Positions 1 through 64,000 of a stretch of 64,000 bases of DNA are shown piece after piece. The position numbers were made by a program, and so were the translations under genes. Positions within the stretch are counted from its first letter, which is position 1, and each line of letters begins with the position of its first letter. The notes under the pieces are model-generated. The model worked only from the letters and a program-made list of their open reading frames with translations. It made no database searches and was not told where the DNA came from. Source of the DNA: Ohtaekwangia koreensis (lineage in GTDB: Bacteria; Bacteroidota; Bacteroidia; Cytophagales; Cyclobacteriaceae); contig NZ_FUZU01000002.1 of assembly GCF_900167975.1 (NCBI RefSeq), forward strand, positions 999,501-1,063,500, written 5' to 3'.

Positions 1-31
1 AGAGGGGACGGATACTTATACTTAACTTTAA

Positions 32-1363
<1,332 letters not shown>

Positions 1364-1472
1364 TTATTAAGTTTAGAGAGGATGACTAAAAATTATTTCT
1401 AAAAAGGATTTTGCTATAAGAGCAGACGTAGTCGTAATCATACCTGTCACGTGGCAGATCGTAAGACTAGTG

Positions 1473-1538
1473 TGTTGCTGAAAGCGGTGTGCTAGAGATT
1501 GGCAGCAACAGCACGGTAACAACAACATGCGTTGTTAC
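1473..1538 (-). promoter_or_regulatory. Two perfect hairpins over and after the Cys codons of the metY leader ORF
   Basis: Read as minus-strand RNA, hairpin A pairs 1531-1538 with 1516-1523 (8 bp, 7-nt loop). Its 3' arm contains the three consecutive Cys codons of the leader ORF. Hairpin B pairs 1503-1510 with 1473-1480 (8 bp, 22-nt loop); its 5' arm is inside the ORF and its 3' arm is beyond the stop codon at 1492. A ribosome held at the Cys codons would open hairpin A and, by its footprint, influence B. No U-tailed intrinsic terminator is evident between here and metY, so the output could be translational or Rho-linked. The structures are seen in the sequence; the regulatory role is inference. 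Confidence 0.5.
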
Positions 1539-1641
1539 ACATGCAATTGTTAATAATAATAGTTACAGCGTTGGAGAAATAAGCACGAAGGCTATTGAAG
1601 CCTGTCTTAGTGATGGTGGTAATGATGCTTTTCATTTTCAT
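1492..1641 (-). CDS. Cys-rich leader peptide upstream of metY (49 aa, putative attenuator)
   Basis: This short ORF sits between the SAM-I riboswitch and metY. It starts with ATG at 1641-1639 (M-K-M-K-S-I-I) and stops with TAG at 1494-1492. Residues 33-41 read CMCNNACCC, five cysteines in nine positions, followed by YRAVAANL; the first 30 residues contain no Cys. The start codon directly follows the 3' strand of riboswitch helix P1, so SAM binding should bury its upstream A-rich initiation region. Poly-cysteine leader peptides are known to sense cysteine upstream of sulfur genes in actinobacteria; I know of no description nested with an S-box in Bacteroidota. Ribosome stalling at the Cys codons is inferred. 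The overlapping opposite-strand frame is judged a shadow. I cannot prove translation from sequence alone. Confidence 0.65.
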   Translation of the reverse strand: MKMKSIITTITKTGFNSLRAYFSNAVTIIINNCMCNNACCCYRAVAANL

Positions 1642-1766
1642 CGGTTTATATTTCCCGACCTGGACCATCCAAGCCGGAGTCAGGATTTAGCACCTTTTCC
1701 TTATTATAGGGAGTGGTTGCTAGCGCTTCTCAGAGCCTGTCTCTCCGCGCTTCTTTATAAATCGAT
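1641..1766 (-). promoter_or_regulatory. SAM-I (S-box) riboswitch controlling the metY leader
   Basis: The hallmark core is visible on the minus strand: GGAGAGA, then GGCUC..GAAGCGCUAGCAACC, then GGUGCUAAAUCC. P1 pairs 1756-1761 with 1645-1650 (UUUAUA/UAUAAA) and extends by two G-C pairs after one mismatch. P2 is AGCGC/GCGCU, P3 is ACC/GGU enclosing UCC/GGA, and P4 is CCUGAC/GUCGGG. All four S-box helices are therefore present. S-box RNAs bind S-adenosylmethionine and switch off methionine and sulfur genes. Here the P1 3' strand abuts the start codon of the Cys-rich leader ORF, which suggests translational control of that ORF. No classic terminator hairpin with a U-tract directly follows. Confidence 0.92.
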
Positions 1767-1798
1767 CAAGCAAGAGTGCTTATTCGACTTTGATACCA

Positions 1799-1831
1799 CA
1801 AACGTAGAGTCCACAAGAGTTGTTTCCAAGT
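1799..1831 (-). promoter_or_regulatory. Bacteroidota-type promoter for the riboswitch-metY transcript
   Basis: On the minus strand the -7 element TACGTTTG (1806-1799) matches the TAnnTTTG consensus. A TTG (1829-1827) lies 20 nt upstream as the -33 element. Transcription would begin near 1790, shortly before helix P1 of the riboswitch. Confidence 0.7.
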
Positions 1832-1896
1832 CTTGCATGAAATTTTTTTTATGACTATACGCGTACAACCGTTAGTAATATTGTTGGAATATTAGT

Positions 1897-3693
1897 TTAT
1901 GCGCGAAAAAAAGGCAATCGCACCGTAAATGTCGTGCCCTGATAAACTTCGCTTTTAAAAGAAACGTCACCCTGTAATCGCTCAACTGCGCGCTTCAATA
2001 TATAAAGTCCAAGGCCTGTTCCCTCAACATGGTCGTTGGCGCGAAAGAACATATTAAACACTTTGGACTGCAATTGTGGATTTATACCCATGCCGTTGTC
2101 TTCGACCACGATCGTTAAGAATTTCTCATCACGCAAAATGGATATGTGTACAACAGGCTCTTTTTCGGGCATGGAGTACTTGATAGCATTTTCAATCAGG
2201 TTTTGTAATATAGTATTGATAATTGCCCACTCCGAATAAAACTCCAGATCAGGTGCTATATCTATACTAAATTTGATTCTCTTAAAGTTGTCGAGGAATT
2301 GGTATGTATTGATACAATCGTTCAGTAATGTTTTGAAATCTATTTTCACCCGGTTTACTTCCGAATGATTCATGCGCGTTATATTGATCAGGTCGAGTAC
2401 AATGTTATCAATTCTCAGAATCTGCGATTGATACATATCTATATACTTCAGCGCCTGCGGATCTTTAATTTCATATTTCATCAGGTTGTTCAAGCCAAGC
2501 AATGATGAGATCGGTCCTTTCAGATCATGCGATACGCGATAGAAAAATGAATCAAGTTCTGCATTTTTCTTTTCAATGATCTCCGTTTTACTCCGCTGTA
2601 TTTCTGCTTCCAGCTCCAGGAATTTCACCTTCGCGATTGCCTCATAGCTTTTAACAGCATTGTAAGTATGCGCTACTACCAGCGTTTCCTTAATCACTAT
2701 ATATTGCTCAAGGAAATCAAGTGCTTCATTGACGTTACCTTCACTACGCGCCACCAAATGAAGATTATACAGTGATTTATAACGGATAAACCGAATGTTG
2801 TATTGATCAGATACTTGTTTGGCAAGCACTAAATGTTCACGTGCTTTATCATACTGCTCCAGCGCATGATATAGTACACCAAGCTTGTTGTAAGCCATGG
2901 AGATACCCAATTGATCGCCTGCCTCCAGGTGAATATTCAAGGCTCGGTTCAGATCATCAAAAGCCTGATCAAATTTTTTAAGCTTGATATATACTTTGCC
3001 ACGTCCGTAAAGTGAATAGGCAAGACCACGTATATCATTGGTTTGTGTTTTCAGTGTTATGCTCTTCTCGATCGTAGCCAGCGCCAGGTCAGTCATGCCA
3101 CGTTTCAGATATATACCTGAAAGCGGATTGTATGCATTTGATTCAAGGTTAGGATCATTCGTGAGTCTTCCTGCTGAAACACAGCTTAAGTATGAGCTGA
3201 TCGCATTTTCCTGGTCATCCAGGTATTCATAAATAGTACCGATCGATTTTAATACCCGTGCTTCATTATAGTGATCATGAAGATTGCGATATATAAAAAG
3301 ACAATCAAGCAGGTATACCAGACCAAAGTGAAAGTTGTCGGTTTTGTAATGCACACCGGCAATAGCATATTTAGCATCTGCTATACCTTTTAGATCTTGC
3401 TTATGGTTGAAAAAAGTCAAGGCTTCTTCGGCAAATGCAAGCGATCGTTGGTAATCACCGCGAATCATGGAATACAAGGCAAGTTGATTTTTTGCTAAAG
3501 CACCAAGCGCTTCATTGGCTAACTGCTCGCTCGTAGTAATTACTTGCTGCGCAAGTGCTATACTTTTTTGCAGATCGTAAGTTCTGCATGCAAAGGCTTG
3601 TACCAACAGTGCTTTTGCTTCTTCTTCAACACTATTTTTCTCCGTTTCAGTCTGCTCCATAAATAAAAATGATCCTGACGTATTGCTATACAA
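1897..3693 (-). CDS. TPR-containing sensor histidine kinase
   Basis: A 598-residue soluble kinase. Residues about 25-345 are tetratricopeptide repeats, followed by a short coiled coil (about 350-380). The dimerisation/phosphoacceptor helix carries the H-box SHDLKGP with His389. The ATPase domain has the N box NLIENAIKYS (about 499-508), G1 box VEDNGMGI and G2 box GTGLGLYILKRA. There is no signal peptide or membrane segment, so it probably senses a cytosolic signal or partner through the TPRs, a common architecture in Bacteroidota. No response regulator lies next to it, so it is an orphan here. Translation may begin at Met12 (MEQTETEK, position 3660) instead of the upstream ATG. The signal is unknown. 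Confidence 0.9.
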   Translation of the reverse strand: MYSNTSGSFLFMEQTETEKNSVEEEAKALLVQAFACRTYDLQKSIALAQQVITTSEQLANEALGALAKNQLALYSMIRGDYQRSLAFAEEALTFFNHKQDLKGIADAKYAIAGVHYKTDNFHFGLVYLLDCLFIYRNLHDHYNEARVLKSIGTIYEYLDDQENAISSYLSCVSAGRLTNDPNLESNAYNPLSGIYLKRGMTDLALATIEKSITLKTQTNDIRGLAYSLYGRGKVYIKLKKFDQAFDDLNRALNIHLEAGDQLGISMAYNKLGVLYHALEQYDKAREHLVLAKQVSDQYNIRFIRYKSLYNLHLVARSEGNVNEALDFLEQYIVIKETLVVAHTYNAVKSYEAIAKVKFLELEAEIQRSKTEIIEKKNAELDSFFYRVSHDLKGPISSLLGLNNLMKYEIKDPQALKYIDMYQSQILRIDNIVLDLINITRMNHSEVNRVKIDFKTLLNDCINTYQFLDNFKRIKFSIDIAPDLEFYSEWAIINTILQNLIENAIKYSMPEKEPVVHISILRDEKFLTIVVEDNGMGINPQLQSKVFNMFFRANDHVEGTGLGLYILKRAVERLQGDVSFKSEVYQGTTFTVRLPFFRA

Positions 3694-3907
3694 TGTATGT
3701 ACCTGCCGATAGCTCGTTAGGTATATAATCTGTATTAAAATCGCATATAGTAAAGAAATGTTTTTCTTATATGCGAATCATGAAAGATCAACACGCAACT
3801 AAATTACATTAATCTATTCTAAAAGACTCTCCTGCGATAAAAAGCTGTTTAAATATTTTCAAACGAGTATTAAGTCGTTAACTTCACTTTCAAACTCTAC
3901 CAGAACT

Positions 3908-5617
3908 ATGAACCTGAATATTGAAGCGCAAAAGCAAAACACCTATGATGCCATTGTAGTAGGTACTGGCATTAGCGGAGGTTGGGCTGCCAAAGAACTC
4001 ACACAGAAAGGATTAAAAACACTTGTGCTTGAACGCGGTCGCGATGTAAAGCATCAGGTTGATTATCCTACCATGACAAAAGATCCATGGCAGTTGCCAC
4101 ACGCAAATAAACTTACGGAAGAACAACTGAAATTTTATCCGGTGCAATCCCGAACGAATTGGGTGAACCAGGCAAATAAACATTGGTGGGTAAACGATTT
4201 TGAAAATCCATACACAGAAGTTAAACCTTTCGATTGGATCCGCGGCTATCATGCAGGAGGTCGTTCCATTATGTGGGGTAAGCAAACGTATCGTTTATCT
4301 GATCTTGATTTTGATGCCAATGCGAAAGAAGGTATTGGTGTTGATTGGCCAATCCGGTATAAAGATCTTGCTCCGTGGTACGATCATGTTGAATCGTATA
4401 TAGGAGTAAGCGGTCAGATGGAAGGCATTCCACATCTCCCCGATGGAAAGTTTCTTCCTCCTATGGAATTAAATTGCGTGGAAGAAGTTTTTCGCGATAA
4501 GCTTTCTGAAAAGTTTAACGGAAGGAAGGTTACTATAGGTCGCGTGGCACACTTAACAGCTGCACTTCCGCACGATCCAAGCCGCGGTGTTTGTCAGTCG
4601 CGTAACATGTGCGATCGCGGGTGCCCGTATGGTGCATACTTCAGTAGCAATGCTTCAACATTACCAGCAGCTATAAAAACCGGTAACATGACGTTGCGTC
4701 CTCATTCTATTGTACACTCTGTTATATACGATGAAAAGAAAGGAAAAGCTATAGGCGTTCGTGTACTGGATGCCAATACAAAAGAAGAGATTGAATTTTA
4801 TGCGAAGATCATTTTCCTCAACGCATCTACATTGGGAAGTACATTTATTCTGCTGAATTCTACATCTCCGAATCATCCCAACGGACTGGGTAACAGCAGC
4901 GGACAACTGGGGCATAACTTAATGGATCATCAATACCGCACCGGTGCTGAAGCAGATGTAGAAGGATTTGATGATAAATACTATGTGGGGCGCAGACCCA
5001 ATGGTATATATATACCACGTTTCCGAAATATAGGCAACGATAAACGTACTGATTTTCTAAGAGGCTTTGGATACCAGGGAGGTGCAAGTCGAGAGAGCTG
5101 GGCACGTGGCGTTGCTGAGATGTCGTTTGGTGCTGATCTTAAAAGTGCTTTGGAAAATCCGGGTCCTTGGAAAATCGGTATCACGGGCTTTGGTGAATGT
5201 TTACCCTATCATGAAAATAAAGTATCGATCAACAAAGACAAGAAAGATATATATGGATTGCCTACGTTGAACATCGATGCCGAGTGGAAAGAGAATGAGA
5301 AGGCGATGCGCAAAGACATGAAAGCTTCCGCTGCAGAAATGCTTGAAGCCTCGGGCTTTAAAAATGTAAGAACATATGATGTAGCTGATAATATGGGCTT
5401 GGGTATTCATGAGATGGGAACTGCACGCATGGGTAAAGATCCGAAAACATCCGTGTTGAATAAATGGAATCAAGTGCATGATGCGCCAAATGTTTTTGTT
5501 ACCGATGGTGCCGCGATGACATCCTCTGCCTGCCAAAATCCATCGTTAACCTATATGGCGCTTACGGCACGCGCTGCAGATTACGCTGTAAGTGAATTGA
5601 AAAAGAGAAACCTGTAA
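3908..5617 (+). CDS. GMC-family FAD oxidoreductase (sugar or glycoside dehydrogenase, large subunit)
   Basis: A 569-residue flavoprotein. The dinucleotide-binding motif VVGTGISGGWAAKEL is at about 17-31 and FAD contacts continue in LERGRD. The C-terminal domain contains IHEMGTARMG with the catalytic His501 and SACQNPSLTYMALT with Asn544, the usual GMC His/Asn pair. It has no signal peptide. The following gene is a Tat-type lipoprotein of the gluconate-2-dehydrogenase subunit-3 family, so the two should form a periplasmic dehydrogenase complex, with this subunit probably exported together with its partner. In Bacteroidota such pairs often oxidise C3 of glycosides to 3-keto sugars; the exact substrate cannot be read from the sequence. 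No cytochrome c subunit is adjacent. Confidence 0.9.
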   Translation: MNLNIEAQKQNTYDAIVVGTGISGGWAAKELTQKGLKTLVLERGRDVKHQVDYPTMTKDPWQLPHANKLTEEQLKFYPVQSRTNWVNQANKHWWVNDFENPYTEVKPFDWIRGYHAGGRSIMWGKQTYRLSDLDFDANAKEGIGVDWPIRYKDLAPWYDHVESYIGVSGQMEGIPHLPDGKFLPPMELNCVEEVFRDKLSEKFNGRKVTIGRVAHLTAALPHDPSRGVCQSRNMCDRGCPYGAYFSSNASTLPAAIKTGNMTLRPHSIVHSVIYDEKKGKAIGVRVLDANTKEEIEFYAKIIFLNASTLGSTFILLNSTSPNHPNGLGNSSGQLGHNLMDHQYRTGAEADVEGFDDKYYVGRRPNGIYIPRFRNIGNDKRTDFLRGFGYQGGASRESWARGVAEMSFGADLKSALENPGPWKIGITGFGECLPYHENKVSINKDKKDIYGLPTLNIDAEWKENEKAMRKDMKASAAEMLEASGFKNVRTYDVADNMGLGIHEMGTARMGKDPKTSVLNKWNQVHDAPNVFVTDGAAMTSSACQNPSLTYMALTARAADYAVSELKKRNL

Positions 5618-5630
5618 TTTAGAAGAACAA

Positions 5631-5661
5631 GGTTCAATAGCTATAGATATAGCATTGAACC
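5631..5661 (+). repeat. Strong hairpin between the GMC subunit and its partner gene
   Basis: GGTTCAAT (5631-5638) pairs with ATTGAACC (5654-5661), and GCTATA (5640-5645) pairs with TATAGC (5648-5653). This gives a 14-bp stem with one bulged base and a two-base loop. No T-run follows, so it is not a typical terminator. It could stabilise the upstream mRNA or act as a partial stop that sets subunit ratio. Confidence 0.6.
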
Positions 5662-5703
5662 GATACGAGTACGTGAACTATATATCTTTAAAGAAATACG
5701 ATA

Positions 5704-6306
5704 ATGAACAGACGAGAAGTATTACAAAGAACAGCGCTTGCCCTCGGGTATGCTGTTACTGGCCCGGCATTGTTAGGGATGCTGCAGGGTTGCAAGGCTG
5801 CTCCTGAACTCACCTATACACCTGAATTTTTTACACCCGAGCAGGCATTGCTCGTTGCCGAATTAGCGGAAGTATTAATTCCGAAGACAACAACACCAGG
5901 AGCAAAGGACGCAGGTGTCCCTGCTTTTATTGATGGTATGTTGAAAGAAGTATATCCGCAGGCCGATAAAGATAGATTCGTAAAAGGACTAGCCGCTTTT
6001 GACGAAGAAGCGAAAAAAACATACGGTGATCGTTTTGCAGAATGCAAGCCCGAAGAACAAATAGCACTTGTAAAGAAACATCACGAAGCAGCACTCGCGA
6101 ATTCAACAGGTGGCGGATCTTTTGGATGGTGGCGTGCTGGAAGCGGAGGAGAGAAGCCCTTTATACTGGAGATGAAAGAGCTTGCACTCCTGGGTTTCTT
6201 TACGAGCCAGGCAGGAGCAACACAAGTACTGCAATACAATCAAGCACCTGGTCCTTACAAGGGATGCGTTCCGGTAACAGAAGTAGGGAAGGCATGGGCA
6301 ACATGA
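5704..6306 (+). CDS. Gluconate 2-dehydrogenase subunit 3 family lipoprotein
   Basis: A 200-residue protein that begins MNRREVLQRTALALG, a twin-arginine-like signal, and continues to a lipobox ending LLGMLQGC, with Cys30 as the probable lipidation site. The mature part (FFTPEQALLVAELAEVLIP, then PAFIDGMLKEVY) matches the gluconate-2-dehydrogenase subunit 3 family. These small subunits accompany GMC flavoproteins and carry the Tat signal for the complex. It lies 86 bp downstream of the GMC gene, across the hairpin at 5631-5661, in what is probably one transcript. Localisation at the periplasmic side of a membrane is inferred from the signal. Its role as chaperone or escort is family knowledge and is not visible in the sequence. 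Confidence 0.88.
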   Translation: MNRREVLQRTALALGYAVTGPALLGMLQGCKAAPELTYTPEFFTPEQALLVAELAEVLIPKTTTPGAKDAGVPAFIDGMLKEVYPQADKDRFVKGLAAFDEEAKKTYGDRFAECKPEEQIALVKKHHEAALANSTGGGSFGWWRAGSGGEKPFILEMKELALLGFFTSQAGATQVLQYNQAPGPYKGCVPVTEVGKAWAT

Positions 6307-6370
6307 GGAATGCTCGAACTGTTAAACTATAACGTTGAGTCAGGATATACTATATCTGCATGAAGTATAT

Positions 6371-6405
6371 AAAAAAGAGTGCACGCTTTTAAAGCATGCA
6401 CTCAT
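6371..6405 (-). terminator. Intrinsic terminator of fabG
   Basis: GAGTGCA (6377-6383) pairs with TGCACTC (6397-6403), and the interior GC/AAAGC bases extend the stem. Read on the minus strand the stem is followed by six T (6376-6371). It lies 55 bp past the fabG stop and may also end transcription from the convergent plus-strand gene. Confidence 0.75.
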
Positions 6406-6458
6406 ATATAGTAACGAATACGTTCGGGACCCCGAAGCTGTAACTCGTAAAAATTAGC

Positions 6459-7205
6459 TTAGGTCAGCATTCCACCATCAACCTGAAGGACTTGTCCTGA
6501 AATATAGGTTGACATATCAGATCCAAGAAAAACACAGGCGTCAGCAACATCTTCTGGTTTGCCACCACGTTTTAGAGGAATAGCATCGCGCCATGTCTGA
6601 ACCGTTTTCGGATCGAGTACAGCAGTCATTTCAGTTTCGATAAAACCAGGAGCAATAGCGTTGGAACGAATTCCGCGTGAGCCTAATTCCAAAGCAACAG
6701 ATTTAGTAAAGCCAATGATACCAGCCTTTGATGCAGCATAGTTAGCCTGACCTGCATTTCCTTTTATTCCCACAACCGAAGTCATGTTAATAATGGAACC
6801 GCTCTTTTGTTTCATCATCGGTTTAGTAGCAGCCTTCACGGTATTGAAGCACGACTTCAGGTTAACGTTAATAACCTTATCCCACATCTCTTCTGTCATG
6901 CGCAGCAATAAATTATCTTGTGTTATACCGGCATTGTTCACTAACACATCGAGCGAACCGAAATCAGCAACCACATCATTTACTAATTTTTCTGCCTGAG
7001 CATAATCTGAAGCATCAGACCTGTAGCCCTTTGCTTTTACACCTTTGGCGGTAAGTTCCGCTTCGAGGGCTTGTCCTTGTTCTACACTGGACAAATATGT
7101 AAAAGCAACGTTAGCTCCTTGCTCAGCGTATTTTAACGCGATTGATCTTCCGATACCTTTTGAAGCCCCGGTAACGAGGGCAGTTTTTCCCTGTAAAAGT
7201 TTCAT
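6459..7205 (-). CDS. fabG: 3-oxoacyl-[acyl-carrier-protein] reductase
   Basis: A 248-residue short-chain dehydrogenase. It has the NADP-binding motif TGASKGIGRS (12-21), the NNAG motif (90-93), and the catalytic Ser143, Tyr156 and Lys160 in YAASK. The C-terminal end SGQVLQVDGGM is the standard FabG ending. It reduces 3-ketoacyl-ACP with NADPH in fatty-acid elongation. Length and motifs are those of housekeeping FabG. It stands alone, divergent from lpd, with its own promoter and terminator, and is far from the polyketide-like cluster at 45-53 kb. It could supply ketoreduction to that cluster, but nothing in the sequence shows this. Confidence 0.93.
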   Translation of the reverse strand: MKLLQGKTALVTGASKGIGRSIALKYAEQGANVAFTYLSSVEQGQALEAELTAKGVKAKGYRSDASDYAQAEKLVNDVVADFGSLDVLVNNAGITQDNLLLRMTEEMWDKVINVNLKSCFNTVKAATKPMMKQKSGSIINMTSVVGIKGNAGQANYAASKAGIIGFTKSVALELGSRGIRSNAIAPGFIETEMTAVLDPKTVQTWRDAIPLKRGGKPEDVADACVFLGSDMSTYISGQVLQVDGGMLT

Positions 7206-7259
7206 GTTTTAAAATCAAGATTTAGCGTTACAAGCCATCTGCCTGTCAGAATAAGCGCT

Positions 7260-7267
7260 CAAAAATA
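7260..7267 (-). promoter_or_regulatory. -7 element of the fabG promoter
   Basis: TATTTTTG on the minus strand matches TAnnTTTG, about 55 bp before the fabG ATG. The -33 region has no clear TTTG. Confidence 0.55.
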
Positions 7268-7348
7268 GACAATTCCTGTAAAATCAGATTAAATGCATAT
7301 TGTAAGCAATCCTTTTTTAAACGTTTATGTAAATGTAGCGTCAGCGAT

Positions 7349-7356
7349 TATCTTTG
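7349..7356 (+). promoter_or_regulatory. -7 element of the lpd promoter
   Basis: TATCTTTG matches the Bacteroidota -7 consensus exactly. It overlaps a TTG at 7354 that would extend the lpd frame by nine codons, which argues that this TTG is not the start and that ATG 7381 is. Confidence 0.7.
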
Positions 7357-7380
7357 GCAGCGAATTTTAAATACTATGCT

Positions 7381-8772
7381 ATGTCAAAATATGATCTGAT
7401 CGTAATCGGGAGTGGTCCTGGCGGATATGTGGCTGCTATTCGGGCGTCTCAACTGGGAATGAAAGTGGGTGTGGTAGAGAAAGCTGAAATTGGAGGTATC
7501 TGTTTGAACTGGGGTTGTATCCCTACGAAAGCTTTGTTAAAGAGTGCAAATGTTTTTGAATACATCAAGCATGCAAAAGATTATGGTATTGAAGTAAAGG
7601 ACTTCAAAGCAGATTTCGATGGTATTATAAAGCGAAGCCGTGATGTTGCGGCCAGCAATAGTAAAGGTGTACAGTTCTTGTTCAAGAAAAATAAGATCGA
7701 TCTGATCGAAGGTTTTGGTAAGCTGAAGAAAGGCGGAAAAGTTGAAGTAACAGATGCTGCCGGTAAAAAAGCTGATTACGAAGCGAAACATATCATCGTT
7801 GCAACAGGAGGCCGCTCACGTGAATTGCCAAGCATGAAGATCGATGGTAAAAAAATTATAGGATATCGCGAAGCAATGGTGCTGAAAGAAATGCCAAAGA
7901 AATTATTGGTAGTAGGATCAGGCGCTATAGGTGTTGAGTTTGCTTACTTCTATAATGCATTGGGTGTTGAAGTTACGATCGTTGAATTCCTGCCGCGCAT
8001 CGTGCCGGTAGAAGATGAAGAAGTTTCTAAGACATTAGATAAGATCTTCAAGAAAGAAGGAATGAAGATCTATGTGAATTCGGAAGTAACAAAAGTAGAT
8101 ACAGCTGGTAAAGGATGTGTAGCTACAGTGAAAACTCCGGACGGAGAAATTAAACTTGAAGCGGACATTGTTCTTTCTGCGGTAGGTGTTGCAACCAATC
8201 TTGAAGGTATAGGCCTTGAAGATGTAGGTGTGAAAACTGAAAAAGGAAAAGTTATCGTTGATGACTTCTATAAAACAAACGTTGCTGGAGTATATGCTAT
8301 AGGCGATATTGTTAAAGGACAGGCTTTGGCGCACGTTGCATCGGCTGAAGGTATAATTTGTGTTGAGAAGATTGCCGGTAAGAATCCTGAGCCGCTTAAC
8401 TATAACAATATACCTGGCTGCACATATTGCACACCTGAAATCGCTTCGGTTGGATATACAGAAGAAGGAGCCAAGAAAGCGGGCTATGAAATTAAAGTAG
8501 GTAAGTTTCCATTCACAGCATCCGGTAAAGCAAAAGCAGCCGGAGCAACGGATGGTTTTGTAAAGGTGATCTTCGATGCTAAATATGGAGAATGGTTAGG
8601 TGCTCACTTTATTGGTGCCAACGTAACGGAAATGATTGCAGAAGTAGTTGCTGCCCGTAAACTGGAAACTACAGGACATGAAATTATTAAATCGGTTCAC
8701 CCTCACCCTACTATGAGTGAGGCGATCATGGAAGCAGCTGCTGCTGCCTATGGTGAAGTGATACATATATAG
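7381..8772 (+). CDS. lpd: Dihydrolipoyl dehydrogenase (E3)
   Basis: A 463-residue FAD/NAD disulfide oxidoreductase that re-oxidises dihydrolipoamide in 2-oxoacid dehydrogenase complexes and the glycine cleavage system. It begins MSKYDLIVIGSGPGGY (FAD site), has the redox disulfide in GGICLNWGCIPTK (Cys41 and Cys46), a second NAD-binding GSGAIGVEFA motif, the FAD motif YAIGDI, and the C-terminal HPHPTMSEA with the catalytic His. An in-frame TTG start at 7354 is rejected because it lies inside the -7 promoter element; ATG 7381 gives the conserved N-terminus. The gene is monocistronic, ending at a strong terminator 20 bp downstream. No E1 or E2 gene is in the window. Confidence 0.96.
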   Translation: MSKYDLIVIGSGPGGYVAAIRASQLGMKVGVVEKAEIGGICLNWGCIPTKALLKSANVFEYIKHAKDYGIEVKDFKADFDGIIKRSRDVAASNSKGVQFLFKKNKIDLIEGFGKLKKGGKVEVTDAAGKKADYEAKHIIVATGGRSRELPSMKIDGKKIIGYREAMVLKEMPKKLLVVGSGAIGVEFAYFYNALGVEVTIVEFLPRIVPVEDEEVSKTLDKIFKKEGMKIYVNSEVTKVDTAGKGCVATVKTPDGEIKLEADIVLSAVGVATNLEGIGLEDVGVKTEKGKVIVDDFYKTNVAGVYAIGDIVKGQALAHVASAEGIICVEKIAGKNPEPLNYNNIPGCTYCTPEIASVGYTEEGAKKAGYEIKVGKFPFTASGKAKAAGATDGFVKVIFDAKYGEWLGAHFIGANVTEMIAEVVAARKLETTGHEIIKSVHPHPTMSEAIMEAAAAAYGEVIHI

Positions 8773-8790
8773 TATAGCAAACACGAAAAC

Positions 8791-8820
8791 AAAAAAGCCC
8801 ACGCAAGTGGGCTTTTTGTT
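8791..8820. terminator. Bidirectional intrinsic terminator (lpd / DUF3050 gene)
   Basis: AAAAAAGCCCAC (8791-8802), loop GCAA, GTGGGCTTTTT (8807-8817). The GC-rich 6-bp stem is flanked by A- and T-runs and sits between two convergent genes, so it serves both strands. Confidence 0.93.
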
Positions 8821-8849
8821 TTATAGGTACATCGATAATTTAGTTGTCA

Positions 8850-9644
8850 CTATAAGGCTGATACCAGCTTGTTCTTTTTCTGGATTTCAGATTGAATGGA
8901 ATTCCATAAGTTTATTCTAGCGGTAAGTGAATTTTTAACAGCCTCTGTTGCTTCCTTCCACTTGTCCTCATCCGCTCCACAAAGTTGAATGGTCATTTCC
9001 TGTGCAAGGTGTGAATGATGATCGCCATCGACTTCAATATGCCGCTCGAGATAATACTGGAAGATCGAGATACGATCTTTTGTTTGCGTGTTGATTTCTT
9101 TAACCAGCGATATAAACATTCCCGGGATAAGATCTTCGCGGCCAAAAGTAAATACAGCAGCCTGTAAAAAAGATTTGCCGGAATTGATAGTATCAAATGT
9201 ATTCTGAATGAAATCTAACGCTGGCTGAGGTATAGCACGATCTTGCAATGCTATAGGAAGTGACAACCCCTTTTGCAGTTTATCTGTTAAACTTGTTATG
9301 ATAGATATATTGCAACCTGCTTGTTTCATCGCCTGAAGGTATAGTTCAAAGTGACTGACCCGGTTTCCCTCCTGATCAACATCACTTTCTTCTCCTGTTA
9401 CAATTTCATTAATGAGATAACGCGTGGCAGCATTGCCTGTTGGTATCCATGGGATGTCAATACAGGTTAACTGACGTTGTAATGATTTTAACAACGACAT
9501 GAAATCCCACACAGCAAATACATGGTGATCCATAAACACATTCAGATCATGAAGCGTGTTAATCTTTCTATAGATAGGATGATTAATTAATTGTTGACGT
9601 AAAGGCTCGATCTCCTCTTTTAATCTACTCAGGTTATTGGTCAT
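8850..9644 (-). CDS. DUF3050 family protein (heme-oxygenase-like fold)
   Basis: A 264-residue all-helical protein resembling the DUF3050 family. It has the N-terminal [19 protein letters not shown] segment, an acidic/His stretch [23 protein letters not shown], and near the C-terminus [17 protein letters not shown]. The last motif (H-E-x-D-x-x-H) resembles the metal ligand helix of heme-oxygenase-like diiron oxidases. A metal-dependent oxidase or oxygenase role is therefore possible but unproven; the substrate is unknown. There is no signal peptide, so it is probably cytosolic. It ends at the shared terminator with lpd and appears monocistronic. The gene downstream on this strand is on the other side of convergent lpd, so context gives no further clue. 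Confidence 0.8.
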
Positions 9645-9770
9645 ATATATGATTTCGCGATGTTACATGTTGAGTGGAGGCGCAAAAATAAGCTTTACTT
9701 TTGGAAACCAGGAATGATAAAGTTCACGATTGATCATGGACTTTATCAATAGGATAGAGTAATCTCTTCA

Positions 9771-12026
9771 CTAAAAGAAGAAGCTGACACCCGCTTTAAA
9801 AAAGAAGGGAGTTCCCGGTGTAAAATTGATTTCTGAAACCGGATTCGTTTCGGTATACAATCTTGACTCCGTATCGAACTGCGCTTCTTTCCAGGCCACA
9901 TTGAAAATGTTTTCAGTTGTAAGGCTGAGTTCGAAACGCGGCCGCGTATACTTTAGGACTGCATCTGCCAGAAAATATCCTTTCGCAACAACGGTATTAT
10001 CTTCATTCGCAGCGCGGTCTCCCTGGTAACGATAGCGCAGACTTCCATTCAGTCCATTCTTCATCCGGAATGTTAGCCCACCTATACTGGTAAATGTCGG
10101 TGCCAGCGGAATATAGTCTTGTCCTTCCGGAGAATCTTCAGCTTTCGGATCGGTTAAATTTACATCGGTATCCAGATAAAGCCAGGGAACAATCTGGTAT
10201 CGGACTGACAGATCTATTCCTTGTCGGGAAGTTTTGCCGCTCGGTTCTACAATTCCTTCATCGCCTACGTAAACAAATTCCTGGTCGAGGTCAAGTCTCC
10301 AGAGAGCCGTGTTTACGAGTATATGATTGCCAATTTTAAACGTGCCGCCTATATCTATACCATAAGCTTTCGATAAAATTTCTTCACCGCTTTGAACTGC
10401 CACTACACGCGTATCGTTTGAATGAAATCCAATACCACTCTTGACGAACAAGTTTATATTTTGTGTTACAGTATAGCTTACATTGAACTTGGGAGTAAGA
10501 ATGGATTTGCTTATACTTTGTCGTTTATAGTCTGGAGTAAGGGCATCGGCATAGTTGAACGTGAAATGATCTAATCGCATCGCAGCATTCAACGAAAGCC
10601 TAGGGGTTAAATAAAGCTTCTCATTTATATAGGCAAATAGATTGGTTTCATCGATGTCACCACGCGATACATCATTCAGAAATTGTTTTCGCGATCGGGT
10701 ATGATACAGATGTATATCATTGACATCATCGTACCGAAATCCAATACCGATTTTGCTTTGCAGTGATTTGTTTCCTAACTGCGATTCCCGCGAGTAACTT
10801 CCATGATACCCATAGATATTCCTTGATTCACGTTGTGTGATCTGATCACCATTGACAGGATCATTCAGGAAGAAAGTGAAATTGGAAATAAGATTAAAAT
10901 CATACTTGGTATAGTATAATTGATTTTCAAAAATGCCTCCATCGGTTTGCGTATTTATATACTTTACCCAGGCATTGGTGCGCGAAGTCTCACCGCCTTC
11001 TGTAGGATCGATTGAGCCGAAACGTGTAATCTCTCCACTTTCAACAGCCCGTTCTGGAATTTGACCGGAAGCGTCCCAACTGCTGGTAAAGGTTGAAAGC
11101 CCGATGGTCAGCATCTCGTTGTCGTTGATACGAGTGCTATATCTACTCATCAGGTTCAGTCGATTGAAATGCTGGTTGTTGTCAAGGTATCCATCCGTAC
11201 GAAAGAATTCTGATGCTATATATAGGCTGCTTTTTCTTTCTTCTTTTGTGTCCTTTAAAAGATTAATAGCATTTACATTTCGTAATGTTCCAAATTTGCC
11301 TCCTTCTATTTTTGCCAGATTCTGATCAAGTACATCTTTTGTAATGAATGAAGCATAGCCAGCGGTAGTAAAGTTTCCTTTATCCGCATAGTAAGGGCCC
11401 TTGTTGAAATCAACATGCTCTACAATTTCAGGAATAAGAAAATGAAGATCTGAATATCCTTGTCCATGCGCGTGCGATACCATGTTTACGGGTAGCCCAT
11501 CAACTTCAAGGTTGATGTCCGTTCCGTGGTCTATATCAAATCCGCGCAGAAAGATTTGTTCCGCTTTACCTCCGCCAGCGTGCTGGGCAATGAATAGACC
11601 AGGTACCATACGGAGTATATCCTGAGACGTATTGATAGGGCGGAGCTTGATATCAATCTGTGCAATCGTGTTGACGTCCCGATCAATCTGATCTGTTATC
11701 ACCACGTCGGATAAAAGTAAACCTCCAGGTGATAAGGCTTCTTTAATGGCAGTAACTTCTTCTTCTTTGATTTCAATGGTTTTTGATGAAGATATATACC
11801 CGATGAACGATATACTGATATCATACTGACCGGGGGGCACGTTTTGGATTTTAAAGCGACCAAACTTATCGGTAGCAGCACCACGTTTCAATTGGTGAAT
11901 GTAAATATTCACATCTGTCAGCGGTACATTAGCTGAATCTGTGATCACTCCAGTAAATGTTCCTTGTGCTTGTGCATTAGACAACGCAAACAAAAACACA
12001 CCGAAATGAAGCAGGTAATATTTCAT
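9771..12026 (-). CDS. TonB-dependent outer-membrane receptor, probable metal uptake
   Basis: A 751-residue receptor with a signal peptide (cleavage likely after SNAQA, about residue 20). A CarboxypepD_reg-like beta-sandwich covers about 21-110 (TGVITDSANVPLTDVNIYI). The plug, about 125-230, includes ILRMVPGLFIAQHAGGGKAEQ, LRGFDIDHGTDI and a His-rich HAHGQGYSDLHFL loop. A 22-strand barrel follows, ending in KAGVSFFF with a terminal Phe. The receptor imports a ligand across the outer membrane using TonB energy. The HAHGQG loop and the His-rich small protein encoded just upstream point to a transition metal rather than a sugar; no SusD partner is present. The metal itself cannot be told from sequence. 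Confidence 0.92.
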   Translation of the reverse strand: MKYYLLHFGVFLFALSNAQAQGTFTGVITDSANVPLTDVNIYIHQLKRGAATDKFGRFKIQNVPPGQYDISISFIGYISSSKTIEIKEEEVTAIKEALSPGGLLLSDVVITDQIDRDVNTIAQIDIKLRPINTSQDILRMVPGLFIAQHAGGGKAEQIFLRGFDIDHGTDINLEVDGLPVNMVSHAHGQGYSDLHFLIPEIVEHVDFNKGPYYADKGNFTTAGYASFITKDVLDQNLAKIEGGKFGTLRNVNAINLLKDTKEERKSSLYIASEFFRTDGYLDNNQHFNRLNLMSRYSTRINDNEMLTIGLSTFTSSWDASGQIPERAVESGEITRFGSIDPTEGGETSRTNAWVKYINTQTDGGIFENQLYYTKYDFNLISNFTFFLNDPVNGDQITQRESRNIYGYHGSYSRESQLGNKSLQSKIGIGFRYDDVNDIHLYHTRSRKQFLNDVSRGDIDETNLFAYINEKLYLTPRLSLNAAMRLDHFTFNYADALTPDYKRQSISKSILTPKFNVSYTVTQNINLFVKSGIGFHSNDTRVVAVQSGEEILSKAYGIDIGGTFKIGNHILVNTALWRLDLDQEFVYVGDEGIVEPSGKTSRQGIDLSVRYQIVPWLYLDTDVNLTDPKAEDSPEGQDYIPLAPTFTSIGGLTFRMKNGLNGSLRYRYQGDRAANEDNTVVAKGYFLADAVLKYTRPRFELSLTTENIFNVAWKEAQFDTESRLYTETNPVSEINFTPGTPFFFKAGVSFFF

Positions 12027-12160
12027 TTGTATATGAATTAGTCAATAAAAAATAAGCTTCACTTACAGAGAATCCAGTAAGGCACAGTGCTTCGCAAAGA
12101 ATGCAGCGTGTCTCTTTAATTGGTCTCTATAAAATATAGTATATGACGAAGTGTGCTGTC

Positions 12161-12186
12161 GAAAAAATGTATCAACAGAGATACAC
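12161..12186 (-). terminator. Weak intrinsic terminator after the His-rich gene
   Basis: On the minus strand a 6-bp stem (12185-12180 with 12173-12168, 6-nt loop) is followed by a run of T (12167-12162). It lies 16 bp past the stop of the His-rich gene, so read-through into the TonB receptor gene is likely to be partial. Confidence 0.6.
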
Positions 12187-12201
12187 TTCATCAGGTGGTT
12201 G

Positions 12202-12573
12202 TCAGGCCGCGATCGGTGGTGGTGTAGGCGGTGTTTTATAGATATACTTCAAAGGGAAAACGTTGTTACTTTCAAGAATCTCTGATAAGGATCTATAGAA
12301 CTGAAACTTAGTTTCCTGCTGATAATAACCGAAGAAGTGAATTAAGAAAGGCAACTCAGTTTGGTCCGCATCGTGAGAGTCATCTTGTGCAACATGATCG
12401 TGGTGATGCTCGTGATCCTGAAAAGTATGGTGATGACCATGATCGTGATCATGAATTCCTGAGTGATAGTGGCTTGCCATCCAGTGCAATAGATCGTGCG
12501 TCATCTCCAGCGATCCATAGCTCAGCATGGATATCGAATAGAACGTCAGAATTATAGCAGCGATTTTGTTCAC
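12202..12573 (-). CDS. Small membrane-anchored His-rich protein, probable metal binding
   Basis: A 123-residue protein with a GTG start (MNKIAAIILTF). Residues 3-22 form a hydrophobic segment, either a signal or an anchor. Residues about 32-75 hold a dense His/Asp tract (HDHDHGHHH, HEHHHDH, HDAD), and the C-terminus is proline-rich (TPPTPPPIAA). Such tracts bind zinc, nickel, cobalt or copper. It immediately precedes the TonB receptor on the same strand, separated by a weak terminator, so the two probably act in one metal-acquisition or buffering function in the envelope. I do not recognise a named family. It is unlikely to be an enzyme. The ORF is real by codon pattern and by its shared layout with the receptor. 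Confidence 0.75.
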   Translation of the reverse strand: MNKIAAIILTFYSISMLSYGSLEMTHDLLHWMASHYHSGIHDHDHGHHHTFQDHEHHHDHVAQDDSHDADQTELPFLIHFFGYYQQETKFQFYRSLSEILESNNVFPLKYIYKTPPTPPPIAA

Positions 12574-12670
12574 AAAATAGCCGGCTTAATATAGCTCGGC
12601 CTGTAAAGTTCTGCAAACGGGAGATAAATCAAAAGATTTAGCGATGATGGATATAAATGAAGCGATTAAA

Positions 12671-12697
12671 AAACCCTTCGGGGTTTCCGAAGGGTTT
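12671..12697 (-). terminator. Intrinsic terminator of the DUF2723 gene
   Basis: AAACCCTTCGG (12671-12681) pairs with CCGAAGGGTTT (12687-12697) around a 5-nt loop, an 11-bp stem. On the minus strand it is followed by TTTTAAT. It lies 13 bp past the stop codon at 12710. Confidence 0.88.
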
Positions 12698-12709
12698 CGT
12701 TATTATCTT

Positions 12710-15676
12710 TTAAAAGTTTGATCGATCGAGTTGTTGAAAGGCTGCAGTGTGTTTAGAGTATGCATCTTCAATCTTTTTAGCCAACTCTTCTTCACCATAG
12801 CGATGCAGTGCATTTTGCAGTTCACCCAAGATCACAATGCTGATCTGCAGGTCGCGGCCGTACTCACGCTTACGGATATAGTAGTCGGCCAATTGATCGG
12901 CACGAACCCACATCGTGTTGGCAACTTCAATTGCTTTTTCTTTTTCACCAACTTCAAACAGGAAGCTTACTGCTTGTGCTGAAGTATAGTCATATCGGAT
13001 AGAGGCATCCGGCATCTTCGCCAGACTGAACAATAACACTTCACGTGCTTTAGCAGAGTCACCTTTCTTAATGAATGCTTCTGCGAGAGAATTGAAACTG
13101 CTCCGGTGATTCAAAATAAAGTTACGGTAATCCTGCGTATAGTATACGGACGGATCATCTACATTTCTAAACTGGAACTTCTTCGTCATGTTCTCAAAAC
13201 TCACCTTTGTATTTACAAGTTCTGATTGATTGAAAGGCTTCGGATTCAGTACCGGTAAAATGCGATATGCATTTCCTTCCTGTACTACATAGCGACTCAA
13301 GTCAACGTTGAATTGTGCAAGCGAGGTGTTGTTTACATAGAGGGGACGTTCCCAGTTAGCAGTTGCCAGTAAATCCAGCATGGCCAGATCTTTACGCTCA
13401 AGGGAATTCCCTTTTACACGCAAGTGCATTTCCGCTACCACAAGACTATCCATTCCTTCCGGAATAATACCGAGTTTTCTTACTTTATCAACATCTACTT
13501 TTAATACTATATCTTTTGTAGGCAACATATAGCGCTCACCACGATATTCCGGATTCAACAAGCTCTTGTTGTTATCACGTAACAGTTCCAGATACTTGTT
13601 CAGATCCATCTGCTTGATACCCGCATTGTAGTACGGTATATATTGCGTTTTATCGTCACGGTAATTCTGGAGCGTAAGTGTATAAGGGAACGGTTTCGAG
13701 ATATATGCATTGCGTGTAGTCTGTTCGATATACCAATCCGTGTTGTAATAGCTCAACACAATAACACGTAAATCCTGGCGCACTTCTTCAACATCCTGTG
13801 CATACCATAACGGGAAGGTATCATTATCACCACCGGTAAAGAGAATTCCATCCTGCGCACAAGACTGTAAATAGTTTACAGCGGAATCAACAGAGAAATA
13901 ACGGTTGGCGCGGTTGTGATCGTCCCATCCTTGCTGGGCCATTAAAACGGGTGCAGGAAGCGCTATCAAGGTTGCAACGATGCCGGCAGTTCTCAGATTC
14001 TTGAGGTACTTCCCTAATGTTTCCGCGATAGCAATCACAGCGAAACCAATCCAGAAGCAATACGCATAATACGAACCGGTATAGATATAGTCACGCTCGC
14101 GTGGCTCTGTAGGCGGTGAGTTCAGATATATAACTAAAGCAACGCCCGTGAGTATAAATAACAAGGCTACTACGACAAAGTTACGGGTGTTATGAACGGA
14201 TTGGTAGAACATTCCGATCAACCCGAGTATAAATGGAATCATGAAGAAATTGTTTCTTCCACGATTTTCTTTCAGAATAGGAGGGAGTTCTTCAAACCAC
14301 TGTGATGGGCCCATCCAATCTGCATTTTGAATATCACTCTCACGCCCCGCGAAGTTGAAAAAGAAGTAACGAACGTACATCCATCCAATCTGGTGATTCA
14401 CCATGAATCGAACGTTATCAACGAAGGTTGGCTTTTCACCTTCACGAAGTCCAAGACTTTCCCGGTATATCTGTGCATGATCCGGATCACTGCTATAGAT
14501 ACGTGGAAATATAGTTTGTTGACCGGGCTCATATTCGTATTCAAACTTATGATCCTTGATTTCGTATTTGTCTTTTCCTTTTTTATAGATAGCGCCACCT
14601 TCTTTTATACCGATCGGTTGTGCCGTAAAGTACGGACCATATAGTAACGGACGGCTTCCGTACTGCTCACGCTTCAGGTAGCTTACGAAGCTCATTACAT
14701 CCGAAGGGTCGTTTTCATCGATCGGAGGATTGTCGTTAGAACGTATTACCACAAGAGCATACGATGCATACCCTATCAAAACAAAAGCAAGTGCATTAAG
14801 TGCAGTATTTAATAGCACACGTTGATTTTTCTGAGAATAGTAAATTCCCCAAACCAAGGCCCCCAACAACAGTAGTGTAAAGATCACGGCACCTGAACCG
14901 AACGGCAAGCCTATAGTATTGATGAAGAAAATTTCAAATTTACCGGCAAGGGTTGGCAAGCCTGGTATAATAATATCGTTGATCAGGAAAATGATACCGA
15001 GGCTGACGAGCATCGCTGCAATTACACCCCAGGTAGAAGGTTTGTATTTTTTGAAATAATATATCAGTGCCAACGCAGGGATCGTAACCAGGTTCAGCAA
15101 GTGAACACCGATGGAGAGACCCATCATATAAAATATAAGCAATAGCCAACGGTTTGCTTTGGACTCATCTTCGATAACATCCCACTTTAACATAGCCCAT
15201 ACAACGAAGGCTGTGAAGAAAGATGACATCGCATATACTTCGGCTTCAACAGCAGAGAACCATGCTGAATCTGTAAAGGTATAGGAGAGTGACCCGATGA
15301 GACCGGCACCCATCAATACCCACATTCTGTCAACCGTGAGTTCTTCTTCTGTTTTGATCTTCATAAGCTTGCGACCAAACAAAACGATTGACCAGAAGAG
15401 GAACATTGCGGTAAAGGCACTGGCCAGTACACTGCTGAAGTTGATCCAGTAAGCAACTTTAGTTACATCGCCCAGAGCGATGAAAGAAAACATTCTTCCG
15501 AGTAATAAAAAGAACGGAGCTCCGGGAGGGTGAGGCACCTGTAATTTATAGGATACAGAGATAAATTCACCACAATCCCAATAGCTGGCGGTTTCCTCCA
15601 TGGTGAGCCAATACGTAATGAGGGCAACGGCAAAAACGATCCAGCCGGTGATGTTATTGGTTTTCTGAAAATTCAT
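12710..15676 (-). CDS. DUF2723 multi-pass membrane protein (protein O-mannosyltransferase-like)
   Basis: A 988-residue protein. The N-terminal half has about ten or more membrane helices in a GT-C-like arrangement: ITYWLTMEETASYWDCGEF and then VPHPPGAPFFLLLGR, which are the defining DUF2723 motifs, with an acidic Asp/Glu pair in the first external loop. A second helix group at about 480-570 is followed by a large soluble domain with TPR-like helices to the end. DUF2723 members are proposed lipid-sugar-dependent O-glycosyltransferases of Bacteroidota, acting on exported proteins. The gene is monocistronic, with its own terminator, and is divergent from the DegT aminotransferase at the edge of the polysaccharide region. 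The transferase activity is family inference; the fold and membrane location are well supported. Confidence 0.85.
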   Translation of the reverse strand: MNFQKTNNITGWIVFAVALITYWLTMEETASYWDCGEFISVSYKLQVPHPPGAPFFLLLGRMFSFIALGDVTKVAYWINFSSVLASAFTAMFLFWSIVLFGRKLMKIKTEEELTVDRMWVLMGAGLIGSLSYTFTDSAWFSAVEAEVYAMSSFFTAFVVWAMLKWDVIEDESKANRWLLLIFYMMGLSIGVHLLNLVTIPALALIYYFKKYKPSTWGVIAAMLVSLGIIFLINDIIIPGLPTLAGKFEIFFINTIGLPFGSGAVIFTLLLLGALVWGIYYSQKNQRVLLNTALNALAFVLIGYASYALVVIRSNDNPPIDENDPSDVMSFVSYLKREQYGSRPLLYGPYFTAQPIGIKEGGAIYKKGKDKYEIKDHKFEYEYEPGQQTIFPRIYSSDPDHAQIYRESLGLREGEKPTFVDNVRFMVNHQIGWMYVRYFFFNFAGRESDIQNADWMGPSQWFEELPPILKENRGRNNFFMIPFILGLIGMFYQSVHNTRNFVVVALLFILTGVALVIYLNSPPTEPRERDYIYTGSYYAYCFWIGFAVIAIAETLGKYLKNLRTAGIVATLIALPAPVLMAQQGWDDHNRANRYFSVDSAVNYLQSCAQDGILFTGGDNDTFPLWYAQDVEEVRQDLRVIVLSYYNTDWYIEQTTRNAYISKPFPYTLTLQNYRDDKTQYIPYYNAGIKQMDLNKYLELLRDNNKSLLNPEYRGERYMLPTKDIVLKVDVDKVRKLGIIPEGMDSLVVAEMHLRVKGNSLERKDLAMLDLLATANWERPLYVNNTSLAQFNVDLSRYVVQEGNAYRILPVLNPKPFNQSELVNTKVSFENMTKKFQFRNVDDPSVYYTQDYRNFILNHRSSFNSLAEAFIKKGDSAKAREVLLFSLAKMPDASIRYDYTSAQAVSFLFEVGEKEKAIEVANTMWVRADQLADYYIRKREYGRDLQISIVILGELQNALHRYGEEELAKKIEDAYSKHTAAFQQLDRSNF

Positions 15677-15777
15677 GTTGTATGAGATGATGCTAAAAAT
15701 AAAAGCCCGAAAATAATGGAAATTTTACTTTTTCCGTGGATTAGATTTATAGAACGGCTCCCGGTGATGCAGACGTG

Positions 15778-15785
15778 TATCTTTG
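15778..15785 (+). promoter_or_regulatory. -7 element before the DegT aminotransferase gene
   Basis: TATCTTTG, an exact TAnnTTTG match, 33 bp before the ATG at 15819. Confidence 0.6.
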
Positions 15786-15818
15786 GAATACGAAAGTTAA
15801 TTTTTATACTGTGACCTG

Positions 15819-16934
15819 ATGAATAATCCGCGCATACCATTTCTATCCCTGGACCTCCAGCATAACACGGTGAAGCAGGAAATTCAGGCTGCGATCCAAC
15901 GCGTTTACGACTCGAACTGGTTTATACTGGGAAAAGAGGTGGAAGCTTTTGAAAAAGAGTATGCTGCCTATAACAAGATGTCGTTTTGTGTAGGCGTTGG
16001 TAATGGACTGGACGCATTGACGATGAGCTTGTTGGCTTGCGGGATTGAGACGGGCGATGAAGTTATCGTGCCTGCACATACATACCTCGCTACCTGGCTT
16101 GCCATAACCAGAACGGGTGCTACTATTGTTCCAGTAGAGCCGGATGAGAACACCTTTAATATAGATGTATCACGGATCGAAGCTGCGATTACTGCCAGGA
16201 CGAAAGCGATTTTGCCGGTACATCTATATGGCCAGGCTTGCGACATGACAGCCATCATGGAGCAGGCTGAGCAACATAATCTTTTTGTTATCGAGGACAA
16301 TGCGCAGGCTCAAGGCGCGCGTTGGCTGCAAAATCTGACTGGAAGTTTTGGTCATGTAAATGCAACAAGTTTTTACCCGACTAAAAATCTGGGAGCGCTT
16401 GGTGATGGAGGAGCTGTTACAACGCCAAATGAAGACAAGGCCCAGTTTGTAAAACAGTTTAGAAATTATGGCTTAGCCGAAAAGAATATAGCGGTACGTT
16501 CAGGAATAAATTCCCGGCTTGATGAAGTACAGGCCGCTGTACTAAGGATCAAACTGAAACACCTCGATGAATGGAATGAACAACGCAGACAGATCGCTTC
16601 GCTTTACCTGGAGCAATTGAACGGTATAGGGGATATAGTGCTGCCATTGTCTGATAAGGAAGCATACCATGTATATCATTTGTTTGTAATACGAACGGAG
16701 CATCGCGACAGGCTACAAAAGCATTTGGCGAATGCAGCAATCGAAACGATGATTCATTACCCCATACCTCCGCATTTACAACAATCTTATAGCGGACTAC
16801 ATTTTAAAAAAGGAGAATTTCCGTTGACTGAGAAAATTGCAAATACATCCCTGAGCCTTCCTCTGTGGCCAGGAATGACATCGGCCGATGTCGAGCGCAT
16901 CGGTGACGAGATTAAAGTTTTTTTCTTAAGGTAG
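15819..16934 (+). CDS. DegT/DnrJ/EryC1-family sugar aminotransferase
   Basis: A 371-residue PLP enzyme that transfers an amino group from glutamate to a keto group of a nucleotide sugar. It has VEDNAQAQGA (Asp160 contacts the pyridine N) and SFYPTKNLGALGDGGA with Lys189 as the Schiff-base residue. The N-terminal FLSLDLQHN..EIQAAIQRVYDSNWFILGKEVEAFE matches dTDP-3-keto-6-deoxyhexose aminotransferases (FdtB/QdtB type), but 4-amino specificity is not excluded. The partner ketoisomerase and acetyltransferase genes are not adjacent. It opens the polysaccharide region, so it probably supplies an amino sugar to the glycan made by genes at 20-39 kb. Confidence 0.9.
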   Translation: MNNPRIPFLSLDLQHNTVKQEIQAAIQRVYDSNWFILGKEVEAFEKEYAAYNKMSFCVGVGNGLDALTMSLLACGIETGDEVIVPAHTYLATWLAITRTGATIVPVEPDENTFNIDVSRIEAAITARTKAILPVHLYGQACDMTAIMEQAEQHNLFVIEDNAQAQGARWLQNLTGSFGHVNATSFYPTKNLGALGDGGAVTTPNEDKAQFVKQFRNYGLAEKNIAVRSGINSRLDEVQAAVLRIKLKHLDEWNEQRRQIASLYLEQLNGIGDIVLPLSDKEAYHVYHLFVIRTEHRDRLQKHLANAAIETMIHYPIPPHLQQSYSGLHFKKGEFPLTEKIANTSLSLPLWPGMTSADVERIGDEIKVFFLR

Positions 16935-17137
16935 GTCCGAAGCAGAGAAATGATCGAAGAAGAATCGATTGAGCTCGCGAACCCTTTGATATAACTGTGT
17001 GTGAATTGTACACAGCGCTTATTGCTAAATATACATACAGGATATACTATACACTGTAAGTTTTTTTGTTGGTGTTCCCTGATGTTTTCTTATCTTCAAT
17101 TTTTACCGTCCTCTACAGATAAACCTTCACCAGCATC

Positions 17138-18406
17138 ATGAGCGATTCCAAAAAGTATTTCATGCCAATGATTATCATCGGCATTTTATTTTTTATCTAT
17201 GGATTCTTCACATGGCTGAATGGAACTTTGATTCCTTATCTGAAAATTGCTTGTCAGCTTGAAAGTGATTTTGAATCCTTCCTGGTAGCTACGGCATTCT
17301 TTATAGCCTATACTGTGATGGCTATACCATCATCGTTCGTTCATAGAAAAATCGGCTATAAAAAAGGCATGGCCTTAGGGTTAATAATAATGGCCCTTGG
17401 CTCGCTGCTATTTATACCGGCTGCCAATGCAAGAAATTTTAATATGTTTTTGATCGGACTATTCATCATCGGCACCGGGCTTGCATTGCTACAAACTGCC
17501 TCAAACCCCTATATATCTTTAATCGGCCCTATTGAAAGCGCAGCGAAGCGCATCAGTATTATGGGTATATTTAATAAATGTGCAGGTATACTTGCCGGCC
17601 TTGTATTCGGGTATATTGCCCTGAGCGATGCAGACGGCATCGAAGCAAAACTTGCTGCCCTGGATGCAGCAGCCAAACAAGAAATGCTTCAGGAGCTGGC
17701 GAGTCGTGTTATACTTCCGTATACAATAATGGCAGTTATACTCGTGGCATTTGCTATTTGCATAATGCTGTCCTCATTACCAGAACTGAAAGAAGAGGAT
17801 GACGATATGTCATCGCAGAATACGATATCAGGTAAAACGAGTATTTTGCAATTCCCACATGTAGTATTGGGAGCATTAGCAATCTTTCTATATGTAGGCG
17901 TAGAAGTAATGGCTGGCGACACCATTATCAGCTATGGAAAATCATTAGGATTTGAATTGTCTAAGGCCAGATTTTTTACTCAGATCACGCTCTTCTTTAT
18001 GCTGGTCGGATACGTTATTGGTATATTCACCATTCCTAAATATTTCTCTCAGTCGTTTGCTCTACGCGTGTGCGCTATACTCGGTGTAATCTTTTCTTTT
18101 GGCGCAGTAGTGACGAATGGATTTACCTCGGTACTTTTTATTGCATCACTAGGTCTTGCAAACTCGCTTATGTGGCCCGCGATTTTCCCCCTGGCCATTG
18201 ATGGATTAGGAAGATTTACGAAAAGCGGTTCGGCACTTCTGATCATGGCACTTGCCGGAGGTGCTATACTACCACTTCTTTATAGTAAACTCTCTGAGTC
18301 CACTGGAACACGGCTGGCATACATAATCATGGTGCCTTGCTATCTATATATACTTTACTTTGCTGTAAAAGGTCACAAAGTTGGCAAGCCCATAGCGAAA
18401 CACTAA
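17138..18406 (+). CDS. FucP-type sugar:proton symporter (MFS)
   Basis: A 422-residue protein with 12 predicted membrane helices. The start PMIIIGILFFIYGFFTWLNGTLIPYLK and the segment LQTASNPYISLIGP are hallmarks of the FucP/GluP sugar MFS branch, including the conserved Asn/Glu region of helix 1 and the NPY motif in helix 4. It imports a hexose such as fucose, glucose or galactose with protons across the inner membrane. The gene stands alone, about 200 bp after the aminotransferase; a weak inverted repeat at 16995-17015 lies between them. The sugar specificity cannot be determined. Confidence 0.9.
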   Translation: MSDSKKYFMPMIIIGILFFIYGFFTWLNGTLIPYLKIACQLESDFESFLVATAFFIAYTVMAIPSSFVHRKIGYKKGMALGLIIMALGSLLFIPAANARNFNMFLIGLFIIGTGLALLQTASNPYISLIGPIESAAKRISIMGIFNKCAGILAGLVFGYIALSDADGIEAKLAALDAAAKQEMLQELASRVILPYTIMAVILVAFAICIMLSSLPELKEEDDDMSSQNTISGKTSILQFPHVVLGALAIFLYVGVEVMAGDTIISYGKSLGFELSKARFFTQITLFFMLVGYVIGIFTIPKYFSQSFALRVCAILGVIFSFGAVVTNGFTSVLFIASLGLANSLMWPAIFPLAIDGLGRFTKSGSALLIMALAGGAILPLLYSKLSESTGTRLAYIIMVPCYLYILYFAVKGHKVGKPIAKH

Positions 18407-18464
18407 TCCTAACTCTCCGACTTCCCGACTTTCGGTCTTCCTGTCTTTTCACATGGCACATCTC

Positions 18465-19103
18465 TCAATCATATACCACTGCATAAAATCCCAGCCACAA
18501 AACAAATAATAGAATATACGAGCACGCCACGATAATCCAGACGTACGTTTTGTCTTTACGCGCATAGTGGTGAATGCCTTCAACCAGCATGAACCAATAC
18601 GCGACTTCAAATAAATTCAGTGCACGTAAAGGATAAGCCCATCGTTTATCGATCTCGTAATAATCAAAAAAATGCATCAGAGAGAATGGATAAAATGCAC
18701 CAATGTCGTTATAGGCTGGATCCGTTTCGAAGACCATAAACCATACGATTTTCAGCACCTCCGGTACCAAAAAAATATACTCGGCCCCGATAACTACGCC
18801 CCAACATTGTCCGTATGTAACGCGGTAGCCGAACATAAAGCAACCCACCCAGATAACGAACGCGATCACGGTGAATTTCCATAGATAAATAATAGGAACT
18901 GAAAACAGTTTTAATCCGCTGATTAAGCGTAAAATCATCCCTTCGGGACGGTCTTGCAAAAATTCAAAAGCGGCTGTTTCGTTTTCAATAAAGGCAATTT
19001 TGATGTACAGTAGCAGCAACGTTGTTACGCATAAGAGAACGAATAACAATCTTTTGTCAGTACCAAAGAATGATTTAGTTTCGGGTTCGGGGAAAGTGGT
19101 CAT
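18465..19103 (-). CDS. Integral membrane protein of unknown function
   Basis: A 212-residue protein with about five hydrophobic helices (about 18-40, 65-85, 95-118, 155-172 and 185-208), a charged N-terminus (TTFPEPETKSFFGTDKR), and conserved-looking aromatics (FYPFSLMHFFDYYEIDKRW). I do not recognise a named family; it has the look of a Bacteroidota-specific membrane protein. It is convergent with the FucP-like gene and divergent from the TPR gene at 19171, and is not part of an obvious operon. Codon usage matches its neighbours and the frame is uninterrupted over its full length, so it is judged a real gene. Confidence 0.75.
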   Translation of the reverse strand: MTTFPEPETKSFFGTDKRLLFVLLCVTTLLLLYIKIAFIENETAAFEFLQDRPEGMILRLISGLKLFSVPIIYLWKFTVIAFVIWVGCFMFGYRVTYGQCWGVVIGAEYIFLVPEVLKIVWFMVFETDPAYNDIGAFYPFSLMHFFDYYEIDKRWAYPLRALNLFEVAYWFMLVEGIHHYARKDKTYVWIIVACSYILLFVLWLGFYAVVYD

Positions 19104-19170
19104 GAGGAGTCGGGTATTTCGGCTGACAGCAGACTGTAAACCGTAGACTAATAAAGTTTAAAATAAATAA

Positions 19171-20403
19171 ATGATAAAGCGTTCAGGGTTTCAAATGTAT
19201 AAAGGTTCGTTATTCTGTGGAGTCTTGACAGTGATTTTTCTATTAGTAGCATCGATCGGCTCAAAAGCACAGTTGACTACCAGAAAAGATACAACGATCA
19301 TTTTGCTCTCCAGTGTGAGTGTTCAGCTGGAATGTACACAGGCCTTGAACGATCTATACAATTTCAAGTTTGAGAAAGCAGAATTCCAGTTTCATTATCT
19401 GCGGGCTCGCTACCGCTGGCATCCGCTTCCCTATTTTTTAATGGGACTGATTGAGTGGTGGAAGATCATGCCGAATACGAAAGATACTTCACACGATGAT
19501 ACATTTCTCGCCTATATGGACTCAACCATCGAAGTAGGTGAAAAGTTGTATGACGATTATCCCGCGTATCGCACAGAAGCTGCATTTTTTCTTGCAGCAG
19601 CATACGGTTTTAAGGGAAGGCTATACGCAGATGAGGAGCGGAAGAATTGGCGGAAGGCAGCGTCTGCCGGAAAAGACGGTCTCGATTACCTCGAAGAATG
19701 CAAAGAGAAACAAGATTTAAGCCCCGAGCTGTTATTTGGAGATGCGCTCTATAACTATTTCTCCGTATGGGTTCCGGAAAATTATCCAGCTTTAAAACCT
19801 GTGCTTTGGTTTTTTAGAAAAGGAGACAAGGCTTTGGGTTTGAAGCAACTCAAAGAAGTATCATACAACGCCTTCTATACACGCACGGAAGCAATGGTGT
19901 GGTTGATGCGCATCTTGAACAGTTATGAGAATGATCAGTTCGGTGCTTTTCAGATCAGTGAGTATCTATACCAGACGTACCCAGACAATCCGTATTTCCA
20001 CCGGTATTATGCACGGATGCTATATTCGATGGGACGATTTACAGAAGCAGAGCCCATGTGTAAAAATATTCTCATGCGCATTGATAGTGGTATGGTAGGT
20101 TATGAAGCAACCAGCGGAAGATATGCTTCATTTTTTCTCGGCCAGATCAACGAGGCGCGTAAAAAACTGGATGAGGCGAAAGCATACTATAAGCTATGCA
20201 TGAAATTCGCTGAGCAGATCGATGCAACAGAATCAGGTTACTATATGTATTCAATGATTGCCCTTGGAGAAATAGCCCAGAAGCAAGGCGACAAAGCGGA
20301 GGCAAAACGATGGTTCAACCTGGTAAAGAAAAAAGCGGGTCGCAAAGACGAAGCTTATAAAGATGCAAAACGAAGGTTGAAAGGATTGGAGAAAGGTGAT
20401 TGA
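19171..20403 (+). CDS. Exported TPR protein
   Basis: A 410-residue protein. A hydrophobic signal segment (GVLTVIFLLVASIGSKAQ) ends near residue 34. The remainder is helical with tetratricopeptide-like repeats, clearest in the second half (residues about 270-400, e.g. YRTEAAFFLAAAYGFKGR, GRFTEAEPMCKNIL, YYMYSMIALGEIAQKQGDKAEAKRWF). It probably works in the periplasm or on the outer-membrane inner face as a protein-interaction scaffold. Translation could start at Met9 (19195) instead. It precedes the polysaccharide locus by 80 bp on the same strand, but a regulatory link is not visible. The exact role is unknown. Confidence 0.8.
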   Translation: MIKRSGFQMYKGSLFCGVLTVIFLLVASIGSKAQLTTRKDTTIILLSSVSVQLECTQALNDLYNFKFEKAEFQFHYLRARYRWHPLPYFLMGLIEWWKIMPNTKDTSHDDTFLAYMDSTIEVGEKLYDDYPAYRTEAAFFLAAAYGFKGRLYADEERKNWRKAASAGKDGLDYLEECKEKQDLSPELLFGDALYNYFSVWVPENYPALKPVLWFFRKGDKALGLKQLKEVSYNAFYTRTEAMVWLMRILNSYENDQFGAFQISEYLYQTYPDNPYFHRYYARMLYSMGRFTEAEPMCKNILMRIDSGMVGYEATSGRYASFFLGQINEARKKLDEAKAYYKLCMKFAEQIDATESGYYMYSMIALGEIAQKQGDKAEAKRWFNLVKKKAGRKDEAYKDAKRRLKGLEKGD

Positions 20404-20483
20404 TACAATACATACTGTGAAAATCTCATGTTTGTATAATCACCGATAAACCTTGAACTTTATACTTTGAAGATTACCAGCAC

Positions 20484-21812
20484 TTGGAACTCCGCGACTT
20501 TATAGTTACACCGATTATTATCCTTCTTGTTTATACCGTTGCGTATATACTTCGCAGCAGTGTAACGGATTCTGTAACGCGGCCCTATTTTTTTCCCGCA
20601 TTGACTGCGAAAATTCTGGGTGCTCTTGCGCTCGGCTTTATATACCAGTTTTATTATAGCGGAGGTGACACCTATAATTTTCATTCGTATGGAAGCCGTC
20701 ATATTTGGGAAGCATTCATGGAAGATCCGGCTGCAGGATTCAAGCTGTTGTTTGGTGATGGTTCGAATGAATTAGGGATCTACAAATATTCTTCAAAGAT
20801 TGCATTTTTTCACGATCGCCAGTCATTCATGGTAATCCGGATCGCTGCCGTGTTTGACTTGCTTACATTCTCCTCGTATTCCGCAACAGCAGTTCTCTTT
20901 TCCATCATTAGTTTTATAGGACTATGGATGTTGTTCGTTGCCTTTTATGAATTGAAACCCGAGTTGCATCGATGGATTGCCATCGCTACTTTATTTATAC
21001 CATCGGTTGTGTTTTGGGGGTCGGGTCTTTTAAAGGACACCATTACGCTGGCATGCCTTGGAATTGCTACGCTCCTTACCAAGAGAATTTTCATTGATAA
21101 GCGATTCAATATCGTTCAGGCACTGTTGCTGTTACTTTGCTTCTATATCATTTTCTCTATTAAGAAGTATATATTACTGAGTTACCTTCCTGCACTTATG
21201 ATTTGGGTTTATGCAACAACTTTAGCGAAGGTGCGATCCACTGCATTTAAAGTTCTGATGCTTCCGTTCGTGATCATTATTGCTGCAGTGTCTGGATACT
21301 TTACTATAGCGCAGGTTGGTAAAGACGATCCTCGATATGCGCTGGAGCAAATCGGGAACACGGCCAAGATAACAGCCTATGATATAGCGTACCTTACCGG
21401 TCATGATGCTGGAAGTACATATTCATTAGGTGAACTTGACGGGTCATTCTCTGGGCTTTTGAAGCTTGCACCGCAGGCAATAAACGTTTCGTTGTTCAGG
21501 CCCTATATCTGGGAGGTACGCAATCCACTTATGCTGATGTCTGCTGTTGAGTCGATCACCTTACTGGCACTAACTATTTTTGTAATCTTTAAGCGGGCCG
21601 CTACATTATTCGCAACTTTGCTTAACCCACACATAATTTACTGCATGGTGTTTAGCTTAACGTTTGCCTTTGCAGTAGGCGTATCCACATTTAACTTCGG
21701 AACACTGTCACGATATAAAATTCCTTTGCTTCCTTTTTATGCGTTAGCATTGATCTTTATATACTATGAAAATAAAGAAACGAAGTTGGATGAATTTGAA
21801 AGTACAGAGTAA
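20484..21812 (+). CDS. Polytopic membrane protein of the polysaccharide region
   Basis: A 442-residue protein with about ten membrane helices and a conserved-looking external motif YSGGDTYNFHSYGSRHIWEAF near residues 54-74. The gross layout (many helices, an acidic motif after the first helices) recalls GT-C glycosyltransferases or polysaccharide polymerases, but I cannot assign it firmly. The only in-frame start after the upstream stop at 20454 that keeps the first helix is TTG 20484. A TATACTTTG sequence at 20461-20469, close to the -7 consensus, lies just before it, giving a very short leader. Its 3' end overlaps by 49 bp the convergent glycosyltransferase gene, an unusual antisense overlap. 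Confidence 0.75.
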   Translation: MELRDFIVTPIIILLVYTVAYILRSSVTDSVTRPYFFPALTAKILGALALGFIYQFYYSGGDTYNFHSYGSRHIWEAFMEDPAAGFKLLFGDGSNELGIYKYSSKIAFFHDRQSFMVIRIAAVFDLLTFSSYSATAVLFSIISFIGLWMLFVAFYELKPELHRWIAIATLFIPSVVFWGSGLLKDTITLACLGIATLLTKRIFIDKRFNIVQALLLLLCFYIIFSIKKYILLSYLPALMIWVYATTLAKVRSTAFKVLMLPFVIIIAAVSGYFTIAQVGKDDPRYALEQIGNTAKITAYDIAYLTGHDAGSTYSLGELDGSFSGLLKLAPQAINVSLFRPYIWEVRNPLMLMSAVESITLLALTIFVIFKRAATLFATLLNPHIIYCMVFSLTFAFAVGVSTFNFGTLSRYKIPLLPFYALALIFIYYENKETKLDEFESTE

Positions 21813-22840
21813 TGTTCGATTACTTTTTTTCTGCCTTGTATACCTATAGATTCACGAAGCGCTTTGTTTTGAATAAGCTTATCGATGGCGTCAAACCAGT
21901 CTTGTTGAGAGGTACATAAAAAACCATTTACCCCCGAATCAATAATCTGTGTATTAACTCCAACAGGAGACGCTACTGCCGGAATTTCAAGCGCCATATA
22001 TTGCAAAGCTTTAAATCCACATTTACCTTTTGCCCAGATATCATCGGTCAAAGGCATTATCCCGATATCGATCTGACTCAGATCTTCAATCTCTGAATTT
22101 TCTTTCCAGGGTATAAAGACAAAATCATTTAAGTCGAGATCAGGTTTCTTATTTGCAATCACCAGGAATTGAAAATTCTCGTTGTATTTTTTCTCAAGTT
22201 GTTTTAATACAGGGATAATCGAACCGAGATATTTTAATGTTGAGTGTGAACCTGTCCAGCCGACAGTAATCTTTTCATTAAACAATTTTGGATACCGTAT
22301 GGGATTGTGATGCTGCTCGGTATCAATCGTAGTAGGATTAAGGACTGGCTGGGGATTAAACTGTTTTGCAAAATCGACCAGGTAATTATTTCCACAACTT
22401 ACTTTATAACTCCATCTACAAATGGCTTCGGTCTTCGAATGCCATTTAATAAAAGATGCCACACGATTCTCATGCGAAGTATTTGGAAGCCAGATAGCAT
22501 CATCGAAATCATAAATAATTTTCTTTCTGAATATTTTATAAATGATCCATTCAAAAATTGGTGGTCCAACAGGCATACATTCACGATGGATAAAAACGTA
22601 ATCAGCTTTGCTCAGTTTAAAAAGGATTTGAAATCTTTTTAAAATTCCGGTGAGAAATCCAATCACCTTTCCGACCTCGTATCCTTTTTTATAGAGTATC
22701 TTCCACGTGCGTTCATTCCAGAAGGACTGTTTATAACAGTGGATGCCGGAATCCTCAAGGAGTTTGAAATATTGTTCAAATCTGAATCGCTGTGAAGGCG
22801 ACTCACCGAGCGGATAAGGGAATAAAAAGATGACATTCAT
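21764..22840 (-). CDS. Glycosyltransferase (GT4-like)
   Basis: A 358-residue protein from the ATG that gives MNVIFLFPYPLGESPSQRFRFEQY, the conserved N-terminus of this family; an upstream in-frame start at 22912 adds an unlikely 24 residues. The C-terminal Rossmann half has VGWTGSHSTLKYLGSI, then PLTDDIWAKGKCGFKALQYMALEIPAVASPVGVNTQII, the donor-binding E/G-rich region of GT-B enzymes. It transfers a sugar from a nucleotide donor to a lipid-linked glycan in the cytoplasm. It is the only minus-strand gene inside the polysaccharide locus, is divergent from the Wzm permease gene, and overlaps the 3' end of the preceding membrane-protein gene. Confidence 0.87.
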   Translation of the reverse strand: MNVIFLFPYPLGESPSQRFRFEQYFKLLEDSGIHCYKQSFWNERTWKILYKKGYEVGKVIGFLTGILKRFQILFKLSKADYVFIHRECMPVGPPIFEWIIYKIFRKKIIYDFDDAIWLPNTSHENRVASFIKWHSKTEAICRWSYKVSCGNNYLVDFAKQFNPQPVLNPTTIDTEQHHNPIRYPKLFNEKITVGWTGSHSTLKYLGSIIPVLKQLEKKYNENFQFLVIANKKPDLDLNDFVFIPWKENSEIEDLSQIDIGIMPLTDDIWAKGKCGFKALQYMALEIPAVASPVGVNTQIIDSGVNGFLCTSQQDWFDAIDKLIQNKALRESIGIQGRKKVIEHYSVLSNSSNFVSLFS

Positions 22841-23028
22841 GATTACCTTTGTAAAAATATTCAAAGCGAGCAAACAAATCGATTGATGATGCTTTTTGTT
22901 ATTGTGAGACAACTTCGATTTTTTTATCCCAAACAGGGAAGCTTGGTATTAGAAAACTTATCGAAGCCTTGTTATGGTGCAGCATTACCCAAAATGGCTT
23001 ACATGTTGTAGTGAAAATTCCCTTTGTT

Positions 23029-23862
23029 ATGAATGAACCGTACACCGAGACGATAATTGAACCAGCGAACCGACTCTCCTTCAATTTTAAGGAGTTGTGG
23101 AGTTATCGTGAGCTGTTTTATTTTTTTACCTGGCGTGATATAAAAGTAAAATACAAGCAGACTGTTTTGGGAGTGTTCTGGGTGATGCTTCAACCCCTGT
23201 TCATGATGTTGATTTTTACTTTCTTTTTTGGACAACGACTTGGTGTTAAGACAGAAGGAATTCCGTACCCGGTGTTTGCTTTTTCAGGATTGATACTTTG
23301 GAATTTTTTCTCGTCTTCTGTTACCAACGCAGGCAACAGCATGGTGCTCAACGCGCCTATTATAAAGAAGATATATTTTCCAAGATTGATAATACCACTA
23401 TCTTCCGTATTGGCATCCCTGGTGGATCTGGTTGTTGCGCTAATGTTATTTATACTGTTCTTATTCTTTTATCCAGTTACAATCAATGCGCTGGAGCTTG
23501 TTATTTTCTGGCCTTTGGCATTTGCGCTTAGTCTGATCGGGGCCGTAGGCCTCGGTTGTTGGTTGGCCGCGTTGATGATCAAGTATCGTGATTTCAGATT
23601 TGTTGTATCCTTTGTTATGCAGGTAGCATTTTTTTTAACACCTATAGTATATCCTGTTTCCCGCGGAAGTCTTTCTGTGCTTGAATATATATTGGCACTC
23701 AATCCCATGTATGCGGCCATCACACTTTTTAGAATACCCATGACAACTGACGTAGTAGATCCTATATTAATAGCCATAAGCATCTGCTCTTCCTTTTTAT
23801 CATTACTGTTGGGGCTTAACTATTTTAGAAAAACGGAATTATTTTTTGCAGACCTTGCATGA
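23029..23862 (+). CDS. wzm: ABC-2 polysaccharide exporter permease (Wzm)
   Basis: A 277-residue permease from the ATG giving MNEPYTETIIEP; an upstream start at 22969 is possible but adds residues untypical of the family. It has six membrane helices, the N-terminal amphipathic LWSYRELFYFFTWRDIKVKYKQT and the FWVMLQPLFMMLIFTFFFG motif diagnostic of Wzm/KpsM/TagG. With the Wzt ATPase encoded next it exports a completed lipid-linked O-antigen-like glycan across the inner membrane. The stop overlaps the wzt start by four bases (ATGA), indicating coupling. Confidence 0.93.
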   Translation: MNEPYTETIIEPANRLSFNFKELWSYRELFYFFTWRDIKVKYKQTVLGVFWVMLQPLFMMLIFTFFFGQRLGVKTEGIPYPVFAFSGLILWNFFSSSVTNAGNSMVLNAPIIKKIYFPRLIIPLSSVLASLVDLVVALMLFILFLFFYPVTINALELVIFWPLAFALSLIGAVGLGCWLAALMIKYRDFRFVVSFVMQVAFFLTPIVYPVSRGSLSVLEYILALNPMYAAITLFRIPMTTDVVDPILIAISICSSFLSLLLGLNYFRKTELFFADLA

Positions 23863-25052
23863 AGCCCATACTAGAAGTTCAAAATATCTCTAAGAAGTTT
23901 CTGATTCAACATCAGCAACTACCTTATTTGAGTTTTCGGGATAAACTATCAAGTCTTTTCAGCTCGAAAGAAGCTACCGAAGAATTTTGGGCGTTACGCG
24001 ATGTCTCCTTTAATATACAACCCGGTGAATCGGTTGGAATTATAGGACGTAACGGTGCAGGAAAATCAACCTTATTAAAAATTCTTTCGCGCATAACACC
24101 GCCCACGAACGGTAGAATTACAGTACGTGGACGCATTGCAAGCTTGCTCGAAGTAGGCACAGGCTTTCATCAGGAGTTGACAGGCAGAGAGAATATATTC
24201 ATGAATGGATCAATCCTCGGCATGAAGCATGCAGAGATTAAAGCGAAGTTTGACGAGATCGTTGATTTTAGCGGTACGGAAAAATTTTTGGACACTCCAC
24301 TAAAACATTACTCTAGCGGCATGCAGCTTCGATTGGCATTTGCCGTGGCCGCACACCTCGAACCTGAGATATTAATAATAGATGAAGTGCTTGCCGTTGG
24401 TGATGCAGAATTTCAAAAGAAGTGTCTTGGTAAAATGGAAACAGTGAACAGGAGTGGTAAAACAATTCTGTTTGTTAGTCACAACATGGCAGCGGTTGGA
24501 AACTTATGCAAGCGTGCTATACTTCTCGATAAAGGTAAGCTTTTGAGAGAAGGCCCGATCACTGAAATCATTCATGAATATCAGGTGGCCGCGAACGGAG
24601 CAGACAGTTACGAGTGGACTCCTAAAAGTCCAGGTAATTCTGCAGCGTACTTGAATAAGGTAGCGTTGAATCTTCGTGGGGCACAACCTAACTATACTTT
24701 GACTGTTAAAAGTAACATCGTTTCTCAGTCCGCGCATAAGGATCTTTTTATAGCATACGATATTTCAAATTCTGTTGGCATTCCTATACTTCAGGCAATC
24801 CCGCAGTTACAGCCCTTCATTAAATTTTCCGATGGCGGGCAAACTATTGAAACTGAAATTGAGTTACCTCCCATGATTCCAGACCAATATAAAGTATCCG
24901 TCTGGATCGGAGCACACAACGCAGATACTATGTGCTGGGAAAAAGAAGTGGTTGCTTTTGAGATCTCTGAGTCGCCTGCGAAAGGGAGAAATTTTCCACA
25001 TTCACATAACAATGGTTTTATAGTTCCAAACTCCAGAATCATAAATGGATAA
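23859..25052 (+). CDS. wzt: ABC polysaccharide exporter ATPase with C-terminal Wzt-type domain
   Basis: A 397-residue protein. The nucleotide-binding domain (about 1-245) has Walker A GRNGAGKSTLLK, signature YSSGMQLRLAFAVAAH, Walker B ILIIDEVLAVGD and the switch His in FVSHNM. Residues about 255-397 form an extra beta-rich domain, as in Wzt proteins that recognise the capped end of the finished glycan before export. Two methyltransferase genes follow directly, which suits a methyl-capped chain. It overlaps wzm by 4 bases and the next gene by 8. It is one of the clearest functional markers of this locus. Confidence 0.93.
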   Translation: MKPILEVQNISKKFLIQHQQLPYLSFRDKLSSLFSSKEATEEFWALRDVSFNIQPGESVGIIGRNGAGKSTLLKILSRITPPTNGRITVRGRIASLLEVGTGFHQELTGRENIFMNGSILGMKHAEIKAKFDEIVDFSGTEKFLDTPLKHYSSGMQLRLAFAVAAHLEPEILIIDEVLAVGDAEFQKKCLGKMETVNRSGKTILFVSHNMAAVGNLCKRAILLDKGKLLREGPITEIIHEYQVAANGADSYEWTPKSPGNSAAYLNKVALNLRGAQPNYTLTVKSNIVSQSAHKDLFIAYDISNSVGIPILQAIPQLQPFIKFSDGGQTIETEIELPPMIPDQYKVSVWIGAHNADTMCWEKEVVAFEISESPAKGRNFPHSHNNGFIVPNSRIING

Positions 25053-25743
25053 ATCACTGATAAAAAAAGCACTCCAGTTGGGTGGAGTTGATATCAGACG
25101 CTATAACAAAGAGTTTGATAGTTATGCAAAGATGTATGAAAAGTACAATCGCTATACCATGATTCATCAGGAACACTTTGCTCTTAATCTTGAACTCTGC
25201 AATGCTTTTAAAAATATACAAGGTCACTATGTAGAGTGTGGAGTTTGGCGCGGTGGTATGAGCGCGGCTATAGCGGAAGTACTGGGTAAAGAAAAAGATA
25301 TACACTTGTTTGATAGTTTCGAAGGACTACCGCCTGTAAAAGACATTGATGGTAAAGAGGCTATAGCCTGGCAGCAGGACACTACTTCTCCGGGGTACTA
25401 TAACAATTGTGCGGCTGAGGAATCTTTTGCACATGAAGCCATGAAGCTTGCTCAGCATAGTCGTTATAAAACATACAGAGGATGGTTTGAGAATACTTTG
25501 CCTGCATACGAAAAGCACCCTATAAGTATTTTACGACTGGATGGCGATTGGTATGATTCAATTAAGACCTGTCTTGATAATTTATTCCCGTACGTTGTAG
25601 AGGGAGGGATTGTTATTTTGGACGATTACTATACGTGGGATGGCTGCACGAAGGCCGTGCATGACTATCTTTCAGCTGTCCACTCACCCAGCCGGATATA
25701 CCAATGGAGAAATACAATTGGGTATATAATTAAGAAAAATTGA
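25045..25743 (+). CDS. TylF/MycF-family sugar O-methyltransferase
   Basis: A 232-residue SAM- and metal-dependent methyltransferase. The SAM loop is GHYVECGVWRGGMSAAIAE (about 60-78), followed by HLFDSFEGLP. The metal/catalytic motifs are LRLDGDWYDS and GGIVILDDYY with the acidic pair, as in the macrocin O-methyltransferase family. These enzymes methylate sugar hydroxyls. It overlaps wzt by 8 bases and is coupled to the next methyltransferase, so it probably modifies the exported glycan, perhaps as the terminal cap read by Wzt. The hydroxyl position is unknown. Confidence 0.87.
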   Translation: MDKSLIKKALQLGGVDIRRYNKEFDSYAKMYEKYNRYTMIHQEHFALNLELCNAFKNIQGHYVECGVWRGGMSAAIAEVLGKEKDIHLFDSFEGLPPVKDIDGKEAIAWQQDTTSPGYYNNCAAEESFAHEAMKLAQHSRYKTYRGWFENTLPAYEKHPISILRLDGDWYDSIKTCLDNLFPYVVEGGIVILDDYYTWDGCTKAVHDYLSAVHSPSRIYQWRNTIGYIIKKN

Positions 25744-26471
25744 GTACCCTATACATCCATACTGAAAACGTTCACAATCTAACGGCTCCACGTGAAGTTG
25801 CTCCGTTAATATCTGATTTGATAAAACCTTCCAGTATACTTGATGTTGGATGCGGCATCGGAACCTGGCTCAAAGCTTTTGAACAACTCGGTATAACGGA
25901 TTATATAGGAGTAGACGGAAGCTACGTGAATAAAAGCCTGCTCCAAATTCCGCTTGAAAAATTTCATGCACAAGATCTGAGAGAAGCGTGGAGTCTTGAT
26001 AGAAAATTTGACTTGGTCATGTCATTGGAGGTAGCAGAGCACCTGGATAAACAATTCGCGGAGCATTTTGTTAATACGCTCGTAAGGCATGGCGATCTCA
26101 TCGTATTTTCTGCGGCTATTCCAAAGCAAGGGGGACAAAATCATATTAATGAACAATGGCTTTCATTCTGGAAAGAAAAATTCAATGCAGTTCACTATAC
26201 ACTATATGATGTGTTGCGTCCCAAAATTTGGGCAAATGAAAAAGTAGATGTTTGGTACAAACAGAATATGGTAATCTTTTGTAAGGAAGGACATCCTTTA
26301 AATGAGCAATTGAAGGTAATGTCTTCCGGATACATAGATGTAGTGCATCCTGATCTGTTTGATTTCTACAGGTATCAGGCCGAGCGGGCGGAGCTATACG
26401 AGCAAGGTAAATTAGGTCTTAAGTCTGCTTTCAACGCATTCCTTAAAGCATTGGTCAATAAACTAAAATAG
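25740..26471 (+). CDS. SAM-dependent methyltransferase, class I
   Basis: A 243-residue protein with SAM motif I SSILDVGCGIGTWLKAF (about 34-50), motif post-I YIGVDGSYV, and MSLEVAEHLDKQFAEHF, as in Methyltransf_23-type enzymes that modify sugars or lipids. The start is a TTG whose second and third bases begin the TGA stop of the preceding gene, a tight translational coupling. It belongs to the same transcript as wzm, wzt and the TylF-like gene. The target is probably a sugar of the surface glycan; methylation of other substrates cannot be excluded. Confidence 0.85.
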   Translation: MSTLYIHTENVHNLTAPREVAPLISDLIKPSSILDVGCGIGTWLKAFEQLGITDYIGVDGSYVNKSLLQIPLEKFHAQDLREAWSLDRKFDLVMSLEVAEHLDKQFAEHFVNTLVRHGDLIVFSAAIPKQGGQNHINEQWLSFWKEKFNAVHYTLYDVLRPKIWANEKVDVWYKQNMVIFCKEGHPLNEQLKVMSSGYIDVVHPDLFDFYRYQAERAELYEQGKLGLKSAFNAFLKALVNKLK

Positions 26472-26473
26472 GT

Positions 26474-27490
26474 ATGCCTGCTATATCAGTGTTGATGCCC
26501 GTATATAATGCCGAGCAATACTTGCGGGAATCCATTGCCAGTATACTATCACAACGGTTTGTTGACTTTGAATTTTTCATTTTTAATGATGGCTCAACGG
26601 ATCGGTCAAGAGATATAATAACTTCCTTTAATGATCCAAGAATTCACTTCATTGACTTTAGTGATAACCGGGGATACGTAACGCTGCTAAATTTAGGTCT
26701 ACAAAAAGCACAAGGTAAATATATTGCCCGAATGGATGCGGATGATGTTGCTCATCCTGATAGATTTCAAAAGCAATTTGATTTTTTGGAGACCAACCCG
26801 GAATATGTAGTCTGTGGTACACGATTCAGCGTGATTGACAGACAAGATGTTGTCGAGTTGCCAATCGATAACGATGATATAAAGTTGAAAATGCTTTATA
26901 TTACCCCCTTCTGCCATCCTTCGGTGATGATGCGAGCAAATACATTGCAAAGCCACGATATAGTATACGATGAATACTATATGCCCGCAGAAGATCATGA
27001 ACTTTGGGTACGGCTTGCTGGCTATGGAAAATTTGCAAATCTGCCAGAGGTATTATTGAATTACAGAATTCATGATAACAACGTCAGTTTAAAGAAACGC
27101 GATCACAATCAACTTGAATCTCTCTATAAATCACGGCTAACCTATATCAATGATTTTTTTATTGATGTATCACTGAAACCCGCGGAGGCTGCGACTTTGC
27201 ATACATTATTTTTTAAGGAAGAAAGTTTCAGTTATGACGAGCTATTAACATGTGGCGAGTTGTTACAGCGTATAACATTACGCGATCATACGTATCCTGT
27301 TGCTTCAGAGAAAGTAAATGATTTGCTGGCGGAGCGATTTTTCTACCGGTGTACCACCTCTACAGATATAGGAATAAAATCATTTATTCTTGCCAGAAAA
27401 TTTGAATTTGGAAGTCAGTCATTCACAGCGAAGCTTAAATTATTAATAAAGGCTTTACTTAAATATAGTAAGCCAGTCGGGGGAAGATGA
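26474..27490 (+). CDS. GT2 glycosyltransferase, paralogue of 29445-30470
   Basis: A 338-residue GT-A enzyme. The N-terminal PAISVLMPVYNAEQYLRESI, the FNDGSTDRS nucleotide site and the metal-binding ARMDADD motif (about 89-95) are those of family 2. Later motifs include CHPSVMMRA and EDHELWVRLAGYGKF. It transfers a sugar from a nucleotide donor, facing the cytoplasm. It starts 2 bp after the methyltransferase stop and ends 1 bp before an asparagine-synthase-type gene. The gene at 29445 is very similar over the whole length, so the pair arose by duplication flanking the amidotransferase gene. Confidence 0.9.
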   Translation: MPAISVLMPVYNAEQYLRESIASILSQRFVDFEFFIFNDGSTDRSRDIITSFNDPRIHFIDFSDNRGYVTLLNLGLQKAQGKYIARMDADDVAHPDRFQKQFDFLETNPEYVVCGTRFSVIDRQDVVELPIDNDDIKLKMLYITPFCHPSVMMRANTLQSHDIVYDEYYMPAEDHELWVRLAGYGKFANLPEVLLNYRIHDNNVSLKKRDHNQLESLYKSRLTYINDFFIDVSLKPAEAATLHTLFFKEESFSYDELLTCGELLQRITLRDHTYPVASEKVNDLLAERFFYRCTTSTDIGIKSFILARKFEFGSQSFTAKLKLLIKALLKYSKPVGGR

Positions 27491-27491
27491 T

Positions 27492-29345
27492 ATGTGCGGA
27501 ATTCTAGGTGCTATCGGTAAATTTGACAAACATGTTTTTGAAACAGCATTGGATCGACTCGCACATCGCGGGCCCGATGGCTTTGGTGTATGGGAGGATA
27601 CCGATAGCAATATACTATTCGGACACAGACGATTGTCTATACTTGAGCTATCCGATCTGGGCAAGCAACCCATGACGGATGGAGACCTTACTGTCATTTT
27701 TAACGGTGAGATATATAATTACAGGGAAGTAAAGAAAGTTTTAGAAACAGACGGACATCGCTTCCATTCTAACTCAGATACAGAAGTTATTTTAAAAGCA
27801 TATCGCCAGTGGGGTCATCGCTGCCTTGAGAAATTTAATGGGATGTGGGCTTTTGTTATATGGGACAATAAGCAGAAGAAATTATTTATAGCACGTGACA
27901 GGTTTGGTGTTAAGCCTTTGTTCTATGCGTTTACGCGTAACGGTTTTGTGTTTGGATCGGAGATGAAAGCTCTTGCACCACTTCTGGATGAAATAACTAT
28001 AAGCGATGACTTTACATGGTGTAAGGAAAATATATACGAGTACGAGACTTCAGACAAATCATTACTAAAAGATATACGAAGATTTTCTGCAGGCCATTTT
28101 GCTTATTTTACTCCTGGCGAGAAAATTATTAAACCTCAGCGTTACTGGAATACATTGGACCATGTCAATCCTGTTCAGGAAGACTATAAAAGTCAGGTTG
28201 AGCGTTTCAGGGAATTGTTTTTTGATTCCTGTAAAATCAGAATGAGGTCTGATGTAAAGATCGGTACAGCATTAAGTGGAGGTCTTGATTCCAGTTCTGT
28301 TGCTGCAGCCATGCATTATTGGGGGAACAATGCCGACACCATTGAAGAACGAAATCACCCTGAAGATTGGCAGAATGCATTTGTTGCAACATTTACAGGA
28401 ACAGAGTTAGACGAGAGGGAGCACGCCAATAACGTTATCACATCTTTAAATTTGAATGGACATTTTTGTGAAATAGATGCCACGAAGGGAATTGATACCT
28501 TAAGTGAATACCTATGGTTTTTCGAGGAGCTATTTCAAACAAGTCCTATTCCAATGATTGAAATATATAAAGCAATCAAGGCTAATGGTGTATCGGTGAG
28601 CTTGGATGGACACGGTGCAGATGAGCTACTTGCAGGATACGGTACAACAATTTTCAATGCAGTAAAAGATGCTCCGTTTGATATTCCGGGAATAAAAGAA
28701 ATAGCAACAACATATAAGCAGTTGAGAGGAATTGATCGAAGTGATTTTAATGTTGTCGTTGATGGATTTGCAGGTCGGAAAAATATGCTTAAATTCTACC
28801 TCGCAAAACTGCTAAAACTTACCAGGGGTCAAGATGAATTGGTTAATCAGCTTGGATATTTTAATGCTGCGCTTTATAAAGAATTTCATTACTATATATT
28901 GCCCACATTGCTGCGAAATTATGATCGATATTCTATGGCAGCAGGGGTTGAAGTAAGGATGCCTTTTATGGACTACAGATTGGTGTCCTATAGCTTCTCT
29001 TTGCCATGGCAAAGTAAATTAAGAGATGGATTTACAAAGGCAATTTTGAGAGATGCAATCGAACCTGTTCTGCCTGCAAGTGTAGTTAGAAGAAAAACTA
29101 AAACCGGTTTCGGAACTCCTTTTACAAATTGGTTTTTAGGCCCTTGGAAAGAATTTATACAAGATACCATCAATTCAGGTGTTTTTAAAAATTCGAACGT
29201 GATAAATGCCAGGCAGGTTAAAGTACATGTTGATAATTTTTACAGTAAGCCGAAGCCTACGTTTGAAGAAGGCCTTGAACTCTGGCATGAGTTGATGCCT
29301 TTTTTTTGGGAAATTTCTTTTTACAGAAAAGTGAAGACGTTGTAA
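27492..29345 (+). CDS. asnB: Asparagine synthase-type glutamine amidotransferase (first copy)
   Basis: A 617-residue class II amidotransferase. The N-terminal Cys2 (MCGILGAIG) is the glutaminase nucleophile, with HRGPDG and NGEIYNY motifs. The synthase domain has the PP-loop LSGGLDSSSVAAAM near residue 258 and DGHGADELLAGYG. It uses ATP and glutamine to amidate a carboxylate. Inside a glycan locus and beside glycosyltransferases, its substrate may be a uronic acid or other sugar carboxylate instead of aspartate, as in several O-antigen clusters. A second copy lies at 36455. The family is certain; the substrate is inference. Confidence 0.92.
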   Translation: MCGILGAIGKFDKHVFETALDRLAHRGPDGFGVWEDTDSNILFGHRRLSILELSDLGKQPMTDGDLTVIFNGEIYNYREVKKVLETDGHRFHSNSDTEVILKAYRQWGHRCLEKFNGMWAFVIWDNKQKKLFIARDRFGVKPLFYAFTRNGFVFGSEMKALAPLLDEITISDDFTWCKENIYEYETSDKSLLKDIRRFSAGHFAYFTPGEKIIKPQRYWNTLDHVNPVQEDYKSQVERFRELFFDSCKIRMRSDVKIGTALSGGLDSSSVAAAMHYWGNNADTIEERNHPEDWQNAFVATFTGTELDEREHANNVITSLNLNGHFCEIDATKGIDTLSEYLWFFEELFQTSPIPMIEIYKAIKANGVSVSLDGHGADELLAGYGTTIFNAVKDAPFDIPGIKEIATTYKQLRGIDRSDFNVVVDGFAGRKNMLKFYLAKLLKLTRGQDELVNQLGYFNAALYKEFHYYILPTLLRNYDRYSMAAGVEVRMPFMDYRLVSYSFSLPWQSKLRDGFTKAILRDAIEPVLPASVVRRKTKTGFGTPFTNWFLGPWKEFIQDTINSGVFKNSNVINARQVKVHVDNFYSKPKPTFEEGLELWHELMPFFWEISFYRKVKTL

Positions 29346-29444
29346 TAAAGTTTTAATCTTAGACCATCTCTTATGATTAGGAATGTATTGGTATTATTGA
29401 TTTCTCAAGAGTCAGGTAACATGTTGTGTGCATTTCTTTAGACC

Positions 29445-30470
29445 ATGATGCCTGCTATTTCTGTTCTAATGACTGTCTACAATTCTCAGCAATACCTGCA
29501 TGAGTCAATCAATAGTATACTATCGCAGAGTTTCAGCGATTTTGAATTTCTGATTTTCAACGATGGCTCGACTGATGGTTCAAAAGAGATCATTGAATCC
29601 TTTAACGACCCAAGAATCAAATTTTTTGACTTTAGTTATAATCAGGGTTATGTGCCGCTGTTGAATATAGGTCTGGAGAAAACTCGCGGAAAGTATATAG
29701 CGCGAATGGATTCAGATGATATAGCGCATCCCGACAGGTTCCAAAAACAGTATGCATTTCTTGAAAACAATACAGAGTATATAGTATGTGGATCACGCTT
29801 TGATTTAGTAAGTGTAAATAGAATGGTCCCACTTCCCGTTGATAATGATGATATCAAACTTAAATTATTATACATAACTCCCTTCTGTCATCCTTCGGTA
29901 ATGTTCCGTGCGAGTATATTTCGAAGTGGTTCAATTCGCTATAGCTTACACCATATGCCATTTGAAGATCATGAGCTTTGGGTACAGCTTTCTCATCTTG
30001 GAAAATTTAAGAACTTACCCGAAGTGCTGCTTCATTATCGTATTCACGACAATAATATCAGCTTGCGAGAACGTACAGAAGATCAAAAGCGACTTAAATA
30101 CGAAACTCAGATTAAGTATATTAATAAATTCTTCAGCAGCATTAACCTTACGCATTCAGATACTTTGATGATGCATCAATTGTTATTTAAAGACTCAGAT
30201 TTTAGCTTTCAAGAGTTAAATCTTACAGGCGGACTGATTCGAAACATCATGGATAAGCACGGCGACTATATTGTACCTGCAAAAATGGTACACAACTTTT
30301 TAATATATATGTATTTCTATCGATGCACCACGTCAACAGCTATCGGTCTGCAATCATTTGTACTTGCGAATCAATTCGGCTTTGGAAAAATACCAGTTGT
30401 ACGGAACATTCGACTTTTCATAAAGTCTATTTTTAAATACAAGACAAAGCGAATGTCTGAGTATGCATAA
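29445..30470 (+). CDS. GT2 glycosyltransferase, paralogue of 26474-27490
   Basis: A 341-residue GT-A enzyme with PAISVLMTVYNSQQYLHESI, FNDGSTDGS and ARMDSDD (metal site). It matches the product of 26474-27490 nearly end to end, with long shared runs such as NDDIKLK.LYITPFCHPSVM and NLPEVLL.YRIHDNN, and similar C-terminal basic tails. The conserved changes are spread evenly, so the duplication is old and both copies are under selection. The two may add similar sugars at different positions. It is separated from asnB by a 99-bp AT-rich gap that holds two copies of TTAGACCAT (about 29359 and 29441). Confidence 0.9.
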   Translation: MMPAISVLMTVYNSQQYLHESINSILSQSFSDFEFLIFNDGSTDGSKEIIESFNDPRIKFFDFSYNQGYVPLLNIGLEKTRGKYIARMDSDDIAHPDRFQKQYAFLENNTEYIVCGSRFDLVSVNRMVPLPVDNDDIKLKLLYITPFCHPSVMFRASIFRSGSIRYSLHHMPFEDHELWVQLSHLGKFKNLPEVLLHYRIHDNNISLRERTEDQKRLKYETQIKYINKFFSSINLTHSDTLMMHQLLFKDSDFSFQELNLTGGLIRNIMDKHGDYIVPAKMVHNFLIYMYFYRCTTSTAIGLQSFVLANQFGFGKIPVVRNIRLFIKSIFKYKTKRMSEYA

Positions 30471-30551
30471 AGATTTTGTCGTGGTTAAATTTGTCAACAT
30501 TGTGAGCCTCGGATTTTTATTAGAGATAAGCCGTAAATCCTATTGCAGAGC

Positions 30552-30559
30552 TATATTTG
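30552..30559 (+). promoter_or_regulatory. Possible internal promoter of the polysaccharide locus
   Basis: TATATTTG matches TAnnTTTG in a 130-bp gap, about 40 bp before the ATG at 30601. No clear -33 TTTG is seen at the usual spacing. Confidence 0.45.
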
Positions 30560-30600
30560 TATACGAACCGGTTTTTAAATAGATCGAAAGACTTGATAAC

Positions 30601-31539
30601 ATGACTGCAACGCCCATTATAAAGGTTGGTTTCTGTGTTTCATATGATTGGGAGCTTCTTAAAAAGTCGGTGCCCAGAATATATGCCGATGCCGACATCA
30701 TCTGCCTTGCTATAGATAAAGACCGAAAATCCTGGACGGGAAATCCATATGCTTTTAATGATCAGGAGTTTTATGACTTTATTTCAACTATCGATGTTGA
30801 TAAAAAAATTATCGTATATGAGGATTGCTTTTCTTTACCAGAATTAAACGCGCGACAAAATTGTAATCGCCATCGCATGTTGATTGCCGAAAAGATGGGC
30901 AAAGGTGGTTGGCATATTCAAGTTGACAGTGACGAATACTTTTTAGACTTTAATTCCTTTGTCAAGGAATTAAAAAAAATCAATCCCAATCCTACAGGAA
31001 AGGAAAAACCCCTGAATGTCTGTGCTTGTTGGGTTCCGCTTATAAAGAAAACGGCTACAGGTTATTTACATGTTATTTTTCATAATGGTATTCCGGAAAC
31101 AGTACCGATGGCGACTACTTTTCCGGACTATCAGCGCGCGAGACATAACGATCATTTCAATGTTATTACTCGACATTATGTTATTCACGAAACGTGGGCA
31201 CGGTCTGAAAACGAGCTTTGGTTTAAGATAAATAACTGGGGCCACGCAGCAGAAGAACTCAGTGAAAAACAGAGAAGATTGAGTTACTATAATCTTTGGA
31301 AATCACTAGACGAAAACAACTATCAGTATATATCAAATTTTCATCCGGCATCGCCCACCACATGGCCCGCTTTAAATTTTTGTATAGGACAATCTGTTGA
31401 AGAGTTCATTCGAAATTTTGTAAACCAAAAATTTCCGTTGTCAACATTCCAATTATTATTGAAGAATAGCCGGAATGTTAGCAGAGTAAAATTCTATACA
31501 GGTAAATTATTATCTATAATCAATACATCGCAAAAGTGA
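30601..31539 (+). CDS. Putative glycosyltransferase of the GT-A type
   Basis: A 312-residue soluble protein. VGFCVSYDWELLKKSVPRIYADADIICLAID resembles the N-terminal donor half of GT2-like enzymes, and GGWHIQVDSDEYFLDF contains a DSDEYF motif in the place of the metal-binding DxD. Later regions (ITRHYVIHETWARS, KINNWGHAAEE) carry His/Trp-rich features seen in uncharacterised Bacteroidota glycosyltransferases. It lies in a run of glycan genes, and a possible internal promoter precedes it. I consider glycosyl transfer likely but the family is not certain; no membrane helix is present. Confidence 0.7.
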   Translation: MTATPIIKVGFCVSYDWELLKKSVPRIYADADIICLAIDKDRKSWTGNPYAFNDQEFYDFISTIDVDKKIIVYEDCFSLPELNARQNCNRHRMLIAEKMGKGGWHIQVDSDEYFLDFNSFVKELKKINPNPTGKEKPLNVCACWVPLIKKTATGYLHVIFHNGIPETVPMATTFPDYQRARHNDHFNVITRHYVIHETWARSENELWFKINNWGHAAEELSEKQRRLSYYNLWKSLDENNYQYISNFHPASPTTWPALNFCIGQSVEEFIRNFVNQKFPLSTFQLLLKNSRNVSRVKFYTGKLLSIINTSQK

Positions 31540-31552
31540 GAGAGCAATAGCA

Positions 31553-32611
31553 ATGGGGTTAATCCGATTTTTACTTGCAATCTCCGTGCTTATTGTACAT
31601 TCCAGCCCTGTGTTTGGTATTGAACTTATACCTGGGTACCTGGCTGTGCAATCCTTCTATATTATTTCTGGATTTTATATGACCTTGATATTCACAGAAA
31701 AGTATGAGGGCACAGCGCGGCCGTATTATTATTTTTTATCAAATAGAATATTAAGACTATATCCACTCTATGCGCTTGTAGTCGTAATGGTTATTGTGCT
31801 AAGTATAGTGTATGGCGTATGGCTCGGCTCCTATGGCAAGCTTCAATATTATATGAATGAATATCAAAGGCAGCCTGATAGCCTGGGAGCTTTGCTTACA
31901 GTCCTTTTCTTTAATGTCTCATTAGTTGGCCAGGACTGGGTAACTTTTTTTGGTATAGATAAGCTTGGCGACCTTTACTTTCTTGGTCTAAGAGGTAATA
32001 TGAAAATGCAAGAGCTTTTGTTTATACCCATTGCCTGGACAATTTCTGTCGAACTATTCTTCTATTTACTCACACCATTCATAGTCACCAAATCAAAAGG
32101 TGTTATTATATACTTTATATTAGGTGTAATTGCATTCAGAGTATTTTTATACTTCATTTTTGACATTGGTGGAGGCTTTGCAATATACAGATTTGCACCT
32201 ACTGAGTTGTTTTGGTTTTTATTGGGCATTCTATCCTACAAACTCTATAAACGAAAATGGCTACCGGATAAACGATATGGAGTCTGGTTGTTGATTGTCT
32301 TAATAGTAAGCTTATTTATATACCGAATGGTGCAATTGGATTGGGTCTTCTTTAGCATGATTTTTTTATTTACTCCTTCAGTGTTTTATAAAGTCTCCAA
32401 TTTTAAATACGATCGTTTTTTTGGAGAGTTGACGTATCCTCTATACATCAGTCATTGTTTCTTTTTAATGATTATAGGCGCGAATGCATTTCCTAAACCT
32501 TACGGAACCGGACTGCCCTTGATTGTTATGACCGTGATATTTTCAGTATTTGTATATCATTATTTCTTGCAGCCTCTCGATCGCTTCAGAGCTTCGCGTA
32601 TTAAATCATGA
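31553..32611 (+). CDS. Acyltransferase 3 family membrane protein
   Basis: A 352-residue protein with about ten membrane helices. The N-terminal LLAISVLIVHSSP contains the catalytic His of the OafA/acyltransferase-3 family, followed by GYLAVQSFYIISGFYMTLIF and NRILRLYPLYALVV with the conserved Arg residues. These enzymes move acetyl or other acyl groups onto sugars of surface glycans at the inner membrane. It begins 13 bp after the previous stop. It most likely O-acetylates the repeat unit of the glycan made by this locus; the acyl group and site are unknown. Confidence 0.9.
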   Translation: MGLIRFLLAISVLIVHSSPVFGIELIPGYLAVQSFYIISGFYMTLIFTEKYEGTARPYYYFLSNRILRLYPLYALVVVMVIVLSIVYGVWLGSYGKLQYYMNEYQRQPDSLGALLTVLFFNVSLVGQDWVTFFGIDKLGDLYFLGLRGNMKMQELLFIPIAWTISVELFFYLLTPFIVTKSKGVIIYFILGVIAFRVFLYFIFDIGGGFAIYRFAPTELFWFLLGILSYKLYKRKWLPDKRYGVWLLIVLIVSLFIYRMVQLDWVFFSMIFLFTPSVFYKVSNFKYDRFFGELTYPLYISHCFFLMIIGANAFPKPYGTGLPLIVMTVIFSVFVYHYFLQPLDRFRASRIKS

Positions 32612-32658
32612 TGAGTATATTTAGGAGTAAATTGACAATGTGAAAATGAAAGGCGCAA

Positions 32659-33480
32659 ATGATTTCCAGTAGTCCACAGGTATCAGTCGTTATCATAAAT
32701 TATAACACCTTTGAATTAACATGTGGGTGTATTCAAAGCGTTGTTGAAAAAACTTCGGGATGTACCTATGAGATAATCGTAGTGGATAATGCATCTACAG
32801 AGGGAAGAGTAAAGGAGTTCTTGGTACGCTTTCCGTTTATTACGTTAATTGAGAGCAAAGTGAATGTTGGTTTTTCAAAGGGAAACAATATAGGGATTGA
32901 GCAAGCCAAAGGTGAATTTATATTGTTATTGAATAGCGATACGGAGTTACAGAATGATGCACTTTCAATTTGCCAGGATTTTATTAAAAAGGATAAAAAG
33001 GCTGCGGCCGTAAGTGCTCTTCTTAAGTATCCGGATGGTGCCATACAGCACAACTGTCAACGTTTCCCGTCAATAAAGTATAAACTATTCGAGCTTTTTA
33101 GGTTGCAGAAATTTGTCCCGAGGAGAATAGGAGGAAGAGTTTTATTAGGTTTCTTTTTTGATTACAATGAGGTTGTATATCCGGATTGGATATGGGGTAC
33201 TTTCTTTATGTTCAGAAGAGAATCTTTAAAATTACTACCGCAAGGAAAATTGGCCGATGATTTTTTTATGTACGTAGAAGATATGCAATGGTGTATGGAG
33301 TTTCGTAATTTAGGATATAGTATAGCATTCCAACCCGCTGCACAAGTAGTGCATTATATGGGGAAGAGTGGCGGGGCGAAATCTGAGTTGATAGACCAAA
33401 ATATAGATCGGTTCATGAGTAAATACTATTCTCCTTTTGAGAGACTATGTATACGTTGGTTAGACCGGATATTACTTTAA
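32659..33480 (+). CDS. GT2 glycosyltransferase (rhamnosyltransferase-like)
   Basis: A 273-residue GT-A enzyme with VSVVIINYNTFELTCGCIQS, VVDNASTEG, and the metal site in LLLNSDTEL. The later FMYVEDMQWCMEFRNLGYSIAF motif is typical of WbbL/RfbF-type rhamnosyltransferases, though donor specificity is not proven. It is cytoplasmic or peripherally membrane-bound and has no membrane helix. It follows the acyltransferase by 47 bp and is followed by another GT2 gene 21 bp later. Confidence 0.88.
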   Translation: MISSSPQVSVVIINYNTFELTCGCIQSVVEKTSGCTYEIIVVDNASTEGRVKEFLVRFPFITLIESKVNVGFSKGNNIGIEQAKGEFILLLNSDTELQNDALSICQDFIKKDKKAAAVSALLKYPDGAIQHNCQRFPSIKYKLFELFRLQKFVPRRIGGRVLLGFFFDYNEVVYPDWIWGTFFMFRRESLKLLPQGKLADDFFMYVEDMQWCMEFRNLGYSIAFQPAAQVVHYMGKSGGAKSELIDQNIDRFMSKYYSPFERLCIRWLDRILL

Positions 33481-33501
33481 TTTATTATTCCAGTGAAAGT
33501 G

Positions 33502-34404
33502 ATGACGGCAAGCGTGATTATCTCAACTTATAACGGAGCAAAGAAGATAAGCAATATATTAAATGCCATGCTTCAACAGACTGATCAAAGCAGTGAAGTA
33601 TTGGTTGTTATTGATGGGTCAACCGACAATACATTGGAGGTTGTTAAATCTTTTGTTCCGAAATTGCCACGTCTTAGAATTATAGCGCAGGAGAATAAAG
33701 GGAGGGCCGGTGTCCGTAACCGCGGAGCAGAAGAGGCCACAGGAGATATACTTATATTCTATGACGATGACATGACACCAGATATTCACTCTGTAAGTCT
33801 TCATAAATACTTCCATTCAAACTATACAGGTATAGTAAGTGGAAATTCTATTGAACCTGTAACGCCTGATAAAACGGATATTCAAAACTATAAAGGATAT
33901 CTCACTGGTCGTTGGACGGAAAAATATATTGAAGGCATAACTCAATTGAATAAGTCTAATTTCTTTTTCACAGCCGCAAACTGCTCTTTTAAGAAAGAAA
34001 CATTTCAGTCCCTGGAAGGTTTTGATAAACGACTAACCGATGCTGAGGACCATGACTTAGGGTATCGTGCATTAATGGATGGTATTCCTGTCTTCTTTGA
34101 TAAGAGCAATCGGGCTGTCCACTATGACCCGATTACATGTGCAAGCTATATTAAAAGATTACGTGCATATACACGGGCGCATCGTAAGCTCGCAATACTC
34201 TATCCTGAACGTTATTCTGAATTTAGTGGTAACCGTTCATCTTTAATGAAGCGAATGGTGTATAGGGTTTTTGCTTTTCCATTTTGGGTGCGATGGATTG
34301 ACAATGGAAATGTATTTCAGATTATCCCACGTTCACTCCGGTATAAATTTTATGACGTTGTAATACAAGCTTTGGCGGTGGAGTTTACACATATACCTGT
34401 ATGA
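33502..34404 (+). CDS. GT2 glycosyltransferase
   Basis: A 300-residue GT-A enzyme starting MTASVIISTYNGAKKISN. It has VIDGSTDNT, NKGRAGVRNRGAEEATGD and the metal-binding FYDDDMTP. Motif AEDHDLGYRALMDGI fits family 2. Upstream in-frame GTG codons at 33493 and 33499 could also serve as starts, but ATG 33502 gives the family N-terminus. Its stop overlaps the next gene's start by four bases (ATGA). Its role is addition of one sugar of the surface glycan. Confidence 0.88.
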   Translation: MTASVIISTYNGAKKISNILNAMLQQTDQSSEVLVVIDGSTDNTLEVVKSFVPKLPRLRIIAQENKGRAGVRNRGAEEATGDILIFYDDDMTPDIHSVSLHKYFHSNYTGIVSGNSIEPVTPDKTDIQNYKGYLTGRWTEKYIEGITQLNKSNFFFTAANCSFKKETFQSLEGFDKRLTDAEDHDLGYRALMDGIPVFFDKSNRAVHYDPITCASYIKRLRAYTRAHRKLAILYPERYSEFSGNRSSLMKRMVYRVFAFPFWVRWIDNGNVFQIIPRSLRYKFYDVVIQALAVEFTHIPV

Positions 34405-35513
34405 CAAAGAAGAAAGTGATCTATATAATTTCAGATATTGAAAAGTCACTTTCATTTGAGTGGACAGCAAAGCACCTTGCTCTAAAATTTGACCTCTTGT
34501 TTATTCTGATTGGAAAAGAGAAGACTGCGCTTTCATCGTTTTTGGAGTCGATGGATATCCGTGTTGAGATTGTTTCTGATGAGAAATTTCCTTCCTACAT
34601 TAAAAAGTGGTTACGGATTTATTCCATTTTGCAGTTAGAGAGACCCGCTGCAGTTCATGTCCATTTGTGGCGCGCAATGTTGCTTGGCCTTACAGCAGCA
34701 TGGATGTCTGGCGTTAAGCGAAGAGTACTAACCCGTCATCACGCAACAATTCATTATGTGGACTATCCTTCCGGGAGAAAGTGGGATATACTTTGTAACA
34801 CGTTGGCGACAGACATTGTTGCTATTTCGGAAAATGTGAAAGATATACTTACACAATGGGACAAAGCCAAAGCTTCGAAAGTTTCAGTAATATATCATGG
34901 CTTTGATCTTTCTTATTTCAAGAACATCGATCTGCAACGTGTCAATGGATTGCATGAGAAGTACAAACTATATAGTCGCCCGGTGATAGGTGTCATTTCA
35001 CGTTACATGAAGATGAAGGGGATTCAATATATAATTCCTGCATTTAAAAAACTGAAAGAAGATTTTCCGGATGCACACTTGGTTTTAGCAAATGCACAAG
35101 GCGACTACACTGCAGAGATTAGAACCCAGCTTCGTCAATTGCCGGAAGGATGCTATACTGAAATTCAATTTGAGCATGATCTCGCTGCACTCTATAAAGT
35201 GTTTGATGTATTTGTTCACGTCCCGGTTGATGCGCATGCAGAAGCTTTTGGACAGACTTACATAGAAGCTTTGGCAGCAGAAGTACCATCTGTTTTTACA
35301 ATATCAGGTATAGCGCGTGAGTTTATAGTGAATGAGTATAATGCGCTGGTAGCGAATTATCAGGACGCTGAAGACATTTACGTCAACATGAGGAGAATTC
35401 TTAATGATGCGAAGATACGATCTGTAATAATTGAAAATGGAATGAAGAGTTTGGAAGCTAAATTCAATCTGCCCATCATGATTGATAAACTCACATATAT
35501 CTATAACAAATGA
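34401..35513 (+). CDS. GT4 glycosyltransferase
   Basis: A 370-residue GT-B enzyme. The acceptor half has HVHLWRAMLLGLTAAW and LTRHHATIH. The donor half has VIYHGFDLSYF, VIGVISRYMKMKGIQYIIPAF and the EAFGQTYIEALAAEVPSVFT motif (conserved glutamates binding the nucleotide-sugar) of family 4. It is coupled to the preceding GT2 by a 4-base overlap. It probably acts as a retaining transferase on the lipid-linked glycan at the cytoplasmic face. Confidence 0.9.
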   Translation: MTKKKVIYIISDIEKSLSFEWTAKHLALKFDLLFILIGKEKTALSSFLESMDIRVEIVSDEKFPSYIKKWLRIYSILQLERPAAVHVHLWRAMLLGLTAAWMSGVKRRVLTRHHATIHYVDYPSGRKWDILCNTLATDIVAISENVKDILTQWDKAKASKVSVIYHGFDLSYFKNIDLQRVNGLHEKYKLYSRPVIGVISRYMKMKGIQYIIPAFKKLKEDFPDAHLVLANAQGDYTAEIRTQLRQLPEGCYTEIQFEHDLAALYKVFDVFVHVPVDAHAEAFGQTYIEALAAEVPSVFTISGIAREFIVNEYNALVANYQDAEDIYVNMRRILNDAKIRSVIIENGMKSLEAKFNLPIMIDKLTYIYNK

Positions 35514-35553
35514 TTTCGGCACGATTATTATATATTAACAACTGGCGTAATAA

Positions 35554-36450
35554 ATGAAATCTTTCTCTCCAATTCTTATTTCTGTTGTTATACCTACATA
35601 TAATCGTGCAGGATATATAGGTGACACAATCCAATCAGTTTTAAAGCAACAGTATACTAATTTTGAATTGATCATAGTTGATGACGGAAGTACAGATAAT
35701 ACGGAGGCTGTTGTTTTTTCTTTTAAGGACGACCGGATAAAATATTTTAAAAAATCGAATGCCGAGCGTGCCGCAGCAAGAAATTTTGGTGTACAAAAAG
35801 CGAACGGAAGCTATATAACATTTCTTGATTCTGACGACCTGTTAAAATCAAATCACCTTTCTGAGGCTATAGATTTTATAAATGAGAATGCTGATGCAGT
35901 TATTTTTCATTTAGGATACAACGTCATTCAACCGAATGGTACAATAATTTATCCGTGGAAAGCTTTACCAGATCCGGTAAATGAAAAATTAGTAGAAGGA
36001 AATTTTTTGAGCTGTCTCGGTATATTCGCCAAACATGATGTGCTTCTTCAATATCCATTTAACGAAGACCGTGAGCTTTCAGGCTCTGAAGATTATGAAT
36101 TGTGGATACGATTAGCCGCCCGTTATCCAATCCGTACGCGAGCTGTTGTAACAGCTTCGCTGGTAAACCACGAGACGAGGAGCGTGTTGCAAATTGATGT
36201 TACTAAGTTTCTTAAAAGGATAGCGTTAATAAAAAGGTTTTTAAATGAAGATTCACAAGTGACGACAACATACGGATCCAAAACAAAAACGATATTCGCT
36301 TACCTTGATCTGTATGCTGCTCTACATTTGGTAATGGCTGGCTTCAGGGCCAAGGCATGGAAATTTCTGCTCGGTTCACTTTTTCAGCAGCCGTCTGTTA
36401 TTTTCAATTATCGGTTTCTCGTAGTTGTGAAGAAAATTATTCTATTTTAG
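35554..36450 (+). CDS. GT2 glycosyltransferase
   Basis: A 298-residue GT-A enzyme with ISVVIPTYNRAGYIGDTIQS, VDDGSTDNT, AERAAARNFGVQKANG and the metal site FLDSDD. Motif GSEDYELWIRLAARYP is the usual family-2 acceptor-side segment. It lies 40 bp after the GT4 gene and 4 bp before the second amidotransferase gene, so one transcript is likely. Sugar and linkage are unknown. Confidence 0.9.
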   Translation: MKSFSPILISVVIPTYNRAGYIGDTIQSVLKQQYTNFELIIVDDGSTDNTEAVVFSFKDDRIKYFKKSNAERAAARNFGVQKANGSYITFLDSDDLLKSNHLSEAIDFINENADAVIFHLGYNVIQPNGTIIYPWKALPDPVNEKLVEGNFLSCLGIFAKHDVLLQYPFNEDRELSGSEDYELWIRLAARYPIRTRAVVTASLVNHETRSVLQIDVTKFLKRIALIKRFLNEDSQVTTTYGSKTKTIFAYLDLYAALHLVMAGFRAKAWKFLLGSLFQQPSVIFNYRFLVVVKKIILF

Positions 36451-36454
36451 AAAT

Positions 36455-38323
36455 ATGTGCGGTATAGCTGGGATAATTTCAAAAGAACCTCTTGATCAAC
36501 ACGCCGTTTCTGCGATGGTGGAAGGGTTGCTTCATCGCGGACCAGACGCCAATGGTATTTATACAGACGTTTCAAAATCAGTAGCGTTAGCACATACACG
36601 GTTAAGTATTATCGATCTGAGTACAGGCGCTAACCAGCCATTCTACTCTGGTAATCAACGCTACGTAGTAGTCTTCAATGGTGAGATATATAATTTTCAA
36701 AAGATCCGCCAGGAGTTAATCTCTCAATATTCGGTTACGTTTAAAACACATTCCGATACGGAAGTTATTGCAGAAGCTTTCGTTGTATGGAAGGAAGAAA
36801 TGGTTAAACGCTTCGAGGGAATGTTTGCCATCGCTATATTCGATCAGCAAATTGAAAAAGTATATCTCTTCCGGGACAGGGTGGGTAAAAAACCCATTTT
36901 CTATTTTCAGTCGGACAAATTAATTGCTTTTGCATCAGAGATAAAATCTCTTTTAAAACATCCTGTTATACGCGCACAGGTTAGAGTCAATACGAGCGTT
37001 ATCACTACATTTTTGCATCTCGGATATATACCGGAGCCCGATACTATATATTCTAATATTTATAAATTTCCGGCTGGCCATAGCGGTACTATAGATAGAA
37101 GCCTTCACTTGCACACCGCGTCATATTGGGATATCAAAAGCAATATCAAGCCAAGGGCTATAAAATCAGTGGACATTGCTAAAAAGCAGCTTCAGTCTTT
37201 GCTTCAGAATGCCGTAGAAGAGCGATTGATCAGTGATGTTCCGCTGGGAACATTTCTTAGTGGCGGCACGGATTCATCGCTGGTATCTGCCGTTGCCTCC
37301 AAACACACATCGTTGCCTCTAAAGACTTATAGCATAGGTTTTAAAGAAGCTAAATTCGATGAGAGTAAATTTGCAAGAGCGGTGGCCGGGCATCTCGGCA
37401 CGGACCATTCTGAGTATATATTAACAGAGCGGGAGGCGATTGATATTCTGGAAACATACCTTCGCCACTTTGATGAGCCCTTCGCTGATACATCTGCTAT
37501 CCCAACGATGCTTGTATCGAAGCTGGCAAGAAAGGAAGTGAAAGTTATACTTACTGGTGATGGCGGTGACGAATTGTTTCAGGGATATGGAGCATATACC
37601 TGGGCGAATCGCCTGGCTAATCCTATAGCTGGTTTTATTCGGCAACCTTTAAAAATGTTGTTGAAGGCTACTGGTAAAAGTCGCTTTGAGAGAATTGCTC
37701 AGGTATTGGAGCCAGTAAATATAGGGAGTATACGGAGTCATATTTTTTCACAGGAGCATTACTTCTTTTCACAGCAGGAAATCAGAGACTATTTAGTAAA
37801 GGATAAAAGCTCTTTTAAACCATTTGAATATAATGAGTCGGCTTTGCTTGAGATGGACTTGACGGCAGGGGAGCGGCAGGCTTTGTTTGATTTGCAATAC
37901 TATTTAAAAGATGATTTACTTGTAAAAGTTGATCGCGCATCCATGTACTATGCTTTGGAGTGCAGGAGTCCCTTACTCGATCATAATATAGTAGAGTTTG
38001 CTTTTTCGCTTGATTTTGCACTCAAAGTGAAAGATGGAAAACAAAAGTGGTTGCTAAAGGAGTTACTGCGTGCATATTTACCAGGTGATCTGATTGACAG
38101 ACAAAAATGGGGTTTCAGTGTGCCTGTTGCTTCCTGGTTAAGGAATGATCTTCGTTATCTGATTGATGCTTACTTAAGTGAAGAAGTGATAGGTGAGGTG
38201 GGTTTATTCAACGCCTCCTATATAAAGAAGCTTATTGCTGATTTTTTTGCAGGTAAAGATTATTTATATAATCGTATTTGGGTGCTTGTTGTTTTGCATA
38301 AATGGATGAAGGAAAATCAATGA
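36455..38323 (+). CDS. asnB: Asparagine synthase-type glutamine amidotransferase (second copy)
   Basis: A 622-residue class II amidotransferase with Cys2 (MCGIAGIIS), LLHRGPDANG, NGEIYNF, the PP-loop LSGGTDSSLVSAVASKH (about 269-285) and TGDGGDELFQGYG. It differs considerably from the copy at 27492: the motifs differ (LSGGTDSS against LSGGLDSS, GDGGDE against GHGADE), so it is an ancient divergence or a separate acquisition. It is embedded between a GT2 and a GT4 gene and overlaps the latter by ATGA. Amidation of a glycan carboxylate is the likely job; production of asparagine is the alternative. Confidence 0.92.
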   Translation: MCGIAGIISKEPLDQHAVSAMVEGLLHRGPDANGIYTDVSKSVALAHTRLSIIDLSTGANQPFYSGNQRYVVVFNGEIYNFQKIRQELISQYSVTFKTHSDTEVIAEAFVVWKEEMVKRFEGMFAIAIFDQQIEKVYLFRDRVGKKPIFYFQSDKLIAFASEIKSLLKHPVIRAQVRVNTSVITTFLHLGYIPEPDTIYSNIYKFPAGHSGTIDRSLHLHTASYWDIKSNIKPRAIKSVDIAKKQLQSLLQNAVEERLISDVPLGTFLSGGTDSSLVSAVASKHTSLPLKTYSIGFKEAKFDESKFARAVAGHLGTDHSEYILTEREAIDILETYLRHFDEPFADTSAIPTMLVSKLARKEVKVILTGDGGDELFQGYGAYTWANRLANPIAGFIRQPLKMLLKATGKSRFERIAQVLEPVNIGSIRSHIFSQEHYFFSQQEIRDYLVKDKSSFKPFEYNESALLEMDLTAGERQALFDLQYYLKDDLLVKVDRASMYYALECRSPLLDHNIVEFAFSLDFALKVKDGKQKWLLKELLRAYLPGDLIDRQKWGFSVPVASWLRNDLRYLIDAYLSEEVIGEVGLFNASYIKKLIADFFAGKDYLYNRIWVLVVLHKWMKENQ

Positions 38324-39498
38324 AAGCATCATCCTTAAAACAAGTGCTATATCTCTCATATGATGGACTCACGGATCCATTGGGACAGTCGCAAATATTG
38401 CCGTATCTCGCAGGTCTATCTGCGAAAGGTTATTTGATTACCATTGTCAGTTTTGAGAAGCCGGATAAATTTGAAGCATCTTCCCGGAAGATCACGCAGT
38501 ATTGTGCAGAAAACAATTTGTTATGGGAACCCTTGGTGTACCACAAAAGCCCTCCCGTGTTTTCTACAGCCTACGATCTCCTCGCCTTACGAAAAAAGGT
38601 TCAACAACTTCACCGCGAAAGGAATTTTTCAATTGTTCATTGCAGAAGCTATATCACTGCATTACTAGGACTATGGTTGAAGAACAAGTATAGTATCCGG
38701 TTTATTTTTGATATGCGGGGCTTCTGGGCTGATGAGCGTGTAGAGGGCGGCTTATGGAATTCGGGAAATCCACTCTATAAGTATATATATACTTTCTTTA
38801 AGAAAAGGGAGAAAGCATTCCTTCAACATGCCGATGCTGTTATCGTGCTTACCGAAGCTGCACGTGAAGTTGTATTAACATGGAGTCCGAACTATAAAGT
38901 AACGGTGATACCTTGCTGTGTTGACCTTAATCTTTTTGATCCATCGAAAATAATGGACACACAGAAAATAGCATTACGAACGAAGCTGGGACTGTCAGCA
39001 GATGATTATGTGTTGCTTTATCTTGGATCGATTGGTACCTGGTATCTGTGGAATGAAATGGTGGCATTCTTCAGAACATTGCAAGAGCACAAGCCATCTT
39101 CGAAGTTTCTTGTGCTAACACCGGATCGAAATCTTGTTGAAGGCGACAAAGACTTTATTGTATTGTCGGTAGCCCGTGAAGAGGTGCCACTATATATTAG
39201 TGTTTCGAATCTTTCGGTGTGCTTTATAAAGCCATCTTTTTCCAAGAAAGGATCTTCAGCGACGAAGATGGCGGAAGTGCTGGCCATGGGAGTGCCTGTT
39301 GTTAGCAACGCGGGTTGGGGCGATGTCGAATTTTTTCGCGATCGATTAAAAAATATGTATGTGTCGGAAGACACAAAGGAATTGCCACCTTTAAATCACT
39401 ATCGTTCTGAAAATCAAGATGAATTTTTCCGTGATCTCTTCTCTCTTGAAAGTGGAATAATGAAATATGATCAGGTTTACAGAACATTATTAAGTTAA
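38320..39498 (+). CDS. GT4 glycosyltransferase
   Basis: A 392-residue GT-B enzyme from the ATG that overlaps the previous stop (ATGA at 38320-38323); the upstream in-frame start at 38302 would add six residues. It has LYLSYDGLTDPLGQSQILPYL at the N-terminus, a conserved start of this subfamily, FDMRGFWADERVEGG, VIPCCVDLNLFDP and the donor-site region KMAEVLAMGVPVVSNAGWGD. It is the last gene of the polysaccharide run; an Lrp-family regulator follows with its own promoter. Confidence 0.9.
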   Translation: MKASSLKQVLYLSYDGLTDPLGQSQILPYLAGLSAKGYLITIVSFEKPDKFEASSRKITQYCAENNLLWEPLVYHKSPPVFSTAYDLLALRKKVQQLHRERNFSIVHCRSYITALLGLWLKNKYSIRFIFDMRGFWADERVEGGLWNSGNPLYKYIYTFFKKREKAFLQHADAVIVLTEAAREVVLTWSPNYKVTVIPCCVDLNLFDPSKIMDTQKIALRTKLGLSADDYVLLYLGSIGTWYLWNEMVAFFRTLQEHKPSSKFLVLTPDRNLVEGDKDFIVLSVAREEVPLYISVSNLSVCFIKPSFSKKGSSATKMAEVLAMGVPVVSNAGWGDVEFFRDRLKNMYVSEDTKELPPLNHYRSENQDEFFRDLFSLESGIMKYDQVYRTLLS

Positions 39499-39538
39499 AT
39501 TATTAACGTCTGTTAGCCATATAATTACATTTTTCTCT

Positions 39539-39546
39539 TATTTTTG
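39539..39546 (+). promoter_or_regulatory. -7 element of the Lrp-family gene
   Basis: TATTTTTG matches TAnnTTTG, 37 bp before ATG 39583. It overlaps an in-frame TTG (39544), which is therefore not the start. Confidence 0.6.
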
Positions 39547-39582
39547 GCCAAATTTTATTTGGGAAATGAACCCTCATCTACT

Positions 39583-40065
39583 ATGAATATTAAGAATAAT
39601 ATTAAGCTCGATGCTACCGATCGCAAGATCCTTGAAATCCTTCAAAAGAATTCAAACATTACCAATGCGCAGTTGGCAAAAGAGATCGGTCTTTCTCCAG
39701 CCCCTACGTTGGAACGTGTAAATAAATTGGAGACCTCTGGTGTAATCAGAAGCTATCATGCTGTTATAGATCCCGCCAGTGTGGGTCTTGGTGTGAGTAC
39801 GTTTGTTATGGCTTCCTTAAAAGGACACAACAAAGAAAACATCAATAAATTTATTACCGCTATAAAAATGGTGGATGAGGTTGTGGAGTGTCATCACATC
39901 ACCGGTTCTGGCGATTTTATTCTGAAGATCGTTTGTGCCGACATCGCTGCTTACCAGCAACTCATGCTCGACAAAGTATCTAACATTGAAGTCGTTGATA
40001 GCCTTCAGTCCATGGTAATTTTGTCAACATTCAAGGATAGCAAATCATTACCTATTCCGGGCTAA
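39583..40065 (+). CDS. Lrp/AsnC-family transcriptional regulator
   Basis: A 160-residue regulator. The N-terminal winged helix (LDATDRKILEILQKNSNITNAQLAKEIGLSPAPTLERVNKLE) is followed by a RAM ligand-binding domain (VSTFVMASLKGHNKENINKF, then CHHITGSGDFILKIVCADI). It binds DNA as oligomers and usually responds to an amino acid. A TTG in the -7 promoter element would extend it by 13 residues and is rejected. The neighbours are a phosphoribosyltransferase gene and panB on the same strand, both in unrelated pathways, so its targets are unclear. Confidence 0.9.
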   Translation: MNIKNNIKLDATDRKILEILQKNSNITNAQLAKEIGLSPAPTLERVNKLETSGVIRSYHAVIDPASVGLGVSTFVMASLKGHNKENINKFITAIKMVDEVVECHHITGSGDFILKIVCADIAAYQQLMLDKVSNIEVVDSLQSMVILSTFKDSKSLPIPG

Positions 40066-40116
40066 ACCATTGCCTGTGGATTTTCGTTTTTTGATGATTG
40101 GAACTTACCTACTGTC

Positions 40117-40623
40117 ATGACTGCAGAAAAAAGTTTAATACTCGATGCCGATCAGGTAAAGCAGAAGATAAAGCGAATGGCGTTCGAGATCTATGAGCAT
40201 AACTTTAAAGAAAAGAATATTGTCATTGCCGGTATAGATGGTCAGGGATATGTACTCGCCAAACTATTGGCGAAGCAAGTAGAGAGCATTTCTCCTATAG
40301 AAGTTAAGCTTGTAAAGATCAACCTAGACAAACTTGCTCCACAGGAAAGCGATATTACGTTGGACTGTGACTTAAAGGAAGTTAAAAAGAAGACCATTGT
40401 GTTGGTGGATGATGTATTGCATACAGGTCGTACGTTTACCTACGGTATGAAACCTTTCTTGAACATCGAAGTTAAAAAGATAGATACTGCAGTACTCATC
40501 AATCGTGGTCATACACTTTTCCCTATATATTCACTTTATACAGGCTATGAACTTTCCACTACGATCAAAGATCACGTGGAAGTAAAGCTCAGTAAAGATG
40601 AAATGGCTGTGTACCTTCATTAG
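40117..40623 (+). CDS. PyrR-like phosphoribosyltransferase family protein
   Basis: A 168-residue type I phosphoribosyltransferase. The PRPP-binding loop is VLVDDVLHTGRTFTYG (about 92-107) and an upstream GIDGQGYVLAKLLAKQ contacts the base or phosphate. The length and fold resemble PyrR or uracil/hypoxanthine phosphoribosyltransferases. The substrate base is not clear. It may salvage a pyrimidine or purine or act as an RNA-binding regulator. It lies 51 bp after the Lrp gene and 42 bp before panB. Confidence 0.82.
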   Translation: MTAEKSLILDADQVKQKIKRMAFEIYEHNFKEKNIVIAGIDGQGYVLAKLLAKQVESISPIEVKLVKINLDKLAPQESDITLDCDLKEVKKKTIVLVDDVLHTGRTFTYGMKPFLNIEVKKIDTAVLINRGHTLFPIYSLYTGYELSTTIKDHVEVKLSKDEMAVYLH

Positions 40624-40665
40624 TATATCTTACGAAATCGTTTCGTTAAATTATAACCACCTATA

Positions 40666-41484
40666 ATGTCTGTTCATAAACAAGATATCAAGCGTATAAC
40701 CACGCATCAGTTACAGGAGATGAAGAATCGTGGTGAAAAGATCGCGATGCTTACAGCGTATGATTACAGTATGGCAAAGCTGATCGATGGAGCGGGTATA
40801 GATGTAATCCTGGTAGGTGACTCGGCATCCAACGTTATGGCTGGACATGAAACTACATTGCCGATTACGCTGGATCAAATGATATACCATGCAGCATCTG
40901 TTGTGCGGGCTGTAAAGCGCGCATTGGTTGTTGTCGATCTTCCTTTTGGTACATACCAGGGAAGCTCCGGTGAAGCACTGCGTTCTTCCATTCGTATTAT
41001 GAAAGAAGCCGGTGCGCACGCTGTAAAGCTTGAAGGCGGAAGCGAAGTAAAAGATTCGGTAGAAAGAATTTTAAGTGCCGGTATACCGGTAATGGGACAC
41101 CTTGGTTTAACACCACAGTCTATCTATAAATTCGGAACGTACTCTGTACGCGCCAAAGAAGAAGCTGAAGCAATGAAGTTGATAGAAGATGCTCAGCTTC
41201 TGGAATCATGCGGATGCTTTGGTATAGTATTGGAAAAAATCCCGGCTTCATTAGCGGGTAAAGTTTCTACGTCAGTACATATACCCATCATTGGTATAGG
41301 AGCAGGACCTGATGTAGACGGACAAGTGCTGGTAATGCAAGACATGCTTGGTATTACTCAGGAATTTAAACCACGCTTCTTAAGACGTTATGCTGATCTT
41401 AGTAGCATTGTAGCCGGGGCTGTTGGTAAATATGTGTCGGATGTAAAAGCGAAAGACTTTCCGAATCAGGAAGAGAAATACTGA
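40666..41484 (+). CDS. panB: 3-methyl-2-oxobutanoate hydroxymethyltransferase (ketopantoate hydroxymethyltransferase)
   Basis: A 272-residue TIM-barrel enzyme of pantothenate/CoA synthesis. It transfers a one-carbon unit from methylenetetrahydrofolate to 2-ketoisovalerate. The conserved segments are [39 protein letters not shown] (metal Asp), [16 protein letters not shown] and [20 protein letters not shown]. The length is standard. No other pan gene is adjacent. Its isoleucine codons show the TATA-favouring pattern reported in the findings. Confidence 0.96.
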
Positions 41485-41506
41485 TATATATTCAACAAAA
41501 ATAGGG

Positions 41507-41543
41507 AAGGCTGTTGGAGAACATTTTATTCTCCGACAGCCTT
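41507..41543. terminator. Terminator hairpin shared by panB and the ada-like gene
   Basis: AAGGCTGT-T-GGAGAA (41507-41521) pairs with TTCTCC-G-ACAGCCTT (41529-41543), 15 bp counting one T-G wobble, with a 7-nt loop. The 3' arm lies inside the last codons of the convergent AraC-MGMT gene (ending 41526), so the terminator is partly built from coding sequence. On the minus strand a T-run follows after six bases. Confidence 0.78.
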
Positions 41544-42422
41544 TGCCATTTCCCAGCCAATTATACTTTTCTTCTTTACTGAACTCCACCGGTACTCACC
41601 CAATATACCATCTTTACGTATCACACGATGACAAGGTATAAGATATGCAATGTGATTGGAGCCCACTGCTGAACCAATAGCCTGTAATGCCTTTGGGTTG
41701 TTAACGGAGTTTGCTATAGTCTGATATGTGGTAACACTTCCTGTTGGTATTCGCAGCAGTGCCTCCCATACTTTCACCTGGAAGTTTGTTCCCTTTACCA
41801 GTAAATGTAATTTTTGTGATGTTGCCGTTGGGGCAAAGATCTTTTCGATAAAAGCTTGTGTGAGGAATTGATCTTCATGAAAGACAGAGTTATTCCAATG
41901 GTGCTTCATGTTTTCAAGTTCAACACGAGGATCTTGCTCGCCTGTTAAAAAAGAAAGCCAACAGATTCCTCTCTCTGTTATACCGATGAGGCACTTCCCG
42001 AATGGTGTTTCATGAAATCCATATTCAATACGAATGCCAGAGCCGCGTTGTTTATACTCTTGTGGTGTTACCGCTTCAAGCGTTGTGAAAAGATCATATA
42101 CTCTTGATTGACTTGAAAGCCCTGCGGCTTCTGCAGCCTCAACGAGATTTTTTGATTCCTGTAATTTTTCTTTCAGAAAATCTATCGTAAGAAATTGGAG
42201 AAAACGTTTTGGACTAATGCCTGCCCATTCCGTAAACATGCGTTGAAAATGAAATGGACTTACATGAATTTTCTCGGCTACTTCTTCCAAAGCGGGTTGA
42301 CGCTGAAAATTTTCTTCCAGGTAACGAATGGCTTGCTCGATGCGCTGATAGTTGATCTGATTCTCCTCTGTCACAGAAGTAAAGGTAGTCACTGGTTGCC
42401 GGATACTATATATCGTGTTCAT
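41526..42422 (-). CDS. AraC-MGMT fusion (Ada C-terminal part: regulator and methylated-DNA-cysteine methyltransferase)
   Basis: A 298-residue protein. Residues about 23-127 are an AraC-type helix-turn-helix domain (ALEEVAEKIHVSPFHFQRMF). Residues about 130-298 are the O6-alkylguanine-DNA alkyltransferase domain with the arginine-finger helix and PCHRVI, nucleophile Cys264. It removes alkyl groups from O6-guanine by suicidal transfer. The N-terminal Ada metal-binding (Cys38) domain is missing; a separate small gene 50 bp upstream encodes it. It is the last gene of a minus-strand alkylation-repair operon with a 2OG-oxygenase gene, opposite alkA. It probably regulates the operon as well. Confidence 0.92.
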   Translation of the reverse strand: MNTIYSIRQPVTTFTSVTEENQINYQRIEQAIRYLEENFQRQPALEEVAEKIHVSPFHFQRMFTEWAGISPKRFLQFLTIDFLKEKLQESKNLVEAAEAAGLSSQSRVYDLFTTLEAVTPQEYKQRGSGIRIEYGFHETPFGKCLIGITERGICWLSFLTGEQDPRVELENMKHHWNNSVFHEDQFLTQAFIEKIFAPTATSQKLHLLVKGTNFQVKVWEALLRIPTGSVTTYQTIANSVNNPKALQAIGSAVGSNHIAYLIPCHRVIRKDGILGEYRWSSVKKKSIIGWEMAKAVGE

Positions 42423-42472
42423 GATAGTTGTTGTTTATTGTTGAACAAAGGTCATGCAGCAACTCCCCGTAT

Positions 42473-42724
42473 TCAACCTGCTTCTTGCTCAGATTTCCAT
42501 TGGCGATATGCGGTTCGCATACAATGTCCGCAGGGACGAAAGTCGTAAAGAATTGCTTCTGCTTCATTTTGAAAGAAAACGCGATTTTCTTTTTTCATCC
42601 GTTTGCCGGAATTGCAATGCAGCGCTCCATATATTCTAAGGGATGCATTACCGCCCAGTGTAATTTGTGCATGCCTGATTTTTATAAAGAGGTCGTAGTC
42701 AGATATACCGGTATGCAATATCAT
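42473..42724 (-). CDS. Stand-alone Ada metal-binding domain protein
   Basis: An 83-residue protein matching the N-terminal zinc domain of Ada: IYGALHCNSGKRMKKENRVFFQ, then AILYDFRPCGHCM. Cys37 matches the methyl-accepting Cys38 of E. coli Ada, and Cys65 and Cys68 match the two C-terminal zinc Cys. The position of the fourth ligand (Cys42 in Ada) is Lys41 here, so metal binding must differ, perhaps using His36. Its ATG overlaps the stop of the upstream 2OG-oxygenase gene by four bases. It may accept methyl groups from phosphotriesters and signal to the AraC-MGMT protein encoded next. The function is inferred from family and context. Confidence 0.82.
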   Translation of the reverse strand: MILHTGISDYDLFIKIRHAQITLGGNASLRIYGALHCNSGKRMKKENRVFFQNEAEAILYDFRPCGHCMRTAYRQWKSEQEAG

Positions 42725-43461
42725 TTCGCATCATGAAAAATGATTCCTAATGCATACCGGATTCCAGACTTAACTTCGCTTACACCATGCCGCATAGCAG
42801 CGCGATAATAGCCGCGTGTTCCTTTTACAGGTCTGAAGTTCGTTGTGAAGATCAGCGCATCGCCTTGGTTGGGCCGCACTACTTCCGCTTTTGACTGAGC
42901 ACGAGGTATCTGTTCTGTTAGTACAAGTTCACCTCCCTCGTATTCTTTCCCATGTTGACTTAGTACAAACACCACCTGGAAAGGAAAGTAGACATCTCCA
43001 TATAGATCCTGGTGTAGTGTATTAAATCCTCCCGATTCATAACGCAGTATCAAAGGTGTAGGTCTCAATTGTGCGACAGCGTGACAGCGTTCAATGAATT
43101 CGTGATGTGATGATGGGAATTGTATGTCGATCGATAGTTTTTGCATCCATTCATTTGCAAGGGTTGCTAATGGACTATATATAGTCTCACGAAGTTTTTG
43201 AATTGCCGGGGGAAGCGGATAGCTGAAGTATTTATACTCGCCTTTTCCAAAACGATAGCGCTGCATGTTGATAACGCTTCTATACAGATTTTCTTCATCG
43301 TATAATTTTCTCAGTTTCTCGCATTCTTCCTGTGATAGTACAGCGGGTATATGGGCATAGCCTTTATCATTCAACGACTGATAAAGGTTGGCCCAATGAA
43401 GATTGTGGATTGCCAGCATATTTTTTATCACAAATTTCCATGTTGGGTGAAAATAGTTCAA
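42721..43461 (-). CDS. 2OG-Fe(II) oxygenase of the prolyl-hydroxylase-like superfamily
   Basis: A 246-residue protein. The iron ligands appear as HQDLYGD (His and Asp near 170) and, near the C-terminus, MRHGVS (His near 229), followed by an Arg of GIRYALG for 2-oxoglutarate. The length and motifs fit the COG3826-type family, often found with ada and alkA. In this operon it is probably involved in alkylated nucleic-acid repair, comparable to AlkB though not its orthologue; the substrate is unproven. Translation could start at Met15 (43419). The stop overlaps the Ada-domain gene by four bases. Confidence 0.82.
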   Translation of the reverse strand: MNYFHPTWKFVIKNMLAIHNLHWANLYQSLNDKGYAHIPAVLSQEECEKLRKLYDEENLYRSVINMQRYRFGKGEYKYFSYPLPPAIQKLRETIYSPLATLANEWMQKLSIDIQFPSSHHEFIERCHAVAQLRPTPLILRYESGGFNTLHQDLYGDVYFPFQVVFVLSQHGKEYEGGELVLTEQIPRAQSKAEVVRPNQGDALIFTTNFRPVKGTRGYYRAAMRHGVSEVKSGIRYALGIIFHDAK

Positions 43462-43578
43462 CCTGATTCTTGCGATCTGTTTTATTTATCAGATTAAGTT
43501 TGGGAACCTTCTTTCGCTACAATTCATTTACTACTATTGTGGGCATCACACCCTTATTGCACATCCAAAGATATAGGC

Positions 43579-44463
43579 ATGAAGACCTTTACAATTCCGA
43601 CTCCATCAGAGTTCAACTTCAAGTTATCATTAGAGTTTCTGAAGCGTTCACCGCGGGAAGTACTACACCGTTGTGAAGAGGATAGTGTAACTAAACTATG
43701 GAAGGTAGAGGCAGAGCCAGTTCTGTTTAAAGTGAAAACGATCAATGAAGAAAATCTTCAGGTGCAGTTGCTGAATACAAAACTTACAAAGACGATTAAG
43801 ACTTCATTGGAAAGCTATATTCGCGACTGGTTTGACTTGGACACGGATATAAAACCATTCTATACTTTGTCTGCCAAAGACAAATACATGAGCGACCTGG
43901 TCAACCGATTTCATGGATATAGGGTAGTAGGGCAACCGGATTTATTTGAATCCATTGTATGGGCTGTACTCGGCCAGCAGATCAATCTTCAATTTGCCTA
44001 TACATTGAAGCAACGCTTTGTGGAACAGTTTGGTGAGAAGATGATCTTTGAAGGTAATGATTACTACCTATTCCCAAGGCCGGAAGTTGTATCCCTTTTA
44101 TCAGATGATGTATTATTGCCGTTACAATTCTCGCGACAGAAAAGTAAATATGTAGTTAACATTGCAGAAGCTTTTGCGAGTAACGACATCTCGAAAGAAA
44201 AATTGACAGGGCTGTCCTTGCAGGATGCAAAAGAAAGGCTGATGAAGATAAAGGGTATCGGCAATTGGACTGCCAACTATGCATTGATGAAAACGTTTCA
44301 TTATCCCGATGCATTTCCGTTGGAAGATGCGGGTGTTCACAATGCAATAAAAAATTTGAAACGCATGAAAGTAAAACCTACACTTGATCAGGTGAGAACA
44401 TTCTATAAAAAATATAAAGGATGGGAGGCGTATGCTACACTATATTTATGGAAGAGTTTATAG
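43579..44463 (+). CDS. alkA: DNA-3-methyladenine glycosylase II (AlkA-type)
   Basis: A 294-residue HhH-GPD glycosylase from the ATG giving MKTFTIPTPSEFNF; an upstream start at 43537 adds 14 unlikely residues. It has LFESIVWAVLGQQINLQFAY, the helix-hairpin-helix LMKIKGIGNWTANYALM and the catalytic Asp250 in FPLEDAGVHN. It excises alkylated purines in base-excision repair. It is transcribed divergently from the minus-strand operon of the 2OG-oxygenase, Ada domain and AraC-MGMT, from a 117-bp shared region that should hold the operator of this alkylation response. Confidence 0.92.
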   Translation: MKTFTIPTPSEFNFKLSLEFLKRSPREVLHRCEEDSVTKLWKVEAEPVLFKVKTINEENLQVQLLNTKLTKTIKTSLESYIRDWFDLDTDIKPFYTLSAKDKYMSDLVNRFHGYRVVGQPDLFESIVWAVLGQQINLQFAYTLKQRFVEQFGEKMIFEGNDYYLFPRPEVVSLLSDDVLLPLQFSRQKSKYVVNIAEAFASNDISKEKLTGLSLQDAKERLMKIKGIGNWTANYALMKTFHYPDAFPLEDAGVHNAIKNLKRMKVKPTLDQVRTFYKKYKGWEAYATLYLWKSL

Positions 44464-44528
44464 GTGTAACGTTATAGCTTGATTTGTAAATTGTATTAGA
44501 TTTTTACCAAAATAATTTCACTATATAT

Positions 44529-44855
44529 ATGAATTGGATCATATTGATTATTGCAGGATTATTTGAAGTAGGATTTACAACATGTTTGGAGAAGGCAAAA
44601 GAGACATCAGGTATGACGGCTCTGTTTTGGCTCATTGGTTTTTTTATAACCATGTCAACAAGTTTATATCTGTTATATCGTGCTACGTTAACATTGCCCA
44701 TGGGTACAGCGTATGCTGTTTGGACTGGCATTGGTGCAGTGGGAACTGTGATTGTTGGAATAGTCTTCTTTAAGGAGCCTGCAGACTTCTGGCGCCTGTT
44801 TTTTATTGTAACACTGATCAGTTCCATTGTAGGACTGAAGTTCGTTTCACATTAA
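44529..44855 (+). CDS. SMR-family exporter, Gdx/SugE type
   Basis: A 108-residue protein with four membrane helices. Helix 1 contains IIAGLFEVGFT with the central Glu, and LPMGTAYAVWTGIGAVGTVIVGI is the signature of the guanidinium exporter (Gdx/SugE) branch of the small multidrug resistance family. It exports guanidinium or quaternary cations against protons as a dual-topology dimer. Only 65 bp separate it from alkA, too short for a guanidine riboswitch, and I see none. Co-transcription with alkA is possible. Confidence 0.9.
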   Translation: MNWIILIIAGLFEVGFTTCLEKAKETSGMTALFWLIGFFITMSTSLYLLYRATLTLPMGTAYAVWTGIGAVGTVIVGIVFFKEPADFWRLFFIVTLISSIVGLKFVSH

Positions 44856-44925
44856 TGTTACTTCATTTAATCTTACAGTCAACTATACCATAGTTAAAGT
44901 ATCCGATAGATAGATGTACGGATGC

Positions 44926-46008
44926 TTATATATGTTTCAGTAGGAAGAAGGAAAAGTTTTTATTCATGTATTGATTGACGATCAACACAGACTTCAATCC
45001 TGAAAGATCACGCTCCTTATCGACTTTTAAGATCTCTGGCACCTGCTGATGTTTGAGTATAGATGCTCCCAGCCAAAGTGCGAAGGACGAAGCAGTACAA
45101 GACTCACCACATAAATGTTTGAATCGAACATGATATACTTCTTTGAAAAGGGTTTCTGAAAGAGTATTCATAATACGATCATATTCTACATCGCCGCTGG
45201 CGCCATCGATCCAAAGATCTATATCTTGTAGTGTAGTATTATTTGCAGCAAGAAATGAAGTGATACTTTCTGTTACAACTTCCGCGTTCGATGGATTATA
45301 TACAAACTGCATGTCGCGAAGTATACACCATGTAGTATCGGAAGCTTTACCAGACAACATAAAGAATGCAGCACCTTCTCCCTGAATGGAGCCTTTAGTT
45401 GTTGTTTTAAAAAGATCGAGATTTTGGATGTGCTCAGTCTTGAAATGGCTGGCACGTATACTCGCGAGGTATTGAACCTCAGCAGCTTCGTCAAAAGCAC
45501 CGATCAAAAAGTTGTGATCTTTATTTTCACGAAGGCGAAGTATAGCATCGTCCAATACATTTTCAAAGGCCAGGCCTTTGCTGACGTAGGTATTGTTATA
45601 GCCCATACATTTCACAGACAACGCAATTAGTCCAGCCAGTGCGTTATAAGTACTCTGCATGAAATACGTGGGCGTGAGTTGCTTCTCCTGTTGCTCTAAT
45701 AACTCACGAAGGAATTTTGCAGTCTCATCCAGAAATCCGTAGCCGGTTCCGGTAATTATACCGTCCGGGCTCTGGACCTTTGCATCGCGCATGCATATCG
45801 TTGCTGCTGTGAGGCCAATGCGTAACATCCGGTTCAACCTGCGTAACTGGATCGGGTTAATATAGTCTTTGAACTCTGGTGTGATACACCGCAGTACATT
45901 CTGATCATAGGAGGTAATCTCAGTCAAAAAAGAATTGTTGTCGAAAGTCTTCTGTGGAGAAAGTATACCTATGCCGTTGATATAATAATGTACTGGTTGC
46001 TCGCTCAT
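44926..46008 (-). CDS. Ketosynthase-like chain-length-factor homologue (no active-site Cys)
   Basis: A 360-residue thiolase-fold protein related to beta-ketoacyl synthases (INGIGILSPQKTF at the N-terminus, GSIQGEGAAFFMLSG mid-chain). Where the active KAS partner encoded upstream has TACSSSANTL, this protein reads SKGLAFENVL, so the Cys is lost, and the His motifs are degraded too. Such partners pair with an active ketosynthase and set chain length in type II polyketide, aryl polyene and flexirubin systems. It starts just after the stop of the KAS gene and ends the minus-strand cluster. Its role as heterodimer partner is inferred from context. Confidence 0.82.
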   Translation of the reverse strand: MSEQPVHYYINGIGILSPQKTFDNNSFLTEITSYDQNVLRCITPEFKDYINPIQLRRLNRMLRIGLTAATICMRDAKVQSPDGIITGTGYGFLDETAKFLRELLEQQEKQLTPTYFMQSTYNALAGLIALSVKCMGYNNTYVSKGLAFENVLDDAILRLRENKDHNFLIGAFDEAAEVQYLASIRASHFKTEHIQNLDLFKTTTKGSIQGEGAAFFMLSGKASDTTWCILRDMQFVYNPSNAEVVTESITSFLAANNTTLQDIDLWIDGASGDVEYDRIMNTLSETLFKEVYHVRFKHLCGESCTASSFALWLGASILKHQQVPEILKVDKERDLSGLKSVLIVNQYMNKNFSFFLLKHI

Positions 46009-46009
46009 A

Positions 46010-47218
46010 TTAAACCGATACTAATAATAAAGAAGATGTATTACCACCAAAACCGAATGAATTGGATAACACATTTCTGAGCACTTTGTTTTCTTTTAAT
46101 TGCTGAACCGGTGTTATTGACAGTTCAGGCATTTGATTTTTGAAATTCAGATTAGGCCAAACCTTTTGTTGTTGCAGGGCCATCAGGCAATATATAGCCT
46201 CTACACTTCCGGCAGCTGCCAGTGTATGGCCGGTATAGGGTTTGGTGGAACTGAAGTCTGGGACTTGTTCTCCAAATAGCCGTTGTATTCCTAATCCTTC
46301 AGAAAGATCATTGTTTTCTGTAGCTGTACCATGGGCATTGATATAGTCTACTTCTTCCGGAGATATACCAGCCATGGACAATGCTTGCTCCATCGCAAGG
46401 AAGGCACCTTTACCATCCGGCGATGATGCAGTCTGATGGAATGCATCGTTCGCATTACCGTATCCTTTTAATTCTGCTATCGGTGTTTTGCCGGATCGTG
46501 CTATAGCCTCTTCTGATTCGAGTACAATATAGGCTGCGCCTTCTCCGAGGTTAAGTCCTTTTCGTGTACTATCAAACGGCCTGCAATGTTCCGGATCCAG
46601 AATCATCAGGGAATTAAAACCGTTGATGGTAAATTTTGACAATGCTTCTGCGCCTCCGCAGATCACGCGATCAAGCTTTTTATATTTAATCAGCTGAGCA
46701 CCCTGCATTAATGTATTGGCAGAAGAAGAACATGCTGTACTGATCGTACCTATATATTTTTTTATACCGATGAAGTCTGCCATCCGTTCGCAGTGTTCAC
46801 CAGGATTGGCAGTATCCGTAAAGCGCACAAAGTCACCGCGCTGTTCCGGGTCCATCAACTCATAATAATATTTTTCGAATTCGCGGATGCCTCCATTGGT
46901 AGTGGCCGATAATAGCCCCGAAGACTTTACTTCTTCTTCTGAAAGTCCGGCCATTTTTATGGCCTCTTGCAAAGCCATTAAGCCTAACAATGTAGTGCGG
47001 GTAAATCCGATGTCGGCGGTTACGCCAACAGAAGTATATAATTGCTGATCGTGAATCTTTACTTCACATGCCGGTAGTGTTGTGCGATGAATCGTGTCCA
47101 ACACACTCAACTCACCATACCCGGCTTTGCGATGAACTAGCGCATGAAGATTTTCTGTCGCGTTTTTACCAAGTGATGTTATAATGCCATAGCCTGTGAT
47201 AAACACACGTTGGCTCAT
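46010..47218 (-). CDS. Beta-ketoacyl-ACP synthase (KAS II type)
   Basis: A 402-residue condensing enzyme. The catalytic Cys163 is in ISTACSSSANTL, the two His are in INAHGTATENND and KPYTGHTLAAAGS, and NSFGFGGNTSSLL is the C-terminal motif. It extends an acyl chain on ACP with malonyl units. The ACP gene upstream overlaps it by four bases, and the Cys-less homologue follows, the arrangement of a KS/CLF pair. It belongs to the DarA/DarB-containing cluster and so is expected to make the acyl precursor of a resorcinol or polyene product, not housekeeping fatty acids. Confidence 0.9.
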   Translation of the reverse strand: MSQRVFITGYGIITSLGKNATENLHALVHRKAGYGELSVLDTIHRTTLPACEVKIHDQQLYTSVGVTADIGFTRTTLLGLMALQEAIKMAGLSEEEVKSSGLLSATTNGGIREFEKYYYELMDPEQRGDFVRFTDTANPGEHCERMADFIGIKKYIGTISTACSSSANTLMQGAQLIKYKKLDRVICGGAEALSKFTINGFNSLMILDPEHCRPFDSTRKGLNLGEGAAYIVLESEEAIARSGKTPIAELKGYGNANDAFHQTASSPDGKGAFLAMEQALSMAGISPEEVDYINAHGTATENNDLSEGLGIQRLFGEQVPDFSSTKPYTGHTLAAAGSVEAIYCLMALQQQKVWPNLNFKNQMPELSITPVQQLKENKVLRNVLSNSFGFGGNTSSLLLVSV

Positions 47219-47487
47219 ACACGCGTACTGTTCTGATGTATATATTCTGCCATCGTGCGAATGCTTTGGAAAACATGGCGGCCTTCCTTCGGATCTTTTA
47301 ATTTGATGCCGTAGTTTTTATCAAGCAACACAACCAGTTCAAGCGAGTCGATAGAATCCAGTCCAAGGCCTTCTCCGAATAAAGGAGTATTCTCATTAAA
47401 TCCTTCCGGGAGCATATCTTCCAGATTCAATTGCTTGATCAGTTCTGCACGGAGTTCAACTACAAGTTCGTCTATCGTTTTCTTCAT
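47215..47487 (-). CDS. Acyl carrier protein of the resorcinol/polyene cluster
   Basis: A 90-residue carrier. The phosphopantetheine attachment site is Ser45 in GLGLDSIDSLELVVLLD, with the typical four-helix length. It carries the growing chain for the KAS pair encoded downstream. It overlaps the KAS gene by four bases and follows the ABC permease gene by 21 bp on the minus strand. A phosphopantetheinyl transferase gene is not in the window. Confidence 0.92.
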   Translation of the reverse strand: MKKTIDELVVELRAELIKQLNLEDMLPEGFNENTPLFGEGLGLDSIDSLELVVLLDKNYGIKLKDPKEGRHVFQSIRTMAEYIHQNSTRV

Positions 47488-47508
47488 GAATGGGGGTTTA
47501 ATATTCAG

Positions 47509-48780
47509 TTATAAAATGGTTCTTGATTTATGGATGATAACACTGATAAATAAAGTTACCAGTGAGAACCCCGTTAATCGCAATACGTTTGGCAGAATGG
47601 TTTGTATAGATGCCTGACGTAAAAATAAGTCATTAAAAGATTCCAGTCCCCAACTCATAGGAGAAAATCGGCTGATGGTTTGTAAAATCTCGGGCATCAC
47701 GTATACCGGAACCCAAACACCACCAATAGCGGAAAGGATTACCACAGAGACCGATCCGAATGAGAGCGCCTGTTGTGGCGTACGGAAATAGACCGCGATC
47801 AATACGCCGTATCCAGTGGCGGCCATGGCTACCGAACAAGCAATGAGCAGGATTCCTGCAATGTTACTGCCCAGCACGAGTTTACTCAGCCCGAGCAGCG
47901 GCATGATATAGATGCCAACAGCAATCATCAATACAAACTGCAGGAGGCAGATCATAAAGTAAAAAGCGAATTTTCCTGAGATCACCGGAAATTGTGATCC
48001 TGAAATCAGTCGTAACCGAAGTAGACTTCCTTCTTCACGTTCTTTAATAAAATTCCCGGCCAACGGGTATAAAATAAAAAACATGGCAAACATGGTCCAT
48101 GCTGGTACATTGTGCTGCACCGAGTTAAGCATTAAGCCTTGGTATTTTTTTTCAGACGCGTACTGCTCTTTTACCTGTATAATATCGGTCAGGCTCACCT
48201 TTGTTTTCTTTACATCTGCGCGGCCTTCACTTAACTGATTCTGCAATTCATCAAGGATCCATTGTGCCTGAATGCCTGCTATAATTTTTTGTACACCACC
48301 CGTAAGGGTCTGCTTATAGTTTGATTTGATAGCCGGATCAAAAAGAATTTTTATACCGATCGCGTTCATGTCCACAGAATCCTTTGAAGCTTCAGCCAAG
48401 CCGAAGTTGGAAAACACTTCGATGATTAACTGTTTCGTTTTTTCGCGCAACGTTTCACTGGAGTTGGCAGGTATAACAATGGCTGCTTTAAACGCTCCGG
48501 CCTGAATAAGTTTTTTTACTTCGGCTGTATCGGTTTTAACAACCAGGTTTACATTGGGAGAAGAATCAAAAGCCTGCTTTACTTTAGCGCTCAATGAATC
48601 TGCATCCTGATCTACGAAGAGTACATCCAGCTTCACTTCCTGGTAATCGCGGAATGGAGCATCCTGTACCAGCGCCATAACGATCACCAGCGCAAGCGGC
48701 ATAATAAAGATGAGTGCCAGGCCACCGGGATCGCGGATCAGCAACAGGAATTCTTTATATATAGTGGCCAGTGTTTTCAA
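47509..48780 (-). CDS. ABC-2 type exporter permease
   Basis: A 423-residue permease with a first helix at about 22-40 (GLALIFIMPLALVIVMALV), a large external domain (about 45-240) and five further helices in the C-terminal half, including FAMFFILYPLAGNFIKEREEGSLLRLRL. This is the MdtB/YhhJ-like layout for export of lipids or drugs. It is coupled to its ATPase gene (overlap of four bases). In this cluster it may carry the resorcinol or polyene product to the outer membrane. Confidence 0.9.
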   Translation of the reverse strand: MKTLATIYKEFLLLIRDPGGLALIFIMPLALVIVMALVQDAPFRDYQEVKLDVLFVDQDADSLSAKVKQAFDSSPNVNLVVKTDTAEVKKLIQAGAFKAAIVIPANSSETLREKTKQLIIEVFSNFGLAEASKDSVDMNAIGIKILFDPAIKSNYKQTLTGGVQKIIAGIQAQWILDELQNQLSEGRADVKKTKVSLTDIIQVKEQYASEKKYQGLMLNSVQHNVPAWTMFAMFFILYPLAGNFIKEREEGSLLRLRLISGSQFPVISGKFAFYFMICLLQFVLMIAVGIYIMPLLGLSKLVLGSNIAGILLIACSVAMAATGYGVLIAVYFRTPQQALSFGSVSVVILSAIGGVWVPVYVMPEILQTISRFSPMSWGLESFNDLFLRQASIQTILPNVLRLTGFSLVTLFISVIIHKSRTIL

Positions 48781-49526
48781 TCGCGAATATTTTTGCCGGT
48801 TAATTTCAGGAACAACTGTTCAAGATTCTGACAATCGGGATGCGCTCCCATAATGTTTGTGCGGGTACCTTCGGTGATCAACGTTCCTTCGTCAATGATA
48901 CCGAGGTGTGAACAGATTCGTTCGGCTTCTTCCAATACATGTGAAGAGTATATAATGGTAGTGCCCTCGCTTTTCAGATCCTTTAAAAAATCAAGGATCA
49001 TGTTACGTGATTGGACGTCTACCCCGGCCGTTGGTTCATCGAGTATAACTAATTTAGGCTGGTGAAGTAAAGCGGCCATTAGGTTCAGGCGTCTCTTCAT
49101 TCCTCCTGAGAATGTATGGACTATCTTTTTAGATTTTTCAGTAAGCCCGAATATGTGCAGATACTTGTCGATCTGTGAACGGATCATCGCTCCAGGCATA
49201 CCATACATGCGACCGAAGTAAAAAAGATTTTCGTAAGCAGTAAGGGTCGGGAACAATGCAATCTCTTGTGAGGCTACACCTATCTTTTGTCTGATCTCCG
49301 TGCCTTGCTCCTGCATGTTCATGCCGAGTACATTTACAGTGCCCGCGTCTGGTCGCATCAGCCCACACAGCATCATTACTGTAGTAGATTTACCAGCACC
49401 GTTCGGACCGAGTAAACCATATACCGCGCCTTCAGGAATCTGAAGAGATAAATTAGAGACAGCAGCTTTATTGGTTTTAGGATACTGCTTCGTGAGGCCA
49501 TCGAGTCGAACTGCGCTTGTGCTCAT
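48777..49526 (-). CDS. ABC exporter ATPase subunit
   Basis: A 249-residue ATPase with Walker A GPNGAGKSTTVMML (about 39-52), Q-loop ASQEIALFPTLTAYENLFYFGRM, signature FSGGMKRRLNLMAALLH, Walker B LVILDEPTAGVD and switch His in YSSHVLEEAERI. It is the partner of the permease encoded next, with which it shares four bases; it also overlaps the upstream BtrH-like gene by four bases. It powers export of the cluster product. Confidence 0.93.
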   Translation of the reverse strand: MSTSAVRLDGLTKQYPKTNKAAVSNLSLQIPEGAVYGLLGPNGAGKSTTVMMLCGLMRPDAGTVNVLGMNMQEQGTEIRQKIGVASQEIALFPTLTAYENLFYFGRMYGMPGAMIRSQIDKYLHIFGLTEKSKKIVHTFSGGMKRRLNLMAALLHQPKLVILDEPTAGVDVQSRNMILDFLKDLKSEGTTIIYSSHVLEEAERICSHLGIIDEGTLITEGTRTNIMGAHPDCQNLEQLFLKLTGKNIRD

Positions 49527-50530
49527 TTTGACCGACTCACTTCGTATAGTTCATTAAATATAGCCTGCTCTTGTTGTGAGCATTCTTCGAGTATGTCGCC
49601 AAGCTCAGCAAAAGTCTTTGTGTCTGATTTACGGTTTTTGCAAACACGACCAGCATAGTATGCGAAGTCACGAAGCTTATCTCCGCTCTTGGTGAGTTGC
49701 TTGGAAAGATCGATGAGCTTATCGTTGTTAAGCTTTTGACCAGCCTGATCCAGGAAGGCTGCATATATAAAACGGAAGCCTGCACCACCTGTGCCGATCT
49801 CTTCCTGCATGCGGATGAGATTGCCAAGCCATAATATAGCTTTACGATCCCCTATGCGCTCAGGCCATTTGCGCATACGACCCGCCAGGTATTTCATTCC
49901 TTTCGTGCCCACCAACGGCATGGGTATACGCGTCATGTGGTCGCTGGTTTGTTTGATACCGGTCCATAGTGCCTTCTCAGTGTTAAACTCTCCCGGCACT
50001 TGCAACGGATAGTACATACGCCCGCTGGGCTCTGGCATGCCTTTGGCAAAACGTGCACGCGCCAGATCTTCATATGAAATTTCGGTTGTTGTTTCCATTA
50101 CCGGATCACTTACCAGGTAGCGGCCATTTTCTTTTCCGAAAACAATAATGTTATGTGCATTGAAGTGGAAGCGATACGCTGCCGGGAGATAGTCCAGAAA
50201 GAAAACAGAAGTAAGCATACCAACAGGTTGGCCTTTGTCCAGCATTTGGTCTAACGCATCCATTGCCTTCGCAGGATTGGAAAACTTTTTGCGTTCTATT
50301 TTGATCCCGATACGATCTGAAAATCTTTTAAAAATCTGTCCTGGCCAGATACGATACGCAACCCCTGGAATTCCATTCACCCGAACAAAAGGCAAATATG
50401 TGAAGAACAGTCCCGAGCCGATACCAAATACCATAGGCTCATCGAACTCCAGTCCATGGAACCGGAGCAAGTTAGACACAACGCCATTTTCGCAATGGGC
50501 TGATTGTTTATGATTGAAATTAACGGTCAT
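49523..50530 (-). CDS. BtrH N-terminal domain protein (cysteine acyl-transferase/peptidase-like)
   Basis: A 335-residue protein. Residues 8-15 (KQSAHCENGV region) carry Cys13 in the position of the BtrH/C39-like nucleophile, and FHFNAHNIIVFGKENGRYLVSDP holds the His and Asp of a papain-like triad (about 125-145). The second half (about 175-335) is helical, DUF4872-like. In butirosin biosynthesis BtrH moves an acyl group from an ACP onto an amine. Here a similar ACP-to-acceptor transfer, for example joining an acyl chain to another molecule, is plausible. It overlaps its neighbours on both sides, so it is integral to the operon. Confidence 0.8.
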   Translation of the reverse strand: MTVNFNHKQSAHCENGVVSNLLRFHGLEFDEPMVFGIGSGLFFTYLPFVRVNGIPGVAYRIWPGQIFKRFSDRIGIKIERKKFSNPAKAMDALDQMLDKGQPVGMLTSVFFLDYLPAAYRFHFNAHNIIVFGKENGRYLVSDPVMETTTEISYEDLARARFAKGMPEPSGRMYYPLQVPGEFNTEKALWTGIKQTSDHMTRIPMPLVGTKGMKYLAGRMRKWPERIGDRKAILWLGNLIRMQEEIGTGGAGFRFIYAAFLDQAGQKLNNDKLIDLSKQLTKSGDKLRDFAYYAGRVCKNRKSDTKTFAELGDILEECSQQEQAIFNELYEVSRSK

Positions 50531-50939
50531 TTTTTTTGAGTCTTTCGATATCGGTTAATTCTTCTACAGAGATGCGGAATGTATAGGCATACTTCTCGAG
50601 TTGTTTTTTGCTAAGCCGGTTAAAGAAAAAAGGCTTGCAGTGCAGGCGTACCATAAAACCAAAGGTGGAAGCATACGCTGCTACCATGCCGGTGGTCATT
50701 ATATTTTTTTTGATCCAGTAAAGCAAAGGACTTGCTTTACCATCGATTACTTTCTTGCGAGCTGTTTCTACTTCATCGTTCACAACATCCCAGGCTTGTT
50801 GCATGGCAACTGTTTCGGGCTCCCAGCCGATGCTGTTTACCTTTACATAGTTGCCTTTTTCGTCCGTAGCATAATATAGCTTTGCCAGTTTTCCCTCGTT
50901 GAGGTTTTCCTGATCCTGGGGTACTTGTTCCTGTTTCAT
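50520..50939 (-). CDS. Conserved small protein of the resorcinol/flexirubin-type cluster, unknown function
   Basis: A 139-residue protein from MKQEQVPQDQ. An alternative ATG at 50963 lies in a palindrome (50955-50977) and is less likely. It has KLYYATDEKGNYVKVNSIGWEPE, a helical segment WDVVNDEVETARKKVIDG and a hydrophobic patch (MTTGMVAAYASTFGFMV), then a basic end. I recognise no domain. It could be a membrane-associated adaptor or chaperone for the cluster enzymes. It overlaps the BtrH-like gene by 11 bases and lies 112 bp after the DarB-like gene, a gap with repeated TAACG boxes. Confidence 0.75.
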   Translation of the reverse strand: MKQEQVPQDQENLNEGKLAKLYYATDEKGNYVKVNSIGWEPETVAMQQAWDVVNDEVETARKKVIDGKASPLLYWIKKNIMTTGMVAAYASTFGFMVRLHCKPFFFNRLSKKQLEKYAYTFRISVEELTDIERLKKNDR

Positions 50940-50954
50940 AGAGGGGATTTTTTC

Positions 50955-51045
50955 CGTTAACAATGTTATAGTTAACGTTATCTGTTTAGCAGGTAATTAT
51001 ACCAAACAAATAACGGTTCTATAGGTCTATTAACAATTAACGGTT
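50955..51045. promoter_or_regulatory. Array of TAACG half-sites with a perfect CGTTAAC/GTTAACG palindrome
   Basis: CGTTAAC (50955-50961) and GTTAACG (50971-50977) form a 7-bp inverted repeat with a 9-bp spacer. TAACGGTT occurs twice more, at 51011-51018 and 51038-51045. This lies between the DarB-like gene and the small-protein gene of the same operon. It may be an operator for an internal promoter. The binding protein is unknown. Confidence 0.5.
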
Positions 51046-51051
51046 ACACGC

Positions 51052-52191
51052 TTACACTACTGTGAGCATGATGTAGCCGTAATTGAAACGTGCACTTTCA
51101 GGAATCATCATCCAAAGCGTATCACCCTTCTTCAATCTGCCTGAATTGAATAATTCTTCAAGCATCAACAACGGAGACGCTGCACCCACATTACCGACCC
51201 ACGTGAGGTTTGTGAACCATTTGGATGAAGGTATATTCATACCCAGAAGTTCTAACTCCTTGGCTATACGAGATCCAAAATACTGTGATGAGAGATGTGG
51301 AAGAAAGTATGTTATTTTATCGATATCAAACTTCTTCTTTTCTACCAGTTCTTTCATAAACTCACCGCCTTTTTTAACGATGAACTCGCCCAGTAATTTG
51401 GTATCTTGTTTAAGTGCGAAGGCAGATTCGCCAGCCCACTGATCTTGCTCAAGATCATTCCAGCCAATGAAGTTTCCTGCCTCATCTTTTATAGCACCTG
51501 CATACATGCAGGCAGGTAATAAATGTGCGTATGAACGTTGCTCGATCCACTCGATCTTCAAAGAGAGTCCGTCAGCATTGGGTTTGTCTTTCAGTAATGC
51601 CGCAGCAGCACCATCAGACAACATGAAGCGCAGAAAATCTTTTTCAAATGCGATCATGCCATCGCCTTCCAACTGTGCTACTTTCTCAGCCTCTTCTTTG
51701 AAGAATTTTGCCTGCATCCATTTTGAGAAGCGCTCAGATCCTGTACATACAGCATTCTCGGTGTTACCGGAGAGTACAGAAAGATATCCGAACTTGAGTG
51801 CTTGTATACCAGCGCTGCACGACCCCGAAGCGGTGTTGATCTCAACAGGGTTTCCTCCCAATTCTCCATGTACCATGGCCGCATGTGGTGGAAGCAATTG
51901 ATCAGGGGTAGTTGTACCACATGATAAAAGTTCTATATCAGCTTGCTTGAAATTCTCATCAAGAAGTTTTTCAATCGCTAACCGCGTCAGGTTCGTATTG
52001 GTATGCGTTGTCTTTCCTTCCTTATCAAAAGAATAATAGCGGGTTTTGATTTGGTTATTACGCAGGATCAAAGGTCTCGCTTTCGATGGCTGGTTATTGA
52101 TCAACCCGAGAATCTTTTCTATATCATCATTCGATACCGCTTCGTTCGGGTAATAGCTTGCTAATTTTGTAATGTAAACACTCCTATTCAT
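51052..52191 (-). CDS. darB: Beta-ketoacyl-ACP synthase III-like ketosynthase (DarB-type)
   Basis: A 379-residue KAS III-fold enzyme. Cys125 in NTASGSCSAGIQALKFG, a His in FLPHLSSQYFG (about 299) and an Asn in VGNVGAASP (about 338) make the catalytic triad. The protein is longer than FabH and resembles DarB, which condenses two beta-keto acyl chains in dialkylresorcinol synthesis. A DarA-like gene precedes it by about 180 bp on the same strand. Together they would make the resorcinol ring. The gap to the next gene holds the TAACG array. Confidence 0.85.
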   Translation of the reverse strand: MNRSVYITKLASYYPNEAVSNDDIEKILGLINNQPSKARPLILRNNQIKTRYYSFDKEGKTTHTNTNLTRLAIEKLLDENFKQADIELLSCGTTTPDQLLPPHAAMVHGELGGNPVEINTASGSCSAGIQALKFGYLSVLSGNTENAVCTGSERFSKWMQAKFFKEEAEKVAQLEGDGMIAFEKDFLRFMLSDGAAAALLKDKPNADGLSLKIEWIEQRSYAHLLPACMYAGAIKDEAGNFIGWNDLEQDQWAGESAFALKQDTKLLGEFIVKKGGEFMKELVEKKKFDIDKITYFLPHLSSQYFGSRIAKELELLGMNIPSSKWFTNLTWVGNVGAASPLLMLEELFNSGRLKKGDTLWMMIPESARFNYGYIMLTVV

Positions 52192-52371
52192 TCTCTATGG
52201 TATGCGTTTTATATATACAGATTTTATTTTTGAATTTGAGCCCGAAAGTACTTCATTCTCTGTAAAATTTAAAACTTCAGACCGCGTCTCGTACCGTTGA
52301 TAACATTCTATTAAACTTCTTTTGGTACAGTTGTATGATTCACTTGTTTTTTAGAAGCAGTCTGATGTGTA

Positions 52372-53292
52372 TTATTTTTTGCGTAATGAATTCTGCTTAA
52401 AATATTCTACATCCAGTACCAACTCTTTTCGCTTTACAGTGAGCAAAATTTTGGATAATAACCACAGCAACGGAGAAAGAAAAAATATAGCTGTCGGTAA
52501 GAGGTACATGAATATATAGACCCGGATTTTACGGCCTGTAGAATGCAGGGCACCACCTGAAGCTATAAATTTTGACCACACGGAAAAAGCTTTTTGTCCG
52601 CGTCTCTCCATTAATACAAGATTCGGTTTTATTTCAATGGCACCTTCCTGAAGAAGCTGTGATTGAAGCGTAGTAAAATCATTTGCAGTAAGATGTTCAT
52701 TGATCTGTTTTCCGAATGCTTCAGCATGTTCCACATCCTGATTGGACACGCCTGCTTGCGGAAAAAACCAGAAAGGTTTACGATCGCCAGTAAACATCCA
52801 GCGTAAAATTGTAATAAGACTTGTAAGATTACCCGAGCGATCTGCAAGTGCGATGTGTCCTACTAGGTTTGCTTTTGCATCCAGCAGACGCTGCTTCACT
52901 TTTTCCTGTGCACCAAGCCACATGTTACGACATCCTAAAATGGTAACGACTGGCTTGTTCTGCAGGATTTTTTTTGCTTCATCATTTTGAAGGAAAGAAC
53001 TCACAGGACGTGATGGTGTCAGGAACCACGGCTGATAGCCAATGATGACAAGATCATATCCATCGAGCGCCTTGCCTGACAGAGGTTTTAGTGCTAAAGG
53101 TTTTTGTGAAAATGTTTCGGGAAATGCATTGAAGAACTGAAATGCACTCCAGGGAAATGGAAATTTTTCTTCTGGCTGAATTTCTTCAAAGTGGACCATG
53201 TGGCCCGCACTGACAAATGGTTTTGCCAGAGATTGAAGTATGGACAACTGTTGACCAGACTGGGTGTAATATACAATCAGGACTTTTTTCAT
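52372..53292 (-). CDS. darA: Dialkylresorcinol condensing enzyme-like protein (DarA-type)
   Basis: A 306-residue protein from ATG 53292; a TTG one codon earlier is ignored. The N-terminal KKVLIVYYTQSGQQLSILQSL is a flavodoxin-like phosphate loop, YDLVIIGYQPWFLTPSRPVSSFL and VTILGCRNMWLGAQEKVK fit the flavoprotein fold, and a C-terminal hydrophobic hairpin (about 250-285, YIFMYLLPTAIFFLSPLLWLL) anchors it in the membrane. This matches proteins annotated as dialkylresorcinol condensing enzyme DarA, whose partner DarB is encoded next. It starts six bases after a 38-codon ORF. The family call rests on overall resemblance. Confidence 0.75.
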   Translation of the reverse strand: MKKVLIVYYTQSGQQLSILQSLAKPFVSAGHMVHFEEIQPEEKFPFPWSAFQFFNAFPETFSQKPLALKPLSGKALDGYDLVIIGYQPWFLTPSRPVSSFLQNDEAKKILQNKPVVTILGCRNMWLGAQEKVKQRLLDAKANLVGHIALADRSGNLTSLITILRWMFTGDRKPFWFFPQAGVSNQDVEHAEAFGKQINEHLTANDFTTLQSQLLQEGAIEIKPNLVLMERRGQKAFSVWSKFIASGGALHSTGRKIRVYIFMYLLPTAIFFLSPLLWLLSKILLTVKRKELVLDVEYFKQNSLRKK

Positions 53293-53298
53293 CAAGGT

Positions 53299-53415
53299 TC
53301 AGTAGGTAAAGGGTGCAAAGTTATATTTTTTTAACAGTTTTTCCGTCTGCTCCTGAGGGGCTTTCGTTTTTTGACGAGAGCGAGTTTTCGGGTGTCCACC
53401 AGCGAACATTTTCAT
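53299..53415 (-). CDS. Unannotated 38-aa basic peptide coupled to the darA-like gene
   Basis: The ORF begins with ATG at 53415-53413 (MKMFAGGHPKTR) and ends with TGA six bases before the darA ATG. The product is basic in its first half and ends EKLLKKYNFAPFTY, with a plausible amphipathic helix. Codon choice is like that of neighbouring genes. A TAATATTTG sequence, close to the -7 consensus, lies about 15 bp upstream of the start. It may be a leader ORF for translational coupling or a functional micro-protein. No homologue is known to me. Confidence 0.5.
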   Translation of the reverse strand: MKMFAGGHPKTRSRQKTKAPQEQTEKLLKKYNFAPFTY

Positions 53416-53494
53416 GGATGAAGAGATGTCGCAAATATTAACTTATACATCCTGACCCATAACTAACATTCGAACACCCCGAATGTATGCTCAT

Positions 53495-53526
53495 AAAAAA
53501 ACTCACCTCGATTGAAGTGAGTTTTT
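53495..53526 (-). terminator. Intrinsic terminator of the alginate-lyase-family gene
   Basis: AAACTCAC (about 53499-53506) pairs with GTGAGTTT (53517-53524); A-runs and T-runs flank the stem on both sides. On the minus strand TTTTTTATGAG follows the stem. It separates the lyase gene at 53633 from the DarA cluster. Confidence 0.82.
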
Positions 53527-53632
53527 CGGAAGTATATTCTTTACTTAAAATGAGTTACGATATATAAATTATTTTCTATACACTACGAGAATCTAATTTG
53601 AATGTTAAGATCATATTAAATTATTCTGTCGA

Positions 53633-55060
53633 TCACTGTTTTAGTATTTTTTTCACCACCTCACGTTTTTCATTTGATATTCGCAGGTAATAAACGCCAG
53701 GTGCCAGCGTGTTTACGGTATGGCTATACGTTCCGCCAGAAGTATCATCCGAGAATAAGAGTTGCCCGATGTCATTATAGCAATCGATGTGGGTACCACT
53801 TTCGAAACCATTGCTGAGTTTTATAGTAAATTGATTTTGCACCGGATTAGGTGACACAACGGCACCACTATCCGCATTTCGCGCAGCCGCCGCTTCGACA
53901 GGATCCAGTGAGTAGAGTAATGTTCCGTAACCAAGCTGATCATACCCGCCACTGCTTGGCCCGTAATTTCCACCACCACCTTCGGGACGAACCTTGCTGG
54001 CGAACTGAGCGCTATAGGGAGCCTCCAATCCTTTACGATGTACATAGTGATTATATACAAGCTCCCAGATTGGCCGTGTATTTCCTCTGCCTGCAGAACT
54101 AATCTCCGTTTGATTTACGTTAAGGCAATTGTTATAGGTAACATATGGCACAGATTCACCTAAATTATATTTAGCCACATATTCAGCACCTTTTAAGAAA
54201 CGATTATCATCATAGCCGTAAAGATCATCACCCTGGTTCCAGGCCATTTCACAAAAGATTCCCATCAGCCCTATACCAAGCGAAGAGTGGCCCTGATCTC
54301 TGCCACTTTCCTGCCATTGTCCTAAACCATTCGGATGAATATAGTATACCGCGTTCGCGATCGCTCCGTTGCCGGCACCATTTTTAAAATATTCAACCGC
54401 CTCATTATAGTATTCACGCTTGTCGCAGAGTACACCTATAGCAAGTATAGACATCATCGTGCATTGATCCCAGTTGGCATAGAAGTGTGTTATACACCGC
54501 TCTCTTCGGGTAAGGAAATTGTGGTTGATGGGATAGAAAATTGTGAGCATCATATTTTTGAACCGCGCGAGATCATCGCTCTTCCAACCGCTATAGCTTC
54601 GCATAATTTCAGCAGCATTCGCGAATTCATATCCATATAAGCCTGCGGCCAGCACATTGTCATTGTTGCCAGCTAAAGCTTTTAATTTAGCAGACCATGC
54701 ATTCATGATCTCAATAGATTTGTCTGCGTAAGCAACATCGCCAGAAACCTTCCATCGAATGGCTGTGGCATATGCCGCTGCTATATCATTGTATAGCAAA
54801 TTATAGTTCTCTTTATGAATACCATCATAACCACGATAAACTGTATCCATCGGGTTTGCAACCCAGTAAAGTGCTGCATGCGGATTTGATGTTAGTCTGT
54901 TCCAACCCGAAAGCCAAGGTTCAAGCTTTGCATTGACTTTCGTTCGCATTCGTTGAAAGTCTGCTTCGGTATGCAACAAGCCTGGATGTTTAAATGATTG
55001 TGCTAGAGTTATACCTGAATACAGAAAAAACAGGGAAAGGCAAATTGCAATCTTTTTCAT
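53633..55060 (-). CDS. Secreted alginate-lyase-family polysaccharide lyase with type IX sorting signal
   Basis: A 475-residue protein. It has a signal peptide (cleavage near SGITLAQ, about 21) and an (alpha/alpha) toroid domain (about 25-380) with NAWSAKLKALAGNNDNVLAAGLYGYEF, HFYANWDQCTMMSILAIGVL and WQESGRDQGHSSLGIGLMG, which contain the candidate catalytic Asn, His, Arg and Tyr. The C-terminus from about 400 (VVSPNPVQNQF, then GVYYLRISNEKREVVKKILKQ) is a type IX secretion sorting domain. It cleaves a uronic-acid polysaccharide by beta-elimination at the cell surface. PL38 is a plausible family; substrate unknown. No sus genes surround it. Confidence 0.87.
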   Translation of the reverse strand: MKKIAICLSLFFLYSGITLAQSFKHPGLLHTEADFQRMRTKVNAKLEPWLSGWNRLTSNPHAALYWVANPMDTVYRGYDGIHKENYNLLYNDIAAAYATAIRWKVSGDVAYADKSIEIMNAWSAKLKALAGNNDNVLAAGLYGYEFANAAEIMRSYSGWKSDDLARFKNMMLTIFYPINHNFLTRRERCITHFYANWDQCTMMSILAIGVLCDKREYYNEAVEYFKNGAGNGAIANAVYYIHPNGLGQWQESGRDQGHSSLGIGLMGIFCEMAWNQGDDLYGYDDNRFLKGAEYVAKYNLGESVPYVTYNNCLNVNQTEISSAGRGNTRPIWELVYNHYVHRKGLEAPYSAQFASKVRPEGGGGNYGPSSGGYDQLGYGTLLYSLDPVEAAAARNADSGAVVSPNPVQNQFTIKLSNGFESGTHIDCYNDIGQLLFSDDTSGGTYSHTVNTLAPGVYYLRISNEKREVVKKILKQ

Positions 55061-55507
55061 AAAGGGATTTCAGAGCATTAGAAATAGGCTTAGTTATGTG
55101 GATTAACGACACTTCAATAGGGTGATACTCGAACCACATTTCGCGTAATGTATTCTAAATAAAGTAAAAGACTATTAATTATCGGTATACAAGATACACT
55201 GCAAGGTGAATGCTATATCTATACCGTTAAGCAGCAAAATGACGCCAACGTAATGTAGGAAAATCTGGGGGATGGTTTTAAGTAGTAATTTGGTGATTTA
55301 CACGGGCTTGTGATTTGTGGCAGGATACTAAATTGACCTGAGACGCTGGTCAACGATGTCTTTTTGATACAGTAGATTTATTCGATGGCGGTTTAGTAAA
55401 TTAGTTTTCACAGCTTGCTATATATAAGCCAATGAATATAGTATATATAAATTCTTTCATGAGTATAAAGACAAGAATTATGGTGATATTTATTCTAAAA
55501 TAAAACC
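55061..55507. other. Intergenic region between divergent genes, no gene seen
   Basis: These 447 bp separate the divergent lyase gene and an outer-membrane protein gene. An inverted repeat TTGACC (55333-55338) / GGTCAA (55348-55353) with a 9-bp spacer could be an operator. The last 120 bp are AT-rich and contain several TATATA runs. No RNA gene or short ORF stands out. Confidence 0.5.
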
Positions 55508-56254
55508 ATGAAAAAACTACTCGTTGTACTTTTAATAGCATTCGCTGGCCAACTTCATGCACAAGACTATAGAATCGGATTCCGGTTTGCCCCGGATCTT
55601 TCTTTTACCCTTGTGCATCAGTATAAAAGCGCTTATCCCGGAATAAAACAAAAAGGTGTTGGAATCAGAATGTCGTTTGGTCCGACTGTAGATTATTTCT
55701 TTTCGAAAAACATAGCGGCCTCCTCCGGCCTCTGGTATACAGTAAAGGCTGTGAACATATATATGGGAAGCCTGTATAACAGACCAGGCGATCCCAATAG
55801 TAAGTATTATTCGAAGACACGTTACAACGTTGCCTATCTGCAGATTCCGGTTACGGGGAAAGTCTATACGAAATTTATGATTAAAAAAATGGCGAAGCTT
55901 TATTTTCAGGGAGGAGGTACCATCGATATTAAAGTATCTGAAAAGGCTAAAGACACCGGGTTAAGCTACGGGGCAAATAATTATTTCTATAATACCTCCA
56001 CGATTCCCTCGTACAATAATGACGGTAAAGTTTTTCGCACGTTCAACCTCGGTTATTATTTGGGAGTGGGGGCAGAGAAATCGTTGAAAAAGAATAAAGC
56101 ACTATTTGCCAGTGTCAGTTTTACAAAGGGATTAATTCAGATGCTGCGACACATGAATGACCGTGATGATAACGGTGTATTAAATGATATCTCAAAAACG
56201 CTTCATGTCCAAACAAGTCAATTGTCGTTTGAGGTAGGTATGAAATTCTTATAG
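55508..56254 (+). CDS. Outer-membrane beta-barrel protein (PorT-like)
   Basis: A 248-residue protein with a signal peptide MKKLLVVLLIAFAGQLHAQ. Alternating hydrophobic strands with aromatic ends follow, e.g. IGFRFAPDLSFTLV, VGIRMSFGPTVDYFFSKNIAASSGLWYTVKAVN, YLQIPVTGKVYTKF, FNLGYYLGVGAEKSL, and a final SQLSFEVGMKFL with a terminal hydrophobic residue. This is the eight-stranded barrel pattern of the outer-membrane beta-barrel/PorT superfamily common in Bacteroidota. It is not a receptor for uptake. The specific role is unknown. A weak terminator follows. Confidence 0.82.
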   Translation: MKKLLVVLLIAFAGQLHAQDYRIGFRFAPDLSFTLVHQYKSAYPGIKQKGVGIRMSFGPTVDYFFSKNIAASSGLWYTVKAVNIYMGSLYNRPGDPNSKYYSKTRYNVAYLQIPVTGKVYTKFMIKKMAKLYFQGGGTIDIKVSEKAKDTGLSYGANNYFYNTSTIPSYNNDGKVFRTFNLGYYLGVGAEKSLKKNKALFASVSFTKGLIQMLRHMNDRDDNGVLNDISKTLHVQTSQLSFEVGMKFL

Positions 56255-56605
56255 CAATACTAAACTGAAGCAATATTCAACGCTCCCTAAAATCTGATCA
56301 GCTATATATATAGTTTTTTTTGAAAATTAATTGATGTGTTTTCAAGAATAGAATTATTCGAAGTATCTAATACATGATTTTGCCCTGTAACATGTTGAGG
56401 TACAGCTAATATAGTATGCCGTAAAATGGATGTAAGATAATCTGAATATTTCCACCACTATTAGGGGTCACTTTAGCATAAACGTTGTTATTAACGGCCG
56501 AGTCTGTGATTATTGAATTGTGTATAACGGAAGATTCAATCAAGTTTTTGTTACCTCATTATATTGTCTCTATCATAAAAACTTAATCTTAACTCAATTT
56601 TTAGC
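56255..56605. other. AT-rich intergenic region, no gene seen
   Basis: These 351 bp between two plus-strand genes hold a weak terminator for the first (56302-56321) and an AT-rich upstream region for the second. I see no RNA gene, short ORF with good coding character or exact -7 consensus. Confidence 0.5.
56302..56321 (+). terminator. Weak terminator after the outer-membrane protein gene
   Basis: The palindrome CTATATATATAG (56302-56313) is followed by eight T. The stem is short and AT-only, so termination may be inefficient. Confidence 0.4.
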
Positions 56606-57367
56606 ATGAAAATGACCAAATTCCTTTTGCTCGCAGTAGCACTTTTTGCTTTCTCGTGTTCTGATGACGATGAAAAAGCCAGCTCGAGTCTTGAGAACCA
56701 AGCCCTAAGTCTTACAGAAAGCAATAGCGTTATCGTTGCACCTTCTGCCATGCAGGCATCCGAAGATAGTTATGCACAAACTGCAGTTTCTTACATCTCT
56801 ATGGCAAATGCCATGAGTGGCTATCTTTCGTACTTTAAAATTCCGGAGGGATCTGTGAAATCATCCAACAGAATTACAGCTGCTAACGGACGTGCACAAA
56901 ACACAGGCGATGTAGTAGTATATACCTGGCATGATGCAAACTCTGGTTATAGTGTAGGGTACCAGATCAGTGAAGCTTCCGAAAGTTACGTGTTTGAAAT
57001 CTTCATTATCCTTCCTGGTGAGACAGCATGGCTTAAGTATTTCCATGCTGAAGAAAAGAAAGATCGCAGCGAAGGCTTCATGAATATATATGATATCTTC
57101 GGTGTAGAAGGTGATGATACTTCTGTTGTATGGCTGGCCTATAGCTGGGGTAGAAGTGGTGACATCTTTACTTTTTCAGTGACTGACCATTCCGGTGACT
57201 TCAACTTCAAGTTGGCTGTTAACGAAAAGACAAAAGCTGGTAATATTGTTTACTATTTTGACAGTGTAAAACAATTCGAGATGTCGTGGAATTCAGACGG
57301 TAGCGGAACATGGGCGTACTATGATACAGAAGGCAACCTGGAGGAAGAAGGTAGCTGGGATGTATAA
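56606..57367 (+). CDS. Lipoprotein of unknown function
   Basis: A 253-residue protein with a lipoprotein signal: FLLLAVALFAFSCSDDDEKASS, lipidation on Cys18, followed by acidic residues as in surface-exposed lipoproteins of Bacteroidota. The remainder is rich in Ser, Asp and aromatics and predicted as beta strands (VVVYTWHDANSGYSVGYQIS, FTFSVTDHSGDFNFKLAVNE, FEMSWNSDGSGTWAYYDTEG). I recognise no family. It is monocistronic with a strong terminator 23 bp after the stop. Confidence 0.82.
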   Translation: MKMTKFLLLAVALFAFSCSDDDEKASSSLENQALSLTESNSVIVAPSAMQASEDSYAQTAVSYISMANAMSGYLSYFKIPEGSVKSSNRITAANGRAQNTGDVVVYTWHDANSGYSVGYQISEASESYVFEIFIILPGETAWLKYFHAEEKKDRSEGFMNIYDIFGVEGDDTSVVWLAYSWGRSGDIFTFSVTDHSGDFNFKLAVNEKTKAGNIVYYFDSVKQFEMSWNSDGSGTWAYYDTEGNLEEEGSWDV

Positions 57368-57389
57368 GTATCATTCCTTAAAATAATTT

Positions 57390-57431
57390 AAAGAGGCGTT
57401 GTTCTACAAAGAGCAACGCCTCTTTGTTTTT
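57390..57431 (+). terminator. Strong intrinsic terminator of the lipoprotein gene
   Basis: AAAGAGGCGTTG (57390-57401) pairs with CAACGCCTCTTT (57414-57425), a perfect 12-bp stem with a 12-nt loop, followed by GTTTTTAC. Confidence 0.95.
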
Positions 57432-57471
57432 ACAGTATTTCGAGTCCACATGGGGTAATTATTTTTATGAA

Positions 57472-57479
57472 TATATTTG
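57472..57479 (+). promoter_or_regulatory. -7 element before the pgeF-like gene
   Basis: TATATTTG matches TAnnTTTG, 25 bp before the ATG at 57505. Confidence 0.5.
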
Positions 57480-57504
57480 AGCGTATATAAGGTCGAGCAG
57501 CAGT

Positions 57505-58278
57505 ATGACTAAACAACAGATAGGTGATCTAACACTTTGGCAATTTGAGGGGTTTGGTAAAGAAATTTCCATCAAGCATTTTGTTACAGATCGGAGTTCG
57601 CATGGTGACGATAAAGAGTTTACATTAAGCTGGTCAAGTTCTCCGGATAGAGAATTTGTCCGGGATAACCGGCATCTTCTTGCGAGCGCGTTGGGCATTG
57701 AAGACACGCAACTATATTTTCCATCGCAAGTACATAAAACGCGGATTGTTCATGTTTCCTCCGGAATCTCAAAAGATGAGTTAATGGAAACAGACGCACT
57801 GATCACCAATGAAAAAGGTATCTGCATTGCTGTCATGTCAGCGGATTGTGTTCCAATTCTTTTATACGACAAGAAAAATAAAGCTGTAGCTGCTATACAT
57901 TCAGGTTGGCGCGGAACGGTGGCAAGAATCCTTGATAAAACATTGCAACAGATGCATGCAACATTCGGAACAAAAGGAGAAGATCTTATTGCCGGCATTG
58001 GTCCTTCTGTTAGTCAGGAGTCGTATGAAGTAGGGACGGAGGTAGTGGAGGAGGTTATACTCGCATTTGGAAAAGACAGTGGTCTTTTAATTCCTCAGCC
58101 GAACCAAAAGGCAAAGCTTGATCTTTGGAAAGCGAACAAAATACAGCTTCAGCAATTCGGTGTACCTGAAACGCAGATTGAAGTTTCCAATTTGTGTACC
58201 GTATTGAACAACAATAATTTCTTTTCAGCACGAAAGGGAGATACAGGAAGATTTGCTGCCGGCATCGTGTTGGTATAG
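57505..58278 (+). CDS. pgeF: Multi-copper polyphenol oxidoreductase/laccase-domain family protein (PgeF/YfiH)
   Basis: A 257-residue protein of the YfiH/PgeF family. The metal-site residues are His77 in FPSQVHKTRI, Cys115 in SADCVPILLYD and His132 in AIHSGWRGTV. GIGPSVSQESYEVG is another family signature. PgeF in E. coli corrects mis-incorporated L-Ser in peptidoglycan precursors; family members also show purine-nucleoside phosphorylase activity. Which activity applies here is unknown. It is monocistronic, with a promoter element 25 bp upstream. Confidence 0.9.
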   Translation: MTKQQIGDLTLWQFEGFGKEISIKHFVTDRSSHGDDKEFTLSWSSSPDREFVRDNRHLLASALGIEDTQLYFPSQVHKTRIVHVSSGISKDELMETDALITNEKGICIAVMSADCVPILLYDKKNKAVAAIHSGWRGTVARILDKTLQQMHATFGTKGEDLIAGIGPSVSQESYEVGTEVVEEVILAFGKDSGLLIPQPNQKAKLDLWKANKIQLQQFGVPETQIEVSNLCTVLNNNNFFSARKGDTGRFAAGIVLV

Positions 58279-58311
58279 TTGTGCGATTAGCGGTAAGTAT
58301 ATAAATATAGC

Positions 58312-58659
58312 TTACTTCGGCTTTCGTTTCTTGGCAGGTTTTGCCTTTTTATTATAGACCAGGCAGAGGTTAATCCAGTAATCAAGATTCTTCTTCGTCT
58401 TGACGTTGTCTTCATTAACGTAGATATAGCCCTTGATGGGTTTGCCATTGCGAACCATCGCACGGCATCCATCGCGTTCGATAGCTTCTTCGTAGATTTC
58501 CGGATCGATGCGGCACATGATTTCATCGCCGCTGACGCAGATACACATTTTTCCATTTACCATGAAGCACATCCCTCTGAACATTGTCTTTTCCTCAACC
58601 TTTTTCTGGTCTGTAAGTACTTCGCGGATCCGGTCCGCCAGTTTTTCATTATAGGGCAT
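58312..58659 (-). CDS. TfoX N-terminal domain protein
   Basis: A 115-residue protein with NEKLADRIREVL, KTMFRGMCFMVNGKMCICVSGDEIMCRID and GKPIKGYIYVNEDNV, the TfoX/Sxy N-terminal domain pattern. The C-terminus is a basic tail (KKAKPAKKRKPK). The domain is named from competence regulators but occurs widely as stand-alone proteins of unknown function; this one lacks the C-terminal TfoX domain. It is the most downstream of three minus-strand genes starting at 60297, with gaps of 9 and 36 bp. A role in competence is not established. Confidence 0.85.
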   Translation of the reverse strand: MPYNEKLADRIREVLTDQKKVEEKTMFRGMCFMVNGKMCICVSGDEIMCRIDPEIYEEAIERDGCRAMVRNGKPIKGYIYVNEDNVKTKKNLDYWINLCLVYNKKAKPAKKRKPK

Positions 58660-58695
58660 AGTAATTAGATATATAGATGGAAACTAAATATACCA

Positions 58696-59376
58696 TTATT
58701 TCAGAAGAATGATTTGTTGAATGATCTTGAGTCGGGATTCAAAAAGTGGTCGTGATGCATCCTGCGCTTTTTGAAAAATGTGTGGTTCTGCATTCCCGGG
58801 TGACCCGGAATCGAAAGGTGGCGCAGGATTATACTCCAACATTAACTGGATAGTCTTGGCCATTTCTTCTCCTCCTATCAATGCTGTTAATGTTAGCGCA
58901 AAATCAATTCCTGCAGTTATACCACCTCCTGTAATTCTGTTTCGATCAACAACAACACGTTCTGCAACTGCATCAACACCCAACATTGATAGCAACTCAA
59001 GTGATCGCCAATGCGTAGTGGCTTTAAAGTTTTGCAGCAAGCCAGCAGCTGCTAATAATAACGATCCTGTACACACCGATGTAATATACTTTGCATGCAC
59101 AGCCTGTTGTTGCAGGAATGTGTGATATACTTTGTTAATGAGTAAAGGTGTAATGCCTCTGCCACCGGGTACAAATAAAATATCCAGCGGAGGACAATCC
59201 TCGAACGAGTAATCAGCTTTTACTGTGAGACCACCTTCAGCATGCAAAAGCGAAGTTGTTTCAGCGACAATATATACTTCAAAGCAGGTAGCCCTGATAA
59301 AGACGTCATAGGGGCCAACAAAATCCTGAATCGTAAGGTCAGGAAACAGCAACATACCGATTTTATATTTTTGCAT
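58696..59376 (-). CDS. DJ-1/PfpI-family protein (isonitrile hydratase-like)
   Basis: A 226-residue class I glutamine-amidotransferase-fold protein. The nucleophile Cys102 is in TSVCTGSLLLAAAG, and IQDFVGPYDVF with FVPGGRG matches the InhA branch of the DJ-1 superfamily. Such proteins act as isonitrile hydratases, proteases, glyoxalases or amidase-like sensors. Unlike GlxA regulators it has no C-terminal helix-turn-helix. It lies between a deacetylase gene and a TfoX-like gene in one run. The exact reaction is not known. Confidence 0.86.
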   Translation of the reverse strand: MQKYKIGMLLFPDLTIQDFVGPYDVFIRATCFEVYIVAETTSLLHAEGGLTVKADYSFEDCPPLDILFVPGGRGITPLLINKVYHTFLQQQAVHAKYITSVCTGSLLLAAAGLLQNFKATTHWRSLELLSMLGVDAVAERVVVDRNRITGGGITAGIDFALTLTALIGGEEMAKTIQLMLEYNPAPPFDSGSPGNAEPHIFQKAQDASRPLFESRLKIIQQIILLK

Positions 59377-59385
59377 GCTATAGTT

Positions 59386-60297
59386 TTATAATCCCAACGC
59401 GTTCATTTTTTCCTCTTCATACCGACTGTCCTCAGCCGGATATCGGAGTATATTTTCATATTTACCGGATTCCTTTGCCAATGCCCAGATAAGACTTTCC
59501 CCGGCAGGAACGGTAGAAGGATTTGAGTCAAATATTTTATCCTTATAGGCTTCGTGTGCGTGAATTGTATTCCATCCTTTTTCTTTAAACATCTTAATCA
59601 GATCGCCCAGAAACAAGGCAGAAGTCAGGTTGTGATGCAGCAGCAATGTATGATGTATATGGCGACCCGTTAATTGAAAGGAAAGTTGCTCATAATATAG
59701 CGCTCGTTCATATATATGGTTCAGATAGAATTTTTTGAAAGGCTCTAGGTCAGCGGCCGGATTCGTCTTCAGTTTTTTTATTAACCGGCTGTCAATATAC
59801 CAGTCCGATGCATCAATGGTTACATATCCGTTTTTATAGTGTTGCTCTTTGAGTAATGTTCTGAACAGCTCGATCTTTTGCTTTGTATCACCTTCTTTCA
59901 AATATGGAAACCGAAACATTGCCAGGTAATTAGTATACGGATTGATAATTGAATCTGTTACCAGGAGCTCACGTCTGAATTTTTCGAAGGAGGTATGCTT
60001 ACTGCTATAGTTTGGATGTGAATAAGTATGATTGGCAATTTTATGCCCACGATCGTTCCAGCGCTGTAAGAGTAGCTTTCCCTTTTCATCGGTTTTGTTT
60101 GCACCGGTCACAAAGAAGATTGCCTTCAGATTGGCATCATCGAGATGCTTCAACAATTTGTCATTCCATTGTTCAAACGAATATCCAGGCATGTCTCCGG
60201 TAACTCCATCATCAAACGTAAAGCTCACAGTGGGCTGTGCGTATGCGGTGAGGTTACCAAAAAACAAAACGAGTGGTATAAGAATGATCCTGAACAT
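59386..60297 (-). CDS. Secreted polysaccharide deacetylase family protein
   Basis: A 303-residue protein with a signal peptide (RIILIPLVLFFGNLTAYAQ). The NodB-homology domain contains VSFTFDDGVTGD with the metal Asp and catalytic Asp, and HKIANHTYSHPNYS with the two metal His (HxxxH-type). It removes acetyl groups from a polysaccharide or peptidoglycan outside the inner membrane. It is the first of three close minus-strand genes and is divergent from the DUF1080 gene. The substrate cannot be told. Confidence 0.88.
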   Translation of the reverse strand: MFRIILIPLVLFFGNLTAYAQPTVSFTFDDGVTGDMPGYSFEQWNDKLLKHLDDANLKAIFFVTGANKTDEKGKLLLQRWNDRGHKIANHTYSHPNYSSKHTSFEKFRRELLVTDSIINPYTNYLAMFRFPYLKEGDTKQKIELFRTLLKEQHYKNGYVTIDASDWYIDSRLIKKLKTNPAADLEPFKKFYLNHIYERALYYEQLSFQLTGRHIHHTLLLHHNLTSALFLGDLIKMFKEKGWNTIHAHEAYKDKIFDSNPSTVPAGESLIWALAKESGKYENILRYPAEDSRYEEEKMNALGL

Positions 60298-60407
60298 GTG
60301 GAGGTTTTAATTAGTGATAAAGATTCTACGAATATAATGAGTCTTGAATGAAGTTTCATTTGTAACTTTCCTGTCATTGTATAATTGATTACATGTATAT
60401 AAATCCT

Positions 60408-61109
60408 ATGAAAAAAGAGATTCTCATAACCCTGGTTACAACGGTAGGCCTGGTGCTTTCCTTCACTTCGAATGCACAGACCAAAGCAAAGAGCTTGTTT
60501 AACGGAAAAGACCTCACAGGTTGGCATGCTGATGTGCCCGAGATGGACAACAATGCTGCCGTTAAAAGTCCGTTCATCGTGCGCAATGGTTTATTGGTAA
60601 GCCTGGGCACACCCGGTGGGCACTTGATCACGGATTCAGTATATCAGAACTATAGACTTGAAGTTCAATATCGCTTTGCCGGAAAGCCTGGTAACTGCGG
60701 AGTGCTTGTGCATGTCTCCACACCACGCGCTTTATATAGTATGTTCCCAAAATCAATTGAGGTACAAATGATGCATGAGAATGCCGGTGACTTCTGGTGT
60801 ATAGAGGAGGACATCACCGTTCCTGATATGGAAAAGAGACGTGGCCCGAAAGAACAGTGGGGAGTGAACGGTGATAAGAAACGTAGAATTATAAACCTCA
60901 CCGATGGCTCTGAAAAACCTTTAGGTGAATGGAATACCATGATTATTGAATGTGTCGCAGATGCTGTAAAGGTGTGGGTAAACGGTGACCTTGTAAACTA
61001 TGGTACAAAGAGCACGGCACAAAAAGGCCAGATAGCTTTGCAAGCTGAAGGGTCTGAAGTTGAATTTAAAAAAGTTGTGCTGACACCAATTGCTTCATTG
61101 CGGCCTTAG
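60408..61109 (+). CDS. DUF1080 protein (3-keto-disaccharide hydrolase-like)
   Basis: A 233-residue secreted protein from ATG 60408 (MKKEILITLVTTVGLVL..NAQ signal); an upstream in-frame ATG at 60393 would add five residues. KSLFNGKDLTGWHADVPEM is the signature start of the DUF1080 concanavalin-like domain, and YRLEVQYRFAGKPGNCGVLVHV continues it. Family members hydrolyse 3-keto-glycosides made by GMC-type 3-dehydrogenases. A GMC/subunit-3 pair occurs at 3.9-6.3 kb, so the two could belong to one pathway although they are far apart. A bidirectional terminator follows. Confidence 0.87.
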   Translation: MKKEILITLVTTVGLVLSFTSNAQTKAKSLFNGKDLTGWHADVPEMDNNAAVKSPFIVRNGLLVSLGTPGGHLITDSVYQNYRLEVQYRFAGKPGNCGVLVHVSTPRALYSMFPKSIEVQMMHENAGDFWCIEEDITVPDMEKRRGPKEQWGVNGDKKRRIINLTDGSEKPLGEWNTMIIECVADAVKVWVNGDLVNYGTKSTAQKGQIALQAEGSEVEFKKVVLTPIASLRP

Positions 61110-61171
61110 GCTATATATACGTTACTTGTTTAAAATATATTCCAGTATCCTGTGTAAAGTATATTGAGATA

Positions 61172-61202
61172 AAGCAGAGGACCATGTTAAGGTCCTCTGC
61201 TT
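61172..61202. terminator. Bidirectional terminator between convergent genes
   Basis: AAGCAGAGGACC (61172-61183) pairs with GGTCCTCTGCTT (61191-61202), a perfect 12-bp stem with a 7-nt loop. It separates the DUF1080 gene from the small gene at 61211. The U-tract is weak on both sides. Confidence 0.88.
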
Positions 61203-61210
61203 ATTATATT

Positions 61211-61477
61211 TTAATGCATGGTTATTATGTGATGAATAGGAAGGACGGCTATATCATCTGATAACACTTCCGCTGTAAATCCAAAATCATGTAAGAGGTC
61301 GATTAGTGGAAAACACTGAACCGATCCTGTCGAAGATTTTATACGTAGAATTCTATCACAATCCTCCAGATCAAAATTAGCAATGTAGTCTGTAAAGGTT
61401 TTATGAATCTGAGCAATCAGCATGCTCGCGTGATGCTGTTCCTCAACGTTGGTTTTAAACACTTCTACCATATACAT
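61211..61477 (-). CDS. Small protein with an HMA-like predicted fold, no Cys pair
   Basis: An 88-residue protein. VEVFKTNV, a helix QHHASMLIAQIHKTFTDYI, NFDLEDCDRILRIKS and a second helix CFPLIDLLHDFGFTAEVL give a beta-alpha-beta-beta-alpha-beta order like heavy-metal-associated domains, but the metal-binding CxxC is absent. Translation may start at either of two near ATG codons. It is the last of three close minus-strand genes beginning at 62540. Its function is unknown; metal binding is not supported. Confidence 0.7.
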   Translation of the reverse strand: MYMVEVFKTNVEEQHHASMLIAQIHKTFTDYIANFDLEDCDRILRIKSSTGSVQCFPLIDLLHDFGFTAEVLSDDIAVLPIHHIITMH

Positions 61478-61508
61478 ATGCTCACTATTTTTTCTGAACT
61501 ATTCACTA

Positions 61509-62075
61509 CTATACAGTAACGGAATGATTGGTAGATTGCTTTTCAATAACCTGTTTTAGTGTTATAAGGCTCTCTTCCAAATCCTGTCCAAGCATTTTTT
61601 CTATATTCATAAATAAGCGCATAAAGTTCATAGGATAGGGCATTGCGCTTTTAAATCCCCAGGTCACATTTGTTTGCGTTAATGCAATTGATTGTGTTGC
61701 TATATATGCATCTGCAACTCCTTGAAACGGTTTAACAAATCGAAGTTGCAAGTCGAGTCTCTTGCCTGGTATAATTGCTTTTATTTCCTGCTCACCTTTG
61801 CCGACTTTCTTATTATCACTATCCCAGGCTGATATAAAGCCCACAATTCCATCTGTACCGGTATAGGACTTGCGGGCATTGAGATCTGCCATTACCCATT
61901 TGCTATAGTAGTCCTGATTCTTTAAGAGCTTTATATAGTTGAAAACCTCTTCACTTGTTTTATGGATGGTTACTGTACGTTCAATGGTATATTCTTTCTT
62001 AATGAATAATGTCAGGATTAACGGAATTGCAATAATGGCAGCAATTACCAGGACGATTGTTAATGCGGTGTTCAT
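61509..62075 (-). CDS. SRPBCC-family protein with N-terminal membrane anchor
   Basis: A 188-residue protein. One membrane helix (TIVLVIAAIIAIPLILTLF, about 6-24) is followed by a START-like SRPBCC domain (IERTVTIHKTSEEVFNYIKLLKNQDYYSKWV, EQEIKAIIPGKRLDLQLRFVKPF, TNVTWGFKSAMPYPMNFM). The domain binds hydrophobic ligands or serves as polyketide cyclase-like; here it is anchored with the domain probably in the periplasm or cytoplasm. It follows a VOC protein gene by 33 bp. Function unknown. Confidence 0.85.
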   Translation of the reverse strand: MNTALTIVLVIAAIIAIPLILTLFIKKEYTIERTVTIHKTSEEVFNYIKLLKNQDYYSKWVMADLNARKSYTGTDGIVGFISAWDSDNKKVGKGEQEIKAIIPGKRLDLQLRFVKPFQGVADAYIATQSIALTQTNVTWGFKSAMPYPMNFMRLFMNIEKMLGQDLEESLITLKQVIEKQSTNHSVTV

Positions 62076-62108
62076 TCCTTTATATTTTTTTAGTATAGAA
62101 GCTTCGAC

Positions 62109-62540
62109 TTATTTATGCGGTGCGTAATCATAATTTACCATCCATTGCACTCCGAACTTGTCCGTTAACATACCGAAGTATGCATTCCAGAAAGTCTTTT
62201 CCAGTGGCATTGTTACTTGTCCGCCTTGCGAGAGTCCATTGAATATTCGGGATGCCTCTTCTTCACTATCTGCACCGATGGCGATGGAGAAGTTATTGCC
62301 AGGAGATAAAGTATGTCCTGCAGATTCGAGTGCATCAGTACCCATAATTCTATTTTCACGTCCTATAGGTAAAGCGATGTGCATGATTTTATCCTGGTCT
62401 TCAGGAGGAACATTCGCTGTTTCGGGAACGTCTTTGAATCGCTGCACCGCTGCGAACTCTCCACCAAAAACAGATCTGTAAAAGTTAAAAGCTTCCTCTG
62501 TAGTGCCGTTGAAATTTAGATAGGGATTAATGGTTGCCAT
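62109..62540 (-). CDS. VOC-family protein (PhnB-like)
   Basis: A 143-residue protein of the vicinal-oxygen-chelate superfamily: MATINPYLNFNGTTEEAFNFYRSVFGGEF, then MHIALPIG, GADSEEEASRIFNGLSQGG and WNAYFGMLTDKFGVQWMVNYD. This is the PhnB/3-demethylubiquinone-9 methyltransferase-like branch, usually of unknown function. It is the first gene of a three-gene minus-strand run with an SRPBCC protein and an HMA-like small protein. The same VOC and SRPBCC pairing is common in Bacteroidota. Confidence 0.9.
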   Translation of the reverse strand: MATINPYLNFNGTTEEAFNFYRSVFGGEFAAVQRFKDVPETANVPPEDQDKIMHIALPIGRENRIMGTDALESAGHTLSPGNNFSIAIGADSEEEASRIFNGLSQGGQVTMPLEKTFWNAYFGMLTDKFGVQWMVNYDYAPHK

Positions 62541-62592
62541 GTTCTGTTTTGTTTGAGGTTGATATATAGATATACTTGATCAATGGTATAAT

Positions 62593-63693
62593 TCAGCTGG
62601 CGAATGCCAGAGGTTTGAAAGAGGTTAACGATACTTCTTTCTCTTTTCCTCTTAGTTTAATGGCTCCCAATGGTTGGGTCAAAAAGTTATTCGCCAATTG
62701 AAGACTTGCTACTAAATCTGCAGATGCAATTACTTCTGCGTTGAATTCTTTGCACATGCTGAGAATCCGGGAAGTAGTATTCAACACATCGCCAGAATAG
62801 GTGATGTCACGTTTAATAATTCCAACTTCTCCGGCAACTACTTTTCCACAGTGTATACCAGCTTTAAAAGATGGTACTAGCCCGTAGCGTTGTATATATT
62901 TTTCTTTGTTCTTTTCAATGTGCAGTTTAATGTCATAGAAGCATTGTACACATTGACTTTTCTCAATTCCGTCTTTATGTTTCCACGCAATGATAACTTC
63001 GTCCCCTACATATTGATGGATTTCCCCTTTGTTGGCAATGATGGGATTCGTAATGTCTGCGAAGAAATCTTTCAGAAGCTCGTGGTATTTTTCATCGCCC
63101 AGTTTCTCGGCTATGGTGGTAGATGAGTTCAGGTCCAGAAACATGAAAATACGATTCTCTTCTTTAGGCGTATTATATTTTCCTCTGATAATATTTCCAA
63201 AAACACCTTGTCCGAATTTACTGCTGATCTGGAGTAGCAACTGAGTAATTGCAACTACGATTGACCACACAAGTATATTTTTGGCTCGTGAGCTATCCAT
63301 CAAAAAGTTTTTAAAGGCCTCCTGAGAGACAGGATCCATAAAAGGTTTACCTGTGCGGAGGGGAACGGACACCAGGCCCAGCAGTAAAATTATAAGTAGT
63401 ATAATGGCGAAAAAAGATATACTCACCGCAGCAACGGTATGGCCATACGACTTATCCTGATATTTTACATTCACAAAGAATACCAGGAGGCTTCCTCCCA
63501 GTAAACCTCCAACCAGTGCTGAGCCGAGGTTAAACATCAGCGACAACCCAAATGAATACTCCGGTGAGGGCCCTTGGGAATTGTTCGTCAACAATACAAG
63601 ATGATCATATATAGATATAATAAAACCAACGATCATCCATGCGCAGATGATTGCGCCAAGTTGGTGTAGTTTGAGTTGTGTTGTTCGATTCAT
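62593..63693 (-). CDS. Membrane-bound class III adenylate/guanylate cyclase
   Basis: A 366-residue protein from MNRTTQLKLHQ (an upstream start at 63717 would add eight residues). The N-terminal part has four membrane helices (about 10-165). The catalytic domain (about 185-360) has the metal Asp in FLDLNSST and VGDEVI, and the transition-state Asn/Arg in VLNTTSRIL. It makes cAMP or cGMP; the substrate-determining residues are not clear to me. The membrane part probably senses an envelope signal. It is preceded by a good promoter element at 63754-63761. Confidence 0.88.
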   Translation of the reverse strand: MNRTTQLKLHQLGAIICAWMIVGFIISIYDHLVLLTNNSQGPSPEYSFGLSLMFNLGSALVGGLLGGSLLVFFVNVKYQDKSYGHTVAAVSISFFAIILLIILLLGLVSVPLRTGKPFMDPVSQEAFKNFLMDSSRAKNILVWSIVVAITQLLLQISSKFGQGVFGNIIRGKYNTPKEENRIFMFLDLNSSTTIAEKLGDEKYHELLKDFFADITNPIIANKGEIHQYVGDEVIIAWKHKDGIEKSQCVQCFYDIKLHIEKNKEKYIQRYGLVPSFKAGIHCGKVVAGEVGIIKRDITYSGDVLNTTSRILSMCKEFNAEVIASADLVASLQLANNFLTQPLGAIKLRGKEKEVSLTSFKPLAFAS

Positions 63694-63753
63694 AACTTTT
63701 AATATTTCGTGAACCAACTAATTCTATCCCGTCCCCTCAGCCTATTGCATGTA

Positions 63754-63761
63754 CAAATGTA
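63754..63761 (-). promoter_or_regulatory. -7 element of the cyclase promoter
   Basis: TACATTTG on the minus strand matches TAnnTTTG, about 60 bp before the ATG at 63693. Confidence 0.6.
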
Positions 63762-63809
63762 GCGACCATAATAAAAGTAAACGGGGTGTAAATACGGCAA
63801 TCTAAAGGG

Positions 63810-63840
63810 TTGACTCCGACATTATCTTCTGCTAGTTTTG
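63810..63840 (+). promoter_or_regulatory. Promoter of the GlxA-type gene
   Basis: TTG at 63810-63812 and TAGTTTTG at 63833-63840 fit the Bacteroidota -33/-7 pattern with a 20-bp spacer, 50 bp before the ATG at 63891. Confidence 0.65.
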
Positions 63841-63890
63841 GGAGGATGAATTTCCAGAATCAGAGTCTTAACACGTATAATGCTTAACAG

Positions 63891-64000
63891 ATGAAACACA
63901 TTTCTATTCTCGTTCCAAGAGGTGCTGCTGCCTTAAGTTGTATTGAAGGTGCATTCACTTGTTTTACAAAGGCAAATGATTTTTTAACGAGCATGGGGCG
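63891..64000 (+). CDS. GlxA-family transcriptional regulator (partial, runs off the window)
   Basis: Only the first 36 codons are present: MKHISILVPRGAAALSC followed by IEGAFTCFTKANDFL. This N-terminus matches GlxA-type regulators, which join a DJ-1/PfpI-like domain to an AraC helix-turn-helix. The rest lies outside the window, so the DNA-binding part is not seen. Confidence 0.6.
   Translation, partial: MKHISILVPRGAAALSCIEGAFTCFTKANDFLTSMG

Follow-up and report, generated by a model that had tools for sequence, protein, structure and literature searches.

A Cys-rich leader peptide is nested directly behind a SAM-I riboswitch (S-box) upstream of metY in Ohtaekwangia koreensis, and this arrangement probably represents a two-stage sulfur sensor, in which a SAM-gated Cys/Met leader peptide would control metY and a further, largely sulfur-related set of genes. 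The nested ORF with its Cys cluster is real and occurs far above chance. Comparison of related sequences supports the parts of the unit, how they are conserved and spaced, the AU richness of P1, and the kinds of genes downstream. The window, i.e., the whole stretch of 64,000 nucleotides analyzed here, comes from contig 5 of a genome of 7.24 Mb; the features of the metY locus are given in Table 1.

In the first stage of the proposed mechanism, the 3′ strand of P1 of the SAM-I aptamer would hold the ribosome-loading region of the leader. With SAM bound, P1 would be shut and the leader untranslated; at low SAM, P1 would open and ribosomes could load on the leader. In the second stage, the ribosome would reach the Cys/Met cluster at the leader end and stall there if Cys-tRNA (or Met-tRNA) is scarce. 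The stalled ribosome would prevent the RNA of the Cys codons from pairing downstream, and the gene would be ON. Whether no ribosome is present (high SAM) or the ribosome has finished the leader (high Cys), the RNA would be left in the same default OFF fold, so that the unit would in effect respond to low SAM AND low Cys/Met. The OFF state may consist of Rho-dependent termination or of a block of gene translation. The SAM gating, the stalling and its control of the gene, and the AND logic are what we infer from the layout of these sequences.

Table 1. Positions of the leader unit and its neighboring elements in the window
Feature	Position	Strand	Basis and remarks
Putative −33 element TTG	1827-1829	−	Assigned by eye
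Promoter-like −7 element TACGTTTG (TAnnTTTG)	1799..1806	−	Consensus from the accessible part of PMC9723704
SAM-I riboswitch aptamer (S-box)	1643..1763	−	RF00162, 68.9 bits (gathering score 44.4), model positions 1-108 (full-length)
P1 5′ strand GATTTATA	1756..1763	−	RF00162 alignment
P1 3′ strand TATAAACC	1643..1650	−	RF00162 alignment; AU-rich, within the initiation region of the leader ORF
Leader ORF MKMKSIITTITKTGFNSLRAYFSNAVTIIINNCMCNNACCCYRAVAANL	1492-1641	−	49 codons + TAG
Cys/Met codon cluster CMCNNACCC	1519..1545	−	Leader residues 33-41, five Cys; Cys and Met clusters recur in the leader family
TGCTGTTGCTGC	1502..1513	−	Out of frame in the window; able to pair with 1480-1473
Gap from leader stop to metY	1355..1491	−	137 nt
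CAGCAACA	1473..1480	−	Complement of the run of Cys codons; conserved within the window's clade
Hairpin (TAGTC ... GACTA), apical GCCnnGTGAC	1429..1469	−	Conserved in the window's clade
metY, O-acetylhomoserine/O-acetylserine sulfhydrylase	32..1354	−	TIGR01326, 675.9 bits

The sequence-only reading had described a minus-strand ORF of 49 codons with five Cys in CMCNNACCC, located between an S-box and metY. The ORF was confirmed from the sequence, and the identities of both neighbors were borne out by the RF00162 and TIGR01326 models. Its ATG adjoins the 3′ strand of P1, as claimed, with a single base (1642) between the last P1 base and the start codon. A second in-frame ATG (codon 3, 1635-1633) is located at +7 from P1, and the spacing peak among relatives fits this ATG better than the one at +1. 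Because the lineage formed by the window and its relative L420 has one base fewer than the sister genomes, the Cys run of the window ends before the stop codon. In the sister genomes, the TGCTGTTGCTGC stretch provides four in-frame Cys codons (L405) or three (L415). Its retention in the window's lineage although out of frame suggests that the stretch has a role as RNA as well.

Conservation was analyzed in metY loci collected from 98 genomes of the family (84 genera, S-box present in 96/98; 79 genomes positive for metY with 82 places, all of which were taken), 88 genomes of the order (58 positive, 28 of these 58 rows being left out), and 149 genomes of the class (22 positive at E ≤ 1e-150), plus 80 loci kept from GTDB records. 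A covariance model derived from 20 S-boxes detected an S-box in 183 of 205 metY loci; the 22 loci without a match were excluded, and an Rfam scan also gave no S-box in the 20 of them that were tried. Nine exact duplicates were collapsed and near relatives retained, which resulted in 174 distinct S-box/metY loci. In 126 of these 174 loci, which are related and thus not independent cases, an ORF begins between −10 and +60 nt relative to the end of the S-box and has three or more Cys among its 18 final residues, compared to 1.6% of 6960 dinucleotide shuffles. At least four Cys were found in 109/174 loci (shuffles 0.17%) and at least six in 63/174 (shuffles 0/6960). Short ORFs occur in any AT-rich leader, and a chance ORF beside the riboswitch might be expected on that ground; this explanation is refuted by the conservation and by the complete lack of leaders at 67 S-boxes with a canonical P1, and we give it virtually no credence.

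The start of the leader is located 6–10 nt after P1 in 89 of the 126 leader loci. The Cys run, the reading frame, and the P1–ATG spacing, which the sequence-only reading had proposed to compare among relatives, are conserved there, contrary to the loss of frame and Cys run that this reading had named as its refutation; the Cys-bearing leader is not universal, as the Cys run is missing in 48 of the 174 S-box/metY loci. Among the Cys-poor loci without a GATAAG-type P1, 36 of 38 keep an ORF of at least 15 amino acids with a start at +6 to +10 (shuffles of these 38 loci: mean 3.0, maximum 7). Carriers of the unit include loci of Chryseolinea, Cesiribacter, Pontibacter, Marivirga, Mucilaginibacter, and Solitalea. 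In Algoriphagus-like metY loci (L145, L217, L218, L230, L212, L228, and similar ones), the Cys run is gone and the short ORF at +6 to +10 is kept; a few Cys-poor loci of this set show Met clusters.

Of the 22 metY loci lacking an S-box, seven (L172, L178, L180, L181, L209, L235, and L240) contain an ORF that begins with ATG, has a Cys/Met cluster, and is leader-like by eye. The screen behind these seven (three Cys in seven residues) also selects ordinary frames, and they were left out of the statistics. A search with the leader protein over the 98 genomes returned mostly noise and was informative only where matches adjoined S-boxes. Pattern searches for four Cys codons followed by a stop codon and for an AU-rich P1 followed by an ATG were likewise discarded, each yielding a long and mostly chance-like list. 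The loci L266-L295 from the former search contained one short ORF with such an ending (7 amino acids), with no S-box core upstream.

Translation start sites in Bacteroidota are known to depend on A/T-rich upstream sequence, not on Shine–Dalgarno motifs. In the 98 leader loci with starts at +5 to +15, the P1 3′ strand consists of 50% A and 41% T (91% A+T), and P1 pairing is possible at a mean of 7.5 of 8 positions. Upstream of the ATG, these loci have a predicted unpaired probability of 0.65 in the free RNA, which drops by half, to 0.33, when P1 is forced. The relation between P1 type and leader was further analyzed in 108 S-boxes from relatives (15 at metY by motif, 93 elsewhere; L335 and L307 were left out). 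S-boxes with a canonical P1 (GATAAG/GATGAG type) have a leader in 0/67 cases, 55 of which are metH; those with an AU-type P1 have one in 30/40, the two classes having been drawn after data inspection and 17 of the 30 positives belonging to the window's genus. L296 and L297 had been chosen because of a Cys run already seen nearby, a selection that favors the association, and without them the AU-type count is 28/38. One S-box falls outside both classes (L340, two Cys). The AU-rich P1 with its nested leader and the absence of a leader at all 56 metH S-boxes support SAM gating of leader translation.

An AU-type P1 without a leader was found in 10/40 cases, including L014, L018, L432, L434, and one metH; the four named S-boxes are perhaps under another kind of control. 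The genes at L018 and L434 are metX-like by eye. Sulfhydrylase-like genes (by eye) with a canonical P1 and no leader are present at L004, L008, L020, and L303. At metY loci with a canonical P1, a terminator-like hairpin follows within 200 nt after the S-box in 10/10 cases, and a poly-Cys ORF starts 172–358 nt after the S-box in 5/10. These loci are mostly Chitinophagales-like, and some such relatives may read the same two inputs in series, by an S-box terminator followed by a distant Cys leader. The distant poly-Cys ORFs of L208, L221, L223, L252, and L258 end in M or MP (5/5).

The existence of this serial layout would make it conceivable that the nested unit, too, consists of two independent adjoining sensors, an S-box with its own terminator and a Cys leader with its own attenuator. 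We consider this very improbable, given the tight spacing between P1 and the ATG in the majority of leader loci (+1 in the window, or +7 for the alternative ATG), the AU-rich P1, and the lack of space for an S-box terminator ahead of the ORF. The 100 nt preceding the S-box contain the promoter-like motif TAnnTTTG in 103/173 loci (mononucleotide shuffles: mean 11.8, maximum 20), and the leader–gene gaps contain it in 1/101 cases (shuffles: mean 4.5). Because the motif lies upstream of the S-box and is rare in the gaps, S-box, leader, and gene are probably located on one transcript. A 598-aa ORF, sensor-kinase-like by eye, is located directly upstream of the metY leader (window 1897-3693, minus strand).

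The leaders have a median length of 40 codons (range 24–60), and the distance from their stop codon to the gene start is 64–695 nt (median 127). As is typical of amino-acid attenuators, they are short ORFs with the codons of the amino acid to be regulated clustered near the end. Cys accounts for 61–68% at each of the last six codons and for at most 2% from codon 20 on, a steep rise that is partly due to choice because Cys in the last 18 residues was the selection criterion. Both Cys codons are used (TGT 448, TGC 287). Met, which played no part in picking the leaders, makes up 164/1764 (9.3%) of the last 14 residues and 31/3256 (1.0%) of the body in the 126 leaders (Fisher p 8e-47, without correction for relatedness). 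Within the cluster of the 109 leaders with at least four Cys, it is the commonest non-Cys residue (83/336). Since the Met codon is not one base change from any Cys codon, drift of Cys codons does not explain this enrichment.

Length differences between related leaders are all multiples of three (18/18 pairs). Summed divergence is lower in the leaders (292/2262 sites) than in the downstream gap (399/1932), several of the compared pairs having been picked for similar leaders; some pairs are reversed, e.g., L061/L420 with 4/150 differences in the leader and 0/109 downstream. The synonymous substitution bias, which the sequence-only reading had suggested as a check, turned out to be weak: on DNA alignments, 94/84/114 differences fall on the three codon positions (p = 0.09), and selection on the peptide body is therefore not claimed. 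An earlier count of 201/168/283 was rejected as biased, because the pairs had been chosen and aligned as proteins. Alternatively, the product of the ORF might itself function as a Cys-rich microprotein in metal or redox binding, with SAM controlling its synthesis, which would agree with its Cys content and conservation. Given the widely varying number and spacing of Cys, the diverse bodies, the weak amino-acid selection, and the cis position between riboswitch and gene, such a function is highly unlikely; the 49-aa ORF also gave no Pfam match at E ≤ 1 and no NCBIfam match at E ≤ 0.001.

An alignment of 17 sequences from the window's clade showed two conserved elements, a GCAACA-like segment with complementarity to the Cys run, and the hairpin following it. 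In the hairpin, some pairs compensate, and a few of the 17 sequences are mismatched. The pairing energy between Cys run and segment is −12.2 kcal/mol for the own and −11.7 kcal/mol for swapped combinations (p = 0.047), in a swap test made with related sequences and with a longer segment for the window. Across all loci, pairing of the Cys run with downstream RNA reaches p ≤ 0.05 in a modest 15/126. Alignment of two groups, the window's clade and a Mucilaginibacter-like one, revealed no universal structure downstream, and their hairpins differ. Intrinsic terminator-like sites are present in 32/126 gaps, compared to 10–20 in eight shuffles, which makes them a minority feature at most, and an intrinsic terminator after the leader was rejected as a common element of the unit. 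The window locus is not among these 32, and the intrinsic terminator plus antiterminator of a classical transcriptional attenuator was not found.

C exceeds G in 124 of the 126 leader gaps. Together with the lack of a general intrinsic terminator, this would also suit a leader that is only a SAM-gated permissive uORF, the translation of which shields the mRNA from Rho or permits re-initiation and the Cys/Met codons of which only tune the response; the accessible parts of two reports on mycobacterial riboswitch uORFs offer precedents (PMC11260477, PMC12810186). We regard a purely permissive role as unlikely. It leaves the packing of Cys at the end and the Met enrichment unexplained, the leader stop is at least 64 nt away from metY, which is far for re-initiation, and the mean C content is above G in the 48 loci without a leader as well.

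The unit of S-box and nested leader is not confined to metY. The host genome contains five S-boxes, three of which are followed by a leader with at least three Cys near its end, namely those of metY, of a PhyH-family oxygenase unit, and of a secreted protein with a TonB receptor and SusD behind it. A weak case (45.4 bits, ORF ending in CCR) precedes a sulfatase, and the S-box of metH has no leader. The oxygenase and the secreted protein may serve sulfur scavenging. On contig 4 (809400-816000; L336, L341), S-box and Cys leader are followed by a 311-aa secreted-looking protein without a Pfam match and the TonB receptor/SusD pair; this locus is a candidate for putative sulfur-source uptake. Six further genomes of the genus were compared, with homology judged by eye. 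Five of them have the oxygenase unit behind a leader ending in Cys; the sixth (G328) has the leader, but the first long ORF detected there is that of the following gene. The secreted-protein unit is present in 3/6 and the sulfatase unit in 1/6 of these genomes (by eye).

Elsewhere, genes for PAPS reductase and sulfite/nitrite reductase stand behind the unit. The operon at L342 encodes an O-succinylhomoserine-sulfhydrylase-like enzyme (just below the cut-off), a NIR_SIR-family reductase (below the NCBIfam cut-offs), a tetrapyrrole methylase, and a PAPS reductase domain; similar operons follow the unit at L343, L344, and L347. Reductase genes (by motif) are found behind it at L428 and L429 and a PAPS reductase, above the cut-off, at L437. 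With metY, PAPS reductase, and the sulfite/nitrite-reductase operons, the leader stands ahead of a Cys/sulfur gene, as is the case for amino-acid attenuators. In seven loci (L066, L069, L081, L087, L106, L199, and L205), the Cys leader and metY are separated by a gene of 145–146 amino acids; the one from L066, the only one of the seven scanned, is OsmC-like (76.4 bits vs. a cut-off of 95).

A wider reading, which we hold tentatively as a real possibility, is that of an RNA regulon of the Bacteroidota. Genes for sulfur acquisition, not metH, would read SAM, Cys-tRNA, and Met-tRNA nested on one transcript and thereby form a natural AND gate. The SAM aptamer would decide on ribosome entry and the mixed Cys/Met cluster on stalling, and the ribosome-based sensor would sit inside the riboswitch expression platform.

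Riboswitch-gated uORFs and poly-Cys attenuators are each already known. The sequence-only reading knew of no published case of the nesting, and searches of an open-access library likewise yielded no report that combines a SAM riboswitch and a Cys leader. The mycobacterial poly-Cys leaders are reportedly termed leaderless in a title by Canestrari from 2020. SAM-I riboswitches with the RBS in P1, as described in the accessible part of PMC2258182, share the RF00162 aptamer with the window's unit, but the gated start in the window is that of the leader peptide and not that of the enzyme gene. The poly-Cys leaders of Actinobacteria resemble the window's leader in having a Cys codon run near the stop and a position upstream of Cys genes (PMC1262725). 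The accessible text of that source reports no conserved terminator hairpin for the Mycobacterium leaders and describes no riboswitch, whereas the window's unit adds a riboswitch, the Met enrichment, and another phylum, the Bacteroidota.

In the Mycobacterium B12/uPPE2 (PMC11260477) and Mbox/Rv1805A (PMC12810186) systems, a riboswitch controls the translation of a short upstream ORF, as proposed for the window. An amino-acid-sensing codon run is not described in the available portions of these two reports, and ligands and phylum differ. The uORFC-8-2 motif of cysS in Rhodobacterales (PMC8632094) is also a candidate attenuator with a Cys-codon uORF; unlike the window's unit, it has two Cys codons, an intrinsic terminator, and, in the part of the paper at hand, no riboswitch. 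Two inputs on one mRNA leader, as in the window's unit, are known from metE of Bacillus clausii with its SAM-I and AdoCbl riboswitches (PMC2258182) and from the tandem attenuators of mgtCBR (PMC3641672). According to the accessible sections, these are independent platforms or two ORFs and not an aptamer gating an amino-acid-sensing ORF. Within the phylum of the window, reports on Flavobacterium psychrophilum (PMC9723704) and Bacteroides thetaiotaomicron (PMC7366714) mention possible leader-peptide attenuation before operons for amino acids, and short ORFs within long 5′ UTRs; the available text of these reports does not describe a SAM riboswitch together with a Cys leader.

The unit is open to direct test in the carrier genera Chryseolinea, Mucilaginibacter, and Pontibacter. 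The distribution of genes suggests a tendency, with exceptions, for sulfur-importing genes to carry both sensors and for metH to carry the SAM sensor alone. If the proposed mechanism is true, it would extend Cys attenuation to the Bacteroidota, for which the accessible parts of the literature so far offer leader-peptide hints only (PMC9723704, PMC7366714), and the unit would be a natural nested logic device, with a ligand aptamer and a translating ribosome acting in series.
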